A stretch of 64,000 bases of DNA from assembly GCA_016235165.1 (NCBI GenBank), contig JACRLX010000007.1:248001-312000 (forward strand), read 5' to 3'. The stretch is from Rhodocyclales bacterium. GTDB taxonomy: Bacteria > Pseudomonadota > Gammaproteobacteria > Burkholderiales > Rhodocyclaceae. The translations under genes and the position numbers were made by a program. Shown piece after piece: positions 1 to 64,000 of this stretch; position 1 is the first letter of the stretch; the number at the start of each line of letters is the position of its first letter. The notes under the pieces are model-generated. The model did not search any database and had not been told where the DNA came from. It saw only the letters and a list, made by a program, of their open reading frames with translations.

Positions 1-687
1 AAGGTAGCCGGCCAGCCCGCCCAGCGCGCCGGCCAGGGCGAAGCTCGCCAACTGGTAGCGGAACACCGGGAAGCCAAGCGCGCGCATGCGGTGCTCATTG
101 ACCTTGATGCCGACCAGCGTGCGACCGAAGCTGGAGCCGAGGATGCGCCGCAGCAGGAAGAAGCTTGCGGCGGTGAAGGCCAGCACCAGCCAGTAAAACT
201 GGTCGAGTTTTTCCAGGTTTACCAGCACCGTCTCGCCAAGGTTCATGGTCGGTTTGGCATAGATGTAGATGCCGTCGGAGCCGCCGCCAAGCTTGGTGTC
301 GTGGAAGATGAAGAACAGCATCTGGGCGAAGGCCAGGGTCACCATGATGAAGTAGATGCCGCGCGTGCGCAGCACCAGCAGGCCGGTGACCAGGGCGAAG
401 ACGACGCAGATGCCGAGCGAGGCCGGCAGTGTCCACCACAGGCTGGCTGCCTCGTACTTCGGCCCCATCAGTGCCAGCGCATAGCCGGCCAGGCCAAAGT
501 AGGCGGCATGGCCGAAGCTGACCAGCCCGGTGTAGCCGACCAGCAGATCGAGGCTCATGGCGAAAATGGCCATGATCAGCACCTTGGTCACCAACTGCGT
601 GTAGAAGGTGCTCTCCAGCAGCGGGAACAGCGCGAAGAGGCCGACAACGACCCAGGGCAGCCAGCGGGAGAGCGCGCCGTGGTTCAT
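1..687 (-). CDS. livM: Branched-chain-type ABC transporter permease LivM, 3'-truncated by window edge
   Basis: Inner-membrane permease that pairs with LivH in a HAAT-family ABC importer. The 229 visible codons begin MNHGALSRW and contain several hydrophobic helices plus the conserved stretch GYTGLVSFGHAAYFGLAGYA typical of LivM. Its ATG overlaps the TGA of livH (ATGA), so the two are translationally coupled. The C-terminus and the expected ATPase genes (livG/livF) lie beyond position 1. Because the transporter sits downstream of a benzoate operon, an aromatic acid is a more likely substrate than an amino acid; that is inference from context, since the permease sequence itself only shows the family. 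Confidence 0.9.
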   Translation of the reverse strand, partial: MNHGALSRWLPWVVVGLFALFPLLESTFYTQLVTKVLIMAIFAMSLDLLVGYTGLVSFGHAAYFGLAGYALALMGPKYEAASLWWTLPASLGICVVFALVTGLLVLRTRGIYFIMVTLAFAQMLFFIFHDTKLGGGSDGIYIYAKPTMNLGETVLVNLEKLDQFYWLVLAFTAASFFLLRRILGSSFGRTLVGIKVNEHRMRALGFPVFRYQLASFALAGALGGLAGYL

Positions 688-1553
688 CACTTGCGCCCGA
701 ACAGGCCTTCCGGCCGCCACACCAGCACCACAGCCATCAGCACATAGACGATCATGCCGGCGAAATCCGGCACTAGCACCTGGCCGAAGGTTTCAGCCAG
801 TCCGATCATCAGCGAGGCGGCCATGGCGCCCTTGACCGAACCGATGCCGCCGATCACGACGACGACGAAGCAGATGATCAGCACATGGCTGCCCATGTTC
901 GGCGTCACCGAGGACAGCGGCGCATTGATCATACCGGCGAAGGCGGCGAGGGCCACGCCCATGGCGAACACCAGGGTGTAGATCAGCTTGATGTCGATGC
1001 CCAGCGACTGCACCATGTCACGGTTGCTGGCGCCGGCGCGGATCATCATGCCCAGCCGTGTCTTCTGGATCAGCAGGTAGAGCGCGAGGGCCAGCAGCAG
1101 GCAGACGCCGGAGATGGCCAGGCGATACACCGGGTAGGAAAGGTTCTCGGTCAGCGGAATCGAGGCATTGAGCAGGGCTGGTACAGCGACGCCATGCACG
1201 TCGTCGCCCCAGATGATCGAGCGCAGTTCCTCGAAGACCAGGATCAGGCCGTAGGTCAGCAGCACCTGGTAGAGATGGTCGCGCGTGTAGAGCTGGCGGA
1301 ACAGCAGTTTTTCCAGCGCCATGCCGAGCACCACGGTGAGCGGTATGGCGATGGCGATCGCCGTGGCGAGGTTGCCCGTCATGCTCGCCAGCGACCAGGC
1401 CAGGTAAGCGCCGACCATGTAGAAGCTGCCATGCGCCAGATTGATGATGCCCATGATGCCGAACACCAGCGTCAGGCCGCTCGATACCAGAAACAGCAAC
1501 AGGCCGTATTGCAGGCCGTTGAGCAACTGGATGAGGATGAAGGCGAGATCCAT
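687..1553 (-). CDS. livH: Branched-chain-type ABC transporter permease LivH
   Basis: Full-length 288-residue inner-membrane permease with about eight hydrophobic segments and the LivH signature around residues 35-50 (GIINLAHGSFYMVGAYL) and again near the C-terminus (VVVVIGGIGSVKGA). It forms the membrane channel together with LivM. It follows the binding-protein gene by 138 nt, a gap filled by a palindromic repeat. No strong Shine-Dalgarno precedes the ATG. In Azoarcus, ABC genes of this type near the bzd operon have been proposed to import benzoate; the same job is inferred here. Confidence 0.92.
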   Translation of the reverse strand: MDLAFILIQLLNGLQYGLLLFLVSSGLTLVFGIMGIINLAHGSFYMVGAYLAWSLASMTGNLATAIAIAIPLTVVLGMALEKLLFRQLYTRDHLYQVLLTYGLILVFEELRSIIWGDDVHGVAVPALLNASIPLTENLSYPVYRLAISGVCLLLALALYLLIQKTRLGMMIRAGASNRDMVQSLGIDIKLIYTLVFAMGVALAAFAGMINAPLSSVTPNMGSHVLIICFVVVVIGGIGSVKGAMAASLMIGLAETFGQVLVPDFAGMIVYVLMAVVLVWRPEGLFGRK

Positions 1554-1616
1554 GGAATCGTGATTGAAACGGCGGCAATGATCTGCTACCGCTGACTTGA
1601 AGCCCGACCGGGACCG

Positions 1617-1684
1617 TCATTCCCGCGAAAGCGGGAATCCAGGATCCTCAGCCGGGTGCTGGATCCCCGCTTTCGCGGGGATGA
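1617..1684. repeat. dRS3-like inverted repeat (REP-type element)
   Basis: Two 26-nt arms, 1617-1642 and 1659-1684, are inverted copies differing at two positions. Each arm is itself palindromic: the left has ATTCCC-N8-GGGAAT at 1619-1638, the right ATCCCC-N8-GGGGAT at 1663-1682. ATTCCC-N8-GGGAAT is the consensus of the neisserial dRS3 repeat. It lies between the binding-protein gene and livH, where a strong RNA hairpin could raise binding-protein output relative to the permeases; that role is inferred. Confidence 0.8.
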
Positions 1685-1691
1685 GGTTTTG

Positions 1692-2897
1692 CTATGCCTT
1701 GCAGCCGCGCGCCGGATCGGCGAGCGCCTTCCAGGCCACGCCCATGGTCTTGTTCTCCTTGCCGACCACCTTGCGCAGATACATGTCCTGCACTGGGTTG
1801 TGCGCCTTGGAGAGCGTCCATTGGCCGCGCGGGCTGTCGATCTTGGCGGCTTCCATGCCCTTGATCACGCCGGCCTTGTCGGCGACATTGCCCTTGACGG
1901 CATCGAGGCCGGCCGCCAGCAGCTGGCCGGCGTCATAGCCCTGCACCGCATAGACGTCGGGCTGCAATTTGAAGGTCTTGGCATAGGCCAGGCGGAAGGC
2001 CTTGTCCTTCTTGGTGTCGAGGCCGTCGGCATAGTGCAGCGTGGTTTCCACACCCTCGCCGGCATCGCCCACGGCATCGAGCACGCCGTCGGTGAGGAAG
2101 CCCGAGCCATAGAGCGGAATCTTGCCCTTGAGGCCGGCGGCCTGGTAATCCTTGAGGAATTTGGCGGCACCGCCGCCGGCGAAGAAGGCCACCACGGCAT
2201 CCGGCTTGATGCTGGCGATCTCGGTCAGCAGCGCCTGGAACTCGACCTGCGGGAAGGGCGTGTAGAGCTCCTTGACCAGCTTGCCGCCTTCCTTCTCGAA
2301 GCCTTCCTTGAAGCCTTCCATCATCTCCTCGCCGGCGGCGTACTTCCAGGTGATGAAGACCGCTGTCTTGTGGCCCTTGGCCTTGAGCACCTTGCCCAGG
2401 GCGTGGGTAGTCTGCCAGTTGGAGAAGGAGGTGCGGAAGAAGTTGGGCGCGCACATCGCGCCCGTCATGGCGCCGGCACCGCCGTTGGGGTTGATCCAGA
2501 GCGTGCCGGATTCCTTGAGCACCTTGGCCATGCCCATGACGACGCCGGAATGCACCGTGCCGATGACGACGTCGACCTTGTCGCGCTGCACCAGCTTGTT
2601 GACGTTTTCCGGCGCCTTGGCCGGGTTGGATTCGTCGTCTACCGTGACGAACTCGATCTCGCGCCCGGCGAGCTTGCCGCCGCGCTCGTCGATCGCCAGC
2701 TTGAAGCCGTTGGTGATCGCCACGCCGAGCTGGGCAAAGGTGCCGGTGTAGGGCAACATCAGACCGATCTTGAGTTTGGTCTGCTGGGCCATGACGGTCG
2801 ATGGCAGCAGGGTTCCGACCGCGGTGGCGCCGGCGATGGCTGCCGTTCCCTTGAGGAACCCGCGGCGGGCAAAGACATCCTTGTCGTTCTGGCTCAT
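1692..2897 (-). CDS. ABC transporter periplasmic substrate-binding protein (probable benzoate/aromatic acid uptake)
   Basis: 401-residue periplasmic-binding protein of the Leu/Ile/Val-binding (Peripla_BP_6) family. The ATG at 2897 is chosen over one 12 codons upstream because GGAGGAG lies just before it and the protein then starts with a Tat-type signal (RRGFLKG at residues 10-16, hydrophobic stretch, cleavage near VMAQQ). The mature part begins KLKIGLMLPYTGTFAQLG, typical of the family. It is first in a set with livH and livM and could correspond to the binding protein (BzdB-like) reported near Azoarcus bzd genes. Aromatic acid specificity is inferred from context. Confidence 0.88.
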   Translation of the reverse strand: MSQNDKDVFARRGFLKGTAAIAGATAVGTLLPSTVMAQQTKLKIGLMLPYTGTFAQLGVAITNGFKLAIDERGGKLAGREIEFVTVDDESNPAKAPENVNKLVQRDKVDVVIGTVHSGVVMGMAKVLKESGTLWINPNGGAGAMTGAMCAPNFFRTSFSNWQTTHALGKVLKAKGHKTAVFITWKYAAGEEMMEGFKEGFEKEGGKLVKELYTPFPQVEFQALLTEIASIKPDAVVAFFAGGGAAKFLKDYQAAGLKGKIPLYGSGFLTDGVLDAVGDAGEGVETTLHYADGLDTKKDKAFRLAYAKTFKLQPDVYAVQGYDAGQLLAAGLDAVKGNVADKAGVIKGMEAAKIDSPRGQWTLSKAHNPVQDMYLRKVVGKENKTMGVAWKALADPARGCKA

Positions 2898-3090
2898 TGT
2901 TTCTCCTCCATGGTTATGGGTGCGGCCTGTCATTCGGCCATTCCAAAGCGCGCCAGACTATAGCAGCATCCTGTTGCCGATGCGTCGAGCCCGACCGCGC
3001 GTGGAACGTGGTTTCTCGGGTAATTTCCGAATGCCATCCCAGTATAGGAAGCAAACATCAAATCCCTGTCATGGGAACGTCAAATCTTTG

Positions 3091-4411
<1,321 letters not shown>

Positions 4412-4428
<17 letters not shown>

Positions 4429-5101
4429 CGATCACCGCAAATCGGTAGCCAACGCCATGCACGGTCTCGATCGGCGCATTGCCACGGACATCGGTCAGGG
4501 CGCGGCGCAGCATGTGCATGTGGCTGCGCAGGGAATCGCTTTGCGGGTGCTCGTCGCCCCACAGTTCGCGCTCCAGTTCGGCACGGGTGAATACGCGGTG
4601 CGGCGAGGCGATCAGCATCTCCAGCAGGCGCAGGCACTTGCGCGACAGATGCACCGAGCGCCCGTCCACCGTCACCGCGAGGTTGTCCGGGTCGTACTCG
4701 ATCGCCTCGTAGCGCAGGCGCTTGTTCACCACCCGCCCGCGTCGCCGCACCACCAGCGCGTTGAGTCGCGCCTCGACTTCGCGCAGGGCGAAGGGCTTGA
4801 CCAGGTAGTCGTCGGCGCCGGAATCGAAGGCCGCCAGCTTGTCGTCGAGCAGGTCGCGCGCGGTGAGTATCAACACCGGAACGTCCTGCTTGGCCTCGCG
4901 GCGCAGCTTGCGGCACAGGCCGAGGCCGTCGACCCCGGGCAGGCCGAGGTCGAGCACGATGGCATCGAAATCCCCGGACACGGCGAGGTGCATGCCGGTG
5001 ACGCCGTCGCGCGCCAGATCGACGACGTTGCCGCGCCCCTCGAGGAACTCATAGAGGTTGCCGGCGATGTCGAGGTCGTCCTCGATGATCAGGACGCGCA
5101 T
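4412..5101 (-). CDS. OmpR/PhoB-family response regulator
   Basis: 229 residues with an N-terminal receiver domain (acidic pair Asp8/Asp9, phospho-acceptor Asp51 in IVLDLGLPG, conserved KPF near residue 104) and a C-terminal winged-helix DNA-binding domain ending HGVGYRFAV. It partners with the overlapping downstream kinase. The gene starts only 21 nt after the bzdA stop codon, which suggests read-through from the benzoate operon. It could control the neighbouring transporter or be unrelated to benzoate; the sequence does not say which. Confidence 0.93.
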
Positions 5102-5122
5102 GGCGATGTCCGGGCCAGCGGC

Positions 5123-6703
5123 TCAACGCAGCTTGAAGCGCTGGATCTTGCCGGTCGCCGTCTTCGGCAGCTCGGCGACGAACTCGATCCAGCGCGGGTA
5201 CTTGTAGGGTGCCAGTTTTTCCTTGACGTGGACTTTCAGCGCCTCCTTCAAGGCATCCGAGCCCTCGATGCCCTGCTTGAGCACCACGTAGGCCTTGGGC
5301 TTGATCAGCTCGTCGGTATCGGCATGCGCGACCACGGCGGCTTCGAGGATGTCCGGATGGGTCATCAGCGCCGCCTCGACCTCGAAGGGCGAGACGTAGA
5401 TGCCGGAAACCTTGAGCATGTCGTCGGAGCGGCCGCAGTACTGGTAGAAGCCGTCGTCGATCTCGATGTACTTGTCGCCGCTGCGCGTCCAGTCGCCCAT
5501 GAAGGTATGGCGCGACTTCTCGCGGTTGTTCCAGTACAAGGCCGCCGCACTCGGGCCCCTGATCTGCAGTTCGCCGATCTCGCCCTTCGGCACCAGGTTG
5601 CCGTCCTCGCCGATGAGCCTGATCTCGTAGCCCGGCACCGGCTTGCCCGTGGTGCCGTAGCGCACTTCGCCGGCGCGATTGGAAAGGAAGATGTGCAGCA
5701 TCTCGGTCGAGCCGATGCCGTCGAGGATTTCCACGCCCAGGGTCTCGGTCCAGCGCTTGCCGATGTCCGCCGGCAGCGCCTCGCCCGCCGAGGTGCACAC
5801 GCGAAGCCTGGAAAGTTCGCCGCGCCTGGGCATCTCCGGGCTCGCCAGCAGGGCGGCATAGAGCGTCGGCACACCGTAGAAGATGGTCGGGTCGTGCTTG
5901 CGCAGGCGCTGGAACACGGCTTGCGGCGTCGGCCGCTCCGCCATCAGCACGGCCGTCGCGCCGACCGCCATCGGAAAGGTCAGGCCATTCCCCAGGCCGT
6001 AGGCGAAGAACAGCTTGGCTGCCGAAAACACCAGGTCGATTTCCTTGATGCCGAGCACGCCGACGCCATACAGCTCGGCGGTCTGGATCAGGTGGGAATG
6101 CAGATGCACCGTGCCCTTGGGCGTGCCGGTGGAACCCGAGGAGTAAAGCCAGAAGCAGAAATCGTCGCAGGTCGTGTCGGCCGGCTCGAAGCTGGTCGCG
6201 GCCCCGGCCATCAGATCGCTCATCAGCAGCCGGCCCTTGCCGTCCTTGCCCGAGACGACGACGTTCTTCAGCGTCGGATGCTTGCCGACGATGCCTTCGA
6301 AGGCCGGCCACAGGGCCTCGGACACCACCAGGGTACGGGCGCGCGAATCGCCGAGCATGAAGTCATAGTCCTTCGCGGTCAGCAGCGTGTTGGCGGCGAT
6401 GGGCACGATGCCGGCCTGGATGCTGCCGAGGAAGGCGGTCGGGAAGTCGATGGTGTCGAGCAGGCAGAGCATGATGCGCTCCTCCTGCTGCATGCCCAGG
6501 CCCGCCAGCACGTTGCCGAAGCGATTGACGCGCTCGGCCAGATCGCCATAGCTGTAACTGCCGGCGTCGTCGATGAAGGCCGGCTTGTTCGCTCTGCCTG
6601 CCTTCAGGTTGCGCTGGATCAGGTCCCAGGCGGCGTTGAACTGGCGCGGGATGCTTACTCTCGGGGGCGAGGCGCCGTGGTCGGCGGAACTCAATTCTGG
6701 CAT
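5123..6703 (-). CDS. bzdA: Benzoate-CoA ligase
   Basis: 526-residue AMP-forming acyl-CoA synthetase that activates benzoate to benzoyl-CoA with ATP and CoA, the entry step for both the anaerobic and the hybrid aerobic routes. ANL-family motifs are present: P-loop-like YSSGSTGTPKGT at 187-198, the adenylate-binding STEML region, YCGRSDDMLKVSGIYVSP near the hinge, and the catalytic lysine in KTATGKIQRFKLR at the C-terminus, which is the benzoate-CoA ligase form. GGAGGAG precedes the ATG. As in Azoarcus it is the last enzyme gene of the bzd run, but here a caspase-domain gene separates it from gcdH. Confidence 0.95.
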   Translation of the reverse strand: MPELSSADHGASPPRVSIPRQFNAAWDLIQRNLKAGRANKPAFIDDAGSYSYGDLAERVNRFGNVLAGLGMQQEERIMLCLLDTIDFPTAFLGSIQAGIVPIAANTLLTAKDYDFMLGDSRARTLVVSEALWPAFEGIVGKHPTLKNVVVSGKDGKGRLLMSDLMAGAATSFEPADTTCDDFCFWLYSSGSTGTPKGTVHLHSHLIQTAELYGVGVLGIKEIDLVFSAAKLFFAYGLGNGLTFPMAVGATAVLMAERPTPQAVFQRLRKHDPTIFYGVPTLYAALLASPEMPRRGELSRLRVCTSAGEALPADIGKRWTETLGVEILDGIGSTEMLHIFLSNRAGEVRYGTTGKPVPGYEIRLIGEDGNLVPKGEIGELQIRGPSAAALYWNNREKSRHTFMGDWTRSGDKYIEIDDGFYQYCGRSDDMLKVSGIYVSPFEVEAALMTHPDILEAAVVAHADTDELIKPKAYVVLKQGIEGSDALKEALKVHVKEKLAPYKYPRWIEFVAELPKTATGKIQRFKLR

Positions 6704-6763
6704 GTCGTTCTCCTCCTCCGCCCTGCGGCGGATGTCATGTTGATCGGCCCGCGGGCCGGTAAT

Positions 6764-8761
6764 TCAATGTCGGGCAACCCGAAAACCAAGATTCTCGTGG
6801 CGCTCATCCCTGGTATCGCGATCCCGATAGGCCGCGCGCACCGTTCCCGGCTTGCTGTTCCAGGCACCGCCGCGAAATACGCGAATATCGCAGCTGCCGG
6901 TGGAACGCGCTTCCGTCTGTGCGGAGGCTCCGCCATATCCCTGGTTCCAGCAATCCTCGACCCATTCCCAAACGTTGCCGAGCATGTCGTGCAAGCCGTA
7001 GGCATTCGGTGGAAAGCGACCGACCGGCGCGGTGTGCGCATATCCGTCGGCACAGGGGAACGACTGCATGCCGCGAGCCGTTGCCTTGAAAGCACTGTCG
7101 GCAACGCTGGCATATTTGCAGGCCGTGGCCGCTGAGCCATCCGCCCAATAACGGCTGCCCGTGGTACCGCCCCGCGCCGCATATTCCCATTCGGCCTCGC
7201 TGGGCAGGCGGTAGGGCTTGCCGGTTTTCCGGCTCAGCCAGGCGACATAGGCCTGGGCGTCATCCCAACTGACGCAGACAACGGGCTCGGCATCCAACTG
7301 CTGGAATCCGGGGTTTTGCCAGTTTGCCTTCGGATTGTTGAGAAAGCGTCCGCTCCGCGTCGAATTGCATCCGGCGGGAAGGCTGCGACCGGTTTCTTTG
7401 ACGAACGCGCCGTATTGGCTCCGGGTGACCTCGAATTTTCCGATCGCGAAGGGCGCGGTAACCTGGACTCGGCGCGCCGGCAGTTCATCCGGTTCCGCCA
7501 GAAGATCGTTGTCGCTGCTGCCCATGACAAAGTTTCCGGCCGGAAGCGTGACCATCTGCGGACATTCCGGGCAATCGCGGAATTCGGTGCCCGGCACAGG
7601 CAAGTCGGGGCTACCCGTTCTTGAGCTGCCGGCAATGCCCGACGAAATCGTCGGCGCCGGTTCCAGCCTGGGCGGAACCGGTAGGGTAGCCGGCGCCGCG
7701 ATCGGGCTCTGCGTCGGCGCCAGCGAAGCTACTTCGGTCGGCGCCCCGGCACCATACTTCTGCATCACCCAACGCGCATACGCGGCACGCGGCCCGGATG
7801 AGAAACGTTCGAGATAGGCCTTGAAATCGGCGGCGTTCCTGCTGTCCTTGATGCGCTCCCAGAAGGCCCTTTCCTGCACCGGATCGTATTTGACGATAGC
7901 TTGTTCCTGATCGGCCTCCGTGCCGGATTTCAGCACGGCAAGGGGCGCCCGCGCCGCCGCCTGGTCTTGCACAGGATCGAAATAGAAACTGCCCACCATC
8001 GAGCTGGAAATCCAGGGCACCTGGTCGCCATTCGTTTCCTGTACCACGGCGCCGCGCACGCGGCCGAAGACCTTGTCGATATCGCTATCCTCGACATCCA
8101 GCGATTGAAGCAGATACTTCGTATACAGTCCGTTGCGGCCCTCGCCGTCGGCGGCCGTCGCCCCTGGCGAAGTTGCATAGGCAATGAAGGTTCCGCGCTC
8201 GGCACGGCCGACGTTCATTACGCCAAGGCCCCTGGAAATCGACCGCTTGGCCTGCTGAAACGGGTTGTTGCGACAGGCGTCGAGGATCACCACGTTAACC
8301 CGGTTTCCCGCTTCCGCCATGCGCGAGAGCACGTATTCCGCGCTCACCGACTTGAAGGCGATATCGGCTTCGTTGTCGAAACCGACGTCGATCGGGATCA
8401 GGAAGTTCTGTTCCTTGAGCTGAATGCCATGCCCGGCAAAGAAAAACAGGCCGACACCGCCCTTGCGCAGATGGTTGCTGAAGGTTTCAACAGCCTCCTT
8501 CAGGCCCCGTTCGCTGATGTTTTCCCGCACCAGGACCTTGAATCCCTTGCGTTCCAGCGCATGGGCAAGGTCGGCCGCGTCGTTGGCGGGGTTCGACAGG
8601 GGAGCCAGCTTGTAATTGGAATTGCCGATGATCAGGGCCACGCGCGCCTCATCCGATCGGGCCACTGCCGCATGCAGCAAGCCGAACACCACGACGAAGG
8701 AAAGCAGCAATGCCTTTTTCACACGCGTTCGAACGGATATCGATTTGAATTTTGACGTCAT
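6764..8761 (-). CDS. Exported caspase-like (peptidase C14) protein with C-terminal FGE-sulfatase domain
   Basis: About 665 residues. An N-terminal hydrophobic signal (residues about 15-35) precedes a caspase/metacaspase domain (about 38-270) with both catalytic residues: His111 in FFFAGHGIQ and Cys163 in VILDACRNN. A Pro/Ala-rich linker leads to a formylglycine-generating-enzyme-like (FGE-sulfatase) domain from about residue 395, with WEYAARGG, GLHDMLGNVWEWVEDC and FRGGAWN. The domain pair occurs in many bacteria; its substrate is unknown. The ATG at 8761 fits a signal peptide, but a GTG at 8797 behind AGGGAG adds 12 residues and is an alternative. It sits on the operon strand between gcdH and bzdA, where the Azoarcus order has no such gene. 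Confidence 0.88.
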   Translation of the reverse strand: MTSKFKSISVRTRVKKALLLSFVVVFGLLHAAVARSDEARVALIIGNSNYKLAPLSNPANDAADLAHALERKGFKVLVRENISERGLKEAVETFSNHLRKGGVGLFFFAGHGIQLKEQNFLIPIDVGFDNEADIAFKSVSAEYVLSRMAEAGNRVNVVILDACRNNPFQQAKRSISRGLGVMNVGRAERGTFIAYATSPGATAADGEGRNGLYTKYLLQSLDVEDSDIDKVFGRVRGAVVQETNGDQVPWISSSMVGSFYFDPVQDQAAARAPLAVLKSGTEADQEQAIVKYDPVQERAFWERIKDSRNAADFKAYLERFSSGPRAAYARWVMQKYGAGAPTEVASLAPTQSPIAAPATLPVPPRLEPAPTISSGIAGSSRTGSPDLPVPGTEFRDCPECPQMVTLPAGNFVMGSSDNDLLAEPDELPARRVQVTAPFAIGKFEVTRSQYGAFVKETGRSLPAGCNSTRSGRFLNNPKANWQNPGFQQLDAEPVVCVSWDDAQAYVAWLSRKTGKPYRLPSEAEWEYAARGGTTGSRYWADGSAATACKYASVADSAFKATARGMQSFPCADGYAHTAPVGRFPPNAYGLHDMLGNVWEWVEDCWNQGYGGASAQTEARSTGSCDIRVFRGGAWNSKPGTVRAAYRDRDTRDERHENLGFRVARH

Positions 8762-8890
8762 GGGACCGAAAGCCGCAAAGCCTTCGGTCGATGACACATC
8801 TCCCTGAGAAAAGACTACACGCTTCCCGCATCGAAATCCAGAAACGAAAAGCGAATTTGAACAAAAGCCCCTGAGCCCGGCCCTCGGGAT

Positions 8891-10072
8891 TCAGGAAAAC
8901 GCCGGGATGCCGGTCTGGGCGCGACCGAGGATCAGGGCGTGGACATCGTGCGTACCCTCGTAGGTATTCACCACTTCGAGGTTGACCACATGGCGGATCA
9001 CGCCGAACTCGTCCGAGATGCCGTTGCCGCCGAGCATGTCGCGCGCCATGCGGGCGACGACCAGCGCCTTGCCGCAGGAGTTGCGCTTCATGATCGAAGT
9101 GATCTCCACCGCCGCCGTGCCTTCGTCCTTCATGCGGCCCAGGCGCAGGCAGCCTTGCAGACCCAGCGTGATCTCGGTCTGCATTTCGGCCAGCTTCCAC
9201 TGGATCAACTGGTTGGCGGCCAGCGGGCGGCCGAACTGCTTGCGGTCCAGGGTGTATTGGCGCGCGGTGTGCCAGCAGAACTCGGCGGCGCCCAGCGCGC
9301 CCCAGGCGATGCCGTAGCGGGCGGAATTGAGGCAGGTGAACGGGCCCTTCAGGCCGCGCACGTCCGGGAAGGCGTTTTCCTCCGGGCAGAACACCTCGTC
9401 CATGACGATCTCGCCGGTGATCGAGGCACGCAGTCCGACCTTGCCGTGGATCGCCGGGGCGGAGAGGCCCTTCCAGCCTTTCTCCAGCACGAAGCCGCGG
9501 ATCTGGCCGCCGTCGTCCTTGGCCCATACCACGAAGACGTCGGCGATCGGGCTGTTGGTGATCCACATCTTGGAACCCGACAGGCTGTAGCCGCCCGGCA
9601 CGGCGCGCGCGCGGGTGACCATGGAGCCGGGGTCGGAGCCGTGGTTGGGCTCGGTCAGGCCGAAGCAGCCGATCAGCTCGCCGGTGGCAAGCCGGGGCAG
9701 GTATTTCTGCTTGGTCGCCTCGTTGCCGAACTCGTTGATCGGCACCATCACCAGCGAGGACTGCACGCTCATCATCGAGCGATAGCCGGAATCGACGCGC
9801 TCCACTTCCCGCGCGGCAAGGCCATAGCAAACGTAGTTGAGGCCGGCGCCGCCGTAGGCCTCGGGAATCGTGGTGCCGAGCAGGCCCAGATCGCCCATCT
9901 CGCGGAAAATGGCCGGGTCGGTCTGCTCCTTGCGGAAGGCCTCCAGCACGCGCGGCGCCAGTTTGTCCTGGGCATAGGCGGCGGCCGCATCGCGCACCAT
10001 GCGCTCGTCCTCGGTGAGCTGCGTGTCGAGCAGCAGCGGGTCTTCCCAGTTGAAACTTGCCTTGCCGGCCAT
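8891..10072 (-). CDS. gcdH: Glutaryl-CoA dehydrogenase (decarboxylating)
   Basis: 393-residue acyl-CoA dehydrogenase that oxidises and decarboxylates glutaryl-CoA to crotonyl-CoA, a late step of anaerobic benzoyl-CoA breakdown. Evidence: family length, FAD-binding [24 protein letters not shown], and the C-terminal catalytic-Glu segment [20 protein letters not shown], which matches GcdH better than general acyl-CoA dehydrogenases. The ATG at 10072 follows GGAAGGA. It lies 41 nt behind bzdZ on the same strand, so the lower pathway is wired into the operon. Longer in-frame extensions upstream run through bzdZ in another frame and are not real. Confidence 0.93.
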
Positions 10073-10113
10073 CGCGTTTCCTTCCGTAAGTGTTCTATGA
10101 ATTGGTTGGCATT

Positions 10114-10860
10114 TCAGTGAATCGTCATGCCGCCGTCTGCGGCCAGAATCTGCCCGGTGACATAGGCCGATGCGTCCGAAGCGAAGAACAGGAACACCGG
10201 CGCAATCTCCTCCGGCTCGGCCCAGCGACCCAGGGGAATGCGGTCGAGGTACTTGTCCTTGAACTTCTCGTCGGTGCGGATCACCTCGGTCATCGGCGTC
10301 GCCGCCCCCGGAGCAATGGCGTTGGCGGTGATGTTGTAGCGCGCCAGCTCCTTCGCCGTGCTCTTGGTCATGCCGAGGATACCGGCCTTTGCCGCGCTGT
10401 AGTTGATCTGGCCGATGGTGCCGAGCACTCCGGCGGCCGAGGTGACGTAGATGATGCGCCCGTACTTCCTCTCGATCATGCCGCCAACCACGGCCTGCAG
10501 GCAGTTCATGGCGCCGGTGAGATGCACGGCGATGACCTGGTTCCACTGCTCCGGCGTCATCTTGTGCAGCATCGCCGTGCGCGTGATCCCGGCGTTGTTC
10601 ACCAGGATGTCGATGCGCCCCCAGGCGGCGCTGACCTTCACCGCCATGGCCTCGACCTGCTCGCGGTTCGAGACGTCGCAGGCCACGCCGATCGCCGTCC
10701 CGCCAGCGCCGACTATTGCCGCAGCGACCTTCTCGGCCGCCTCGCCGTTCATGTCCACCACCGCCACCCTGGCACCCTCGCGGGCATAGGCGGTGGCGAC
10801 ACAGGCGCCGATGCCCTGCCCGGCGCCGGTGACGATGGCAACGCGATCCTTGAGTTGCAC
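10114..10860 (-). CDS. bzdZ: Short-chain dehydrogenase BzdZ (predicted hydroxyacyl-CoA dehydrogenase)
   Basis: 248-residue SDR with the NAD(P)-binding TGAGQGIG near residues 11-18, NNAG near 85, and the catalytic Ser and YSAAKAG motif around 150. FabG-like in length and motifs. It starts with GTG at 10860, two nucleotides after the bzdY stop, so it is translationally linked to bzdY. In Azoarcus the gene at this position is bzdZ and is thought to act as a 3-hydroxyacyl-CoA dehydrogenase on ring-opened intermediates; I transfer that role by order and family, not by direct substrate evidence. Confidence 0.88.
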
Positions 10861-10862
10861 GA

Positions 10863-11993
10863 TCAGCCCTTCGGCTTGGCCATCACTTGCTCGGCGAACT
10901 TGTCGTCGAACAGCGCGCCTTCGGCCACCAGCTGGCGGAACTTGATGAAGTCGATGACGTCCTTGCCGGTCGGCTTCTTGGCGTCGAAGGCATTGAAGCC
11001 CAGCCAGGCTTCGTGGTTCATGTTGGCGGCGAGCCAGTGGCGGTTCGGCAGCTTCATCTGGTCCCAGAAGAACTTCTTCTTGCCGCGGATGCCGTCGATC
11101 GAGTTGATCAGGCAGTTGGGGAACAGGTTGGCGAACTTCCACACCAGGCGATTGACTTCGGCGTCGAGCAGTTCGAAGTCGGTCTTGCACTCGGCCATCA
11201 GGGCCTTCGCAGCGGCGACCTTGTCGGCGGCAACAGGTTCGCCATAGACGATCTCGCCGTCATCGACGAAGGTATCGGTACGCACCAGCGGGTTTCTGAC
11301 CCATTGGCCATCTTTCTTCAGCACCGGCACGGCCTTGGTGACGAGGCCCTTGGACTTCATCTTGTAGGCGCTCCAGGTCTCGCAGGAGATGCAGTTGTAC
11401 ATCGCGTCTTCCATCGACAGGAACCAGGGCAGGAAGTCGGTCGAACCGCCCACCGGTGCCGAACCATGCTTCGGCCCGGCCTGGCCGAACACGGCCAGGT
11501 CCGAGGTCACCGTGATGTCGGTGGCCATGCCGATTTCCTGGCCGCCGGCGACGCGCATGCCATTGACGCGGCAGATCACCGGCTTCTTGCAGTTCAGTAT
11601 CCCGTCGACCATGGCGTTGAACAGGTCCATGTACTCGCCGTACTCGTTGGGGCGCTTGGAATAGTAGGAGGCGTACTCGGCGGTATTGCCGCCGGTACAG
11701 AAGGCCTTGTCGCCGACGGCGGTGAATACCACGGCGACGATCTTGCGGTCGCTCGATGCGCGCTGCATGCCGGCGATCACGCCCTTGACCATGTCGGTGG
11801 TGTAGGAGTTGTACTGGGTCGGATTGTTGAGCCAGATCCAGGCGGAGTAAAGGCCGGCAACGGCGGCACCCTTGTCGTCCAGCACCGGACGCTCTTCGTA
11901 GATCACCGTGGGCGCGTCGCCACCGAAGTGCGAGTTGTCGATGAGCTGGTGATCCTTGAGATCGTTTTCCCTGCGTAGCCATTCCAAAGCCAT
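10863..11993 (-). CDS. bzdY: 6-oxocyclohex-1-ene-1-carbonyl-CoA hydrolase
   Basis: 376-residue crotonase-superfamily enzyme that adds water and opens the ring, giving 3-hydroxypimelyl-CoA. It is longer than ordinary enoyl-CoA hydratases, as expected for Oah/BzdY. The oxyanion-hole segments are visible ([17 protein letters not shown] near residue 95 and [19 protein letters not shown] near 140). Good GAGGAG ribosome site before the ATG at 11993. It is separated from bzdX by about 205 nt containing a GC-rich hairpin, the largest gap in the lower part of the operon. Confidence 0.95.
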
Positions 11994-12077
11994 GTTGATT
12001 CTCCTCTGTGAATTCGCTTAACGTGAAACAGTTGCATACGCCGCTGGTGATATCGAGCGCAGCGAGCTGATTGATAG

Positions 12078-12095
12078 CCCCGCCTTGGGGCGGGG
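12078..12095. other. Intercistronic GC-rich hairpin between bzdX and bzdY
   Basis: Perfect 7-bp stem (CCCCGCC at 12078-12084, GGCGGGG at 12089-12095) with a four-base loop, in the 205-nt non-coding gap. On the transcribed strand it is preceded by a second possible G/C stem around 12105-12128 and lacks a following T-run, so it is more likely an mRNA-stabilising or processing element than a true terminator. Nothing else is recognised in the gap. Confidence 0.5.
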
Positions 12096-12198
12096 ATGGG
12101 GGTGGGGGGCCAATTTTTCAGCCCCCTGCAGTACGAGAGTGACTTGTTTCATTGTTCGGTGTGGCTCATCGAAGCAATGGGCGTTTGTTGTGCCGCTG

Positions 12199-13278
12199 TC
12201 AGAAATCGGGGGTCAGGATCACCCGCCGCTTGAGCTTGCCGTGGTGGGCCTCGTCGAACACCTGCTCGATCTGGCTCATCGGCCGCGTCTCGACGAAGGG
12301 GCCGAGATTGATGCGGCCGTCGAGGCACATCTCCAGCACTTGCGGGTAGAACTCCGGCGGGCAGCCCCAGGTGCCGATCAGTTCGGCATCGAAGGCCATC
12401 AGCTTGGACAGCATGTAGCTGGTCTCGTCGGTGCCGTAGCCGACCACCATCAGCATGCCGGTGAAGGACAGCAGCGACAGCGCCAGTTCCTGGCCGGGCT
12501 TGGTGCCGGTCACCTCGAAGATCTTCCAGCCGTAGTTCGACGGCAGACCCTTCTCCTTGCAATACGCCTTGAAGGCTTCCTTGACTTCCTTGGCGGTCTT
12601 GCCGCGCGGATTGATGGTGAAGTCGGCGCCGTAGCCCTTCATGAACTCCAGCTTTTCCTCGTTGATATCGATGCCGATCACCGCCGCCGCGCCCATGCCC
12701 TTGGCCACCTGGGTCATGAAGCTGCCGACGCCGCCGGCGGCGCCGATGACGATGACGCGATCGCCGGCCGCGAGGCGGGCACGACGCGCCGCCTGGTAGG
12801 GCGTGGTCACCGCGTCGGCGATCACCGAGAGATGTTCCAGCGGCACGTTGCCGCGATTGCCGACGACGCACAGGTCGGCCGCCGGCACCGGAATGTGGCT
12901 GGAGAAACCGCCGTAGATGCCCATTGAATTGCCTGGCATCTTTTGCGCCAGGCAACGGTTGCCGCGCCCGGTCTTGCACAGCTCGCACTTGTTGCAGGGC
13001 AGGACAGCGGGAATGATGACTTCCTTGCCGATCATGCCGGCCGCAGTTGACTCATGAGCAGCCACGACCACGCCGGAAATCTCGTGGCCCAGCGACAGCG
13101 GCGGCGGCTGATCGGTGCGCACGCCCATGTAGAAATAGGACAGGTCGGTGTGGCAAACGCCGCAGCCTTTGACTTCAACGAGAACTTCGCCGGCCTGCAA
13201 TTGCGGCACCGGGATCTCGGTCTTGGTCAGCGTGCCCGGCACGGTCATCTGCCAGGTCTTGATGGTGCTTGGAATCAT
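12199..13278 (-). CDS. bzdX: 6-hydroxycyclohex-1-ene-1-carbonyl-CoA dehydrogenase
   Basis: 359-residue zinc-type medium-chain alcohol dehydrogenase that oxidises the 6-hydroxy group to the ketone using NAD+. Catalytic-zinc ligands GCGVCHTDL and GHE, structural-zinc cysteines in PCNKCELCKTGRGNRC, and the nucleotide fold IVIGAAGGVGSFM are all present. Two close ATGs exist; 13278 is preferred because AAGGA lies 7 nt upstream of it, whereas it lies only 1 nt upstream of the ATG at 13284. It follows bzdW by 10 nt. Confidence 0.95.
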   Translation of the reverse strand: MIPSTIKTWQMTVPGTLTKTEIPVPQLQAGEVLVEVKGCGVCHTDLSYFYMGVRTDQPPPLSLGHEISGVVVAAHESTAAGMIGKEVIIPAVLPCNKCELCKTGRGNRCLAQKMPGNSMGIYGGFSSHIPVPAADLCVVGNRGNVPLEHLSVIADAVTTPYQAARRARLAAGDRVIVIGAAGGVGSFMTQVAKGMGAAAVIGIDINEEKLEFMKGYGADFTINPRGKTAKEVKEAFKAYCKEKGLPSNYGWKIFEVTGTKPGQELALSLLSFTGMLMVVGYGTDETSYMLSKLMAFDAELIGTWGCPPEFYPQVLEMCLDGRINLGPFVETRPMSQIEQVFDEAHHGKLKRRVILTPDF

Positions 13279-13288
13279 CGTCATTTCC

Positions 13289-14062
13289 TTATTTGTTTTT
13301 CCAGACGGGCTTGCGCTTTTCCATGAAGCTGTTGAGTCCTTCCACCGCATCCTCGGTGGCCATCAGCTCATGCAGGTAGTGGTGTTCGACGTGGTGCAAC
13401 GCTTCGTAGAAAGGCCGGGTGGCCGCTTCCTTGACCGCTTTCTTGGTATGCAGCAGGGCCACGCGCGACAGCGTGGTGAATTGCTCCAGGTACTTCGCGC
13501 AGTCGGCGGCGAAGCTCTCCGGCGCAAACACGGCATTCACCATGCCGATGCGATGCGCCTCCTTGGCGTCGATGATGCCGCCGCCGAGCAGCAGTTCCAT
13601 GACCTTGGTCATCGGCACCTGGCGCGGCAGCAGGATGGCGGCGATCGGCGGGAAAACACCGAGCTTGATCTCGGGCTGGCCGAACTTGGCCTTTTCCGAG
13701 GCCAGCACCATGTCGCAGGCGATGGCCAGTTCGCAGCCGCCGCCCAGCGCCGGGCCATTGACCACGGCCACGGTCGGGATCGGCACCAGCATCAGGCGCT
13801 TCAAGAGGCCATGGAAAACGTCGATCATCTTCACCACCTTGTCCGGCGTGTGGTCCATCACATCGACACCCGACGAGAAGGTCTTGTCGCCGTTGCCGGT
13901 GATTACCAGCACTTTGGCGGTCTTGTTGGACATCGCCATGTCGAGCGCGGTATTCATCTCCTCCATGGTGGCGATGTCGAGCACGTTGTAGGGCGGACGG
14001 TTGATCGCGATGCGCAGCACCTCGCCCTGGTCGTCGTAAGCGATGAATTTGAAATCAGCCAT
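13289..14062 (-). CDS. bzdW: Cyclohexa-1,5-diene-1-carbonyl-CoA hydratase
   Basis: 257-residue crotonase-family protein that hydrates the dienoyl-CoA made by benzoyl-CoA reductase. Typical features are the N-terminal NRPPYNVLDIATMEEM and the oxyanion-hole regions TFSSGVDVMDHT and GPALGGGCELAIACD. The start at 14062 is supported by GGAGA about 11 nt upstream. Order between bzdV and bzdX matches Azoarcus, except that a small zinc-ribbon gene now lies in front, ending 2 nt before this start codon. Confidence 0.94.
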   Translation of the reverse strand: MADFKFIAYDDQGEVLRIAINRPPYNVLDIATMEEMNTALDMAMSNKTAKVLVITGNGDKTFSSGVDVMDHTPDKVVKMIDVFHGLLKRLMLVPIPTVAVVNGPALGGGCELAIACDMVLASEKAKFGQPEIKLGVFPPIAAILLPRQVPMTKVMELLLGGGIIDAKEAHRIGMVNAVFAPESFAADCAKYLEQFTTLSRVALLHTKKAVKEAATRPFYEALHHVEHHYLHELMATEDAVEGLNSFMEKRKPVWKNK

Positions 14063-14064
14063 GT

Positions 14065-14313
14065 TCAGTGGTTCTCCTTTTCGTTGTCGGCCAGCGAGCA
14101 TTCGGCGCGGCGCCGTCCCGCCAGCGCCGACTTTTGCTCCGGGTCGCTTTGCAAGCGGTAGGGACAGACGGTCTCGCAGTCGGCGCAGCACACCTCGCCC
14201 GAAGCGCTGATGTGCCACAAGTCGGCGCCGCAGAGCGTGCAGCGGCAGCGCGCCTCGGCCGGGGCGACAGATGGCAACGGCCGCGCGGTGTAGAAATCGA
14301 TCACGGTGCCCAT
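14065..14313 (-). CDS. Small zinc-ribbon protein between bzdV and bzdW
   Basis: 82-residue protein, not named in the Azoarcus operon as far as I recall. It carries two CxxC pairs (Cys25/Cys28 in CTLC and Cys43/Cys46 in CADC) plus Cys23, Cys42 and Cys50, a likely zinc ribbon or small metal-binding protein. Its ATG overlaps the bzdV stop (TGATG), so translation is coupled, and its stop is 2 nt before bzdW, so it is embedded in the operon. The C-terminal third is polar, includes the dispersed-repeat peptide QKSALAG and looks disordered. Function unknown; a link to the flavoprotein BzdV is possible from the coupling only. Confidence 0.72.
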   Translation of the reverse strand: MGTVIDFYTARPLPSVAPAEARCRCTLCGADLWHISASGEVCCADCETVCPYRLQSDPEQKSALAGRRRAECSLADNEKENH

Positions 14314-16868
14314 CAGAACAGATCGTCCATCTCGTCCGCTCCGACCCCGGGCGGCATGCTGCCGTGCTGCTGCATGTAGGCCTGCACCAACTGGTTTTCG
14401 CGCTGGCTGAAGAAGGGCGCTTCCTCGACCGTGAAATATGGGGCGATCTCCGCCTTGTCGAGCATGGCCTCCAACCCCTCGCGCAGGTTCTCGACGCCCT
14501 TGATCGCCAGCACCTTCTTGTCGCCATCCAGCAGCTGATACACGCCGGACTCGGTGGTCACGGCGGCGACGGTCGCGGCATCGAGGCCCAGCCAGGATTC
14601 GGGCGGCAGCGGCGCATCGACGATGGTCGGCGCCAGGTTGCACTTGAAGCAGCGCGCCGCTTCGGCTCGCGCCGTGGCATCGTCGAAACCCTTCTCGACC
14701 TCGTCCCAGTTGGCGCGTTGCGCGGGCGCCAGCATGATGGGGTGGAACTTGCGGATCCTGTTGAAGCCTTCGTCGCGGCCGATCTTCGGATCGGTTTCCC
14801 AACCGTCGCGCAACAGCTTTTCCTCGATGTCGCCGTCGCCGCCCAAGAGCTTGTCCATGGCGCCGGCCGCGACGCGGCCCTGGGCGATGGATTCGATCAG
14901 GGTCGAAGGGCCGAGCACGGCGTCGCCGCCGGCATAGACCCTGGGCCGGCTGGTCAGCATCGAATCGGCGCGGACGATGATGCGGCCCTTCTTGTCGGTC
15001 TCGACGCCGAAGCCCTCGAACTTGTTGGGATGCTGGCCGACGGCGGCGACCACCAGGTCCACGCCTTCGGTGACTTCCTCGCCGGTATCCACCGGACGGC
15101 GGCGGCCGGAGGCGTCGGGCTCGCCCAGCTGCATCTTCGAATAGGTGATGTTCAGGCGATGGCCGCCAGCGTGACCATTGCCTGCCTCGATCCTCTTCGG
15201 CGCCAGCAGGTAGCGGATGTTCACTCCCTCCTCGACGCAGCCGTCGAATTCCTCGTCGCGCGCCGGCATTTCCTCCTTGGTGCGCCGATACACCATATCG
15301 ACCGATGCGCCGTAGCGCAGCGAGGAACGCGCATTGTCGGTCGCCACGTTGCCGCCACCGATCACCGCCACCTTCTCGCCGACCTGGATGCCGTCGGGCG
15401 TATTCACCAGGCCCATGGTCGCGGCGCGCAGATAGGTCGGGCTGTCGACCACGCCATCGAGGTCGTCGCCGGGGATGCCGAGCTTGTCGCCGCCCTGGCA
15501 GCCGATGCCGATAAAGGCCGCCTCGTAGCCCTGGGCGAAGAGTTCGTCCATGTTCTCGATGCGTGTGTCGTACTGGAACCTGACGCCGAGCTTTTCCACC
15601 TCGCCGACTTCGCGGTCGATGACTTCGCCGGGCACGCGATACGAAGGAATGCCGTAGCGCGCCATGCCGCCGGAAGACGGCTGGGCATCGAACACGGTGA
15701 CGGCATGGCCTTTCTTCGCCAGGTAATAGGCGACGGTCAGTCCGGCCGGGCCGGCGCCGATCACGGCGGCCTTGCGTCCGCTGGGCGGGAGTTGTTTGGA
15801 ATGCTGGCGCCACAGCCCGGTGTCGTTGTCGTCGGCGACGCGCTTCAGGGTGCGGATCGACAGCGGATCGTCGAGCTTGCCGCGGCGGCAGGCGGCCTCG
15901 CACATGGCGAAGCAGGCACGGCCGACGATGCCCGGGAAGGGCAGCTTCTCGCGCACCACGGCGATCGCCTCGCCGTACTTGCCCTCGGCGGCGAGCTGCA
16001 CGTAGCGCGGCACGTCGATGCCGGCCGGGCAGGCACTCTTGCAGGGCACCATGGATTCTTCGCGCTTCGCCGGGTCGAGCGTGCGGTCGGTCAGGGCGCC
16101 GGTGGGGCAGACGGTGACGCAGGCCTGGCAGAACTTGCAGCCGGAATCGACCAGGGTTGCGGCGATGGTGCCGACGTAAGTCCGCTTGCCCTGAGGGGTT
16201 TCGACTTCCTTGACCTCCAGGCAGCCGACGCCGCGGATGTCGTTGCAGGCGGTGAGACAGCGCCGGCAGTCGATGCACAGGTTGTAGTCGCGGTCGAAGA
16301 AGGGCTCGTCCTTGATCACCGGCAGGCTGGCCGGCTTGTAGCCGGGCGTGGTGCCGGGGATGCCGACGAAATCGGCGATCTTGCGCAGTTCGCAGGTGGG
16401 GAAGATGTCGCAACAGCGCGTCTCGGGCGGGTTGCCGAAGGAACAGGTGGTGCGCGAACAGCCGTCGCGCTGCGGGCAGGTCAGGCAGACGTGCGGATGT
16501 GGGCCGAGGATCTTGGCCAGGCTTTCCTGGCGCGACTTGAAAATCTTTTCCGACTTGGTGGTGACGCGCATGCCCTCGACCACGGTGGTCGAACAGGCCT
16601 TGCGCATGCCCGGCTCGCCTTCCAGTTCGATCATGCACAGGTTGCAACCGGCACCGCCGGCGCCGCGCTGCATGGCCGGCGGCAGGTCGGGATGGGCGCA
16701 CAGTGCCGGGATGTACACGCCGGCATTGGTCGCGGCATTGAGCACGGAGGCACCGGCCGGCACCTCGATCTTGTTGCAGTCGATGTGTATGGATACGGTC
16801 GCACCGAACTCGCCCATGTCCTTGGGACGGGCCGCCTTCCACCACTTGATTTCCTGCACCGCGTTCAT
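14313..16868 (-). CDS. bzdV: BzdV iron-sulfur flavoprotein, predicted NAD(P)H:ferredoxin oxidoreductase
   Basis: 851 residues in three parts: an N-terminal NuoG-like [2Fe-2S] region (cysteines around residues 57-90) and a Cys-rich stretch near 125-155; a two-cluster 4Fe-4S ferredoxin region (CIDCRRCLTAC near 198, CKFCQACVTVCP near 245); and a GltD-like FAD/NAD(P)H disulfide-reductase-fold region with AVIGAGPAGLTVAYYLAKKG near 369 and VIGGGNVATDNA near 500. It is thought to regenerate reduced ferredoxin BzdM for benzoyl-CoA reductase. Its stop overlaps the start of the small zinc-ribbon gene. A long antisense frame across it is a codon-bias shadow. Confidence 0.92.
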   Translation of the reverse strand: MNAVQEIKWWKAARPKDMGEFGATVSIHIDCNKIEVPAGASVLNAATNAGVYIPALCAHPDLPPAMQRGAGGAGCNLCMIELEGEPGMRKACSTTVVEGMRVTTKSEKIFKSRQESLAKILGPHPHVCLTCPQRDGCSRTTCSFGNPPETRCCDIFPTCELRKIADFVGIPGTTPGYKPASLPVIKDEPFFDRDYNLCIDCRRCLTACNDIRGVGCLEVKEVETPQGKRTYVGTIAATLVDSGCKFCQACVTVCPTGALTDRTLDPAKREESMVPCKSACPAGIDVPRYVQLAAEGKYGEAIAVVREKLPFPGIVGRACFAMCEAACRRGKLDDPLSIRTLKRVADDNDTGLWRQHSKQLPPSGRKAAVIGAGPAGLTVAYYLAKKGHAVTVFDAQPSSGGMARYGIPSYRVPGEVIDREVGEVEKLGVRFQYDTRIENMDELFAQGYEAAFIGIGCQGGDKLGIPGDDLDGVVDSPTYLRAATMGLVNTPDGIQVGEKVAVIGGGNVATDNARSSLRYGASVDMVYRRTKEEMPARDEEFDGCVEEGVNIRYLLAPKRIEAGNGHAGGHRLNITYSKMQLGEPDASGRRRPVDTGEEVTEGVDLVVAAVGQHPNKFEGFGVETDKKGRIIVRADSMLTSRPRVYAGGDAVLGPSTLIESIAQGRVAAGAMDKLLGGDGDIEEKLLRDGWETDPKIGRDEGFNRIRKFHPIMLAPAQRANWDEVEKGFDDATARAEAARCFKCNLAPTIVDAPLPPESWLGLDAATVAAVTTESGVYQLLDGDKKVLAIKGVENLREGLEAMLDKAEIAPYFTVEEAPFFSQRENQLVQAYMQQHGSMPPGVGADEMDDLF

Positions 16869-16906
16869 GTCCGCTCCTCCTGCTGCTGCGTCGCGTTGTT
16901 CTGTCG

Positions 16907-16928
16907 CCGTGTCGCCAGCGCCGACTTT
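16907..16928 (+). repeat. Dispersed short repeat, copy in the bzdU-bzdV gap
   Basis: 22 nt identical to 43951-43972 and sharing the core CCAGCGCCGACTTT with sites near 14121, 56414 (plus) and 40713, 41396 (minus). It is non-coding here, in the 72-nt gap between bzdU and bzdV. Function unknown. Confidence 0.6.
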
Positions 16929-16940
16929 CGGTTTGTACCG

Positions 16941-17570
16941 CTACAGCGCCCGATATCCGGGGTAATACGCGCCGCGGCAGGCACCGGCCCTCACCGCGGC
17001 GATGAAGCTCGCCATGTCATGCACCGGCTGCAAAAACTCCGTCGCGCAACGCCCCACGGCCGGCGTCTTGTGGCAATCGCTGCCGCCCAGGGTCGGCAGG
17101 CCCAGATGCGTCGAGGCGCTGATCGCCAGCTCGTTGTCGCTGTCCGCATTGACGCCGTTGTGCGATTCCACGGCGGCAATGTCCTTCAGTTCCAGCAGGC
17201 CTTCCATCAGGCTGGCCAGCCCCACGTTGCGGAAGGGATGGGCCGGGGCGCAGATGCCGCCGAGCTCGTTGATGCGCTCGATGACCTCCTCCAGCGGCAG
17301 GTAGCTGTCGCGCCCCCAGATGTTCCAGCCGTCGTCTTCCACTCCGTAGGCCAGCAGATGCCCCTTGTCCGTCGCGATTTCCACCCCGCGCAGGATCAGG
17401 AAGCCTTCGTCGCGGCCCACCTGTTCCACCGGCGCCGAGGCCTCGTAGGAATAGTGCTCGGTGATCACCGCTCCGTCGAGTCCCAGCGCCTTGGCGCGGC
17501 GTATCAGGTCCAGCGGTTCGAGCCAGTTGTCGTACGAGAACTTCGTGTGACAGTGGGTGTCGATCCACAT
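16941..17570 (-). CDS. bzdU: PHP-domain metal-dependent phosphoesterase-like protein, bzdU position
   Basis: 209-residue PHP-domain protein with metal-ligand motifs at the N-terminus (DTHCHTKFSYD), ITEHYS near 37, APAHPFRN near 110 and GGSDCHK near 163. PHP proteins hydrolyse phosphoesters, but the substrate in benzoate metabolism is not known. Placed third after bzdM, matching the order bzdM-S-T-U-V in Azoarcus; the symbol is assigned by position. Its start lies 22 nt downstream of bzdT. Confidence 0.78.
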   Translation of the reverse strand: MWIDTHCHTKFSYDNWLEPLDLIRRAKALGLDGAVITEHYSYEASAPVEQVGRDEGFLILRGVEIATDKGHLLAYGVEDDGWNIWGRDSYLPLEEVIERINELGGICAPAHPFRNVGLASLMEGLLELKDIAAVESHNGVNADSDNELAISASTHLGLPTLGGSDCHKTPAVGRCATEFLQPVHDMASFIAAVRAGACRGAYYPGYRAL

Positions 17571-17592
17571 GGCAGAGCCGCGCCCCGGCGGA

Positions 17593-18045
17593 TCAAGGCA
17601 ACTCGTATTCCAGGTTGATGCGCTTGGAAGGCACGAACTTGTTGCGCGAGAAGAACTTCTCCAGCGCGAAGTCGCTCCAGTTCACCAGGGTGTAGACCTT
17701 CTTCACGCCGGCCGCCTTCATGTTCATCATGAACTGGTCGAGCATCTCGGCGGCGACGCCGAAATTGCGGAAGTCGGGATGCACGCCCAGGGTGTCGATG
17801 GTCGCGGTGCTGTCGGCAATGCCGAACTCGCCGAAGAACACATAACCCATGATGAAGCCGACCACCTTGCCATCGACTTCGCAGACGATGGAGGTGTTGA
17901 TGTTGGCGGCGCGGTTGAGAATTCCGGCGATCTTGCGCTCGTAGTATTCCTGGCGCGGCTCGCCGGTGGCGAAGGCGTCGATGGCGACGATGGCTTCCAG
18001 GTCGCTCTGGCGCAGCACGCGCATGACTCGTTTCTGATCTGGCAT
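17593..18045 (-). CDS. bzdT: GNAT-family N-acetyltransferase, bzdT position
   Basis: 150 residues with the GNAT fold: a beta-rich N-terminal half, the acetyl-CoA-binding region LGVHPDFRNFGVAAEMLDQF near 90-110, and a C-terminal NWSDFALEKFFSRNKF motif. Substrate unknown. The run bzdM-S-T-U-V gives the symbol by order only. It may modify a protein of the benzoyl-CoA pathway, but nothing in the sequence shows a target. Confidence 0.78.
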   Translation of the reverse strand: MPDQKRVMRVLRQSDLEAIVAIDAFATGEPRQEYYERKIAGILNRAANINTSIVCEVDGKVVGFIMGYVFFGEFGIADSTATIDTLGVHPDFRNFGVAAEMLDQFMMNMKAAGVKKVYTLVNWSDFALEKFFSRNKFVPSKRINLEYELP

Positions 18046-18086
18046 TTCATTCCTCCTGGTGTGTGTCGGCGACGCCGGTGGCGCGC

Positions 18087-18383
18087 CTAATCCTCGAACA
18101 ATTCATCGTCTGCGGCAGCCTTGTCCGATTTGCGGACATAGACCGTGCCGTAGCTCATTCCCATTTCCTGGCCGGCGTCGAAGCAGGTGTTGCAGCCCTC
18201 GCCTTCCGTCTTGTACTCCTCGACATGGACTTCGAAGCCCATTGCCTTGTAGTTCTTGACGATCTCCGACAGGCGCGGCTCGCCGATCGTGGTCTGGCGC
18301 TTCCAGCCGTCGCGGAGCAAGGCGTCTTCCGGACTGACCGTCTTGGCCTGTGCGATCGGGATCACGCGCCTGGTCGTTGTCAT
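18087..18383 (-). CDS. bzdS: Small conserved benzoate-operon protein, bzdS position
   Basis: 98-residue soluble protein directly after bzdM. The ATG at 18383 (MTTTRRVIPIAQAK) is preferred; a GTG seven codons upstream would overlap bzdM. It has a CxxC in GCNTCFDAG near residue 65 and an acidic tail (DDELFED). I do not recognise a domain. The symbol follows the Azoarcus order; the function there is also unknown. An electron-transfer or assembly role next to the ferredoxin is possible but not shown. Confidence 0.68.
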   Translation of the reverse strand: MTTTRRVIPIAQAKTVSPEDALLRDGWKRQTTIGEPRLSEIVKNYKAMGFEVHVEEYKTEGEGCNTCFDAGQEMGMSYGTVYVRKSDKAAADDELFED

Positions 18384-18397
18384 GGGAATCACCCCGT

Positions 18398-18682
18398 TCA
18401 CCACGAATGCTTGATGGCGCCCGGCGTGCAGGCAGTCATGCAGGGCAGGCTGGTATAGCCCGCCGACGGCTTGCAGTCCGCGCAGTCATACGCCAGCGTG
18501 CGGCAGTTGGGCTTCTTGACCCAGGCCACCTCGTCGTCGTAGTCGTCGGTGATGATCTCGAACATCAGCTTCGGACAGGCCGTGAGGCAGGCGCGATCGG
18601 CGGTACAGCCGATGCACTTGTCGGTGTCGATGCTGATGTAGTACTCGCCCGAGCCGTCCTTGTAACCGTAGTTGGCGATCAT
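18398..18682 (-). CDS. bzdM: Ferredoxin, electron donor to benzoyl-CoA reductase
   Basis: 94-residue low-potential 2[4Fe-4S]-type ferredoxin. Cysteines at 23, 26, 32 and 36 form the first motif and those at 60, 67, 70, 81 and 85 surround the second, an expanded spacing as in the bzd/bcr ferredoxins. Start at 18682 (MIANYGYKDG) is set by AAGGGA just upstream. It passes electrons from BzdV to the reductase; the gene follows bzdQ by 63 nt. Confidence 0.93.
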   Translation of the reverse strand: MIANYGYKDGSGEYYISIDTDKCIGCTADRACLTACPKLMFEIITDDYDDEVAWVKKPNCRTLAYDCADCKPSAGYTSLPCMTACTPGAIKHSW

Positions 18683-18745
18683 TTCGTTTCCCTTCAGGTC
18701 TGGTCGCGTCGGCAGCCGGCTTGCGCCGGCCACCCCGTCAAGCTA

Positions 18746-19648
18746 TCAGGCAGCGGCCTTCTTCGATTGCAGCGTGTAGCCGAAGAGGGCGGCACCCAGG
18801 GCACCGGCGATCTGGCTGTCGATCTTGGTGTCCATGGCCTTGATGCCGAGCAGCTTCTCGATGCGCTTGACCACGCCGGGATTCTTGGCGATGCCGCCGG
18901 TGATGAAGAACCCCTCTTCCACGCCGATGCGCTCCAGCAGGGATACTACGCGCTCCGCCATGGCCTGGCAGTAGGCGGCGATCACCTTGTTCTTGGTGTA
19001 GCCGGCCTTGAGCAGGCCCAGCGCTTCGGACTTGGCGAACACCACGCAAACCGACGAAACGGCTTCCACGTCGCTGTCGATGTCGAAGGAGCGCGGACCG
19101 AGTTCGGCGATCGGGATCTGCATCAGGTCGGAGATGACTTCCATGCCGCGGCCGGTACCGGCGGCGCACTTGTCGTTCATCAGGAAGTTGGTGACCTTGC
19201 CCTTGTCATCGCAGTGGATGGCCTTGCAGTCCTGGCCGCCCATGTCGAGGATGGTGCGCACGCCGTTGCCGCCCATGTAGTTGGCGCCGCGGGCATGGCA
19301 GGCGATCTCGGTGATGGCCTTGTGGGCGAAGGGCACGTTGACCCGGCCGTAGCCGGTGCCGACCACGAAGTGGATGTCCTCCAGCTTCATGCCGCACTTG
19401 TCCATCACGCCGGCGAGCGCATTCTTCGCCGAATCCGGCGAGTTGTTGCCGGTGCGCATGCTGTTGTAGCCATACAGTTCGCCATCCACCACCAGCACGG
19501 CCTGGGACGACACGGAACCGACGTCGATGCCGCAGGTGATGATCTTGGCGCTCTTCCAGTCCTTGCTCTCATCGACCCAGACGTTTTCCTGCCAGCGCCA
19601 GAATTCCTTCTTCTCGGGGAGCGTATCGGCTTTCACTTCTGCATTCAT
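18746..19648 (-). CDS. bzdQ: Benzoyl-CoA reductase ATPase subunit BzdQ
   Basis: 300-residue BadF/BcrA-type ASKHA-fold ATPase. After a 35-residue N-terminal extension come phosphate loop 1 (CGIDVGSVSSQAV), DMGGQDCKA, the cluster-ligand motif NDKCAAGTGRG, and ITGGIAKNPG near 245. With BzdP it binds a shared [4Fe-4S] cluster and couples ATP hydrolysis to electron injection into BzdN/BzdO. The short size (about 300 rather than about 436 residues) marks the bzd subtype rather than the Thauera bcr subtype. Good GGAGAGAG ribosome site. Confidence 0.95.
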   Translation of the reverse strand: MNAEVKADTLPEKKEFWRWQENVWVDESKDWKSAKIITCGIDVGSVSSQAVLVVDGELYGYNSMRTGNNSPDSAKNALAGVMDKCGMKLEDIHFVVGTGYGRVNVPFAHKAITEIACHARGANYMGGNGVRTILDMGGQDCKAIHCDDKGKVTNFLMNDKCAAGTGRGMEVISDLMQIPIAELGPRSFDIDSDVEAVSSVCVVFAKSEALGLLKAGYTKNKVIAAYCQAMAERVVSLLERIGVEEGFFITGGIAKNPGVVKRIEKLLGIKAMDTKIDSQIAGALGAALFGYTLQSKKAAA

Positions 19649-19664
19649 GTTCTCTCTCCTGGTA

Positions 19665-20474
19665 TCAGTGCTGACGTTCGGCGGCGATCAGGGCGCAACC
19701 CAGCGCGCTGATGTACTCGGGCATGTCGGGCAGGGACACGGTGTCGACGCCCATCGCCGTCTTCAGCGACTGGACGAAGCCGGCGTTATGCACCATGCCG
19801 CCGATCAGGACCACTTCGCCTTCGATGCCGACGCGGCGCACCATGGCGCAGACGCGGCTGGCGACGGCATCGAGCACCGCCTTGGCGATGTCGTTCTTGG
19901 GCGTCGAGGAATGGATCAGCGAGACCACTTCCGACTCGGCGAACACCGTGCATTGCGCGTTCATCGGAATCGACTTGTCCGACTTCAGGCTGGCTTCGCC
20001 GAATTCTTTCAGCGTCATCTGCAGGGCGCGGCTCATCGCCTCGGCAAACGAGCCGGCGCCCGCGGCGCACTTCTCGTTGCCGGCGAAGTCAACCGCCTTG
20101 CCTTCGGCGTCGGTCTTCATGCCGCGACCTTCTTCGGCACCAACATCAACCACCGTGCGGCACATCGGGAACATGAAGTTCGCGCCCTTGGCGCCAGCGG
20201 TCATTTCGGTAACGCCCTCGGTGGCGAAGGCCACCTGCTTGCGCCCGGCACCCGTGGCAAATACGGCCTTGACGTCTTCCTTCTTCAGGCCGGCGGCGGC
20301 CAGCGCCTCGTTGTAGGCCTTGTCGGCCGCCACGTCCTGGTCCAGGTCGCCCGGCATCATGATGTGCGACTTCTTGACGCCGTACTTCAAAGCCGGCGCG
20401 CCATCCACCTTCAGTTCCTCGACCAGCACCACCTTGATGCTGCGCGAGCCCATGTCAATTCCAGCGGTAATCAT
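19665..20474 (-). CDS. bzdP: Benzoyl-CoA reductase ATPase subunit BzdP
   Basis: 269-residue BadF/BcrA-type ATPase beginning MITAGIDMGSRSIKVVL, with VDVGAEEGRGMKTD, the cluster-ligand motif NEKCAAGAGSF, and LIGGMVHNAGFVQSL. It forms the ATP-hydrolysing electron activator with BzdQ, 16 nt upstream of it. A 165-nt gap containing a stable hairpin separates it from bzdO, so activator and catalytic halves may be expressed at different levels. Confidence 0.95.
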   Translation of the reverse strand: MITAGIDMGSRSIKVVLVEELKVDGAPALKYGVKKSHIMMPGDLDQDVAADKAYNEALAAAGLKKEDVKAVFATGAGRKQVAFATEGVTEMTAGAKGANFMFPMCRTVVDVGAEEGRGMKTDAEGKAVDFAGNEKCAAGAGSFAEAMSRALQMTLKEFGEASLKSDKSIPMNAQCTVFAESEVVSLIHSSTPKNDIAKAVLDAVASRVCAMVRRVGIEGEVVLIGGMVHNAGFVQSLKTAMGVDTVSLPDMPEYISALGCALIAAERQH

Positions 20475-20565
20475 GCTTCCTTCCTCCTCTAGATTCTGGC
20501 GTTAGTACCAAATGGTGAGCGCTGACACGATGAGGAAGCATGGCAAAAAGGCCCGCCCCTCCCAT

Positions 20566-20583
20566 CCTCCCCTCGCGGGGAGG
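20566..20583 (-). other. Intercistronic hairpin with GNRA loop between bzdO and bzdP
   Basis: Seven G/C-rich base pairs (CCTCCCC and GGGGAGG) close a GCGA tetraloop on the transcribed strand, followed about 17 nt later by a run of five T. It could be a leaky terminator or an mRNA-stability element inside the operon. No gene is seen in the rest of the 165-nt gap. Confidence 0.55.
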
Positions 20584-20639
20584 CTACTGATTGGCTCGCT
20601 GCGCTCGAAATCACCTGAAAATCGATCCGTCGTGTCGCG

Positions 20640-21950
20640 TTACGCAGCCTGACGACGCAGACCAAGTTGTTCCATGAAGGCATCGACGCGGGCCTGGGTG
20701 CGCACTTCGTCGAACTCGCGCTCGTCGCCCATGTTGCCTTCGAAGGTCATGATCGGCACCCCCGCCTTGGCGATGCCGCCGCGGTTTTCCATGATGCCCA
20801 TCGACAGGCCTTCGCAGCCGCGATTCAGGTGCAGCATGACGCCATCGACCTGCCACTCCTTGACGATGCGCAGCATCATCTCGGTCTTCAGGCGCGGATC
20901 GAAGAAGTGCTGCCACTGCGGCTTGGAGAGGTTCCAGTCGGCATACAGGCGGGCGATCTGCTCGCGGGTATTCATCTCGATGCCCTTCTCCCAGGGCAGG
21001 CTGCGGCCGCCCCAGCTGCCGTCCGGCTTGTCCTCCCAGATGCCTTCGAGGGCGAAGGTGTAGAGCGAGCCGATCGACACCGCACCGTAGGTTTCGAGGT
21101 AGCGGAAGATCTTGAGGAAGGACCAGGGCGGCTGGGTGTCGGACATCATGCGCGCCTTCTCGTTGGGCACGGCGGCGATGCCGCGCGCGACGCGATCCTT
21201 CACTTCCTCGTACAACTCGTCGTAGAAGTCGGCGCACCATTGCGAGGACTTCGACAGGGTCGCCAGCACGTAGAGCGAGTACATGGTCTTCTCGTCCAGC
21301 GGCGCCGGCTTGGCCTTGTTCAGGGCGCAGATGTCGGCCCAGCGGCTGGTCGAACGCATTTCGTTCTTGACCGCCTTGAGGAACTTCTCGTCGTCGAACT
21401 TGCGGCCGGTGCTCTTTTCGAGGAACTCGATGCCGTCGAGCAACTGGTTGGTGACGTAGTCGAGGCGGTCCTTGTTCATGTCCTTGTAGGGGCCGACGCC
21501 GACATCGACATAGAACTGCGGCACCTGCTCGACCTTGGCCACGTGCTGGTACCACTTCGAGTGCGAGCAGCAGATCTGGGTCTGGAAGATGAAGTCGGGC
21601 TTGGGGAACTTGCCGCCGTAGAGATACTTGTCGAGGTGCATGCCACCCCAGTAGATGCGCATGTAGGAGCACAGATCGCGGGCAAAACCGACCGACTCGG
21701 CGGCATCCATGCATTCCTTGGCGAACTTCTTGTCATGCGCCACGGCGGCGGCATAGGGCTCGCCGGTCAGCGAATAGACATCGTCGCCGAGGCCGGCGGG
21801 AATCGCATCCAGCGCCCAGGCCGAGCCGGACCAGCGCAGGCCGCCCTTCTCCTTGGCGGTGGCGTAGTTCTGGTAGTACTGCTCGCGCAGTTGCTTGGCC
21901 TTGCCCCACAGCTTGAGGGACTCGGTCGGATACTTGTTCGGTGCATTCAT
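20640..21950 (-). CDS. bzdO: Benzoyl-CoA reductase catalytic subunit BzdO
   Basis: 436-residue HgdB/BcrB-family subunit. It holds part of the active site that reduces benzoyl-CoA to the 1,5-dienoyl-CoA, with BzdN. Cluster-ligand candidates are in [13 protein letters not shown] near residue 170 and [17 protein letters not shown] near 380. ATG at 21950, 16 nt after bzdN. A homolog of 2-hydroxyacyl-CoA dehydratase subunits, but context and pairing leave little doubt about the benzoyl-CoA role. Confidence 0.95.
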
Positions 21951-21966
21951 CTTTTTCTCCCTTCTC

Positions 21967-23106
21967 TCAGAACAGCTCTTCTTCGCTCAGCGTCTCGAGC
22001 ATGGCTTCGACGCGGATACGGAAGGGGCCGATGGGGTTGGTGATGTCGAATTCGAGGAACAGGGTCGGGATGCCGTTCTTCTCCAGGTGCTCCTTGAGGT
22101 CCGGATAGTCGCCCTCGTGCGGATCGCAGAACTTCTGCTGCAGGAAGATCGCGGCGCGCGCGTTGTAGTCCTTGGCCAGACCCAGCACATGATCGAAGCG
22201 GGTGTGCGCCGGGTAGTCCTTGGTCGGGCAGGCCGGACGATCGCAGTAGCGCTCGGCGATGCGCTTGACCGGGTCGGCGTCCTTCATCGACTCGTTCCAG
22301 AAGTAGCGGGTGCCCGAGCACTGGTCGTCGATGACGATGGTGGAACCGACCGACTCGACCATGGCCATGAAGGCGACGTCGTCGTTCTCCGAGCCGATGG
22401 TCATGAAGCGCACGCCTTCCTTGCGGTCCATCGGGCGGCTGGGCAGGGCGGCGAGCACCTTCTTCAGTTGCTCGTTGTGTTCCTTCTTGTCCACGAACTG
22501 GGCGGTGAGCGAGGCATACAGGGCTTCGACGCCGGTGACCTTGGGGTTGGCTTCCTTGCGGTAGTCGAAGAGCTGGCGCAAGAGGCGGCGGTTCTCGTCG
22601 ACCACGTCGGTGGCTTCGTGCAGCATGGCATCCGTGAGTTCCTTGCCGGTGAGCGCCGAGAGGAAGGTGCGGAAGGCCTGGATTTCGGCGTAGTGGGCCT
22701 TTCTGGCATGCGGGCTTTGCACGTCGTTGGGCATGGGCACGTAGTAGTCCCACTTGACGCTGGGCACGTTGCTGCGCCAGGAGCTGAAGGTCTGGCGGTA
22801 CTGGATGCAGGACTGGGTCAGGGTCACACCCTCGGCATAATCGAAGCGGCCGAGCAGGCCCTGGGCCAGGGAATCGCGGCAGAAGGGACAGAACATGCCG
22901 AAGATATGGGGCTCGGTGACGTTCTGCGGTTCGTGGGCGCCCAGCACGCGCACCGGCAGCATGCCGGCGGCGATCAGCAGCTCTTCCGCGGTATAGGTAC
23001 ACATCGTGGCCACCACCTGGCCGCCGGTACGCGCTTTCCAGTCGCGGGCGTAGTCGTGGCGCTTCTCATACCAGTCCTTGAACTGGTCGAACAATCCATC
23101 AGCCAT
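21967..23106 (-). CDS. bzdN: Benzoyl-CoA reductase catalytic subunit BzdN
   Basis: 379-residue HgdB/BcrC-family subunit and the first gene of the operon. Features: [19 protein letters not shown] near residue 35, [19 protein letters not shown] near 73 (probable cluster ligands), and [18 protein letters not shown] near 325. AGGAGG lies about 7 nt before the ATG. It is transcribed away from bzdR from the 318-bp intergenic control region, which contains candidate BzdR operators and an FNR-like box. Confidence 0.95.
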
Positions 23107-23253
23107 TGCTGCCTCCTTTGTTGTCCATCCGCCGCGAGGGTCGCCGCAGATCGATCCGTCTTGATAAGGTAGGAACTATTGTTCCTTGTCTGAACCATAC
23201 TGCACAACCTGGAGCGAGTATGTACGCCGAAAACCACCCTGTCAATAGCGTCA

Positions 23254-23267
23254 TGCATTATTGTGCC
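23254..23267. promoter_or_regulatory. Candidate BzdR operator 1 in bzdN upstream region
   Basis: TGCATTATTGTGCC, identical at 12 of 14 positions to the site at 23375-23388. BzdR-family repressors are known to bind TGCA-containing palindromes. It lies about 150 nt upstream of the bzdN start codon. Confidence 0.55.
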
Positions 23268-23355
23268 GCAGTACGCCAAGCAGCATTACTTAATGTTTTA
23301 TAACGAGTTATTGTGTTTTGTATGGTAAATTAGCGTTTGCTAAAATTAAAAACAG

Positions 23356-23369
23356 TTGACTTTTATCAA
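23356..23369. promoter_or_regulatory. Candidate FNR/AcpR box
   Basis: TTGACTTTTATCAA matches the FNR consensus TTGAT-N4-ATCAA at 9 of 10 defined positions. In Azoarcus the bzdN promoter needs the FNR-like activator AcpR under anoxia. If the site is centred at -41.5, bzdN transcription would start near 23321, leaving a leader of about 215 nt. The box also covers the -35 element of the opposite bzdR promoter, so one protein could activate bzd and block bzdR/box. Confidence 0.6.
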
Positions 23370-23385
23370 ATTGATGCACTATAGT
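23356..23385 (+). promoter_or_regulatory. Predicted bzdR (and box) promoter
   Basis: -35 TTGACT at 23356-23361 and -10 TATAGT at 23380-23385, spacer 18 nt, about 40 nt ahead of the bzdR start codon. The operator palindrome 23375-23388 covers the -10 element, as expected for autorepression. Confidence 0.6.
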
Positions 23386-23388
23386 GCC
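23375..23388. promoter_or_regulatory. Candidate BzdR operator 2 over the bzdR -10 box
   Basis: TGCACTATAGTGCC contains the perfect 12-bp palindrome GCACTATAGTGC (23376-23387). It overlaps the predicted bzdR -10 element and is nearly repeated at 23254-23267. Confidence 0.62.
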
Positions 23389-23424
23389 TGTACCGTCACT
23401 TCACCGCAAGTGAGGGACAAACAA

Positions 23425-24327
23425 ATGGATACCACGACCAAGGCCCAAACCACCGCCACCCCGGCCCTCCACGACGAGGCCGCCGATGCCGAATTCATCG
23501 CGGCACTGGGCAACCGCGTGCGTGAGGCGCGGGCCAGGCGCGGCATGTCGCGCAAGGCGCTGGCGCTAAGCTCGGCGGTGTCGGAGCGCTACCTGGCGCA
23601 GGTCGAAAGCGGCGAGACCAATCCCTCGATCATGGTCCTGCGCCATGTCGCCCATGCCCTGGGGATCTCGCTGATGGAATTGATCGAATCGCAACAGGGC
23701 TCGAATGAATCGCGCCTGATCGCCCGCTTCCTCGAACAGCTCTCGCCCGCCCGCATGGAAGACGCCATGCTGCGCCTGATGCGCGACTTCGGCAGCGAGG
23801 ATGCCGCGCGCCGCCGCCGCATCGCCCTGGTCGGCTTGCGCGGCGCCGGCAAGTCCACCCTGGGTCGGGCACTGGCCACCGAGCTCGAACTGCCCTTCGT
23901 CGAGCTCAACAACGCGATCGAGGCCGAGGCCGGCATGCCGCTCAACGAAATCTTCATGCTCTACGGCCAGCCCGGCTTCCGCCGCCTCGAACGTCGCTGC
24001 CTGGAGAACATCGTCGCCCAACACGAAGCCGCGGTAATCACCGTCGGCGGCGGCATCGTCTCTGAAGCCGAGACCTTCAACCTGCTGCTGATGAACTGCT
24101 ACACGGTCTGGGTCAAGGCCAGTCCGGAAGAACACATGTCGCGTGTCGTCGCCCAGGGCGATTTCCGCCCCATGGAAGGCAGTGCCGAGGCAATGGAAGA
24201 CATGCGCCGCATCCTGGTTGCCCGCGAATCGCTGTACAGCAAGGCCGATTTCACGCTCGACACCACCGGCCGCACGCCGGAGGAATGCCTCACCCAATTG
24301 AGAAACACCGTCACCCCCAACCCCTAG
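23425..24327 (+). CDS. bzdR: BzdR/BoxR-type transcriptional repressor (HTH plus shikimate-kinase-like domain)
   Basis: 300 residues. The N-terminal XRE-type helix-turn-helix (about 26-85, with SERYLAQVESGETNPSI) is joined to a shikimate-kinase-like effector domain (about 132-300) whose nucleotide loop GLRGAGKST is at 137-145 and which has TVGGGIVSE. This is the unusual architecture of Azoarcus BzdR and BoxR, which respond to benzoyl-CoA. The ATG at 23425 follows GAGGGA; an upstream in-frame extension lacks a ribosome site and would start inside the promoter. The gene is divergent from bzdN and 34 nt upstream of boxC, so it may serve both pathways. BzdR versus BoxR identity cannot be settled by eye. 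Confidence 0.93.
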   Translation: MDTTTKAQTTATPALHDEAADAEFIAALGNRVREARARRGMSRKALALSSAVSERYLAQVESGETNPSIMVLRHVAHALGISLMELIESQQGSNESRLIARFLEQLSPARMEDAMLRLMRDFGSEDAARRRRIALVGLRGAGKSTLGRALATELELPFVELNNAIEAEAGMPLNEIFMLYGQPGFRRLERRCLENIVAQHEAAVITVGGGIVSEAETFNLLLMNCYTVWVKASPEEHMSRVVAQGDFRPMEGSAEAMEDMRRILVARESLYSKADFTLDTTGRTPEECLTQLRNTVTPNP

Positions 24328-24361
24328 CCACACCCACAGAGAACCCATAACGGAGAGCCAC

Positions 24362-26032
<1,671 letters not shown>

Positions 26033-26072
26033 AAACCCAACCCAACATAGAACCCACCCCACGGAGAATGCA

Positions 26073-27544
<1,472 letters not shown>

Positions 27545-27674
27545 TGCAGTCCGATGATCATCGCCGGCTACGGGCGCGACCGTTTCGGCGAAGGTCTGAA
27601 TAAAGACGAGGCATGTGTTGCGTAGTACGACAAATAAGAAAATTCCCCAACCCCAACATGCAAGGCGACAACAG

Positions 27675-29141
27675 ATGGTAACGAAGGACAAGTTCTACAT
27701 AGCCGGCGCCTGGACGCCACCCGTCGGCAGCGCCTCCATTGAGGTACATTCGCCTACTGATGGCGCGCTGCTGGCACAGATTCCGCAAGGCTTCACCGCG
27801 GATGCTCAAGTGGCCGTTGCCGCGGCGCGCAAGGCCTTCGATGCTTGGGCCGCGACGCCGCCGATGCGGCGCGCCGAGTTGCTGAAAAGAGTCCAGGAAG
27901 GGCTCAAGGCACGCACCAACGACATCGCGCGCACCATCAGCCTAGAAATGGGCATGCCCTACAAGCTATCGCAGCGCATCCAGGTCGGCTCGCCCACGGC
28001 TACCTTCGGTATGTATGCGCGCATGCTCGGCGAATTCGCCTTTGAGGAGCAAGTCGGTAATTCAAAGATATTGCGCGAACCGGTCGGCGTCGTTGTTGCC
28101 ATCACGCCATGGAACTACCCGCTGCACCAGATCGCGGCCAAGGTCGCCGCGGCGCTGGCGGCCGGTTGCACGGTGGTGCTCAAGCCCTCGGAGGTAGCGC
28201 CGCTCAATGCCTTCGCGCTGGCCGAGATCATTCACAACGCGGGCGTGCCGGCCGGCGTGTTCAACCTAGTCACGGGTTTCGGCCCCGAGATCGGCGAAGC
28301 TCTGGTCACCCATCCCGATGTGGACATGGTGTCCTTCACCGGATCGACCAATGCGGGCAAGCGCATCTCCCAGCTAGCCGCCGGCACCGTCAAGCGCGTG
28401 GCCCTGGAGTTGGGCGGCAAGTCCGCCGGCATCGTGCTCGACGATGCCGATTTCGGCGTCGCCGTGAAGAGTGTCGTCGACAACTGCTACCTCAATACCG
28501 GCCAGACCTGCACTGCGCAGACCCGTTTGCTGGTGCCGGAGTCACGCTACAAGGAGGCGGCGCGCATCGCCGCCGCCACGGCTGCGAAATTCCGCGTCGG
28601 CGATCCGCTGCAGCCCGAGACCACGCTCGGGCCGCTGGCCTCTAAGATACAGCAGGATCGCGTGCGTGACTACATTGCCAAGGGCATCGCCGACGGCGCC
28701 GAACTGCTGGTTGGCGGTGCCGAACTTCCCCTCGACGTGCCAGCCGGTGGTTACTACGTGGCACCCACTGTCTTCGGCCGCGTCGGCCCGAAAGCGACCA
28801 TCGCCCAGGATGAAATCTTTGGCCCAGTGCTGTCCATTATCACCTACCGCGACGAGGACGACGCCGTGTGTATCGCCAACGACTCGATCTACGGGCTTTC
28901 GGGTGGCGTTTGGTCGGCCACAGACGCGCATGCGGAATCTATCGCGCGGCGCCTGCGCACGGGCCAAGTCGAGATCAACGGCGGACCGTTCAACCTTTAC
29001 GCGCCCTTCGGTGGCTACAAGCAGTCGGGCAACGGGCGCGAACTGGGGCGGTTCGGGCTCGAAGACTTCCTCGAGTACAAGTCGTTGCAGCTCCGACCGC
29101 CACTTAAGGGACACTTCTTCCAAGAAAGCCAAACAGCATGA
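27675..29141 (+). CDS. NAD(P)-dependent aldehyde dehydrogenase
   Basis: 488-residue ALDH-superfamily enzyme: N-terminal [10 protein letters not shown], cofactor region [11 protein letters not shown], catalytic Glu in ELGGKSAG near residue 253 and catalytic Cys in [12 protein letters not shown] near 287, and the C-terminal [15 protein letters not shown]. It overlaps the thiolase start by 4 nt. In the box route the semialdehyde from BoxC needs an aldehyde dehydrogenase (BoxD), but this protein looks like a general betaine-aldehyde-type ALDH rather than BoxD, so that role is uncertain. Leucine CTA codons (for example near 27942 and 28265) are commoner here than in the bzd genes, hinting at a different history. 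No clear ribosome site precedes ATG 27675. Confidence 0.88.
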
Positions 29142-30346
29142 ACGAACAAGCCTATATCTGCGACGCAATCCGCACCCCGATCGGCCGCTATGGCGGCACC
29201 CTCGCTGGCATCCGCACCGATGACCTTGGTGCCCTGCCGATCAAGGCGCTGATGGCGCGCAATCCCGGCGTCGATTGGGAACTGGTCGAGGACGTGATCT
29301 ACGGCTGCGCCAACCAGGCCGGCGAAGACAACCGCAACGTTGCACGCATGGCGGCGCTGCTGGCCGGACTGCCGGTGGCAGTGCCCGGCACCACCATGAA
29401 CCGCCTGTGCGGCTCCGGCATGGATGCCGTCGGTACTGCCGCGCGCGCAATCAAGGCCGGCGAAGCCGCGCTGATGATCGCCGGCGGCGTGGAAAGCATG
29501 AGCCGCGCGCCCTTCGTCATGCCCAAGGCCGACAGCGCGTTCTCGCGCAGCAACGCCGTATATGACACAACCATCGGCTGGCGCTTCGTGAACAAACTGA
29601 TGAAGGCGCAATATGGCATCGATTCGATGCCCGAAACCGCCGACAACGTCGCCGCCGAGTTCAGGATAGCCCGCGCCGACCAAGATGCCTTCGCCCTGCG
29701 CTCGCAGCAGCGCTGGAGTGCCGCCAACGCCGCAGGCTTCTTCAAGAACGAAATCGTGCCGGTCGAAATCGCGCAGAAGAAAGGCGAGCCGAAGATTTTC
29801 GACACCGACGAGCATCCGCGTCCCGACACCACGCTGGAGCAACTGGCCAAACTCAAGGGCATCAACGGCCCCGAGCTGACTGTAACAGCGGGCAACGCCT
29901 CGGGCGTCAATGACGGCGCCTGCGCCCTGTTGCTGGCCTCCGAAGCGGCGGCCAGGACCCACGGCCTGACGCCGAAGGCGCGCGTCGTGGCGATGGCCAC
30001 GGCCGGCGTCGCGCCGCGCATCATGGGCTTCGGCCCGGCGCCAGCGGTGAAGAAGCTGCTGGTCCGGACCGGACTGCGGCTCGACCAGATGGACGTCATC
30101 GAGCTCAACGAAGCGTTCGCGGCGCAGGGTCTGGCGGTGACGCGCGACCTCGGTTTGGCGGACGACGACGCGCGGGTCAACCCCAATGGCGGAGCGATCG
30201 CCATCGGTCATCCGCTGGGCATGAGCGGCGCGCGACTGGTTACCACGGCCATGTACCAACTCCACCAGGTGGGGGGGCGGTACGCCCTGTGCACCATGTG
30301 CATCGGCGTCGGCCAGGGTATCGCGCTGATCATCGAAAGTGTGTGA
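29138..30346 (+). CDS. Acetyl-CoA acyltransferase, 3-oxoadipyl-CoA-thiolase-like
   Basis: 402-residue thiolase with the acyl-accepting cysteine in MNRLCGSGMDAVG (about residue 90), the GHPLGMSGAR histidine motif near 355, and CTMCIGVGQG with the second catalytic cysteine near 388. It cleaves a 3-oxoacyl-CoA to acetyl-CoA plus a shortened acyl-CoA. Similarity to PcaF/PaaJ-type thiolases and its place after boxC/boxB suggest 3-oxoadipyl-CoA, the end of the box route, but the anaerobic route also needs thiolases. ATGA overlap with the aldehyde dehydrogenase gene. Confidence 0.9.
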   Translation: MNEQAYICDAIRTPIGRYGGTLAGIRTDDLGALPIKALMARNPGVDWELVEDVIYGCANQAGEDNRNVARMAALLAGLPVAVPGTTMNRLCGSGMDAVGTAARAIKAGEAALMIAGGVESMSRAPFVMPKADSAFSRSNAVYDTTIGWRFVNKLMKAQYGIDSMPETADNVAAEFRIARADQDAFALRSQQRWSAANAAGFFKNEIVPVEIAQKKGEPKIFDTDEHPRPDTTLEQLAKLKGINGPELTVTAGNASGVNDGACALLLASEAAARTHGLTPKARVVAMATAGVAPRIMGFGPAPAVKKLLVRTGLRLDQMDVIELNEAFAAQGLAVTRDLGLADDDARVNPNGGAIAIGHPLGMSGARLVTTAMYQLHQVGGRYALCTMCIGVGQGIALIIESV

Positions 30347-30522
30347 GACCCTGTCAAGATCGGGCCATAGGATTGCGAGGACAGGGCTTTGTATAAGGCC
30401 GAGTAGCGAACATCAGGGGGATAATGTCAAACGAAAGCAAGGTCGGTAGCACGATCCGCACTCCGTGACTTTTGTTCGCCAATGCCGTTATTACCGAACT
30501 AGTCCGAATCACGGTAACGTAT

Positions 30523-30910
30523 TTAAAGCAGCCATTCAATGGCGGCGAACAACAAAATTCGCAATGCATCGACAACCAGCTTGAACGCAGGCGATGATTG
30601 TCTCCGGCTCGGGTAATACAAATGGTAGCCTGCAAATGGCAGACACCAATCTTCGAGCACGCGTACCAGTAGCCCCTCCTTGATGTACGGCAATAGCTCA
30701 TCATCCAAAAGGAACGCTATTCCCAGCCCAGCAAGCGCAGCATCCACGATGGGTGGTGCCGTATTGAACGCGAGGGGACCATCGACGCGAACATTCTGCT
30801 TGCGGTCGCGACGCTCGAATTCCCATGCATAAAGGCCGCCATCGGACGCGCGGAAATTGATGCAACGATGGGCCGTCAAGTCCTTCGGTGCCTTGGGTAG
30901 CCCTACGGCG
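30523..30910 (-). pseudogene. Truncated LysR-family regulator (C-terminal effector domain only)
   Basis: The readable stretch from about GLPKAPKDLTAHRCINFR to the stop matches the last third of a LysR protein, including VRVLEDWCLPFAGYHLYYPSRRQSSPA. The N-terminal helix-turn-helix and most of the effector domain (about 190 residues) are missing, and unrelated plus-strand sequence starts at the break. Not expected to bind DNA. Marks a deletion or recombination junction at the edge of an eroded segment. Confidence 0.78.
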
Positions 30911-30967
30911 CCCGCTGCCGCCGCGCCGGATGCCGTTCAGACATCCAAAAGATCAGAGGAATCACGC

Positions 30968-31305
30968 ATGTGGATGACTATCGGCGAACGCCGCTTCGCC
31001 ATTATCCTGGCTGACACCGAGGCCGCTCGCGCATTCGCCGCCCTGTTGCCGCTAACGCTGGACATGGAGGAACTCAAAGGCAACGAGAAAAAAAACTGCC
31101 AAATCCGCTGCCCACGGACGCGAGCCAGCCCGGTACGATACGCAACGGCGACCTTTTGCAGTGGGGATCACGAACCATAGTAGTCTTCTATATGACCTTC
31201 GATTCGCCCTACTCGTACACCCGTCTCGGCCGCGTGGACGACCCGGTTGGGCTTTCCCAGTCGCTCGGGCGGCACGATGTGCGGGTGGTGTTTTCTAAGA
31301 ACTAG
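30968..31305 (+). pseudogene. Cyclophilin-like-fold protein gene with frameshift
   Basis: Residues MWMTIGERRFAIILADTEAA followed by AFAALLPLTLDMEEL match the start of small bacterial cyclophilin-like-fold proteins. After a run of eight A at 31088-31095 the frame changes: the frame from CTGCCAAATCC then reads LPNPLPTDAS to a clean TAG at 31305 (including SYTRLGRVDDPVG and HDVRVVFSKN). One missing or two extra bases in the A run explain it. The region upstream of 30968 may hold remains of a signal peptide. Confidence 0.72.
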
Positions 31306-31342
31306 CTTGCGATGAGGACAGGGGGATTTCAATGAATACCCC

Positions 31343-31546
31343 CTATAGAGTTCCGACAGACCGGGCTTCAGTCGTGTGACCAAGCCTCGCCGCTGGGCCT
31401 TTGCGGGTCGATGCCGCCGACAGGCCGGTGATCGAGCCCACATCCGCCAAGGTAAACGTAGACCGGCGCAACTCATTCAGCTCAGTGAATAGCTGCGCTG
31501 CCCGTGGGCCTAGCGTCTTCGTTTGCAAGTGATACTTAGCGCTCAA
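31343..31546 (-). pseudogene. Fragment of an AbiEi-type antitoxin/regulator gene
   Basis: The frame starting LSAKYHLQTKTLGPRAAQLF and continuing to GSITGLSAASTRK looks like the N-terminal winged-helix part of AbiEi-family antitoxins; the matching continuation RRGLVTRLKPGL is in another frame just downstream, and then homology stops. A frameshifted, truncated remnant lying 60 nt downstream of an intact AbiEii toxin gene, suggesting that a second such system was once here. Confidence 0.6.
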
Positions 31547-31608
31547 TTGGCGTCCATAAAAGAAACGTATTGCGTATTAAATATGGGTGGTCGAATTGTA
31601 TTCTAAAA

Positions 31609-32619
31609 TCATATTGCGTTGGCCTTCTGCTGGATAGCTCGGCATCGTTCCATCAAATCCTCGAACGGTTCGGCGTCGTCGAGAAACAAACCGTCGTCGA
31701 CCATGTGCTGATAGTCGGTCGCCAATTTGGCTAACGCGCCGTCATCAGGTACAAGCTGGAGTCCACCTGCGACCGCCGCGTGATAGTCGATGACCTCGCC
31801 ATGTGCGTTCTTTTCCGCAAAGAACACACTTTTGTGTTCGGCTACTGCGTGGGCGAGGGCTTTGTCCGCAATGGCTGCGTCGGCGAAGCCGGCGGCATCC
31901 AGTCTCGTCACGTCGTGCCAGTGACGCGCGAAGCGGTCACCACCCCGAAACTCGCCTTGCGCGCAGAAGACGTGAATCGCCGTGGTTTTCTCCCAGAAGG
32001 TGCGCTCGGCGCGCATGACCCTCGGCGTCGCGGTTGGAAACTCCACGCCTTGCAGATAGGTGGCCGCATCGCAGTGGATGGTGCGCGGCTCGCTGGGCTC
32101 GCCGGTAGAACGGGCACCGAACTCCAGCATGACGGCGGGCGCGACATAGCCGGTGCCGGTGGTCAGAGGTGCGTAATCGATGAATACTTTGTCGCCCTCG
32201 GCCCGCACCGTTGCCGGTAGGTCATACTGCTCAAGGTCGTGTTTGAGACGTGGCGCGATCTTGGCGCCGACCCAGTCCAACAGGCGCGCACGAATCTCCT
32301 TGCTCCACTTCTTTTCCTGGCTCTTGCTGGTCGGCAGTGGCGCATCTGCATCGCTCACCAGATCGCTGGCTATGGCGCGGATGTCGTAAGTCAGGTCCAC
32401 GTCTTCGGAGAAGCGCCGGATGACACCGTAGGCCTTCGACAAGGACGTGCCACCCTTGAATACCAGGTTGTCAGCGTAGGGGCCGGCAAAGAGGTGCCGC
32501 AGCGTCCAAACCACCCAGATGTCTTTTTCCAGCAGATGGGGCGGAATGCCAGATAGGTTGGCTGCCGCGTCGAGTGCGTCCAGGCGATCGGAAGGGGAGA
32601 GTTGGAAGAACTCAGCCAT
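31609..32619 (-). CDS. AbiEii/AbiGii-type nucleotidyltransferase toxin
   Basis: 336-residue protein with the minimal-nucleotidyltransferase motif near residues 55-77: KGGTSLSKAYG followed by RFSEDVDL, where the serine and the two aspartates are the expected catalytic elements. AbiEii toxins modify nucleic acid and arrest growth; the class is known from abortive phage infection and plasmid stabilisation. Overlaps the upstream antitoxin gene by 8 nt, the standard layout. Base composition is closer to average than the eroded DNA to its left. Confidence 0.87.
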   Translation of the reverse strand: MAEFFQLSPSDRLDALDAAANLSGIPPHLLEKDIWVVWTLRHLFAGPYADNLVFKGGTSLSKAYGVIRRFSEDVDLTYDIRAIASDLVSDADAPLPTSKSQEKKWSKEIRARLLDWVGAKIAPRLKHDLEQYDLPATVRAEGDKVFIDYAPLTTGTGYVAPAVMLEFGARSTGEPSEPRTIHCDAATYLQGVEFPTATPRVMRAERTFWEKTTAIHVFCAQGEFRGGDRFARHWHDVTRLDAAGFADAAIADKALAHAVAEHKSVFFAEKNAHGEVIDYHAAVAGGLQLVPDDGALAKLATDYQHMVDDGLFLDDAEPFEDLMERCRAIQQKANAI

Positions 32620-33208
32620 GCGACACCAGAGCGCTAATCTCTTGGGCCATCCACGTTGGCAGGCGCGCGCGCACCGACGCTACTTCGTTTAACTCGGAAG
32701 GCGGTAGCTTCGCACGCAACGTCCGGATGGCTTCACTGGCCTTCTCCGGACCCAACCAAGCCAGGGCTCGAACCACTTCGCCTGCGGCTCGCCCAGGAAA
32801 TATCAGTTGCCAGATCGGTGCATGCCGGAGCTCGACCATCTGCGCGCCCAATTTCAAGCGGCGACTCGGGCCTGACGTGAGATAGACCGCCCGCATCGGC
32901 ACCTGCGTGGTCAGGCCCAGCGCGTTGGCGGCGACGGCGCCGTGCGACACGATGGTTTCTCCTCGCTGGTTCGCCAGGCCCTCGACCATCTTGACCGCCG
33001 AAGGAGCGCGCGTGCCATAGCGGCTCTCGACGGGCACGACATAGATACCGCGGCCAGCACGCAGCAGGGAGCTGCGCCTCACCAGGCGGGACAGCGCTTG
33101 ATCCACGGCTGCGCGACTGCCCAAGTGCAGCAGTTCTTTTGCGACCAAAGGCGCGCCTTCCGGCATTCCGGCGGCGTGCTCCAGGACTTGTTTGGTGAGG
33201 GTTTCCAT
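32612..33208 (-). CDS. AbiEi-like antitoxin (DUF6088-type)
   Basis: 198-residue protein with an N-terminal winged helix (about 1-70, with SRAAVDQALSRLVRRSSLLRA) and a C-terminal antitoxin domain. It should repress its own promoter and neutralise the AbiEii partner. Start at 33208 (METLTKQVLEH) is preferred over one 15 codons upstream because GGAGA lies 9 nt before it. First gene of the two-gene operon. Confidence 0.83.
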   Translation of the reverse strand: METLTKQVLEHAAGMPEGAPLVAKELLHLGSRAAVDQALSRLVRRSSLLRAGRGIYVVPVESRYGTRAPSAVKMVEGLANQRGETIVSHGAVAANALGLTTQVPMRAVYLTSGPSRRLKLGAQMVELRHAPIWQLIFPGRAAGEVVRALAWLGPEKASEAIRTLRAKLPPSELNEVASVRARLPTWMAQEISALVSHG

Positions 33209-33614
33209 GGTGATATCTCCAGACTGGTAGAAGTATGAGGCTACTTCTGACACTTTTCAAGTCCTAAGACTCGCGCAACGTGAAGTCGAACGGATAGCGT
33301 TTATCCGCCGCCATGACCCTCCGTGCTGATCCTGCCCTCCCTCAGCGGCGAACAAACGCTATTCGCTAAGCTTGAACGACGGCTACAAAAACAACTGTGA
33401 TAGAACTGTACGGTACGATGCGGCAAAACTAGTGATAAGGCGGTTTGCGAGAGCGCCTGGTTGATAAAAAATTAAATATAATCAATGCTTACCTACTTTA
33501 CAAAACTCGCTGATCCGCCTTCTAAGCCGGGGGTAACAGGTTCGAGTCCTGTCGGGCGGGCCATTATTTCCAGGGTTTCCGGGCGTTGTCACAAAATCAA
33601 CCACACGAGGGCAC
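33209..33614. other. Non-coding stretch upstream of the antitoxin, with tRNA scar
   Basis: No convincing gene. It holds the antitoxin promoter region, an AT-rich patch at 33462-33485, a short inverted pair (ATAGCGTTT / AAACGCTAT) near 33294-33363, and the 3' half of a tRNA-Arg at 33516-33563. Composition is lower in GC than the flanks. Confidence 0.6.
33516..33563 (+). other. 3' half of tRNA-Arg(UCU): probable attachment-site scar
   Basis: From the anticodon loop onward this is a well-formed tRNA 3' end: loop CTTCTAA (anticodon TCT), stem GCCGG, T-arm ACAGG-TTCGAGT-CCTGT, acceptor strand CGGGCGG, discriminator G and CCA. The D-arm and 5' acceptor are absent. tRNA-Arg(UCU) is a classic integration target (E. 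coli argU), and a lone 3' half is what an integrated element leaves at one end. Confidence 0.82.
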
Positions 33615-34076
33615 ATGAAAGCCACGCGTTTCTCCGGCATCGCCGATGCCAAATCTAGGGTGGGACAGGAAATTGGCGTCAGCGACTGGCTGTTGATCGA
33701 CCAGGCCCGCGTCAATGGTTTTGCCGACGTCACCGGCGACCAGCAGTGGATTCATGTCGATGTCGAACGCGCCGGGCGAGAATCACCGTTTGGCGCGACC
33801 ATCGCCCATGGCTATCTGACCTTGTCCCTGCTGGCCAAGTTCGCCGGCGAGTGCATTGCCGTCGATGGCATCAAGCTGGCCGTGAATTACGGCCTCAACC
33901 GCGTGCGCTTCGCCTCGCCGGTAAAGGTCGGCAGTCGCGTGCGCGCGCGCTTCACGCTCGGTGCGGTGGAAGACATCGCCGGCGGAGCGCAGATGCAGTG
34001 GCAGGCGACGATCGAGATCGAAGGCAGCGACAAGCCGGCCTGCGTCGCCGAGATGCTTACCCGCTGGTATTTCTGA
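33615..34076 (+). CDS. MaoC-family (R)-specific enoyl-CoA hydratase-like protein
   Basis: 153-residue hot-dog-fold protein with the MaoC hydratase motif near residues 38-67 (FADVTGDQQWIHVD and GATIAHGYLTLSL). Such enzymes hydrate enoyl-CoA to (R)-3-hydroxyacyl-CoA, often for polyhydroxyalkanoate supply; the substrate here is unknown. GAGGG precedes the ATG. It is the first gene after the tRNA scar and is followed 4 nt later by the phosphatase gene. Confidence 0.88.
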   Translation: MKATRFSGIADAKSRVGQEIGVSDWLLIDQARVNGFADVTGDQQWIHVDVERAGRESPFGATIAHGYLTLSLLAKFAGECIAVDGIKLAVNYGLNRVRFASPVKVGSRVRARFTLGAVEDIAGGAQMQWQATIEIEGSDKPACVAEMLTRWYF

Positions 34077-34080
34077 CGCA

Positions 34081-34683
34081 ATGAGTGAGGGCGTGGTCGC
34101 GCCGGCACACGTCTGCGTTGCGCGCCACGGCGAGACCGACTGGAATGTCGCCGGCATTCTGCAGGGCTGGCTCGATGTGCCGATCAACGATATCGGCCGA
34201 CGCCAGGCGTTTGAGCTGGTGGCGGCCTTCAGCCAGGCGAGGTTTTCACTGGTATGTTCCAGTCCGCTGGTGCGTTCGCGGGAAACCGCCGAGATCATTG
34301 CGCGCGCGCTGCGCCTGCCGCCGCCGGTCTGTCTCGACGGACTCAAGGAGCGCAACTTCGGCGTGATCCAGGGGGTACCGAAGGCCGAACTGGCGGAACT
34401 GAATCCGGTGCTGCTGCAGCAGATCATGAAGCGCAATCCGTCCGCCGATTTCGAGCAGGGCGAAACGCTGGACGAGTTTGCCGAGCGGATCTTTGCCGCG
34501 CTGCACTTCATCGGTCACCACTATCCGGGGCAGCGCATCCTGGTCGTCACCCATGGCTGGGTGATGGACGCGATCACCCGCCATGTCGCCGGGTTGCCGC
34601 GCAATGCCATACTCAACATGAAGCGCAAGAATGGCGAAACCCTGTGGCTGGAGGTCGGGCCCAGCTCGATCGGCCGGATTTAG
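34081..34683 (+). CDS. Histidine phosphatase (phosphoglycerate-mutase-like) family protein
   Basis: 200 residues. Catalytic phospho-histidine motif ARHGETDWN at about 14-22, an arginine in SSPLVRSRETAEII, a glutamate in LKERNFG, and the second histidine in VVTHGWVMD near 160 give the complete catalytic set. Substrate unknown; family members include cofactor-dependent phosphoglycerate mutases and alpha-ribazole phosphatases. Start 34081 lies 4 nt after the maoC-like gene, so the two are co-transcribed. Confidence 0.88.
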   Translation: MSEGVVAPAHVCVARHGETDWNVAGILQGWLDVPINDIGRRQAFELVAAFSQARFSLVCSSPLVRSRETAEIIARALRLPPPVCLDGLKERNFGVIQGVPKAELAELNPVLLQQIMKRNPSADFEQGETLDEFAERIFAALHFIGHHYPGQRILVVTHGWVMDAITRHVAGLPRNAILNMKRKNGETLWLEVGPSSIGRI

Positions 34684-34791
34684 TTACACGGCGGATCTCG
34701 AAGGTTTCGGTGGCGGGTAAATCGAGCGTTCCTGTCCTGGCGGCACGCACTCCGCGTGGCGCCGGACTCTTTGCTGGCAGGGCTGCGGCGT

Positions 34792-36579
34792 CTAATCGGC
34801 CATCAGCGACACGACAGTCTCAACAAACCCCTCCGGCCGTCCTGCTGAGATACGTTTCTCTACATCGGTTTCGAGCAACTGGGTGCGCAAACCGATTCGA
34901 CGTGCCGGATCGTCGGCGAGGGCGACTGCCGCTGCGACGTAGCCTTCTCGTGACATGGCAACCAAATCCCCCGGTAGTTCCATCATCTCGAACAACCCCC
35001 GATCGATCGCGGCGTGGGGTTGATCTCCATGCAGGCATATGCCGGGGATGCCGAGCAAAAAGCAATCTACGATGCCGTTGGTATTGCCAAAAGGGAACGG
35101 GCTCAGGAACATGTCGCAATCTACGAGTTTCGCGAGATAGTCGGCGTAGGGCTGCTCCGGATAAGTTACACAATCCGGAATGACTTCACGAATCGATCTT
35201 TGCGCATTCAGGTAGGTCAGCCCCGGGCAGGTTCCAATAAAAAAGACGTAGCTGAGCTTGTGTGTCGCCTGGGTCGCGATTTCCATCAAGGTCGTCAGCA
35301 ACATCGGATTCAGCTTCATCGTCGATGCCGTAATTGCTATCCGGACATTCCTCGTACCAACAGCCCTTCGGCGTTTCGGCCTCGTCGTGCCGGGCGGCAG
35401 CAGGAAGCCGAGGCAATTGCGCGGCATCATGCAAACCGGTTCGAACATCGTCGAATCATCGCCATGGACTTCGGGAGACGAAATGACGTAGTCAATGCAT
35501 GTGGCGCCCGTGGTCGCCGGATGACCCATGCCTGCAATTTGCAGGGGCGCCATGCGGATGTTGGAGAAATACAAGGTTGCCAGGCTCATGCCGACGGATG
35601 GGAAATACACCACGTCCGGCGCATGCTCGGCGATCAAGGGCATCACGCGTCGCAACTCTGCAAGCCATACCTGGCAATGGTCGTCGAACTCTATCTTTTC
35701 GTCGAATAGAGACAGGGCTTCGGTGGTTGTGGCGGGGGGTGAGGTTACCAGGGCGACCAATCGGAACCGGCTTTTGCAGGCGTGAATCAATGGCGCATAA
35801 CATCGATACATCGCATGCCCAGGATGCCACCAGTCGAGTACGACGAGCATGGTGGGTCGCGGTTTTCCGGTGGCTGGAGCCGATAGGTCAATGGGGCCAC
35901 GGCTGAGCAGGTCACGGCGCACAAGTGCATTCAGCGCGCGCTTGATGTCGTGCTTTTGGGGCAGGTCCGCGTAGCTACAGTTCATTGCGGCACTGTTCAG
36001 CATTGGCAACGGCAACCCGTCGAGCGACGAAAGTTGATCGAGTTTGGCCGGTAGCCAGGCAAGTACCGCCTCGCGCTTTTGATGCGCCACCGGAGAAATC
36101 ATCTGCCGCGATCCGATAAGGCAGAGCGCCAGGGATATGGCGGCCAGTGGCCTGGCTGCAAACAACAGGTCGATCGGCAGGTCGAGTTGCGATTCCTGGG
36201 AATAGAGTACGGCCAATTTGCTCAGGTTGTCGCCCGATATTTGTTTGTCCTTGCCCGCCAGAGCGAGTAGCAGGTGGTCCGTGTTACGAAAAGCTGTCGC
36301 CGAGAATATTGCGCTGATCCAGCGGTTGGCACTCACCAGGCGGGTAAATCCCTGTGGCGAGAGCGATACCGCGCGGTTGGCAAACAGGGTGGAAATGGCG
36401 GCCGCCAGCCGTGTCAGGCCTTCGTCATCGGAAATAAGCTCACCCTGCATTCCGCAGATCGAAAAATGCCCCCGGCTGCTTTCCACGGTCTGAAGAATAT
36501 CCAGAAGAATCTGGACCGCTTCCTCGTGCTCCTGGCCGTAGGTCAGACGTTCAAACTCGGTCAAGTCAATCGACAGCAT
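34792..36579 (-). CDS. HMW1C-like protein N-glycosyltransferase (GT41 family)
   Basis: 595 residues. The C-terminal GT-B half has the hallmarks of HMW1C/ApNGT enzymes: QIAGMGHPATTGATCIDYVI near 345, ITASTMKLNP near 420 (nucleotide-sugar binding), and FPFGNTNGIVDCF followed by HAAIDRGLFEMMELP near 500-540. These cytoplasmic enzymes transfer hexoses directly to Asn-X-Ser/Thr of exported proteins. The N-terminal about 220 residues are an all-alpha region as in HMW1C. No HMW-type adhesin or two-partner secretion gene is adjacent, so its acceptor is unknown. It is a lone gene between a phosphatase and tRNA-Ser. Confidence 0.83.
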   Translation of the reverse strand: MLSIDLTEFERLTYGQEHEEAVQILLDILQTVESSRGHFSICGMQGELISDDEGLTRLAAAISTLFANRAVSLSPQGFTRLVSANRWISAIFSATAFRNTDHLLLALAGKDKQISGDNLSKLAVLYSQESQLDLPIDLLFAARPLAAISLALCLIGSRQMISPVAHQKREAVLAWLPAKLDQLSSLDGLPLPMLNSAAMNCSYADLPQKHDIKRALNALVRRDLLSRGPIDLSAPATGKPRPTMLVVLDWWHPGHAMYRCYAPLIHACKSRFRLVALVTSPPATTTEALSLFDEKIEFDDHCQVWLAELRRVMPLIAEHAPDVVYFPSVGMSLATLYFSNIRMAPLQIAGMGHPATTGATCIDYVISSPEVHGDDSTMFEPVCMMPRNCLGFLLPPGTTRPKRRRAVGTRNVRIAITASTMKLNPMLLTTLMEIATQATHKLSYVFFIGTCPGLTYLNAQRSIREVIPDCVTYPEQPYADYLAKLVDCDMFLSPFPFGNTNGIVDCFLLGIPGICLHGDQPHAAIDRGLFEMMELPGDLVAMSREGYVAAAVALADDPARRIGLRTQLLETDVEKRISAGRPEGFVETVVSLMAD

Positions 36580-36607
36580 GGGGGCTTGTCCGTGTTGTCT
36601 GTCCGGG

Positions 36608-36697
36608 TGGCGGAGAGGGCGGGATTCGAACCCGCGTTAGGCTTTCACCTAAACACGCTTTCCAGGCGTGCGACTTAAACCACTCATCCACCTCTCC
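36608..36697 (-). tRNA. tRNA-Ser(GGA)
   Basis: 90-nt class II tRNA on the minus strand: acceptor GGAGAGG pairs with CCTCTCC, D-arm with GAGTGGTTTAAG, anticodon loop with GGA, long variable arm (GTGTTTAGGTGAAAGCCTAACGC), T-loop TTCGAAT and encoded CCA. Confidence 0.97.
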
Positions 36698-36749
36698 GCG
36701 GCTGTCCGCCGCGAACTCGCCGGGCAGGCAGGGCGCGCATTATAGCGGA

Positions 36750-37598
36750 TCAGCTTTCGCTGTGCCGCAGCGAAAGATCGATGGCGCGCACGTTCTTGGT
36801 CAGGCCGCCGATGGAGATGCGGTCCACGCCGGTTTCGGCGATGGCGCGCACCGTCTCCAGGCTGACTCCGCCCGAGGCCTCCAGTTCCGCGCGGCCGGCG
36901 GTGAGGCCGACGGCTTGCCGCATTTGCGCGAGATCCATGTTGTCGAGCAGGATCATGGTGGCGCCGGCATCGAGGGCTTCGGCAAGTTGCTCCAGCGTCT
37001 CGACCTCGATCTGGATGAATACGCCATTGCGGCCGATGGCCTTGGCCTGCACCAGCGCCGCCGTGACGCCGCCGGCGGCCATGATGTGGTTCTCCTTGAT
37101 CAGGATTCCGTCATAAAGGCCGAGGCGGTGGTTGGTGCCGCCACCGCAGGTCACCGCGTACTTCTGGGCCAGGCGCAGCCCCGGCAGTGTCTTGCGTGTA
37201 TCGACAATACGCGCCTTGGTGCCCGCCACGGCATCGACATATAGCCGGGTGACGGTGGCGGTCGCCGAAAGCAATTGCAGGAAATTGAGTGCGGCGCGTT
37301 CGGCGGTGAGCAGGGCGCGCGTGTTGGCAGCGATTTCGCACAGGGTTTGCCCCGCACCGATGGTGTCGCCGTCGCGCGCTTGCCAGCGAATCACGGCTTT
37401 CGGATCGAGCTGACGGAAGCAGGCCTCGAACCAGGCCGTGCCGGCAAGTACGGCGCTTTCCCGGCTGATCACCGTGCCTTGCGAACGTCGGCTGGCAGGG
37501 GTCAGCAGGGCGGTCAGGTCGCCGCCGCCGATGTCCTCGACCAAGGCGGCGAGCACGTTGCGCTGGACTTCGGCGGCGAGTTGGATTTGGCGTTCCAT
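36750..37598 (-). CDS. nadC: Nicotinate-nucleotide pyrophosphorylase (carboxylating)
   Basis: 282-residue quinolinate phosphoribosyltransferase for NAD synthesis. It shows GGGDLT near the N-terminus, IVDTRKTLPGLRLAQKYAV, CGGGTNHRLGLYDGILIKENH and the C-terminal EASGGVSLETVRAIAETGVD. ATG at 37598 gives the usual family length; upstream frames run into non-coding DNA. Stands alone between tRNA-Ser and the FMN-glutamate-synthase-like gene. Confidence 0.95.
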   Translation of the reverse strand: MERQIQLAAEVQRNVLAALVEDIGGGDLTALLTPASRRSQGTVISRESAVLAGTAWFEACFRQLDPKAVIRWQARDGDTIGAGQTLCEIAANTRALLTAERAALNFLQLLSATATVTRLYVDAVAGTKARIVDTRKTLPGLRLAQKYAVTCGGGTNHRLGLYDGILIKENHIMAAGGVTAALVQAKAIGRNGVFIQIEVETLEQLAEALDAGATMILLDNMDLAQMRQAVGLTAGRAELEASGGVSLETVRAIAETGVDRISIGGLTKNVRAIDLSLRHSES

Positions 37599-37642
37599 GA
37601 TGTGCGTCGGGTTGTGGGGATCGCCGGCGATTCTAGCCCGGC

Positions 37643-39295
37643 TCAGCGGAACTTCGTCCCCCGCAGGCTCAGCGTGGTCGAGGGCGCTTCGAAGCTGTCG
37701 GCGCTGGCAACATCCCAGAACACCTTGAACACGGGGTGGTCCGGCACTCCGGTCAGCAGTTCGCCGGGCCGTGCCCAGTGGTGCAGGGCCGCCAGCGAAC
37801 GTACCTCGGTGGCAGAGACACGACGGATCACATGCTCCGGGCCAAGCTCGCCGGGATGGGCGAGGCCGGCGGCGCCCAGCATTTCCTTGAGGGCGATCAG
37901 CGTATTGCGGTGGAACTGATGTACCCGCGCCGATTTGTCGGTGACATCGAGGGCGCGCATGCGCAGCGGGTCCTGGGTGGTGACGCCGGTCGGACAATGG
38001 CCGGTGTGGCAGGTTTGCGCTTGCAGGCAGCCGAGGGCGAACATGAAGCCGCGTGCCGAGTTGCACCAGTCGGCGCCGGTGGCGATGGTGCGTGCCATGT
38101 CGAAGGCGGTGACGATCTTGCCCGAGGAACCGATGCAGATCTGCTGGCGCAGATTGACGCCGACCAGGGTGTTATGCACCAGCATCAGGCCTTCGCGCAG
38201 CGGCGCGCCGACATGATCGGTGAATTCCAGCGGCGCCGCGCCGGTGCCGCCCTCGCCGCCGTCGACCACGATGAAATCCGGCGCGATGCCGGTTTTCAGC
38301 ATGGCCTTGACGATGGCGAACCATTCCCAGGGATGGCCGATCGCCAGCTTGAAGCCGACCGGCTTGCCGCCGGACAGCTCGCGCAGGCGGGCGATGAATT
38401 CAAGGAACTCGATCGGCGTGGAGAACGCGGCATGACGCGAGGGGGAAATACAATCCACGCCGACCGGCACGCCGCGCGCCTCGGCAATCTCGGGGGTTAC
38501 CTTGGCGCCGGGCAGCACGCCGCCGTGCCCCGGCTTCGCGCCCTGCGAGAGCTTGATTTCGATCATCTTCACCTGGTCGAGCGCGGCATTTTCGGCGAAG
38601 CGCGCGCCATCGAAATGCCCATGCGCATCGCGGCAGCCGAAGTAACCGCTGCCGACTTCCCACACCAGGTCGCCGCCATTGCGGCGGTGATGGCGGGAGA
38701 TCGAACCTTCGCCGGTGTCGTGGAAGAAATTGCCGCGCCGGGCGCCCTCGTTGAGGGCGAGGATGGCATTCGCCGAGAGCGCGCCGAAGCTCATCGCCGA
38801 AATGTTGAACACGCTGGCCGAATACGGCTTGCCGCAGGCTGAGCCGCCGACCTTGATACGAAAGTCGTGGCTCTCGATGTGGATCGGCGCGATCGAATGG
38901 TTGATCCACTCGTAGTGCGGCTCGTAGAGGTTGAGCTGGGTGCCGAAGGGGCGCTTGTCCACGGCCTGCTTGGAGCGCTGGTAGATGATCGAGCGCTGGG
39001 CGCGCGAGAAGGGCAGTTCCTCGGAATCGGCTTCGAGGAAATACTGGCGGATCTCGGGGCGGATGTACTCGAAGAAAAAGCGGAAGTGTGCCAGCACCGG
39101 GTAATTGCGGCGGATCGCCTGGCGTGGTTGAAGGTAGTCGAACAAGCCCACCAGCGCCAGCGCGCCGAACACCAGCCCGGGCCAGAGCCACAGCGTGGAC
39201 AAGGAGGCCAGCGACAGGCAGATCGCGGCGAGGAAGATGCATAGTCCCCAGGCGTGATAGCGCTGCGGAACGATGCTGTCGAGCTTCTGCAACAT
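37643..39295 (-). CDS. FMN-binding glutamate-synthase-family protein, membrane-anchored
   Basis: 550 residues: one or two N-terminal transmembrane segments (about 17-50), then a Glu_synthase-type TIM barrel with FNISAMSFGALSANAI, GHGGVLPGAKVT, DFIVVDGGEGGTGAAPLEF and the cysteine cluster CLQAQTCHTGHCPTGV near 430. Homologous to the FMN/Fe-S synthase domain of GltB but lacking the glutaminase domain; its true reaction is uncertain in these stand-alone membrane forms. Occupies the gap between nadC and an exporter gene. Confidence 0.85.
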   Translation of the reverse strand: MLQKLDSIVPQRYHAWGLCIFLAAICLSLASLSTLWLWPGLVFGALALVGLFDYLQPRQAIRRNYPVLAHFRFFFEYIRPEIRQYFLEADSEELPFSRAQRSIIYQRSKQAVDKRPFGTQLNLYEPHYEWINHSIAPIHIESHDFRIKVGGSACGKPYSASVFNISAMSFGALSANAILALNEGARRGNFFHDTGEGSISRHHRRNGGDLVWEVGSGYFGCRDAHGHFDGARFAENAALDQVKMIEIKLSQGAKPGHGGVLPGAKVTPEIAEARGVPVGVDCISPSRHAAFSTPIEFLEFIARLRELSGGKPVGFKLAIGHPWEWFAIVKAMLKTGIAPDFIVVDGGEGGTGAAPLEFTDHVGAPLREGLMLVHNTLVGVNLRQQICIGSSGKIVTAFDMARTIATGADWCNSARGFMFALGCLQAQTCHTGHCPTGVTTQDPLRMRALDVTDKSARVHQFHRNTLIALKEMLGAAGLAHPGELGPEHVIRRVSATEVRSLAALHHWARPGELLTGVPDHPVFKVFWDVASADSFEAPSTTLSLRGTKFR

Positions 39296-39342
39296 GGACG
39301 GCCTCCTGTTGAAAGCTGCGGCGGTGGAGCTCTTTTACTTGA

Positions 39343-40218
39343 TCAGGCGCGGCGGCGCAAGCGTTCGCCGAGGGCGATCGAGAGGCTGCTGCCGGCGATT
39401 ACCAGCATGCCGGCAATGGAAAGCAGGTCGGGCAGGTGATCGTAGAAGGCCCAGCCCAGCACGCCGGCCCAGATCAACTGGCCATAGAGGAAAGGCGAGA
39501 GGAAGGAGGCTGCCGCGTAGCGAAAGGCACGGGTCAGCATCAGGTGGCCGGTGCCGCCATAGACGCCCAGCGAGGCGATCAGCGCCGCATCGACGAGGCT
39601 GGGCGTGGGGCCGCCCCAGTAGAGCGGCGCCGCCAGGGTCATCGAGACGGTGCCGACCAGTGCGGTGTAGAACAGCATGGTCAGGGTGTTCTCGCTGGGC
39701 GAAAGCTGCCGCGTCTGGATCTGATAAATGGCATAACAGGCGGCGGCGAGCGACATCCAGAAAATGCCGTCGATGTTCAGTGCGCCGCCGGGCCGGGCAA
39801 TCAGCAGTGCGCCGCCGAAGCCCGCGATCACGGCCAGCCAGTGGCCACGGGTGACGGATTCCCCGAGCAGGAAGTGGGAGAGGATCACCACCACCAGCGG
39901 AGTGATGAACAGGAAGGCAGTACTTTCCGCCAAAGGCATCAGCGAAAACCCCGCCATCGAAAATCCCGTGGTGCCGGTCAGCATCAGGGCCCGCGTGATC
40001 TGGGCCAGCGGCCGTGAGGTGGTGATCAACTGCAGGCGCATCGACGGGGCAAGGAAGATCACCATCATCAGCAGATGGAAAGTGTAGCGACCCCAGACCA
40101 TCATCGGGATCGGGTAAGTGCGCGAAAGATATTTCGATGTCGCGTCGAGCGCGGCAAAGCACAAGGTGGCGCCCACCATCAGCAGGATGGCGAAGCCGAC
40201 CTTGCGGCGTTCAGGCAT
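39343..40218 (-). CDS. EamA/DMT-family transporter
   Basis: 291 residues with about ten hydrophobic helices arranged as two EamA repeats (first half ending near ALLIARPGG, second ending near GSSLSIALG). Drug/metabolite exporter of unknown substrate. Its start overlaps the nnr stop by 8 nt, placing it at the tail of the dctPQM-pxp-nnr transcript. Confidence 0.88.
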   Translation of the reverse strand: MPERRKVGFAILLMVGATLCFAALDATSKYLSRTYPIPMMVWGRYTFHLLMMVIFLAPSMRLQLITTSRPLAQITRALMLTGTTGFSMAGFSLMPLAESTAFLFITPLVVVILSHFLLGESVTRGHWLAVIAGFGGALLIARPGGALNIDGIFWMSLAAACYAIYQIQTRQLSPSENTLTMLFYTALVGTVSMTLAAPLYWGGPTPSLVDAALIASLGVYGGTGHLMLTRAFRYAAASFLSPFLYGQLIWAGVLGWAFYDHLPDLLSIAGMLVIAGSSLSIALGERLRRRA

Positions 40219-41701
40219 CCGCGGCGATCAGTCGATTGAGGATGCTGCGCGCGGCGGGAATCAGTTCGCTGGCGGCGATGCCGATCGGGCCGTCGCCATT
40301 GGCGACCAGCAGATCAGCGGCGAGCCCGTGGATATGCACCGCGCCACACAGCGCGGCTTGCGCTGGCCAGCCCTGGGCCAGCAGGGCGCCGCCGATACCG
40401 GCAAGGACATCGCCGCTGCCGGCGGAAGCCAACCCAGGATTGCCGCTGGCATTGATGCGCCACTCGCCCTCGGGCGTGGCGACCACCGTGCCGCAAGCCT
40501 TGAGCGCAACGTGGGCCTTGAAGCGACTGGCCAGCGTCAGCGCGGCCTCGACGCGATTCGCCTGGACGTCCTCGGTGGCAATGCCGAGCAGGCGCGCGGC
40601 TTCGGCGGGGTGGGGTGTGAGCAGGGTCGGCGCCTGGCGCTGCCGCACCCGCGCCGCAAGCACCGGATGGGCGGCGAGCTGGTTCAAGGCGTCGGCATCG
40701 AGCAGCAGCGGAAAGTCGGCGCTGGCGCGCACTGCGTGCCTGGAATTTCGCTCCGTGAGCAGGCAGCGGCGAACCAGCTCGGTCGCGGCCGCCGAATCGC
40801 CCATGCCGGGGCCGGCGACGATGGCAGTGGCATGGACCAAAGCCTCGTCGGGCGAGCGCAGCATCAACTCAGGCTGCACCGGATCGACGGCCAGCGCTTC
40901 CAGCAGGCCGCCGAAGACGCGCCCGGCACCGAGTTGCAGTCCGGCCCGTGCCGCCAGCAGCGCGGCCCCGCTCATGCCTGGGGCGCCGCCGATCACGGCG
41001 AGCGAGCCATGGCTACCCTTGTGGCAGTTGCGCGGGCGGGGTCGCAGGCCGGCGCGGAAATCCGCTGTCGATAGCAGTGCCCCGGGCAGGTTTGTCAGCG
41101 GCAGGCCCAGGTCGTCGACATGGATGTCACCGCAGTGGTCGGGTCCGTCCAGGGTGTAGAGCCCGGGCTTGCCGCCGATGAAACTGAGGGTGTGCGTGGC
41201 ATGCACGGCCGTGCCGAGCACGCGGCCGCTGTCGCCGTCGAGGCCGCTCGGAATATCGAGGGCGAGTACCGGCCCGGCAAAGGCATTGATGCGCCCGATC
41301 AGGGCGGCAAGATCGCCCGTGACCGGTCGCGCGAGGCCGATGCCGAACAGCGCATCGACCACCAGGGAAAAATTTCCCGAAGGAATGTCGGGGCAAAAGT
41401 CGGCGCTGGTGGTACGGCAAGTTTGGTAGGCCGCCGCCGCATCCGGTGGCAAGCGCCCCGCATCGCCGACAAAATGCACGCAGAGTTGCCGACCGGCGCG
41501 GGCCAATTCGCGCGCCAGTACGAAGCCATCACCACCGTTGTTGCCGGGGCCGGCGCAGACCAGCACGCGCCCGTGGCCGAAACGCGCCTGGACGAATTCC
41601 GCGGCGGCGCGGCCGGCGCGCTCCATCAAGGGTGGCGTGGCCCCGGCGTGTTCAACTTCGATGGCGCGCAGTTCGGCGGCGCGAAGCAGGGGGATGGGCA
41701 T
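40211..41701 (-). CDS. nnr: Bifunctional NAD(P)H-hydrate epimerase / ADP-dependent dehydratase
   Basis: 496 residues repairing damaged NAD(P)H. The N-terminal YjeF_N epimerase domain (about 1-205) has CAGPGNNGGDGFVLAREL and VLALDIPSGLDGDSG; the C-terminal ribokinase-like dehydratase domain has GSHGSLAVIGGAPGMSGAALLAARA, LLTPHPAEAARLLG and NASGNPGLASAGSGDVLAG. Two extra-looking segments, RTTSADFCPDIPSGN and HAVRASADFP, coincide with copies of the dispersed repeat, as if repeats had been accommodated in frame. It follows pxpA by 14 nt. Confidence 0.93.
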   Translation of the reverse strand: MPIPLLRAAELRAIEVEHAGATPPLMERAGRAAAEFVQARFGHGRVLVCAGPGNNGGDGFVLARELARAGRQLCVHFVGDAGRLPPDAAAAYQTCRTTSADFCPDIPSGNFSLVVDALFGIGLARPVTGDLAALIGRINAFAGPVLALDIPSGLDGDSGRVLGTAVHATHTLSFIGGKPGLYTLDGPDHCGDIHVDDLGLPLTNLPGALLSTADFRAGLRPRPRNCHKGSHGSLAVIGGAPGMSGAALLAARAGLQLGAGRVFGGLLEALAVDPVQPELMLRSPDEALVHATAIVAGPGMGDSAAATELVRRCLLTERNSRHAVRASADFPLLLDADALNQLAAHPVLAARVRQRQAPTLLTPHPAEAARLLGIATEDVQANRVEAALTLASRFKAHVALKACGTVVATPEGEWRINASGNPGLASAGSGDVLAGIGGALLAQGWPAQAALCGAVHIHGLAADLLVANGDGPIGIAASELIPAARSILNRLIAADA

Positions 41702-41715
41702 GGCCCGATTCTAAG

Positions 41716-42495
41716 TCAGGCGCCGGCCAACTCAGGCAGGGTGACGAGGCGATAACCGGCGTCGAGCAGTCCCTGGCGCAAGGCGCGCGCCACCGCGACG
41801 GCGTCCGGGCTGTCGCCATGCACGCAGATGCTGCCGATGGGCGTCGGAACCCGTGTGCCATCGATGGCGATCAGGGCGCCGGCTGCGAGCATGGCCTTGA
41901 CGTGGGCGAGGCAGGCGGTCGCGCCGTGGATCATTGCCTCGGCGCGGGAGCGCGGCACCAACTGGCCGTCGGGCAGGTAGGCGCGATCGGCGAAGATTTC
42001 CTCGACCACGGTCAGCCCGGCGGCGTGACCGGCCGCGACCAGGGCCGAGGCCGCCGGTGCCAGCAGGATCAGTCCCGGATCGATGGCGCGCACGGCGCGG
42101 CAGACGGTGTCGGCCAGCGCGGGATCGGCGCAGGCCTGGTTGTTGAGCGCGCCATGCGGCTTGACGTGGCTGATGCGCGTGCCCTCCAGTGCGGCGATGG
42201 CCGACAGTGCGCCGATCTGCGCGGCGAGCTGGTTTTCCAGTTCCTTCGCCGAGAGCGCCATCGGCCGCCGGCCGAAGCCGCGCAGGTCCGGGTAGCTCGG
42301 ATGGGCGCCGACCGAAACGCCACGCTCACGCGCCAGGGCCAGCGTGGCACGCATTACGTCCGGGTCGCCGGCATGGCCGCCGCAGGCTACGTTGGCCGCT
42401 CCGACCACGCCGAGCATGGCGGCGTCATCGCCCATGGTCCAGGGGCCGTAGCCCTCGCCGAGATCGGCGTTGAGGTTAATCCGCATGTCCGGCAT
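41716..42495 (-). CDS. pxpA: 5-oxoprolinase subunit A (LamB/YcsF family)
   Basis: 259-residue protein starting near MRINLNADLGEGYGPW, with ANVACGGHAGDP, GAHPSYPDLRGFGRRPM and HVKPHGALNNQ, all typical PxpA motifs. With PxpB and PxpC it hydrolyses 5-oxoproline to L-glutamate using ATP. The ATG at 42495 has GGAG 6 nt upstream and overlaps pxpC by 20 nt; a second ATG three codons in matches the usual family start. Confidence 0.93.
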   Translation of the reverse strand: MPDMRINLNADLGEGYGPWTMGDDAAMLGVVGAANVACGGHAGDPDVMRATLALARERGVSVGAHPSYPDLRGFGRRPMALSAKELENQLAAQIGALSAIAALEGTRISHVKPHGALNNQACADPALADTVCRAVRAIDPGLILLAPAASALVAAGHAAGLTVVEEIFADRAYLPDGQLVPRSRAEAMIHGATACLAHVKAMLAAGALIAIDGTRVPTPIGSICVHGDSPDAVAVARALRQGLLDAGYRLVTLPELAGA

Positions 42496-43495
42496 CGATG
42501 ACTCCGTCGATCAGGTTGGCGCCATACAGCGCATCGAGGTTGAATTCGCGCGCCGCCGGAAGCATGGCGGCAAGGCAGTGTTCCAGCGCGGTGGCCGCGG
42601 CACGGCGGGCGGCAAGCGCGTCGTCGAGGCCGATGGCGGCGAAGCGGATCTTCTGTCCGGGCAGGGCATGGCCCAGACGGCGCAGGTCGGCGCCGATTAC
42701 CGTGGCGATCTTCGGATAGCCGCCGACGGTCTGACAATCGGCGAGCAATATGATGGGCTTGCCGTCGCCGGGAACCTGGATCGCGCCCGGCGTCACCGCA
42801 TCGGAGACGATATCGGTGCCGAGTGCCGGCTCGTGTTCGAGGCGCGAACCGTCGAGGCGCAGGCCCATGCGATCGGCCTCGCGGGTGACGGTGAACTCGG
42901 CGCCAAGAAAATCGCTCCAGGCAGCGGCAGTGAAATATTCGGCTTGCGGCCCGGCAATCACGCGTATCGGGCCGGTGTCGAGCCGTGGCGCCTGACCCAG
43001 ACGCTGGACACTTGCCGGGAGGTCCGGACCCACATCCAGCCGATCGCCGACGACCAGGCAGCGTCCGGCCAGTCCGCCGATACCGGCCCGAACGTAGGTG
43101 GAGCGGCTGCCGAGTACCGGCGGAACCCGGAACCCACCGCTTGCGGCCAGATAGCCGATGCCGCTGCGCAGGTTGCCAAGCTCAAGGATCTCGCCAGGCG
43201 CCAGCTGATGGCCGCACCAGTTCGCCGCCGGGCGCCGTGTGCCGTCCCGGCCTTCGATCGTGGCGCTGAATTCGCCGCCGAGCCCGATGGCGAGCGGTTG
43301 ATGAACGCGCAGGCGCGGCCCGACCAGGCGCATTTCGAGCACCGCCGCCGAAGCGGAATTTCCCGCCAGCGCGTTGGCGATGCGCATCCATTCGGGATCG
43401 AGCGCACCGGAGAGCGGCATGCCGAGATGACGGTAGCCGGGCCGGCCAAAATCCTGGATGCTTGCCGGCAGCGCTGCGGCCAGGACTTCGATCAT
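42476..43495 (-). CDS. pxpC: 5-oxoprolinase subunit C (biotin-dependent carboxyltransferase-like)
   Basis: 339 residues of the KipA/PxpC family: MIEVLAAALPASIQDFGRPG at the start, GMPLSGALDPEWMRIANALAGN, and ILLADCQTVGGYPKIATVI towards the end. Forms the ATP-dependent 5-oxoprolinase with PxpA and PxpB. ATG at 43495 overlaps the pxpB stop (ATGA). Gene order B-C-A is common. Confidence 0.93.
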   Translation of the reverse strand: MIEVLAAALPASIQDFGRPGYRHLGMPLSGALDPEWMRIANALAGNSASAAVLEMRLVGPRLRVHQPLAIGLGGEFSATIEGRDGTRRPAANWCGHQLAPGEILELGNLRSGIGYLAASGGFRVPPVLGSRSTYVRAGIGGLAGRCLVVGDRLDVGPDLPASVQRLGQAPRLDTGPIRVIAGPQAEYFTAAAWSDFLGAEFTVTREADRMGLRLDGSRLEHEPALGTDIVSDAVTPGAIQVPGDGKPIILLADCQTVGGYPKIATVIGADLRRLGHALPGQKIRFAAIGLDDALAARRAAATALEHCLAAMLPAAREFNLDALYGANLIDGVIDAGHAD

Positions 43496-44211
43496 GGCAG
43501 GCGCCAATGGCTGGCATCGAGCTCGCCAGCCGCCACTGCCACCTGGAACTGCCGGTAGCTGTCGGCCTTGATCGAGGTGAAGCGCAGGTTGTCGCCCGGC
43601 GCCAGCAGGGCAGGTCGCCCCGTGTCGGCGAGGTCGAACAGGCGCACCGGCGTGCGGCCCAGCAAGTGCCAGCCGCCGGGGCTGGCCCAGGGGTAGATCG
43701 CCGCTTGTGCCCCGGCGATGGCCAGGCTGTTGGCGGGAACCACGCCGCGTGGCGTGGCGCGACGCGGCAGGTGCAGCCATTCCGGCAATTCGCCGAGATA
43801 GGGAAAGCCGGGCAGAAAGCCGAGCAGGAAGACCCGCAGTTCCGTTGCGCACAAGGTCTCGATCACCGCTTCCGGGCTGCGTCCGGTGGCGATGGCCACG
43901 GCATCGAGGTCCGGGCCATACTCGCCGCCGAAGCAAACGGGAATTTGCCACCGTGTCGCCAGCGCCGACTTTTGCATGAGGGCGTCGGCGCAGCGCAGCA
44001 GGCAGTCCGCGAGGCGTTGGCGACCGAGCCGCAGAGGGTCGAAGTGCACCGTCAGCGAGCGCCAGGTCGGCACCACGTCGGTGATGCCGTCGAGCGCTTC
44101 GCCCACCAGCGCGTCGCGGCTGGCCATGACCTTGGCACTGAGGGCGGGATCGATGCGATCGCCGAATTCGAGCGTCAGCGCGCCGTCGCCCAGGTCGAGC
44201 AGGCGTGGCAT
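43492..44211 (-). CDS. pxpB: 5-oxoprolinase subunit B (KipI-like)
   Basis: 239 residues with GDGALTLEFGDRIDP at the N-terminus, GFLPGFPYLGELPEWLHLPRR and ANSLAIAGAQAAIYPWASPGGWHLLGRTP near 150-200, diagnostic of PxpB/KipI. ATG at 44211 overlaps the dctM stop codon, tying oxoprolinase to the TRAP transporter. The peptide QKSALATR near residue 80 is encoded by a copy of the dispersed repeat and may be an insertion relative to relatives. Confidence 0.92.
   Translation of the reverse strand: MPRLLDLGDGALTLEFGDRIDPALSAKVMASRDALVGEALDGITDVVPTWRSLTVHFDPLRLGRQRLADCLLRCADALMQKSALATRWQIPVCFGGEYGPDLDAVAIATGRSPEAVIETLCATELRVFLLGFLPGFPYLGELPEWLHLPRRATPRGVVPANSLAIAGAQAAIYPWASPGGWHLLGRTPVRLFDLADTGRPALLAPGDNLRFTSIKADSYRQFQVAVAAGELDASHWRLP
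43951..43972 (+). repeat. Dispersed short repeat, copy inside pxpB
   Basis: 22 nt identical to 16907-16928, here within a coding region on the opposite strand and read in frame as part of PxpB. See the other core copies near 14121, 40713, 41396 and 56414. Confidence 0.6.
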
Positions 44212-45509
44212 CAGCCGACCATGCGTTGCGGCAGCCATGTCACCAGTCCGGGCGCGGCATACAGCAGACCCACGGCCACGACCATGAGGAAGAAGGCCGG
44301 CAGGGCGGTGCGCGCGATCCAGGGCAGTTGCCGGTTGGTCATGCCTTGCAGGACAAACAGGTTGAAGCCCACCGGCGGCGTTATCTGCGCCATCTCGACC
44401 ACGACGACGAGGAAGACGCCGAACCAGATCAGGTCGATGCCGGCTGCCATGATGGTGGGCTGGATCACGCCTATGGTCAGCACCACCATCGAGATGCCGT
44501 CGAGGAAGCAGCCGAGGATGACGTAGAAGATCATCAGGCCGAACAGCAGCCAGAAAGGCGTCAGGCCTAGGCTGCCGATCCACTCGGCGAGCTGGCGCGG
44601 CAGGCCGAGGTAGCCCATGGCCAGGGTGAGGAAGCTCGATCCGGCGAGGATCAGGGCGATCATGCAGTAGAGCCGCGTGGCGCCCATCAGGCTGTCGCGG
44701 AAACTTTGCCAGGAGAGCGACTGCTGGAAAGCCGCCAGCACCAGGCTGCCGACCACGCCGAGCGCGGCGGCTTCGGTGGCGGTGGCGACGCCGAGGTAGA
44801 TCGAGCCCAGCACCAGGGCGATCAGCAGCACGATCGGAATCAGGTTGCGCGAGGCGTAGAGCTTCTGGCCCAGGGAGTTGCGTTCGGTGATCGGCGGCAC
44901 GGCATCCGGATGCAGCAGCGCCCAGACCACGATCCAGCCCATGAACAAGCCACCCAGCATCAAGCCGGGTACCACGCCGCCGATGAACAGCTTGGCGATC
45001 GAGACCTCGGCAGCAACGCCGTAGACGATCATGATGATCGAAGGGGGGATCAGCAGGCCGAGGGTGCTGGCACCGGCCAGGGTGCCGATAGTGATTTCTT
45101 CGGGATAGCCGCGCCTGGCCAGTTCGGGCAGGGTGATCTTGCCGATCGTGGCGCAGGTGGCGGCCGACGAACCGGAGACGGCGGCAAAAATGGTGCAGCC
45201 GATGACATTGGTGTGGAGCAGGCGTCCGGGCAGCTTTTCCAGCCAGGGTGCGAGGCCCTTGAACATGTCCTCGGAGAGCCGGGTACGAAACAGGATCTCG
45301 CCCATCCAGAGGAACATCGGCAGCGCGGTCAGGGTCCACGACGAGGACGAGCCCCAGATGGTCACCGCCATGGCATCGCCGGCCGGGCGCGAGGAAAACA
45401 GTTCCATGCCCAGCCAGCCGACGCCAAGCAGGGCCAGTCCGATCCAGATGCCGCTGGCAAGGATGGCGAACAGCGCCGCGACGAGGAAGAAGGTAATCGC
45501 GAGGCTCAT
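44211..45509 (-). CDS. dctM: TRAP transporter large permease DctM
   Basis: 432 residues, about 12 hydrophobic segments, with the TRAP DctM signatures GCTIFAAVSGSSAATCATIGK, LLIPPSIIMIVYG and ITPPVGFNLFVLQGM. It couples Na+ flow to solute uptake with DctQ and DctP. Start overlaps the dctQ stop (TAATG). Encoded with pxpBCA, so the solute may be 5-oxoproline or a related amino acid derivative (inferred). Confidence 0.94.
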   Translation of the reverse strand: MSLAITFFLVAALFAILASGIWIGLALLGVGWLGMELFSSRPAGDAMAVTIWGSSSSWTLTALPMFLWMGEILFRTRLSEDMFKGLAPWLEKLPGRLLHTNVIGCTIFAAVSGSSAATCATIGKITLPELARRGYPEEITIGTLAGASTLGLLIPPSIIMIVYGVAAEVSIAKLFIGGVVPGLMLGGLFMGWIVVWALLHPDAVPPITERNSLGQKLYASRNLIPIVLLIALVLGSIYLGVATATEAAALGVVGSLVLAAFQQSLSWQSFRDSLMGATRLYCMIALILAGSSFLTLAMGYLGLPRQLAEWIGSLGLTPFWLLFGLMIFYVILGCFLDGISMVVLTIGVIQPTIMAAGIDLIWFGVFLVVVVEMAQITPPVGFNLFVLQGMTNRQLPWIARTALPAFFLMVVAVGLLYAAPGLVTWLPQRMVG

Positions 45510-46024
45510 TACTCGCTCCTTACCGGCTCGGCATCCGGATCGCGGTGGCGCAGGGATCGGCCGCCGGCGACAATGAGGAAGTCATCGCAGAGGGCAATCA
45601 GAAACACCAGGGCGCCCAGGGCCATGCCGATTTGTGGAAGCCACAGCGGCGTGGCGTCGTTGCCTTGCGAGACGTCGTTGAACTGGAAGGATTGCCACAC
45701 CAGCCTGGCGGCGAACCAGGCCAGCAGCGCCGCGAGCAGGATGCCGGCGCCATGGCACCAGATTTCGAATCCGCGCCGCGCGCCGGGCGGCAGGCGATCG
45801 AGGATCAGCGTGACGCGTATGTGTTCGCCGCGCTTGAGGGTATGCGCCAGGGACAGGAAGGCGGCGGCGGCCATGCAATAGCCGGCATAGGCATCCGTGC
45901 CCCGGACATGAAAATCGAACAGGCGCCCGAACACCGACAGCAGGATCGCTGCCAGGGTGCCGATCATGAACAGTGCCGCCAGCCAGGCGGCACCGCCATA
46001 CAAGGCATCGAGCGCCCGTCGCAC
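45509..46024 (-). CDS. dctQ: TRAP transporter small permease DctQ
   Basis: 171 residues with four hydrophobic segments and the conserved central region RGTDAYAGYCMAAAAFLSLAHTLKRGEHIRV split across helix two and loop, typical of DctQ (motif positions about 42-72). Lies between dctP (4-nt gap) and dctM (1-nt overlap). Confidence 0.92.
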   Translation of the reverse strand: MRRALDALYGGAAWLAALFMIGTLAAILLSVFGRLFDFHVRGTDAYAGYCMAAAAFLSLAHTLKRGEHIRVTLILDRLPPGARRGFEIWCHGAGILLAALLAWFAARLVWQSFQFNDVSQGNDATPLWLPQIGMALGALVFLIALCDDFLIVAGGRSLRHRDPDAEPVRSE

Positions 46025-46028
46025 CGGC

Positions 46029-46997
46029 TTATTTCCGGTAGGCGTCGAGGATGGCCTGGCCTTCGGTGCCGGCGGTCTTCTGCCACTCGCCGATCATGGT
46101 GTCGCCGACCTTCTTCATGTCGGCCTTGAGCGCGGCCGAGGCGGCGGCGACTGTCATGCCGTTCCTGGTCAGCGTCTCGACCCAGACCTTGGTCTTGTCC
46201 TCGCTGGTCTTCCAGCCGCGTGCCTCGGCATCGGCGGCGGCTTTCAGCACGGCGTCCTGGGTCGGCTTGTCCAGCGCGTCGAAGGCCTTCTGCGACACCA
46301 GCACGGCGTTCTTCGGCAGCCAGGCCTGGGTGTCGTAGTAGTTCTTGACCTGTTCCCAGACCTTGGAATCGACGCCGGTCGCGGCCGAGGTCATGAAGGC
46401 GGCCACGGCGCCGGTGGCGAGCGCCTGCGAAAGCTCGGCAGCCTGGATGGTCACCGGCTGGGCGCCGACCAGTTCGGCGATGCGCGAGGTCTGCGGGCTG
46501 TAGGCACGCCACTTGACGCCCTTGAGGTCGGCCCCGGAATTGATGGCTTTGGCGGCAAAGATGCCTTGGGGCGGCCAGGGCACAGCGAACAGCATCTTCA
46601 GGCCCTGCCGGGTCAGCAGCGCATCGAGCGCCGGTTTTTGCGCGGCGGCGAGCTTTCTCGCCTCGACGTAGGAGGTGGCGAGGAAGGGCACGTTGTCGGC
46701 GCCGAACACCGGGTTTTCGTTGGCATATCCGCCCAGCAGGATCTCCCCGATCTGGGCCTGGCCGCCCTGCACGGCACGCTTGATCTCGTTGGCCTTGTAG
46801 AGCGACCCGGCGGGATGCACGGTGATCTTGAGCTTGCCGCCGCTCGCCTTGTCGACGTCGGCGGCGAACTGGCTGATGTTCTCGGTGTGGAAATTGGTAG
46901 CCGGATAGGGGGTCGGCATGTCCCATTTGGTCTGGGCGGATGCGGCGAGGGCAGTGAAACCGAGTGCGGCGACGAGCGTGCGGAGGCAGGTTTTCAT
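46029..46997 (-). CDS. dctP: TRAP transporter periplasmic solute-binding protein DctP
   Basis: 322 residues with a Sec signal (KTCLRTLVAALGFTALAASAQ, cleaved near residue 22) and the DctP fold: FHTENISQFAADVDKASGGK, KWRAYSPQTSRIAELVGAQPV and the conserved Arg region that binds carboxylates. ATG 46997 is chosen for GAGGA 10 nt upstream and a proper signal peptide; the upstream in-frame ATG adds an unlikely second hydrophobic stretch. First gene of the dct-pxp operon, divergent from the winged-helix regulator. Confidence 0.93.
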   Translation of the reverse strand: MKTCLRTLVAALGFTALAASAQTKWDMPTPYPATNFHTENISQFAADVDKASGGKLKITVHPAGSLYKANEIKRAVQGGQAQIGEILLGGYANENPVFGADNVPFLATSYVEARKLAAAQKPALDALLTRQGLKMLFAVPWPPQGIFAAKAINSGADLKGVKWRAYSPQTSRIAELVGAQPVTIQAAELSQALATGAVAAFMTSAATGVDSKVWEQVKNYYDTQAWLPKNAVLVSQKAFDALDKPTQDAVLKAAADAEARGWKTSEDKTKVWVETLTRNGMTVAAASAALKADMKKVGDTMIGEWQKTAGTEGQAILDAYRK

Positions 46998-47050
46998 CAG
47001 CGGTGTCCTCAGGAAAAGATCGGTTCGAAAGAAAAGAAGCAGGCACAACG

Positions 47051-47085
47051 TTAACATTACATTTACAAAACGTCAATAAAATGTT
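47051..47085. promoter_or_regulatory. Divergent control region of dctP operon and regulator
   Basis: Within the 122-nt gap an AT-rich patch holds a TTAACA (47051-47056) and AATAAA (47075-47080) pair 18 nt apart, a plausible promoter for the rightward regulator. The inverted pair AACATT (47053-47058) / AATGTT (47080-47085) brackets it and is a candidate operator. Confidence 0.45.
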
Positions 47086-47119
47086 CCAATTGTTCCGCGC
47101 AACGACGAGGATGCCCCAA

Positions 47120-47665
47120 ATGGCCAGAAAGCCCGCATCGGTAGCCGACACCGCCAGCAGTGGAACGCGACGCATCGTTTCGTCCGAGCACCTGGTGTCC
47201 GACAAATGTCCTGAACTGTCCGAACTTGAGTTTGGCCTGATCATCTCCAGCCACGCGTTTGGGCGCTGGATGATCCGCTGCATGTCGGCGGCGGGCGTCA
47301 AGGACATGACGGAAACCGAGATCCTGGTGCTGCACCATGTCAATCATCGCGGTCGGGAAAAAAAGCTGGCCGACATCTGCTTCGTGCTCAACATCGAGGA
47401 TGCCCATGTGGTGTCCTATGCCCTGAAGAAGCTCGCCAATCTGGATCTGGTCAGCGGCGAGCGCCGGGGCAAGGAGGTGTTCTGGTCGGCCACCGCGGCG
47501 GGAGAAGCGCTGTGCGAGCGTTATCGGCAAGTGCGCGAGGCCTGCCTGATGCCGGGTTTTTCCGGTGCCGAGGAGGAGAACCTGCGGATAGGTGATCTCG
47601 CGCGCCTGCTGCGTACCCTTTCGGGACGTTACGACCAGGGCGCGCGCGCTGCGTCCTCCATATGA
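47120..47665 (+). CDS. Winged-helix (MarR-like) transcriptional regulator
   Basis: 181 residues with a C-terminal winged-helix domain (about 55-150: [43 protein letters not shown], then a wing with [13 protein letters not shown]). The start at 47120 is set by GAGGA 8 nt upstream. Divergent from dctP and 20 nt before the glutamate dehydrogenase gene, so it probably governs uptake and oxidation of an amino acid. Ligand unknown. Confidence 0.83.
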
Positions 47666-47685
47666 GCGGAGCAGGGAGCCACCAG

Positions 47686-48969
47686 ATGTCCAAGATCCTC
47701 ACGAATCTTTCCTATCTCGATCCAGCACGTCCCGCGCCGTGGTCCAGCTTTCTCGAACAGATCGATCGCGTCGCCCCGCATCTCGGGAATCTCGCGCGCT
47801 GGATCGAAACCCTGAAACATCCCAAGCGCGTGCTGGTGGTCGACGTCCCCATCGTGCGCGACGATGGCAGCGTGGCCCATTTCGAGGGCTACCGCGTACA
47901 GCACAACCTGTCGCGCGGGCCGGGCAAGGGCGGCGTGCGCTTCCACCCCGATGTATCGCTCAACGAGGTCATGGCGCTGGCGGGATGGATGACGGTGAAG
48001 AATGCCGCGCTGGGCCTGCCTTTCGGCGGAGCCAAGGGTGGGGTGCGGATCGATCCGCGTACCCTGTCGCGCGGCGAACTGGAGCGCGTGACACGACGCT
48101 ACACCTCGGAAATCGGTATCGTGATAGGCCCGGACAAGGACATCCCGGCACCGGATGTCGGCAGCGACCAGCAGATCATGGCCTGGATGATGGATACCTA
48201 TTCGGTGAATGTCGGCCATACCGCCAGTGGCGTCGTCACCGGGAAGCCGGTGGCCCTGGGTGGCTCGCTCGGGCGCCAGGAAGCGACTGGTCGCGGTGTG
48301 TTCATTGCCGCCCGCGAGGCCGGTGTGCGCAGTGGCATTGCGGTTCAGGGGGCACGGGTTGCGGTACAGGGCTTCGGCAATGTGGGCAGCATTGCGGCCC
48401 GGATTTTTGCCGAACATGGCGCGCGCGTGGTGGCGATTCAGGATGTCGGCGGCAGTTTCTTCAATCCTGCCGGCATCGATGTGCCGGCTGCGATGGCGCA
48501 TACGGCGACGCAGGGCAGCCTGGCCGGCTTTGCCGGCGCCGGCGCGATCGGTGCCGATGAGTTCTGGCGGACGGAATGCGAATTTCTGGTGCCGGCCGCG
48601 CTGGAAGGGCAGCTCACCGTGCCAAGGGCGGAAAGCCTGCGGACCCGGATCGTGGTCGAGGGCGCCAACGGTCCGACGCTGCCGGCGGCGGACGATGTTT
48701 TGCGCGAGCGGGGAATCCTGCTGGTACCCGATGTGCTGGCCAATGCCGGTGGCGTGACCGTCTCGTATTTCGAGTGGGTGCAGGATTTCTCCAGCTTTTT
48801 CTGGAGCGAGGACGAGATCAACGCCCGTCTGGAGACGATCATGGTCAAGGCCTTCACCGCGATCTGGACCCTGTCCGCCGAGCGCCAGGTGTCATTGCGC
48901 ACGGCGGCCTTCATCATTGCCTGCCAGCGGGTGTTGGCGGCGCGGGAACAGCGCGGCCTGTATCCCTGA
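47686..48969 (+). CDS. gdhA: Glu/Leu/Phe/Val-family dehydrogenase, probable NAD-type glutamate dehydrogenase
   Basis: 427 residues. Substrate-binding and catalytic lysines lie in [12 protein letters not shown] and [16 protein letters not shown], the catalytic Asp region in [19 protein letters not shown], and the nucleotide fold in [17 protein letters not shown]. It interconverts glutamate and 2-oxoglutarate plus ammonia. ATG 47686 follows GGGAG; an ATG at 47662 overlaps the regulator's end and adds eight residues. Its pairing with the regulator and the divergent 5-oxoprolinase operon argues for a catabolic role. Confidence 0.9.
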
Positions 48970-48975
48970 ATCGGC

Positions 48976-50061
48976 TCAGGCGGAGGCGGCCAGTTTCGCG
49001 TCGGTCAGGGTCTGGTAGACCACGCGGTTGCGTCCGCCGAGTTTGGCCTGATACATGTTGCGGTCGGCGTGGGCCAGCATCAGGTCGAGCGTGCTACCAT
49101 CTTCCGGGTAGCTGGCAACCCCTATGCTGACCGTGGTCTTGACCAGTTGTCCGTCGATCGCCAGCGCATTCGCCTCGACCGCGGCGCGAATCTTCTCCGC
49201 GGCATCGAGGGCGCCGATCGCCGGCGTCTCGGGCAGCAGCACAATGAACTCGTCGCCGCCTTGGCGGACCAGCACGTCGGTATGGCGCAGATGGCCCTGG
49301 ATGCACCTGACCAGGCCGACCAGCATGGCATCGCCGGCCTTGTGGCCATTGTTGTCGTTAACCTGTTTCAGGTTGTCGCAATCCAGCACCAGCATGCTGA
49401 TCGGGCGGCTGTAGCGTACCGCCTGGCCGAACAGGCGGTCGGCGATGATGGCGAAGCCGCGTCGATTGTAGGCTTTGGTCAGCTCGTCGGTCTCGGCCAA
49501 GAGCTTGACCTGATTCAGGCCGTAGCGGATATCCGAGGCGAACATGGTGGTGATGTAGGCCACCAGCACGAAGGGCGCGAACTGGGCGAAAAGGCCGGCG
49601 GCGTGCTTCAGGCTCAATATGTCCCGCGTGTCGCTTTCGCCCAGCATGACGATGCAGGCGCCGATAAGCGCCAGCTCCAGCAGGGTAGTGAGCTTGCCCA
49701 GGGCCAGGGCGCTGGTGATGATCACCAGCAGGTAGGAGTTGAGCAGCGGGCTTTCCAGGCGGCCGGTGTACAGCAGGGTCCAGGTGATGAAGGCCGTCAT
49801 GATCCAGGTTTCGACCGCCAGCTTCCAGCGCGACTCGTGCTTGAAAAAGTTGGCATAGCGAAAGCCCATGATGCATAGCGCATACAAAACCATGGCCACG
49901 ACCGTGGTTGGCTGGTCGTCCTCGGCGATGCCGCCGAAGGCGTGATAGAGCAGTACCACGATCATCAACAGCCATTCGATCTCGCCCACGGAGCGCGAAA
50001 TGCCGCGCAACTCCTCCTGCTCGATCGTGGTGGTTTGCTTCCCCCTGTCAATGCTGGCCAT
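48976..50061 (-). CDS. Membrane-bound diguanylate cyclase (GGDEF)
   Basis: 361 residues: about six transmembrane helices (roughly 30-190) followed by a GGDEF domain (about 200-350) with ETDELTKAYNRRGF, LDCDNLKQVNDNNGH and an intact RQGGDEFIVLLPE active loop, so it should make cyclic-di-GMP. The sensory membrane region is unassigned. ATG at 50061 (MASIDRGKQ); an upstream extension is high in Arg and unlikely. Converges with gdhA (6-nt gap). Confidence 0.9.
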   Translation of the reverse strand: MASIDRGKQTTTIEQEELRGISRSVGEIEWLLMIVVLLYHAFGGIAEDDQPTTVVAMVLYALCIMGFRYANFFKHESRWKLAVETWIMTAFITWTLLYTGRLESPLLNSYLLVIITSALALGKLTTLLELALIGACIVMLGESDTRDILSLKHAAGLFAQFAPFVLVAYITTMFASDIRYGLNQVKLLAETDELTKAYNRRGFAIIADRLFGQAVRYSRPISMLVLDCDNLKQVNDNNGHKAGDAMLVGLVRCIQGHLRHTDVLVRQGGDEFIVLLPETPAIGALDAAEKIRAAVEANALAIDGQLVKTTVSIGVASYPEDGSTLDLMLAHADRNMYQAKLGGRNRVVYQTLTDAKLAASA

Positions 50062-50122
50062 TTTTGAATGTTTGTCGAGGCGCGGATGTCGGCATGATCT
50101 TAACCCGAGTGTCGGGGATCGA

Positions 50123-51262
50123 CTACAGGCGCAATTCGGTTTGCAACGGGATTTCCGTCGCTGTTTCGTCCCTGGTCGGCGCCAGGCTGCCGGCACGCAC
50201 GCCCAGCAGGCGCAGTCGCTGGTTCAGGGGGACGCGGCGCAGGCAGTCGGTTGCGGCACGGCGTATGGCGATGGCGTCCGCGGTGGCGACCGGCAGGCTG
50301 AGGTCGCGCGTGACGGTACGAAAATCCTCGAAGCGCAGCTTGATGCCGATGGTGCGGGAAAGGTAGCCCTTGCGACGCAGATCGTCGGCCACCCGGGTGC
50401 AGAGTTCCGTGAATATTTCCGACAGGACGCTGCGGTCGCGACGGGGGTGCAAGTCGCGCTCGAAAGTGGTTTCGCGGCTGATCGAGCGCGGTTCGGAATG
50501 GGTGACTACCGGCCGTTGGTCGATGCCGTGGGCCGCCGCGTGCAGCCAGGAGGCAAGGCTGGGGCCGAAGTGCGCTTGCAGCAACACGGGATCGGCGGCC
50601 GCCAGATCGGCAATGGTCGCGATCCCAAGAGTTGCCAGCTTTTCCGTGGCACGCGGGCCGATGCCGTTGATCTTGCGTACCGGCAAGGGCCAGATGCGCG
50701 TCTCGATGTCGTCGACATCGAGCAGGGTCAAGCCGTCTGGCTTTTCCAGGTCGGAGCAGATCTTGGACAGGAGTTTGTTGGGGCTGATCCCGATGGAGCA
50801 GCCCAGGCCGGTGGCGTCGCGCACGGCTGCCTTGATTTGTCGTGCGAGGGCGACGGATTCGCCGTCGAGATTGCTGAGGTCGATGTAAATCTCGTCGATT
50901 CCCCTGTCCTCGATACAGGGGGCCACCGTGGCGACGGCCGCCTTGAACAGTCGTGAGTAATGACGGTAGGCCGTGAAATCCGCCGGAAGCAGGATGGCAT
51001 CCGGCGCCAGCTGGGCGGATTTCATGACTCCCATGCCGGAGAACACGCCGAGTGCTCGCGCTTCGTAGGTGGATGTGGTGACCACGCCACGTCCGACATA
51101 GTCGCGCAGGCGGGAAAACTGTCGGCTGCCATCGGCGTCCGTCACGGGCTGGTGTTGTCGCCGTCCGCCGATCACCACGGCTTGCCCGCGCAACTCCGGA
51201 TAGCGCAACAGTTCGACGGAGGCGTAGAACGCATCCATGTCCAGATGCGCGATGCGGCGCAC
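50123..51262 (-). CDS. dinB: DNA polymerase IV
   Basis: 379-residue Y-family translesion polymerase: HLDMDAFYASVE at the N-terminus, TYEARALGVFSGM, catalytic pair in EDRGIDEIYIDLS, and thumb/HhH region KINGIGPRATEKLATLGI. Slightly longer than E. coli DinB because of an insertion near 35-55 shared, as I recall, with other betaproteobacterial forms. Lies 11 nt after an unrecognised Ala-rich protein gene on the same strand. Confidence 0.94.
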   Translation of the reverse strand: MRRIAHLDMDAFYASVELLRYPELRGQAVVIGGRRQHQPVTDADGSRQFSRLRDYVGRGVVTTSTYEARALGVFSGMGVMKSAQLAPDAILLPADFTAYRHYSRLFKAAVATVAPCIEDRGIDEIYIDLSNLDGESVALARQIKAAVRDATGLGCSIGISPNKLLSKICSDLEKPDGLTLLDVDDIETRIWPLPVRKINGIGPRATEKLATLGIATIADLAAADPVLLQAHFGPSLASWLHAAAHGIDQRPVVTHSEPRSISRETTFERDLHPRRDRSVLSEIFTELCTRVADDLRRKGYLSRTIGIKLRFEDFRTVTRDLSLPVATADAIAIRRAATDCLRRVPLNQRLRLLGVRAGSLAPTRDETATEIPLQTELRL

Positions 51263-51273
51263 GGCGGGCGGCG

Positions 51274-52554
51274 TCAGGCGATCGGCTTCGATTCGGGTAC
51301 CGCCAGGATGGCCCGCACCGTGCGATGCGGCGGCAGTTCGCCGGGTGGTACCGTGACGCTGACGGTGGTCTGGAAGCGATAGACGGCGGCGCCCATGGTC
51401 ATCGCCGCCGCAAGCTCCGCATAGCGCGGCTCCCTCGGGCGATCCGCCGAGACGGATGCGGCGTTGGCGGCAGGCGTGGGAGGGGCACGTGTGCTTGCGG
51501 TGTCGCGCATCGCATTGGCGTCGGCGGAATTGCGTAGAACCTCCGCGGAGTGGGCAGACACCGACTCGGGACGCAAGGGTGGCAGGGACTCCGAATCGGT
51601 CGTGGCATCCGCTGCTTGCTGCGGCGCCTGGTTTCCACTGGCAGGCAATGGCCGCAGCCCGGCGCGGAGCAGCGCATCTGCCGCCAGTCCCGGGATTGGC
51701 GGCGTAGCTTCCAATGCGTCTGTTGGATCAGGGAGGGTGGTGGCATCGGCTTCGGCGCCAGGCAGGGCAAAACCGGCCAGCAGCAAGTCGTTGGTCCCGG
51801 GAAGGCTGCTGTGCCGGCGCCGTGGACGGGCGGCGTCGGTTTCGGCGAGCGCCTCTTCGAGATCGGCAGCCAGCAGGCGATTGAAGGCTTGGGTCGAGGC
51901 ATCGTTGTTGGCCAGGTTTTGGCTGCTGCCGGCAAGGCTGGCGGCGGCTCCCCGGTCGGTGCCAAGTGCCTGTGCCGCAAGCGCGAGGGATTCGGCCGGC
52001 AGCTTGTTGGCTGCCCGCAGGGCTTCATCGGCGGGCGCCGACCGAAACGCTTCACGCACGCTTATGGCCGACGCGGCGGCGCGTGTGCGGTCGAGACCTG
52101 AGGAGAAGCTGCCCAGGGTTTGTGCCAGCAAATCCTGCAAGGCGAGATCTGCCGAGAGTCCGGTTTCGTCGCCGCTGCCGCGGGCCAGGACGGCGCCGAG
52201 GGCGCTTGCCGAATTGGCCGACAAGGCGGCACGATTCGATCCGCTCAGCCCGGCACTGCCCGAGTCGAGTCCGAGAGTCGTTTCCAGGTCCGCCTGCAAC
52301 TCGGCGGCGGCGTCACCCGACTGCCGGGTCGTCGGCAATCTGCCGCTCTGTTCCAGATCGAGCAGGCCGCGCATCAGGCCGGAAGCATCGTAAACGCGAG
52401 GCTGGATTCGCGTACTGCCAAGGCTGACCGCCAATGGGGCGGTGGCGAGCGCCGGGATCTTCTGCGTTAGCGCGGACGGCTCGCGCAGGCTCGCTGCCCG
52501 TGCCGAAACCAGGGCGTTGACGCTGCTGAGAGTCTGGGTGGCGCTGACCGTCAT
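51274..52554 (-). CDS. Hypothetical Ala/Ser/Leu-rich protein
   Basis: 426 residues beginning MTVSATQTLSSVNALVSARA. No domain recognised. Composition is strongly biased to Ala, Leu, Ser, Asp and Pro, mostly predicted disordered, except a compact C-terminal segment (YAELAAAMTMGAAVYRFQTT then VSVTVPPGELPPHRT) that looks folded and conserved. No signal peptide. A hook-length/FliK-like secreted ruler has similar composition, but I see no FliK C-terminal motif. Upstream partner of dinB, 11 nt apart, so likely co-transcribed. Confidence 0.7.
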   Translation of the reverse strand: MTVSATQTLSSVNALVSARAASLREPSALTQKIPALATAPLAVSLGSTRIQPRVYDASGLMRGLLDLEQSGRLPTTRQSGDAAAELQADLETTLGLDSGSAGLSGSNRAALSANSASALGAVLARGSGDETGLSADLALQDLLAQTLGSFSSGLDRTRAAASAISVREAFRSAPADEALRAANKLPAESLALAAQALGTDRGAAASLAGSSQNLANNDASTQAFNRLLAADLEEALAETDAARPRRRHSSLPGTNDLLLAGFALPGAEADATTLPDPTDALEATPPIPGLAADALLRAGLRPLPASGNQAPQQAADATTDSESLPPLRPESVSAHSAEVLRNSADANAMRDTASTRAPPTPAANAASVSADRPREPRYAELAAAMTMGAAVYRFQTTVSVTVPPGELPPHRTVRAILAVPESKPIA

Positions 52555-52645
52555 GAGCAAATGGTAGACCAGCCGCTTGAAATGCTCAATTGTCCGCGCT
52601 CGGTGAAGACCTGTTGCCCCCACTCGTCACCTGGGGTCGAGGCTG

Positions 52646-52920
52646 CTAGCAGCCTGTCGGACTTAAGCCGCCGCGCACGCCGGCGGCGATTTCGGATGCA
52701 GCGCAAGGCGCGGCGACGCCGCAATGCTCGCTGCCTTGCCAGTCGCCGCAACGCCGCGATGCGCCGAAATCGCCCCGGCCCGAAGGGTGAGGGCAAAAAT
52801 CGGCGTCTGCGGCGTTGCGCCGCTCGCCAATAGATGGACTATTGGCGTCGCGACGAGCCTTGCATCCATCCGATTTTTGTCTCTCACGTGCATGGCGCAT
52901 TAAGTCCGACAGGCTGCTAG
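52646..52920. mobile_element. MITE-like element with perfect 21-bp terminal inverted repeats
   Basis: Termini 52646-52666 (starts CTAGCAGCCTGTCGGACTTA) and 52900-52920 are exact inverted copies. The 275-bp interior is GC-rich with nested near-palindromes (GGCGATTTCGG near 52682 against CGAAATCGCC near 52767) and has no transposase gene. Together with flanks it fills the 403-nt gap between the Ala-rich gene and the amidohydrolase gene. Probably mobilised in trans by a transposase elsewhere. Confidence 0.82.
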
Positions 52921-52957
52921 GATTGGACACCAGAGCCATCCGCCGGGAATCGCGATC

Positions 52958-54121
52958 ATGATCGACGACATATTGCCCAGTCTTGCCCCGAGAATCGCCG
53001 CATTGCGCCGCGATATCCATGCCCACCCCGAACTGGCCTTTGCCGAAACGCGTACCTCGGGCAAGGTCGCGGATTTCCTCGATGGGCTGGGTCTGGAGGT
53101 TCATCGCGGCATCGCCCGCACCGGAGTGGTGGCAAAACTGTCACTGGGAAGCAGCTCGCGTGCGATCGGTCTGCGCGCCGACATGGATGCCTTGCCGCTC
53201 AGCGAACTCAATACCTTCCCGCACCACTCGACGCATCACGGCCGCATGCATGCCTGCGGCCACGACGGGCACACGGCCATGCTGCTGGGCGCCGCCGAGG
53301 CCCTGAGCAAGTTGCACAATTTTGACGGCACGGTGTATTTCATTTTCCAGCCCGCCGAAGAGCATGAAGGCGGAGGGCGGGTGATGGTCGAGGAGGGCCT
53401 GTTCGAGCGTTTTCCGATGGACATGGTGTTCGGGCTGCACAACTGGCCGGGCATGGCGGCCGGCAGTTTCGGCGTCATCGAGGGGCCGGTCATGGCCGGT
53501 GCTGATCGCTTCGACATCCAGATCACCGGGCACGGCGGCCACGCCGCGATGCCGCACCAGGCTATCGATACCGTGCTGGCTGGCAGCGCCCTGGTGCAGG
53601 CCCTGCAATCCCTGGTGTCGCGCAATACCGATCCGCTGGACGCCGCCGTGGTCAGTGTGACGCGTTTTCATGCCGGTCATGCCGACAACGTGCTACCGGA
53701 AAAGGCGCAGTTGGGCGGTACCGTGCGCAGCTTCAAGGGCGATTTGCAGGATACCCTGGAAGATGGCCTGCGCCGGGTTTGCTCCGGCATCGAGACAAGC
53801 TACCGGGTAAGCATCGACCTGCACTACGAGCGCGGCTATCCGCCGACGGTGAATGCCGCCGAGCCCTGCGCCATCGCCCGTGACGTGGCCCGCTATGTGG
53901 TGGGCGAGGCCAGGGTGTTCACGGGCTTGGCGCCGAGCATGGGTGCCGAGGACTTTGCCTTCCTGTCCAGGGTGGTGCCTGGCTGCTATGTCTGGCTCGG
54001 CAACGGGCCGGGCGAGGGCGGTTGCATGCTGCATAGCCCGCATTACGACTTCAATGACGAGGTGATCGCCACCGGCATCCGTTACTGGGTGCGGTTGGCG
54101 GAACGCGTGCTGGCGCCGTAA
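52958..54121 (+). CDS. M20-family amidohydrolase (hippurate hydrolase-like)
   Basis: 387-residue metallo-amidohydrolase: HPELAFAETRTS, MHACGHDGHTAMLLGAAE (metal ligands), PAEEHEGGGRVMVEEGLF, dimer region GHGGHAAMPH and SMGAEDFAFLS near the C-terminus. Family members hydrolyse N-acyl amino acids such as hippurate (benzoyl-glycine) or N-acetyl-amino acids. Hippurate would feed the benzoate pathway in this genome, but that is only suggestive. Starts 37 nt after the MITE-like element and ends at a bidirectional terminator. Confidence 0.9.
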   Translation: MIDDILPSLAPRIAALRRDIHAHPELAFAETRTSGKVADFLDGLGLEVHRGIARTGVVAKLSLGSSSRAIGLRADMDALPLSELNTFPHHSTHHGRMHACGHDGHTAMLLGAAEALSKLHNFDGTVYFIFQPAEEHEGGGRVMVEEGLFERFPMDMVFGLHNWPGMAAGSFGVIEGPVMAGADRFDIQITGHGGHAAMPHQAIDTVLAGSALVQALQSLVSRNTDPLDAAVVSVTRFHAGHADNVLPEKAQLGGTVRSFKGDLQDTLEDGLRRVCSGIETSYRVSIDLHYERGYPPTVNAAEPCAIARDVARYVVGEARVFTGLAPSMGAEDFAFLSRVVPGCYVWLGNGPGEGGCMLHSPHYDFNDEVIATGIRYWVRLAERVLAP

Positions 54122-54124
54122 ACG

Positions 54125-54152
54125 CGAACGGGCAGCCGAGGCTGCCCGTTCG
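54125..54152. terminator. Bidirectional hairpin terminator
   Basis: Perfect 12-bp stem CGAACGGGCAGC / GCTGCCCGTTCG with a 4-base loop between the convergent amidohydrolase and efp genes. No long T-run follows on either strand, but placement and strength favour termination. Confidence 0.75.
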
Positions 54153-54168
54153 ATGAATGCGCGGCGGT

Positions 54169-54726
54169 TTACTTGACGCGGTTCTTGTATTCGCCGGTGC
54201 GGGTATCGATTTCGATCTTGTCGCCGATTTCCACGAACAAGGGCACTGGTAGTTCCATGCCGGTATTGGTCTTGGCCGGCTTCATCACCTTGCCGGAGGT
54301 GTCGCCCTTGACCGCCGGCTCGGTGTAGACGACTTCGCGCACCACGCTGTTGGGCATTTCGACCGAGATTGCCTTGCCGTCGTAGAACACCACTTCCACC
54401 GCCATGCCATCCTCGATGTAGGGAATGGCGTCGGACATGTTTTCAGCCTCGACCTCGTACTGGTTGTACTCGGTGTCCATGAACACGTACATCGGGTCGG
54501 CAAAGTAGGAATAGGTGCATTCCTTGCGCTCCGGAACGACTTGATCGAACTTGTCGTCGGCCTTGTAGACCGCCTCGGAGGCGGCGCCGGTCAGCAGGTT
54601 CTTGAACTTGAACTTGACCACGGCGGCACTGCGACCACCCTTGTTGTATTCGGCCTTCTGCACGACGAGCGGGTCGCTGCCGACCATCACGACGTTGCCG
54701 GCGCGGAGTTCCTGGGCGATTTTCAT
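54169..54726 (-). CDS. efp: Elongation factor P
   Basis: 185 residues, three-domain EF-P that relieves ribosome stalling at polyproline. The tip loop reads NKGGRSAA with Arg at position 32, the form that is rhamnosylated by EarP. Immediately upstream on the same strand is earP, confirming the arginine-rhamnose type of modification. Confidence 0.97.
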
Positions 54727-54759
54727 GGCGTGAATCCTGAAGCGGAAATTGGAAACCCG

Positions 54760-55815
54760 CTATTTTAGCCGCTCGCCACTGAATTGCACAAGAGCGGAAG
54801 CGAGATCCCGTTGCCCGGCAAGCGCTCGATTCCAGGTTTGCGCGGCGCTTGCCTGGGTCGGCAGCGAGCCTGCAAACGCCGGCCAGTCGAGGTGGCCCTT
54901 GCCATTCCAGGCATGCCAGAACGGGCGCATCAGCCCGCCTGCCGGATGCCGGTCGAGAAAGGCGTCGAGTTTGACCAGATGGGCATCCCCATCCTGGGGA
55001 TAGATGTGCCAGACGAATGGCTTGGCCGCCCATTGGGCGCGCACGAAGGAGTCTTCGCCGCGTACGAAATTGAGATCGGAAGCCCACAGGATCTCGTCGT
55101 AGCGCCGCTGCGGCAGGAAGGGCAGCGGGCATTGGCGCAGGGCCCCTTGATTCGCGCCGCCCGCCTCCCCGCCGGGTAACAGGAGGGACACCGGGCGGCT
55201 GGACCTGGCCAATGCCGGCAGCAGTTCCGGCAAGGGGCAGTGCGGGTAGGCGAACATCGATATCGTCAGTTCGTCGGCGCGTCGCGCCGGCAGGCCGAAT
55301 TCGGCACGAAAAGCCGTCTCGTCGAAGGCGGCGCGGCGGGCGTCGTAGTCCGCTTCGCGCAGCAGGCCGCCACTGGCGGCATCGAAGCCCGGGAAGAAGA
55401 AGTGCTTGACCAGCGGCAGGCGTGGATGCGGCGAGGGCTGGCCATGGCAGCTGGCAACCCATGCTTCTGCCGACAGGTATTCGAGGTTGATCCAGACCGG
55501 TTTGCGCTCGCGTCTGGCCATTGCCGCGACATACTCGGCCGGAGGCTCGCAGGCGAAGGCTTCGATCACCACGTCCGCCGGATCGACGACCGGCCACGGG
55601 GCACGCCAGTGGCGGACCTCGATTGGACCGCCGGCGTGGTGGGGCGCCAGCCGTTGCAGGGGGCGTGGATCGTCGATCCAAAGCCGCACCCGCCAGGCAT
55701 GTTCCACCGCGAGTTGGCTGGCCAGGCGCCAGCAGACGCCCGCATCGCCATAGTTGTCCACCACGGCGCAGAAAATGTCGCAGAAAATGTCACGGTTGCG
55801 GGGCGTCGGTGTCAT
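54760..55815 (-). CDS. earP: EF-P arginine rhamnosyltransferase EarP
   Basis: 351-residue GT-B glycosyltransferase of the EarP family. The N-terminal catalytic-Asp motif DNYGDAGVCWRLASQL (about 20-35) and the C-terminal nucleotide-sugar motif RGEDSFVRAQWAAKPFVWHI (about 255-275) are diagnostic. It attaches rhamnose from dTDP-rhamnose to Arg32 of EF-P. ATG 55815 is used; a 15-codon upstream extension would run into the divergent gene's start region. Precedes efp by 33 nt. Confidence 0.94.
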   Translation of the reverse strand: MTPTPRNRDIFCDIFCAVVDNYGDAGVCWRLASQLAVEHAWRVRLWIDDPRPLQRLAPHHAGGPIEVRHWRAPWPVVDPADVVIEAFACEPPAEYVAAMARRERKPVWINLEYLSAEAWVASCHGQPSPHPRLPLVKHFFFPGFDAASGGLLREADYDARRAAFDETAFRAEFGLPARRADELTISMFAYPHCPLPELLPALARSSRPVSLLLPGGEAGGANQGALRQCPLPFLPQRRYDEILWASDLNFVRGEDSFVRAQWAAKPFVWHIYPQDGDAHLVKLDAFLDRHPAGGLMRPFWHAWNGKGHLDWPAFAGSLPTQASAAQTWNRALAGQRDLASALVQFSGERLK

Positions 55816-55837
55816 GGCGAGGCGGTATCCTAGCTCA

Positions 55838-56467
55838 ATGGATTCCCTCTTACGCTGCACCGATTGCGCGCGCCTTGCCGGCTTCCTTGCCGACGTGCGC
55901 GCCAGGCACCCCGATTACCACGCCCGGCCGGTGCTTCCCTTCGGCGACCCCAAGGCGCGCCTGCTGATCGTGGGGCTGGCGCCCGGCATGCACGGCGCCA
56001 ACCGCACCGGACGTCCCTTTACCGGCGACTACGCCGGCATCCTGCTCTACGAAACGCTGCACGCCTTCGGCTTCGCCTCGCGGGCGGAATCCATCGCCGC
56101 CGACGATGGCCTGCAATTGATCGATTGCCGGATCAGCAATGCCGTGAAATGCCTGCCGCCGGAGAACAAGCCGGAGCCGGCCGAGATCAAGACCTGCAAC
56201 CCTTACCTTGCCGACGAGCTTCGCGCCGCCCCCGAGCTGCGTGTGCTGCTGGCCTTGGGCCTGGTGGCGCACAAGGCGGTGCTGATGGCGCTGGGCATGA
56301 AGCAATCGGCGTTGGCATTCGCTCATGGCGCCCGCCATGTCCTGCCGGACGGCCGGATCCTGATCGACAGCTATCACTGTAGCCGCTACAACACCCAGAC
56401 TCGCCGTCTCACCAGCGCCGACTTTCAGGAAGTATTTCGCCGTGTCCGCCAAGATATCGACGCCTGA
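55838..56467 (+). CDS. Uracil-DNA glycosylase family protein
   Basis: 209 residues of the Fe-S UDG superfamily: paired N-terminal cysteines (CTDCARL), the GLAPGMHGANRTGRPFTGDY substrate loop, NAVKCLPPENKP with further cysteines, and SYHCSRYNTQTRRL near the C-terminus. It excises uracil and perhaps other lesions from DNA. ATG 55838 is chosen over upstream in-frame ATGs that overlap earP on the opposite strand. Its end overlaps uvrC by 26 nt, forming a repair operon. Confidence 0.88.
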   Translation: MDSLLRCTDCARLAGFLADVRARHPDYHARPVLPFGDPKARLLIVGLAPGMHGANRTGRPFTGDYAGILLYETLHAFGFASRAESIAADDGLQLIDCRISNAVKCLPPENKPEPAEIKTCNPYLADELRAAPELRVLLALGLVAHKAVLMALGMKQSALAFAHGARHVLPDGRILIDSYHCSRYNTQTRRLTSADFQEVFRRVRQDIDA

Positions 56468-58244
56468 GCCCGCGTTCGACGCCAAGGAGTTCCTCGCCTC
56501 CCTTACCGAGGCTCCAGGGGTGTATCGCATGCTCGCCGCCGATCGTGCCGTGCTGTATGTCGGCAAGGCGAAGAATCTGAAGAAGCGGGTGTCTTCATAC
56601 TTCCAGAAGACGGGACAAAGCCCGCGCATCGCGCTGATGCTGCAACAGGTCGCGGCGATGGAAGTTACCGCCACGCGTTCCGAGGCCGAGGCCCTGATCC
56701 TCGAAAACACGCTGATCAAGAAGCTGGCGCCGAAGTACAACATCCTGTTCCGCGACGACAAGTCCTACCCCTACATCGGACTTTCCGGCGAGGAGTTTCC
56801 AAGGCTCTTCTACCACCGGGGCGCCTTCGAAAAAAAGTCGCGCTATTTCGGCCCCTTTCCCAGCGGCCTCGCGGTGCGCGAGAGCATCCAGCTGATCCAG
56901 AAAACCTTTCTCCTGCGTACTTGCGAGGAAGCGGTTTTTGCCCATCGCTCGCGCCCCTGCCTGATGCACCAGATCCGGCGCTGCAAGGCGCCTTGCGTGG
57001 GACTGGTCTCAAGCGCCGACTACGCGGCCGATGTACGGCTGGCGGAGATGTTCCTGCGCGGCCGCCATGCGGAAGTCATCGATGGACTGACGCAGCGCAT
57101 GGAGGCGGCGGCGGATGCCCTGCGCTTCGAGGAAGCGGCGGCTTGGCGCGACCAGATACGCGCGCTGCAAGCCGTGCTGCATCGGCAGTACGTGAGTTCG
57201 ACGCGTGACGCCGACGTCGATATCGTCGCCGCCGTGGTCGATCGCGGCGCCCTGTGCGTCAACCTCGCCATGGTGCGCGGCGGTTTGCACCTGGGTGACC
57301 GCGCCTATTTTCCGCAGGTTGCCGGTGAAGTCGAGGTCGGCGAAGGGCTGACGGCGTTTCTTGCCCAGCACTATGCCGAGCATCCTGTTCCCTCGCGCCT
57401 GATACTCAGCGTCTGGCCGCTGGATGAGATCGACGAGGCGCTCAATGCCGGGGCGCCGCGCAATGAAATGGAGCGCGCCTGGATGGAGATGGCGTTGAAG
57501 AACGCCGAATTGGCGCTTCACGCGCGCTGGCAAAGCAAGTCGCGCAGCAGCGGACGCCTTGCCGCCCTGCAAGAGGCGCTCGAATTCGCCGAGCCACCGC
57601 GCCGCATCGAGTGTTTCGACATCAGTCATACCCTGGGCGAGGGAACCGTGGCGTCCTGCGTCGTCAATATCGATGGGGCAATGAAGAAGGGCGAGTACCG
57701 CCGCTTCAACATCGAGGGCATCCAGCCGGGGGATGATTACGCCGCCATGCGCCAGGCCCTGACGCGGCGCTACGAGAAGGTGGCCACAGGCGAGACCGTG
57801 GCGCCCGACCTGATCCTGATCGATGGCGGCAAAGGCCAGCACCGCGTGGCGCGGGAAGTGTTTGCCGAGCTTGGTCTCGACCATCTGGCGAGCATCGGCG
57901 TCGCCAAGGGCGAGGAGCGCAAGCCAGGGCTGGAAACCCTTTTCGTGCATGGGCGGGAGCTGCCGCTACAATTGGCCATGGACCATGCCGGCTTTCATCT
58001 GATCCAGGAGATTCGCGACGAAGCGCATCGTTTTGCGATCGTCGGCCATCGGGCCAGGCGCGCGAAGCCGCGCGGACGTTCGAGGCTTGAAGATGTCGCC
58101 GGGGTCGGGCCGGCGCGGCGCCGCAAGCTGCTGGCCCAGTTTGGCGGCCTGGACGGGGTCAAGGCCGCGACGATCGAGGATCTCTGTCGCGTCGAGGGCA
58201 TATCGCGTCGGCTGGCGGAAGACATTTACCACGCATTCCGCTGA
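56442..58244 (+). CDS. uvrC: Excinuclease ABC subunit C
   Basis: 600 residues: GIY-YIG nuclease (GVYRMLAADRAVLYVGKAKN at about 27-46), UVR UvrB-binding segment near 205-235, RNase-H-like endonuclease domain (IECFDISHTLGEGTVASCVV and LILIDGGKGQ), and a C-terminal helix-hairpin-helix pair (VAGVGPARRRKLLAQFGGL). Makes both incisions in nucleotide excision repair. It starts inside the end of the UDG gene and is followed 1 nt later by pgsA. Confidence 0.97.
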   Translation: MSAKISTPEPAFDAKEFLASLTEAPGVYRMLAADRAVLYVGKAKNLKKRVSSYFQKTGQSPRIALMLQQVAAMEVTATRSEAEALILENTLIKKLAPKYNILFRDDKSYPYIGLSGEEFPRLFYHRGAFEKKSRYFGPFPSGLAVRESIQLIQKTFLLRTCEEAVFAHRSRPCLMHQIRRCKAPCVGLVSSADYAADVRLAEMFLRGRHAEVIDGLTQRMEAAADALRFEEAAAWRDQIRALQAVLHRQYVSSTRDADVDIVAAVVDRGALCVNLAMVRGGLHLGDRAYFPQVAGEVEVGEGLTAFLAQHYAEHPVPSRLILSVWPLDEIDEALNAGAPRNEMERAWMEMALKNAELALHARWQSKSRSSGRLAALQEALEFAEPPRRIECFDISHTLGEGTVASCVVNIDGAMKKGEYRRFNIEGIQPGDDYAAMRQALTRRYEKVATGETVAPDLILIDGGKGQHRVAREVFAELGLDHLASIGVAKGEERKPGLETLFVHGRELPLQLAMDHAGFHLIQEIRDEAHRFAIVGHRARRAKPRGRSRLEDVAGVGPARRRKLLAQFGGLDGVKAATIEDLCRVEGISRRLAEDIYHAFR

Positions 58245-58245
58245 C

Positions 58246-58809
58246 ATGCCGCTGAACATACCCAATCTGCTGACCTGGGCGCGCATCCTGCTGATTCCGC
58301 TGGTGGTGGGCGTGTTCTACATGCCCCTGAGCGTCGGAGAGCAGAACTTCATCGCCACGACCGCATTCCTGGTGGCGGCGATCACCGACTGGATCGACGG
58401 CTGGCTGGCGCGCAAGCTGAACCAGATATCGGCTTTTGGCGCCTTCCTCGATCCGGTGGCGGACAAGTTGATGGTCGCGGCGGCCCTGGTCATGCTGGTC
58501 AAGCTGGATCGCGCCGACGCGATTCTTGCTTTTGTCATCATCGGCCGCGAGATAGCGATATCGGCCTTGCGCGAATGGATGGCGCACATCGGCGCGCGCA
58601 AGAGCGTCGCCGTGTCCTTGATCGGCAAGCTGAAGACGATTGCCCAGATGACCGCGATTCCCATGCTGCTCTGGCATGCACCGATCGGGCCCCTGAACAT
58701 CGTCTGGCTCGGAACCCTGGCCTTGTGGGTGGCGGCCTTGCTGACACTTTGGTCGATGGGCTACTACCTGCGCAAGGCCTGGCCGGAAATTTCCGAGCGC
58801 AGTCGTTGA
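58246..58809 (+). CDS. pgsA: CDP-diacylglycerol-glycerol-3-phosphate 3-phosphatidyltransferase
   Basis: 187-residue integral-membrane enzyme for phosphatidylglycerol synthesis, with the CDP-alcohol phosphotransferase motif DWIDGWLARKLNQ then GAFLDPVADK near residues 49-72. Starts 1 nt after the uvrC stop. The uvrC-pgsA-tRNA order is widespread in proteobacteria. Confidence 0.96.
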   Translation: MPLNIPNLLTWARILLIPLVVGVFYMPLSVGEQNFIATTAFLVAAITDWIDGWLARKLNQISAFGAFLDPVADKLMVAAALVMLVKLDRADAILAFVIIGREIAISALREWMAHIGARKSVAVSLIGKLKTIAQMTAIPMLLWHAPIGPLNIVWLGTLALWVAALLTLWSMGYYLRKAWPEISERSR

Positions 58810-58846
58810 CAGCATGGATGACCCCGCTATAATGCGCGGCTGTTTT

Positions 58847-58922
58847 GCGGCAGTAGCTCAGTTGGTAGAGCGCAACCTTGCCAAGGTTGAGGTCGAGAGT
58901 TCGAGACTCTTCTGCCGCTCCA
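58847..58922 (+). tRNA. tRNA-Gly(GCC)
   Basis: 76-nt cloverleaf: acceptor GCGGCAG/CTGCCGC, D-arm AGCTCAGTTGGTAGAGC, anticodon loop CTTGCCAAG, T-loop TTCGAGA, encoded CCA. First of three tRNAs after pgsA. Confidence 0.97.
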
Positions 58923-58983
58923 GGATTTCGGGGGAAAGCGATGCTTTCCCCCTTTTGTATTCAAGCCTGTTCAAGTCCTTCGC

Positions 58984-59057
58984 GGCGCGATGGCAGAGTG
59001 GTTATGCAGCGGCCTGCAAAGCCGTGTACCTCGGTTCGATTCCGGGTCGCGCCTCCA
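58984..59057 (+). tRNA. tRNA-Cys(GCA)
   Basis: 74-nt cloverleaf: acceptor GGCGCGA/TCGCGCC, anticodon GCA in CTGCAAA, T-loop TTCGATT, encoded CCA. Confidence 0.97.
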
Positions 59058-59086
59058 GTATTCCTCCGCTTGGAGCCCAGGCTCAA

Positions 59087-59173
59087 GCCCGGGTGGTGAA
59101 ATTGGTAGACACAAGGGACTTAAAATCCCTCGGCCGCAAGGTCATGCGGGTTCGATTCCCGCTCCGGGCACCA
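59087..59173 (+). tRNA. tRNA-Leu(TAA)
   Basis: 87-nt class II tRNA: acceptor GCCCGGG/CTCCGGGC region, anticodon TAA in ACTTAAAA, long variable arm CTCGGCCGCAAGGTCATG, T-loop TTCGATT, encoded CCA. Confidence 0.96.
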
Positions 59174-59227
59174 CCTGACAGCGCAGATCGGACAACCGCC
59201 ATCGGTGGGACTTGGTCAGTGCGAGGC

Positions 59228-60151
59228 TCAGTCGGAAAAGTAGCCGGCGCCTTTTTCCTCCAGATAGCGCGTTACCGCCGATTTGCGGAAGACGAAGAGT
59301 TCCTCCGCCACTTCGGCCTGTGCCAGCTTGCGCAGGATCGCTGCACGGTCGATGCCGACCAGCGCCTCGATTTCCGCCAGATCGATCAGTTCGAGTTCGC
59401 TGCGGATATAGCCGGCGAGGTCCTGATTTGCCGACTCCGGCAGGTTCTGCGCCTTCCTGACGATTTCCTCGTGATTGAAGCGAACCATCTGGTAGGCCGG
59501 CTTGCCGTCGTCAACCGTGACAACCTTGTCGTTCAGGCGAACCTTGCGATAGCCCGGTCGTCCCGACTCGATGGTGATCAGGCTCAGCTTGAACATGTGT
59601 TTGAGGGTTGCATTCACCTCCTGGCGCGAGTGGCGCAGGATGCGCATGCACTGCTCGACCACGTCGTCGATCGGCAAGGAGATTTCCGCCTCGCGCTCCC
59701 GCTTCAGCTTGTTCGATGCGACTTGCGGCGCGGCGATCAGTTCCAGCAGTTGTGCATAGGCCACCACTACCGAGAACCCCATCGCTTGACGCGCCACCAG
59801 TTCGTCCTTGCGCTTGACCATGGTGATCAGCGTCCGCAGCATGTAGCGAACGATGGGCGAAGACTTGTCGATCAGTCGTTCCAGCGCCTCGGCTTCGATC
59901 ACCTGGAATTCGCAGTAGCTCAGCGCCTTCGCCGTGGCACTGCGCGGCTCGGTCGACAGCAAGGCCATTTCACCAAAGAACTGGCCGCGCCCCAGGGTGG
60001 AAAGCACGACCTTGCGCTCCCCGCGCGTGATCGAGATTTCGACCGAGCCTTCCTTGATGACATACATGAAGGGCTTGCCCATCGACCCCTCGGAGAAAAT
60101 CACTTCGCCGGGAGATGCCGCTCGTACAGGGAGCGATTGCTGTTGCGCCAT
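59228..60151 (-). CDS. Cyclic-nucleotide-binding (Crp/Fnr-like) protein
   Basis: 307 residues. The N-terminal cNMP-binding beta-roll (about 10-120) has GEVIFSEGSMGKPFMYVI and the phosphate-binding-cassette-like GRGQFFGEMALLSTEPRSATAKA. The rest is helical, with a segment near 155-215 resembling a winged helix (VVEQCMRILRHSRQEVNATLK, then a GYRKVRL wing), and an acidic C-terminal helix bundle. Ligand and targets unknown. ATG 60151 has GAGG 9 nt upstream; a GTG three codons earlier is possible. Confidence 0.82.
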   Translation of the reverse strand: MAQQQSLPVRAASPGEVIFSEGSMGKPFMYVIKEGSVEISITRGERKVVLSTLGRGQFFGEMALLSTEPRSATAKALSYCEFQVIEAEALERLIDKSSPIVRYMLRTLITMVKRKDELVARQAMGFSVVVAYAQLLELIAAPQVASNKLKREREAEISLPIDDVVEQCMRILRHSRQEVNATLKHMFKLSLITIESGRPGYRKVRLNDKVVTVDDGKPAYQMVRFNHEEIVRKAQNLPESANQDLAGYIRSELELIDLAEIEALVGIDRAAILRKLAQAEVAEELFVFRKSAVTRYLEEKGAGYFSD

Positions 60152-60361
60152 GGATTGCACCCTCGATTCCGCGCGGCCACTGCCTTGTCGTGACGGCTAG
60201 GCCTGGGCCGCAAACTCGTTCAATAAGCCGCTCGGATCAGGATAAACCAAAGGCGGCGCCCGCAACCCTGTGGAAACTACGTGATTTCTGCGGGAAATAC
60301 GAGGCGCGACGGGGGGATACAATACGGCCATCAAGGGTTTCCGTGGCATCTCAGATCCGCC

Positions 60362-60793
60362 GTGATTGTCCTCAACATTCTTTGTGATTCCGGCCATCGC
60401 TTCGAGGGCTGGTTTGCTTCGGCCGATGCTTTTCGCAAGCAGTGCGAGCGGCAGCTCGTGAATTGCCCGCACTGCCAGACCTCGGAGCTGCGCCTGTTAC
60501 CCTCTGCGCCGCATGTTCGGCGCAGCGCCGTTGCCGCCGTCGAATCCTTGCCCGAGCCGCCTGCCGTCTCCACCGAGCTTGCCGGCAAACTGTTCCAGAT
60601 CCTGGCGCAGGCGGCGAAACAGGCCGAAAACGTGGGTGAGCGTTTTCCCGAAGAGGTGCGACGGATCCACTACGACGAGGCGCCGGCCCGCAGCATACGT
60701 GGCCGTGCCAGTGCCGAGGAAACCCTGGCATTGCTCGACGAAGGCATCATGGTGTTGCCGGCGCCGGTTCCTCGCGAAGACGAGTTTCACTGA
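60362..60793 (+). CDS. DUF1178 family protein
   Basis: 143 residues starting with GTG at 60362 (reads IVLNILCDSGHRFEGWF, the standard family beginning). A CxxC pair in NCPHCQTSEL gives a small zinc-ribbon-like head, followed by a linker and a C-terminal conserved part (ENVGERFPEEVRRIHYDEAP). Function unknown. In-frame upstream codons lack family similarity. Confidence 0.85.
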   Translation: MIVLNILCDSGHRFEGWFASADAFRKQCERQLVNCPHCQTSELRLLPSAPHVRRSAVAAVESLPEPPAVSTELAGKLFQILAQAAKQAENVGERFPEEVRRIHYDEAPARSIRGRASAEETLALLDEGIMVLPAPVPREDEFH

Positions 60794-60811
60794 CGCGACA
60801 TTAGCTGCGCT

Positions 60812-61909
60812 TCAGGTAGCCGCCGCCGGTTCGAAGATTTTCACCGGAGCGGCAAAGCCCTTCAGCATCACCTCGCCGGCCGCGCGCATCGGTATCGTAA
60901 CCCCGGCCTTCGAGGCAGCCTGCTGGGCGAGCAGTATCTGGCCGCCACGGGCTTCGCTGCACAGGCGTGCCGCGAGATTGGTGACGCTGCCGATCGCGCC
61001 GTAGTCGCGCCTCCCTTCAAAGCCGATGGCGCCAATGGTCGCTACGCCCTGCGCGATGCCAATGCCCATGGCCAGGGAATAGCCGCGCGCCTGCCACCGG
61101 ACTTGCAGACCGGCGAAGCGCTGCTGCATTTCGAGCGCCATGCCTACCGCCTTGCCCGCCGGATCGGCTATCTCCAGCGGATCGTTGAAAAAGATCATCA
61201 TGCCGTCGCCGGCAAAGCGTTCCAGCGTGGCGCCATACTGCATCACCAGTTGTCCCATCGCCGCATGAAATTCGCCCAGCACGCGCATTACCTCGTCGGC
61301 GCCGAACTCTTCGGTGAATGACGTATAGCCGCGCAGGTCGAGGAACACCACGACGATCTCGCGCCGATGGGTCTTCAGCGGGTCCTCCGCGTCGCCGGCG
61401 AGGAGCATGTCCGCCACCGCCGGGGAAAAAAAGCGCCGCAGGCGACTGAAGCGCTCGACCTCGGCGACACCGTCGGCAACGCGTTGCGCCAGGGATCGGT
61501 TGAGTTCCTCCAGCTCCATGGCCTGACGGCGCAGCGCGAGGTGATTGCGTACCCTGGCCATCAGGATCGGGGTGCTGATCGGCTTGGTCAGATAGTCCAC
61601 GGCACCCAGCGAGAGCCCTTGCTCCTCGTTCTCCATTTCCGACATCGAGGTGACGAAGATTACCGGAATGTCATGGGTTGCCGGATCGGCCTTGAGGCGG
61701 GTGCAGACTTCGTAGCCGCTCATGTCGGGCATCATGACATCGAGCAGGATCAAGTCCGGTGGCGTGCCGGCCGAGGCTTGCGCCAGCGCCCTGGCGCCGC
61801 AGTCGGCGGTGATGACACGGTAATGCGCTTGCAGCAGCTTCTGCAACAGCAGCACATTGACCGGATGGTCATCCACTACCAGGATCGTTGCGTTTTTCTC
61901 CGCGTTCAT
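60812..61909 (-). CDS. Response regulator fused to class III adenylate/guanylate cyclase
   Basis: 365 residues: receiver domain (1-125) with VVDDHPVN and phospho-acceptor Asp57 in LILLDVMMPD and a KPI lysine; a coiled-coil linker (about 128-160); and a class III cyclase domain (about 180-340) with metal aspartates in VVFLDLRGYTSF and RFAGDGMMIFFNDP, and GIGIAQGVATIGAIG. Probably makes cAMP or cGMP on phosphorylation. No partner kinase adjacent. A cNMP-binding protein lies 0.7 kb away and could be a receiver of the signal (inference). Confidence 0.9.
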   Translation of the reverse strand: MNAEKNATILVVDDHPVNVLLLQKLLQAHYRVITADCGARALAQASAGTPPDLILLDVMMPDMSGYEVCTRLKADPATHDIPVIFVTSMSEMENEEQGLSLGAVDYLTKPISTPILMARVRNHLALRRQAMELEELNRSLAQRVADGVAEVERFSRLRRFFSPAVADMLLAGDAEDPLKTHRREIVVVFLDLRGYTSFTEEFGADEVMRVLGEFHAAMGQLVMQYGATLERFAGDGMMIFFNDPLEIADPAGKAVGMALEMQQRFAGLQVRWQARGYSLAMGIGIAQGVATIGAIGFEGRRDYGAIGSVTNLAARLCSEARGGQILLAQQAASKAGVTIPMRAAGEVMLKGFAAPVKIFEPAAAT

Positions 61910-61945
61910 GGGTTTGCGTACTCGACTCAGGTTTCGCTGCCCATT

Positions 61946-62884
61946 CTATTGAAGCCCGGGCCCGGCGACGATCCGCGGCTCGAATCGAAACAGGCGGGGG
62001 TTGCCACGGTCAACGGTGGCCTTGGTCCAGCCGAAGGATGGCGAGCCATGCGTTTCGACCCGGGTGAAGTTGGCAACGGTCTTGCCGGTGTCCGGGTCTT
62101 CCAGGGGCTGGTCGATCCGCTGACGATGGGTGTCGCCATGCACCAGCACCACCTGTCCGGGAAAGCTCCGGGTTTCCGCCAGCAACTGTTCGAGAAACTG
62201 ACGATAGCCGGAAAGCGGATGGCCGGAATTTGCCGCCTGGAAGCCCGGATTGCCCTGGATTGCGATCAGGATGCCCGGCAGCTTCCTGGCGCGTGCCAGC
62301 GCAAACGACTGCGCCAGCCAGGCATGGTTTGCCCGGCTGCGATCGATGAATTCAGTGCGATCCGGCGCATCATGGTTGTTGTTGCTGCCCGGTATGTTCA
62401 GCGTGACGAAAAGTATCTCGCCGGTTTGCCAGCGTGAATTTTCCCGATAGGCGGAAAACTCGCTCTGGGCACTCTGGCGCTCAAGCGCGAAGCGACGCTT
62501 GCCAAGTGTGAGTTCGCCAGCGAAAAACAATTGGCGGAGCTTGGCCAGGCGTTCCAGCGGCCGGTATCCGCCGTTGCTGCGACGATGGCAGTCGGTCCAT
62601 TCGTTGTCGCCCGGCACATACACCAGCGGATGGGACGAACTGGAAAAAGCCTTGAGTACGTCGGCAAAGGCTTCGTCGCTGCACTCATCCGATCCGCTCT
62701 TGATGTCGCCGTCGTGGATCACGAACGCAAGGTTCTCGCGGTCCATTTCCGCGATCAGCTCGGGCAGGTGTTGGCGCTCCCACCGGGTATAGGGGGTATC
62801 GCCGAAGAGACCGAAGGAGAAGCTGTCTGCCTGCGCTGTCGGAGCCAGCAGCAGGCCGAGCAGCAGAAGCAGTCGCGGCCTCAC
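61946..62884 (-). CDS. Exported metallophosphatase family protein
   Basis: 312 residues. Start GTG at 62884 overlaps the mutS stop (GTGA). A short signal peptide ([18 protein letters not shown]) precedes a calcineurin-like phosphoesterase fold: [36 protein letters not shown], and [11 protein letters not shown] near the end supply the metal ligands. Periplasmic; substrate unknown. Confidence 0.85.
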
Positions 62885-64000
62885 GTCTTGGACAGGCGCA
62901 CCAATTGGTAGAGCTGGTCGAGGGCTTCGCGCGGGCTCAGGTCGTCGGGGTTTAGGTCGCGCAGTGCGTCCAGCGCCGGGTGGGGCGGCTCGGGTAGCGG
63001 CGGCGCGCTGGCGAACAGGTCCGGCTGTTGCAGCGACCCGGCCTCGCGATTCTCCAGCAGCGTCAGTCGCCGCCGGGCTTCGCGCACCACTGCTGGCGGC
63101 ATGCCGGCCAGCGCCGCGACCTGCACGCCGTAGCTTTGCGATGCCGGGCCTTCCTCGACCGCATGCAGGAAGATGATCTTGTGGCCATGCTCGACGGCGT
63201 CGAGATGGACATTGGCGCAAATCGGCGAATCCTGAGCCAGGCGCGTCAGTTCGAAGTAATGCGTCGAGAAGAGGGCGTAGGCGCGGTTCTTCTCCAGCAG
63301 GTGGCGGGCGATGGCAAAGGCCAGCGCCACGCCGTCGAAGGTCGATGTGCCGCGGCCGATCTCGTCCATCAGCACCAGCGATTTTTCCGTGGCGCCATTG
63401 AGGATGGCGGCGGCCTCCGTCATTTCGACCATGAAGGTCGAGCGCCCCGAGGCGAGGTCGTCCGAAGCTCCGATGCGGGTGTAGATGGCGTCGATCGGTC
63501 CCAGACGACAGCATGTCGCGGGAACGAAGCTGCCGCAATGGGCGAGCAGCACGATCAGCGCCGCCTGGCGCATGTAGGTGGATTTGCCGCCCATGTTGGG
63601 GCCGGTGATCAGCAACATGCGGCGTTGGGCGGCGAAACGCGTGTCATTGGCGATGAAACTGTCCACCTGGCGCTCGACCACCGGGTGGCGGCCCGCCTCG
63701 ATCTCGATCAGGGCCTCGTCGACGAACTCCGGCTGCCGATAGTCGTTCTGCATGGCAGCGGCGGCGAAGGCGGTCAGGCCGTCGAGTTCGGCGATGGCGC
63801 GGGCGATTTTCTGCAACTGCGGAATATGTGTCGCCAGCGCACCCAGCAGTTCGTCCCAGAGCTGTCTTTCCAACGCCAGGGCGCGTTCGTTGGCGGACAA
63901 GGCCTTGTCCTCGAAGGCCTTGAGTTCCGGCGTGATGTAGCGCTCGGCGTTCTTCAGGGTCTGGCGGCGGCGGTAGTCCTCGGGGATCTTGTCCACATTG
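62881..64000 (-). CDS. mutS: DNA mismatch repair protein MutS, N-terminal part beyond window
   Basis: C-terminal about 373 residues, continuing past position 64000. The ATPase domain is complete: Walker [31 protein letters not shown], Walker [16 protein letters not shown], and FSTHYFELT, followed by the C-terminal dimerisation region ([13 protein letters not shown]). Recognises base mismatches. Its TGA overlaps the start of the downstream phosphatase gene. Confidence 0.96.

Follow-up and report, generated by a model that had tools for sequence, protein, structure and literature searches.

The window, which is the whole 64-kb stretch of DNA that we analysed, contains genes of two benzoate routes that flank a gap of 318 bp between bzdN, read leftward from an ATG at 23106, and a regulator gene read rightward from an ATG at 23425. 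In keeping with a preliminary description of this DNA, bzdN and bzdO lie to the left of the gap and a BzdR/BoxR-type regulator followed by boxC and boxB to the right. In a profile scan both bzdN and bzdO were far above the cut-offs of curated models, and the regulator also matched shikimate-kinase and helix-turn-helix models. The genes are:

21967..23106, minus strand: bzdN, benzoyl-CoA reductase bzd-type subunit N (TIGR03190, 823 bits against a cut-off of 453.8)
23425..24327, plus strand: BzdR/BoxR-type regulator with an XRE-like helix-turn-helix and a shikimate-kinase-like domain (NF006015, 407 bits against a cut-off of 204)
24362..26032, plus strand: boxC, 2,3-epoxybenzoyl-CoA dihydrolase (TIGR03222, 974 bits)
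26073..27544, plus strand: boxB, benzoyl-CoA 2,3-epoxidase, in two frames because of a 47-bp tandem duplication (TIGR03225 on both pieces)

The regulator is the sole over-cut-off copy found in the genome and therefore probably serves both directions, so that the rightward promoter and bzdN would have it in common. The duplication in boxB (26827-26920) is a tandem 47-bp unit with starts at 26827 and 26874 that shifts the frame. A different contig of this genome carries a second boxB (G000:C8, L081), which is missing 50 bp at the same point, beside a stretch identical to the repeat. This suggests mis-assembly between the two copies and not a real loss. The genome also contains a second bzdN (L024, G000:C13:215429-216559) that encodes a protein 98.7% identical to that of the window; the bzdO beside it shares just 77% identity, and the flank examined showed no such regulator.

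For comparison we collected 41 loci of the genus (L001-L041) by two routes: a regulator scan of named contigs gave 10 loci, of which five carry the title Sulfuritalea and so identify the genus, and 31 genomes of the genus were searched for bzdN. bzdN is divergent from the regulator in 34 of the 41, which are all of the loci with an adjacent regulator. We left out six loci in which bzdN has no adjacent regulator (L012, L019, L024, L027, L033, L041), one with no true bzdN start (L037) and eight exact duplicates, and obtained 26 distinct intergenic regions, the window included. A consensus scan of 23060-23500 in the window recovered two sigma70-type promoters, a rightward one at 23356-23385 and a leftward one at 23245-23217, compared to a mean of 0.4 in shuffled sequence. 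Both score 10/12. The features of the gap, with their occurrence in the 26 regions where this was scored, are:

23172..23185, no strand: palindrome GGAACTATTGTTCC, likely a promoter-proximal operator (25 of 26 regions; NNNA-N6-TNNN layout as in the BoxR/BzdR site)
23190..23205, no strand: degenerate BoxR/BzdR-like operator CTGAACCATACTGCAC (11/16; A[CA]TGCA core in 26 of 26 regions)
23217..23245, minus strand: predicted bzdN promoter TTGACA-N17-CATACT with a start at about 23210 (consensus scan)
23253..23268, no strand: BoxR/BzdR-like operator ATGCATTATTGTGCCG (12/16; ATG.A.TATT in 26 of 26 regions)
23356..23369, no strand: FNR-type box TTGACTTTTATCAA overlapping the rightward -35 (9/10 to the FNR consensus)
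23356..23385, plus strand: predicted promoter of the regulator, and probably also of boxCB, TTGACT-N18-TATAGT (consensus scan)
23374..23389, no strand: candidate BoxR/BzdR operator ATGCACTATAGTGCCT over the rightward -10 (15/16 to ATGCACTATAGTGCAT of PMC6449761)

The predicted rightward promoter is formed by a -35 element TTGACT (23356-23361), a spacer of 18 and a -10 element TATAGT (23380-23385). The -10 is spanned by a perfect 12-bp palindrome, GCACTATAGTGC, at 23376-23387. In the part of their study available to us, Suvorova and Gelfand give ATGCACTATAGTGCAT as the main BoxR/BzdR motif (PMC6449761), and the fit of 15/16 to this motif indicates that the palindrome is an operator of a known type. 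An operator of this type covers the rightward -10 in all 26 regions of the genus with scores of 12-16 of 16, and the -10 itself reads TATA[GT]T in every one of them. Directly upstream of the -35 is an A-rich tract (23330-23355), TTTAAAAAAATATTT-like in many relatives, which we take to resemble an UP element.

The predicted bzdN promoter is conserved too. Its -35 in the window is a perfect consensus hexamer, and across the genus its elements appear as GTCAA in 26 of 26 regions and as AGTATG in 24, with AATTAT in the remaining two. In 25 of the 26 regions the top-scoring leftward promoter puts the start 99-110 nt ahead of the bzdN ATG; in L015 another placement scores best. Downstream of the predicted bzdN start, GGAACTATTGTTCC is letter-perfect in 25 of 26 regions and thus better kept than the main operator, and its centre is 19 bp from that of CTGAACCATACTGCAC. 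The shared layout points to GGAACTATTGTTCC as a likely operator with BzdR/BoxR as its putative binder.

The rightward -35 coincides with an FNR-type site. The box reported in the preliminary description, with nine of the ten FNR positions, was found letter for letter at 23356-23369. The box is centred at 23362.5, immediately beyond the -35 hexamer and ahead of the -10 in the rightward reading direction, which places it at about -30 from the predicted rightward start and across both the -35 and the spacer. The genome has a single copy of this exact 14-mer. In the 64-kb window there are two sites with one mismatch or none, compared to 0.73 expected, and two or more were found in 14 of 100 shuffles; an FNR-like site in the window, taken alone, is only moderately unlikely and not striking. 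A 9/10 site anywhere in the 318-bp gap has P = 0.015 (5000 shuffles). We also considered FNR as an activator of the rightward promoter and rejected this, since the start it predicts at about 23404 (41.5 bp right of the box) has no -10-like hexamer ahead of it in the window, as judged by eye.

The box is present in some but not all regions of the genus. TTGAC-N4-ATCAA in the same register occurs in 14 of the 26 distinct regions, and three others (L034, L039, L040) have a shifted box, TTGAT-N4-ATCAT, that is 6 bp nearer the operator and still in the core promoter. By comparison, shuffled regions with a 9/10 site averaged 0.6 of 26 and never exceeded 4 in 200 rounds, against these 17 of 26, a contrast between related regions to which no independent-sample P value applies. 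This conservation places the FNR-like site well beyond chance. Across the 14 same-register regions none of the ten half-site columns changes, and the four inner columns vary; these regions were picked for a 9/10 match, so each could depart at one position at most. All 14 depart in the same way, by having C as the fifth base, and this C also belongs to the -35.

Nine of the 26 regions have no 9/10 FNR box anywhere in the gap; one of them, L032, has an 8/10 site downstream of the operator. Because of these nine relatives, an oxygen switch at this position is not essential to the arrangement of bzdN and the regulator. boxC is usually the next gene after the regulator in those loci that reach far enough, with the exception of L007 and its duplicate L031, where other sequence is found. 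L007 (5001-9744) contains two regulators. The one facing bzdN has no FNR box, and the second (53% identical) is directly preceded by a TTGACA hexamer and two operator-like sites and followed by boxC. This layout suggests that the shared switch may have been split in L007.

The absence of the box from these regions raises the possibility that TTGAC has been retained as a -35 and that the remainder of the box reflects chance or shared ancestry, with no FNR-type protein acting. The P value for the gap leaves room for this, and so does the relatedness of the regions, many of the 14 same-register ones being close relatives. The regulator tree is poorly resolved; on it the 14 rows need five changes, at least two of them forced by well-supported branches, and L009 (with the box) and L010 (without it) are well-supported sisters. 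One aligned regulator, L017 (2973-3872), has an internal stop codon, and its row was retained in the tree set. However, ATCAA is fixed in 14 of 14 regions, within the limit set by their selection, while the four bases before it vary, and to judge from the box-less relatives ATCAA is needed by neither the -35, the -10 nor the operator. We therefore regard a site kept only as a -35 as unlikely.

We then considered which promoter the box would serve. The preliminary description had proposed a compact toggle in which FNR at the box activates bzdN leftward and at the same time blocks the regulator and boxCB. For bzdN this would be activation of class II (box centre at -41.5, start at about 23321), which predicts that a leftward -10 lies some 30-35 bp away from the centre of the box. 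In all 26 regions we scored the leftward -10 at the best FNR-like site and, for a position-matched comparison with the nine box-less regions, at matched and slid places. The best hexamer had a mean score of 3.5/6 where a box is present (17 regions) and of 3.8/6 at the corresponding place where it is absent (nine regions); slid places in the regions with a box gave 3.6/6, so there is no preference at the class II distance. In the window the hexamer at this place is GCTAAT (4/6), at roughly the right distance. The relatives L002 and L006 have it too, and in L011 and L026 the place is taken by TCTAAT and TATAAT, respectively. Direct activation also has a precedent in Azoarcus, where AcpR is described as acting at -41.5 of the bzd PN promoter in the available text of PMC6678401. 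Against this, bzdN has the separate conserved promoter described above, and its predicted start is about 152 bp from the centre of the box. No 9/10 box lies near bzdN in any of the 26 regions of the genus, where the only 9/10 sites are the 17 distant ones; the nearest weaker sites score 8/10 and lie 188.5 bp from bzdN in L008 and 17.5 bp from it in L009, L015 and L026. Because of the lack of a -10 preference and the presence of a separate conserved promoter, we rejected a class II FNR-activated bzdN promoter at the box, and we consider a toggle that includes direct activation of bzdN quite unlikely. Thus, what the preliminary description had observed is confirmed, and its interpretation is partly supported: the FNR-type site on the rightward -35 and spacer stands as a candidate switch, and the direct activation of bzdN does not.

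The genome encodes one FNR above the cut-off (L042, 255 bits against 228) with the iron-sulphur cysteines in a C-X2-C-X5-C arrangement and an ETVSR recognition helix. At least two further proteins of the Crp/Fnr family have ETLSR helices (L043, L046), and CX2CX5C was not seen by eye in L043. The protein that occupies the box could be one of these relatives rather than FNR. DNR-type proteins read the same motif, TTGAT-N4-ATCAA, and this together with the additional family members speaks for use of the site by a nitric-oxide- or nitrate-responsive protein of the DNR/NNR type, and not by an oxygen sensor. On the other hand, cluster cysteines are present in the sole FNR above the cut-off and some of the other sites in the genome precede classical FNR targets, leading us to consider a DNR/NNR-type protein very unlikely.

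These other sites come from a genome-wide search for TTGAYNNNNRTCAA, which gave 30 sites compared to three for the reversed pattern. We took 15 of the 30 as loci (L047-L061) and scanned 10 open reading frames of our choice beside seven of these 15; the listing of open reading frames placed the site inside an open frame in several of the 15. Plausible FNR targets beside scanned sites are ccoN, hemN and ubiU, each preceded by its site (with fnr on the other side of the hemN site), and a nirB-like gene. One half of the site at hemN/fnr and at ubiU is TTGAC, as in the window. Less clear neighbours are a PHA synthase, a malic enzyme and an oxidase-subunit-III-like gene, and three open reading frames had no match. 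An over-cut-off FNR is encoded by 28 of the 31 genomes of the genus; G002, G011 and G019, with assemblies that are 80-90% complete, gave only partial or weaker matches.

The reading that we favour, by a small measure, is a rewired oxygen switch of the repression type, in which an FNR-type protein would lower expression of the regulator and boxCB under anoxia and bzdN would benefit indirectly without being directly activated. By analogy with Azoarcus, where this has been published, a BzdR/BoxR-type repressor would occupy the ATGCACTATAGTGC operator over the -10 and be released by benzoyl-CoA. With oxygen present, FNR would be inactive and the rightward promoter would answer to the repressor and benzoyl-CoA alone. 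Under anoxia, the FNR-type protein would sit on TTGAC-N4-ATCAA across the -35 and spacer, centred at about -30, and exclude RNA polymerase, leading to lower levels of the oxygen-dependent epoxidase and of the regulator itself. The bzdN operon would be transcribed from its own promoter at about 23210, flanked by the further operators, with no activation from the box. Since active FNR would mean that less repressor is made, bzdN would be less repressed. Judged by geometry, the proposed anoxic block of the rightward regulator-boxCB promoter is sound. From the arrangement of sites we infer the binding, the direction of the effect and the indirect effect on bzdN.

Several observations count against repression by FNR as proposed here. 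The box is absent from nine regions even though most genomes of the genus encode an over-cut-off FNR, TTGAC alone is accounted for by the -35, and several of the seven scanned site loci lie beside non-classical FNR targets or genes with no family match. The question matters in facultative benzoate degraders, in which two routes, one sensitive to oxygen and one that requires it, start from a common intermediate. The 318-bp region joins both routes through one probable shared repressor and a site of the oxygen-sensor type, and so bears on how, or whether, oxygen selects the route. Natural relatives with the site (17 of 26) and without it (9 of 26) offer a ready comparison.

Outside the genus, control of bzd appears to be organised differently. 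We examined 19 loci (L062-L080) taken from the best matches among 51 over-cut-off genomes, a set of genomes that includes the genus itself. An FNR-type box of at least 8/10 was found 117.5-132.5 bp from the bzdN start in 18 of the 19 loci; the start of L080 is uncertain. The regulator is in tandem with bzdN in 13 of the 19, and none was seen in the flank examined of the other six. Boxes near bzdN together with a tandem regulator match the published Azoarcus PN promoter. The Azoarcus/Aromatoleum PN promoter resembles the Sulfuritalea region in that the structural genes and the repressor family are the same, and one intergenic region contains an FNR-type site and several operators, two of which, close to the bzdN start, are spaced by about 19 bp. 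In PN, however, bzdR lies upstream in tandem and the activating FNR/AcpR box is over the bzdN -35, about 118 bp from the ATG, whereas in Sulfuritalea a divergent regulator is the first gene before boxCB, the -35 of bzdN is a consensus hexamer, and the box belongs to the opposite promoter, at a distance of about 256 bp.

The BoxR divergons of Betaproteobacteria, in which boxR-boxCBA faces boxD-bclA, are similar in that the regulator is divergent and first in the boxCB cluster and has ATGCACTATAGTGCAT operators, as far as they are described in the part of PMC6449761 that was available; the main text contains no occurrence of 'fnr'. In contrast to these divergons, the Sulfuritalea counterpart faces bzdNO, the anaerobic reductase. 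According to the available text of PMC9765128, Aromatoleum aromaticum EbN1 forms the transcripts and proteins of the two benzoate routes under essentially all conditions tested. Oxygen control of box genes is therefore not a general feature of such physiology, which also counts against repression by FNR as proposed above; an oxygen-gated box promoter in Sulfuritalea would differ from this. The accessible portion of PMC10803450 names a benzoate-CoA ligase of Sulfuritalea hydrogenivorans as one of three in a group. For two of the three the gene context is described as a 'hybrid' of aerobic and anaerobic, and the adjacency of the two routes may thus already have been noted there. Literature titles and abstract openings, a body of text from which subscription papers were mostly out of reach, gave no description of this promoter in Sulfuritalea.

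It is possible, if doubtful, that control has been reversed in Sulfuritalea. The FNR-type site would have been lost as an activator site of bzd and set up as a repressor site for boxCB and the shared repressor, with one half-site doubling as the -35, so that anoxia would shut down the aerobic route and, through starvation for the single shared repressor, induce the anaerobic route. The ndh promoter of E. coli is an example of a promoter repressed by FNR. As at such promoters, the FNR-type site here overlaps the promoter and polymerase exclusion under anoxia is expected; unlike them, the -35 and one FNR half-site are the same five bases, and an operator that would respond to an inducer covers the -10. 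The Sulfuritalea region is a new arrangement of known parts.
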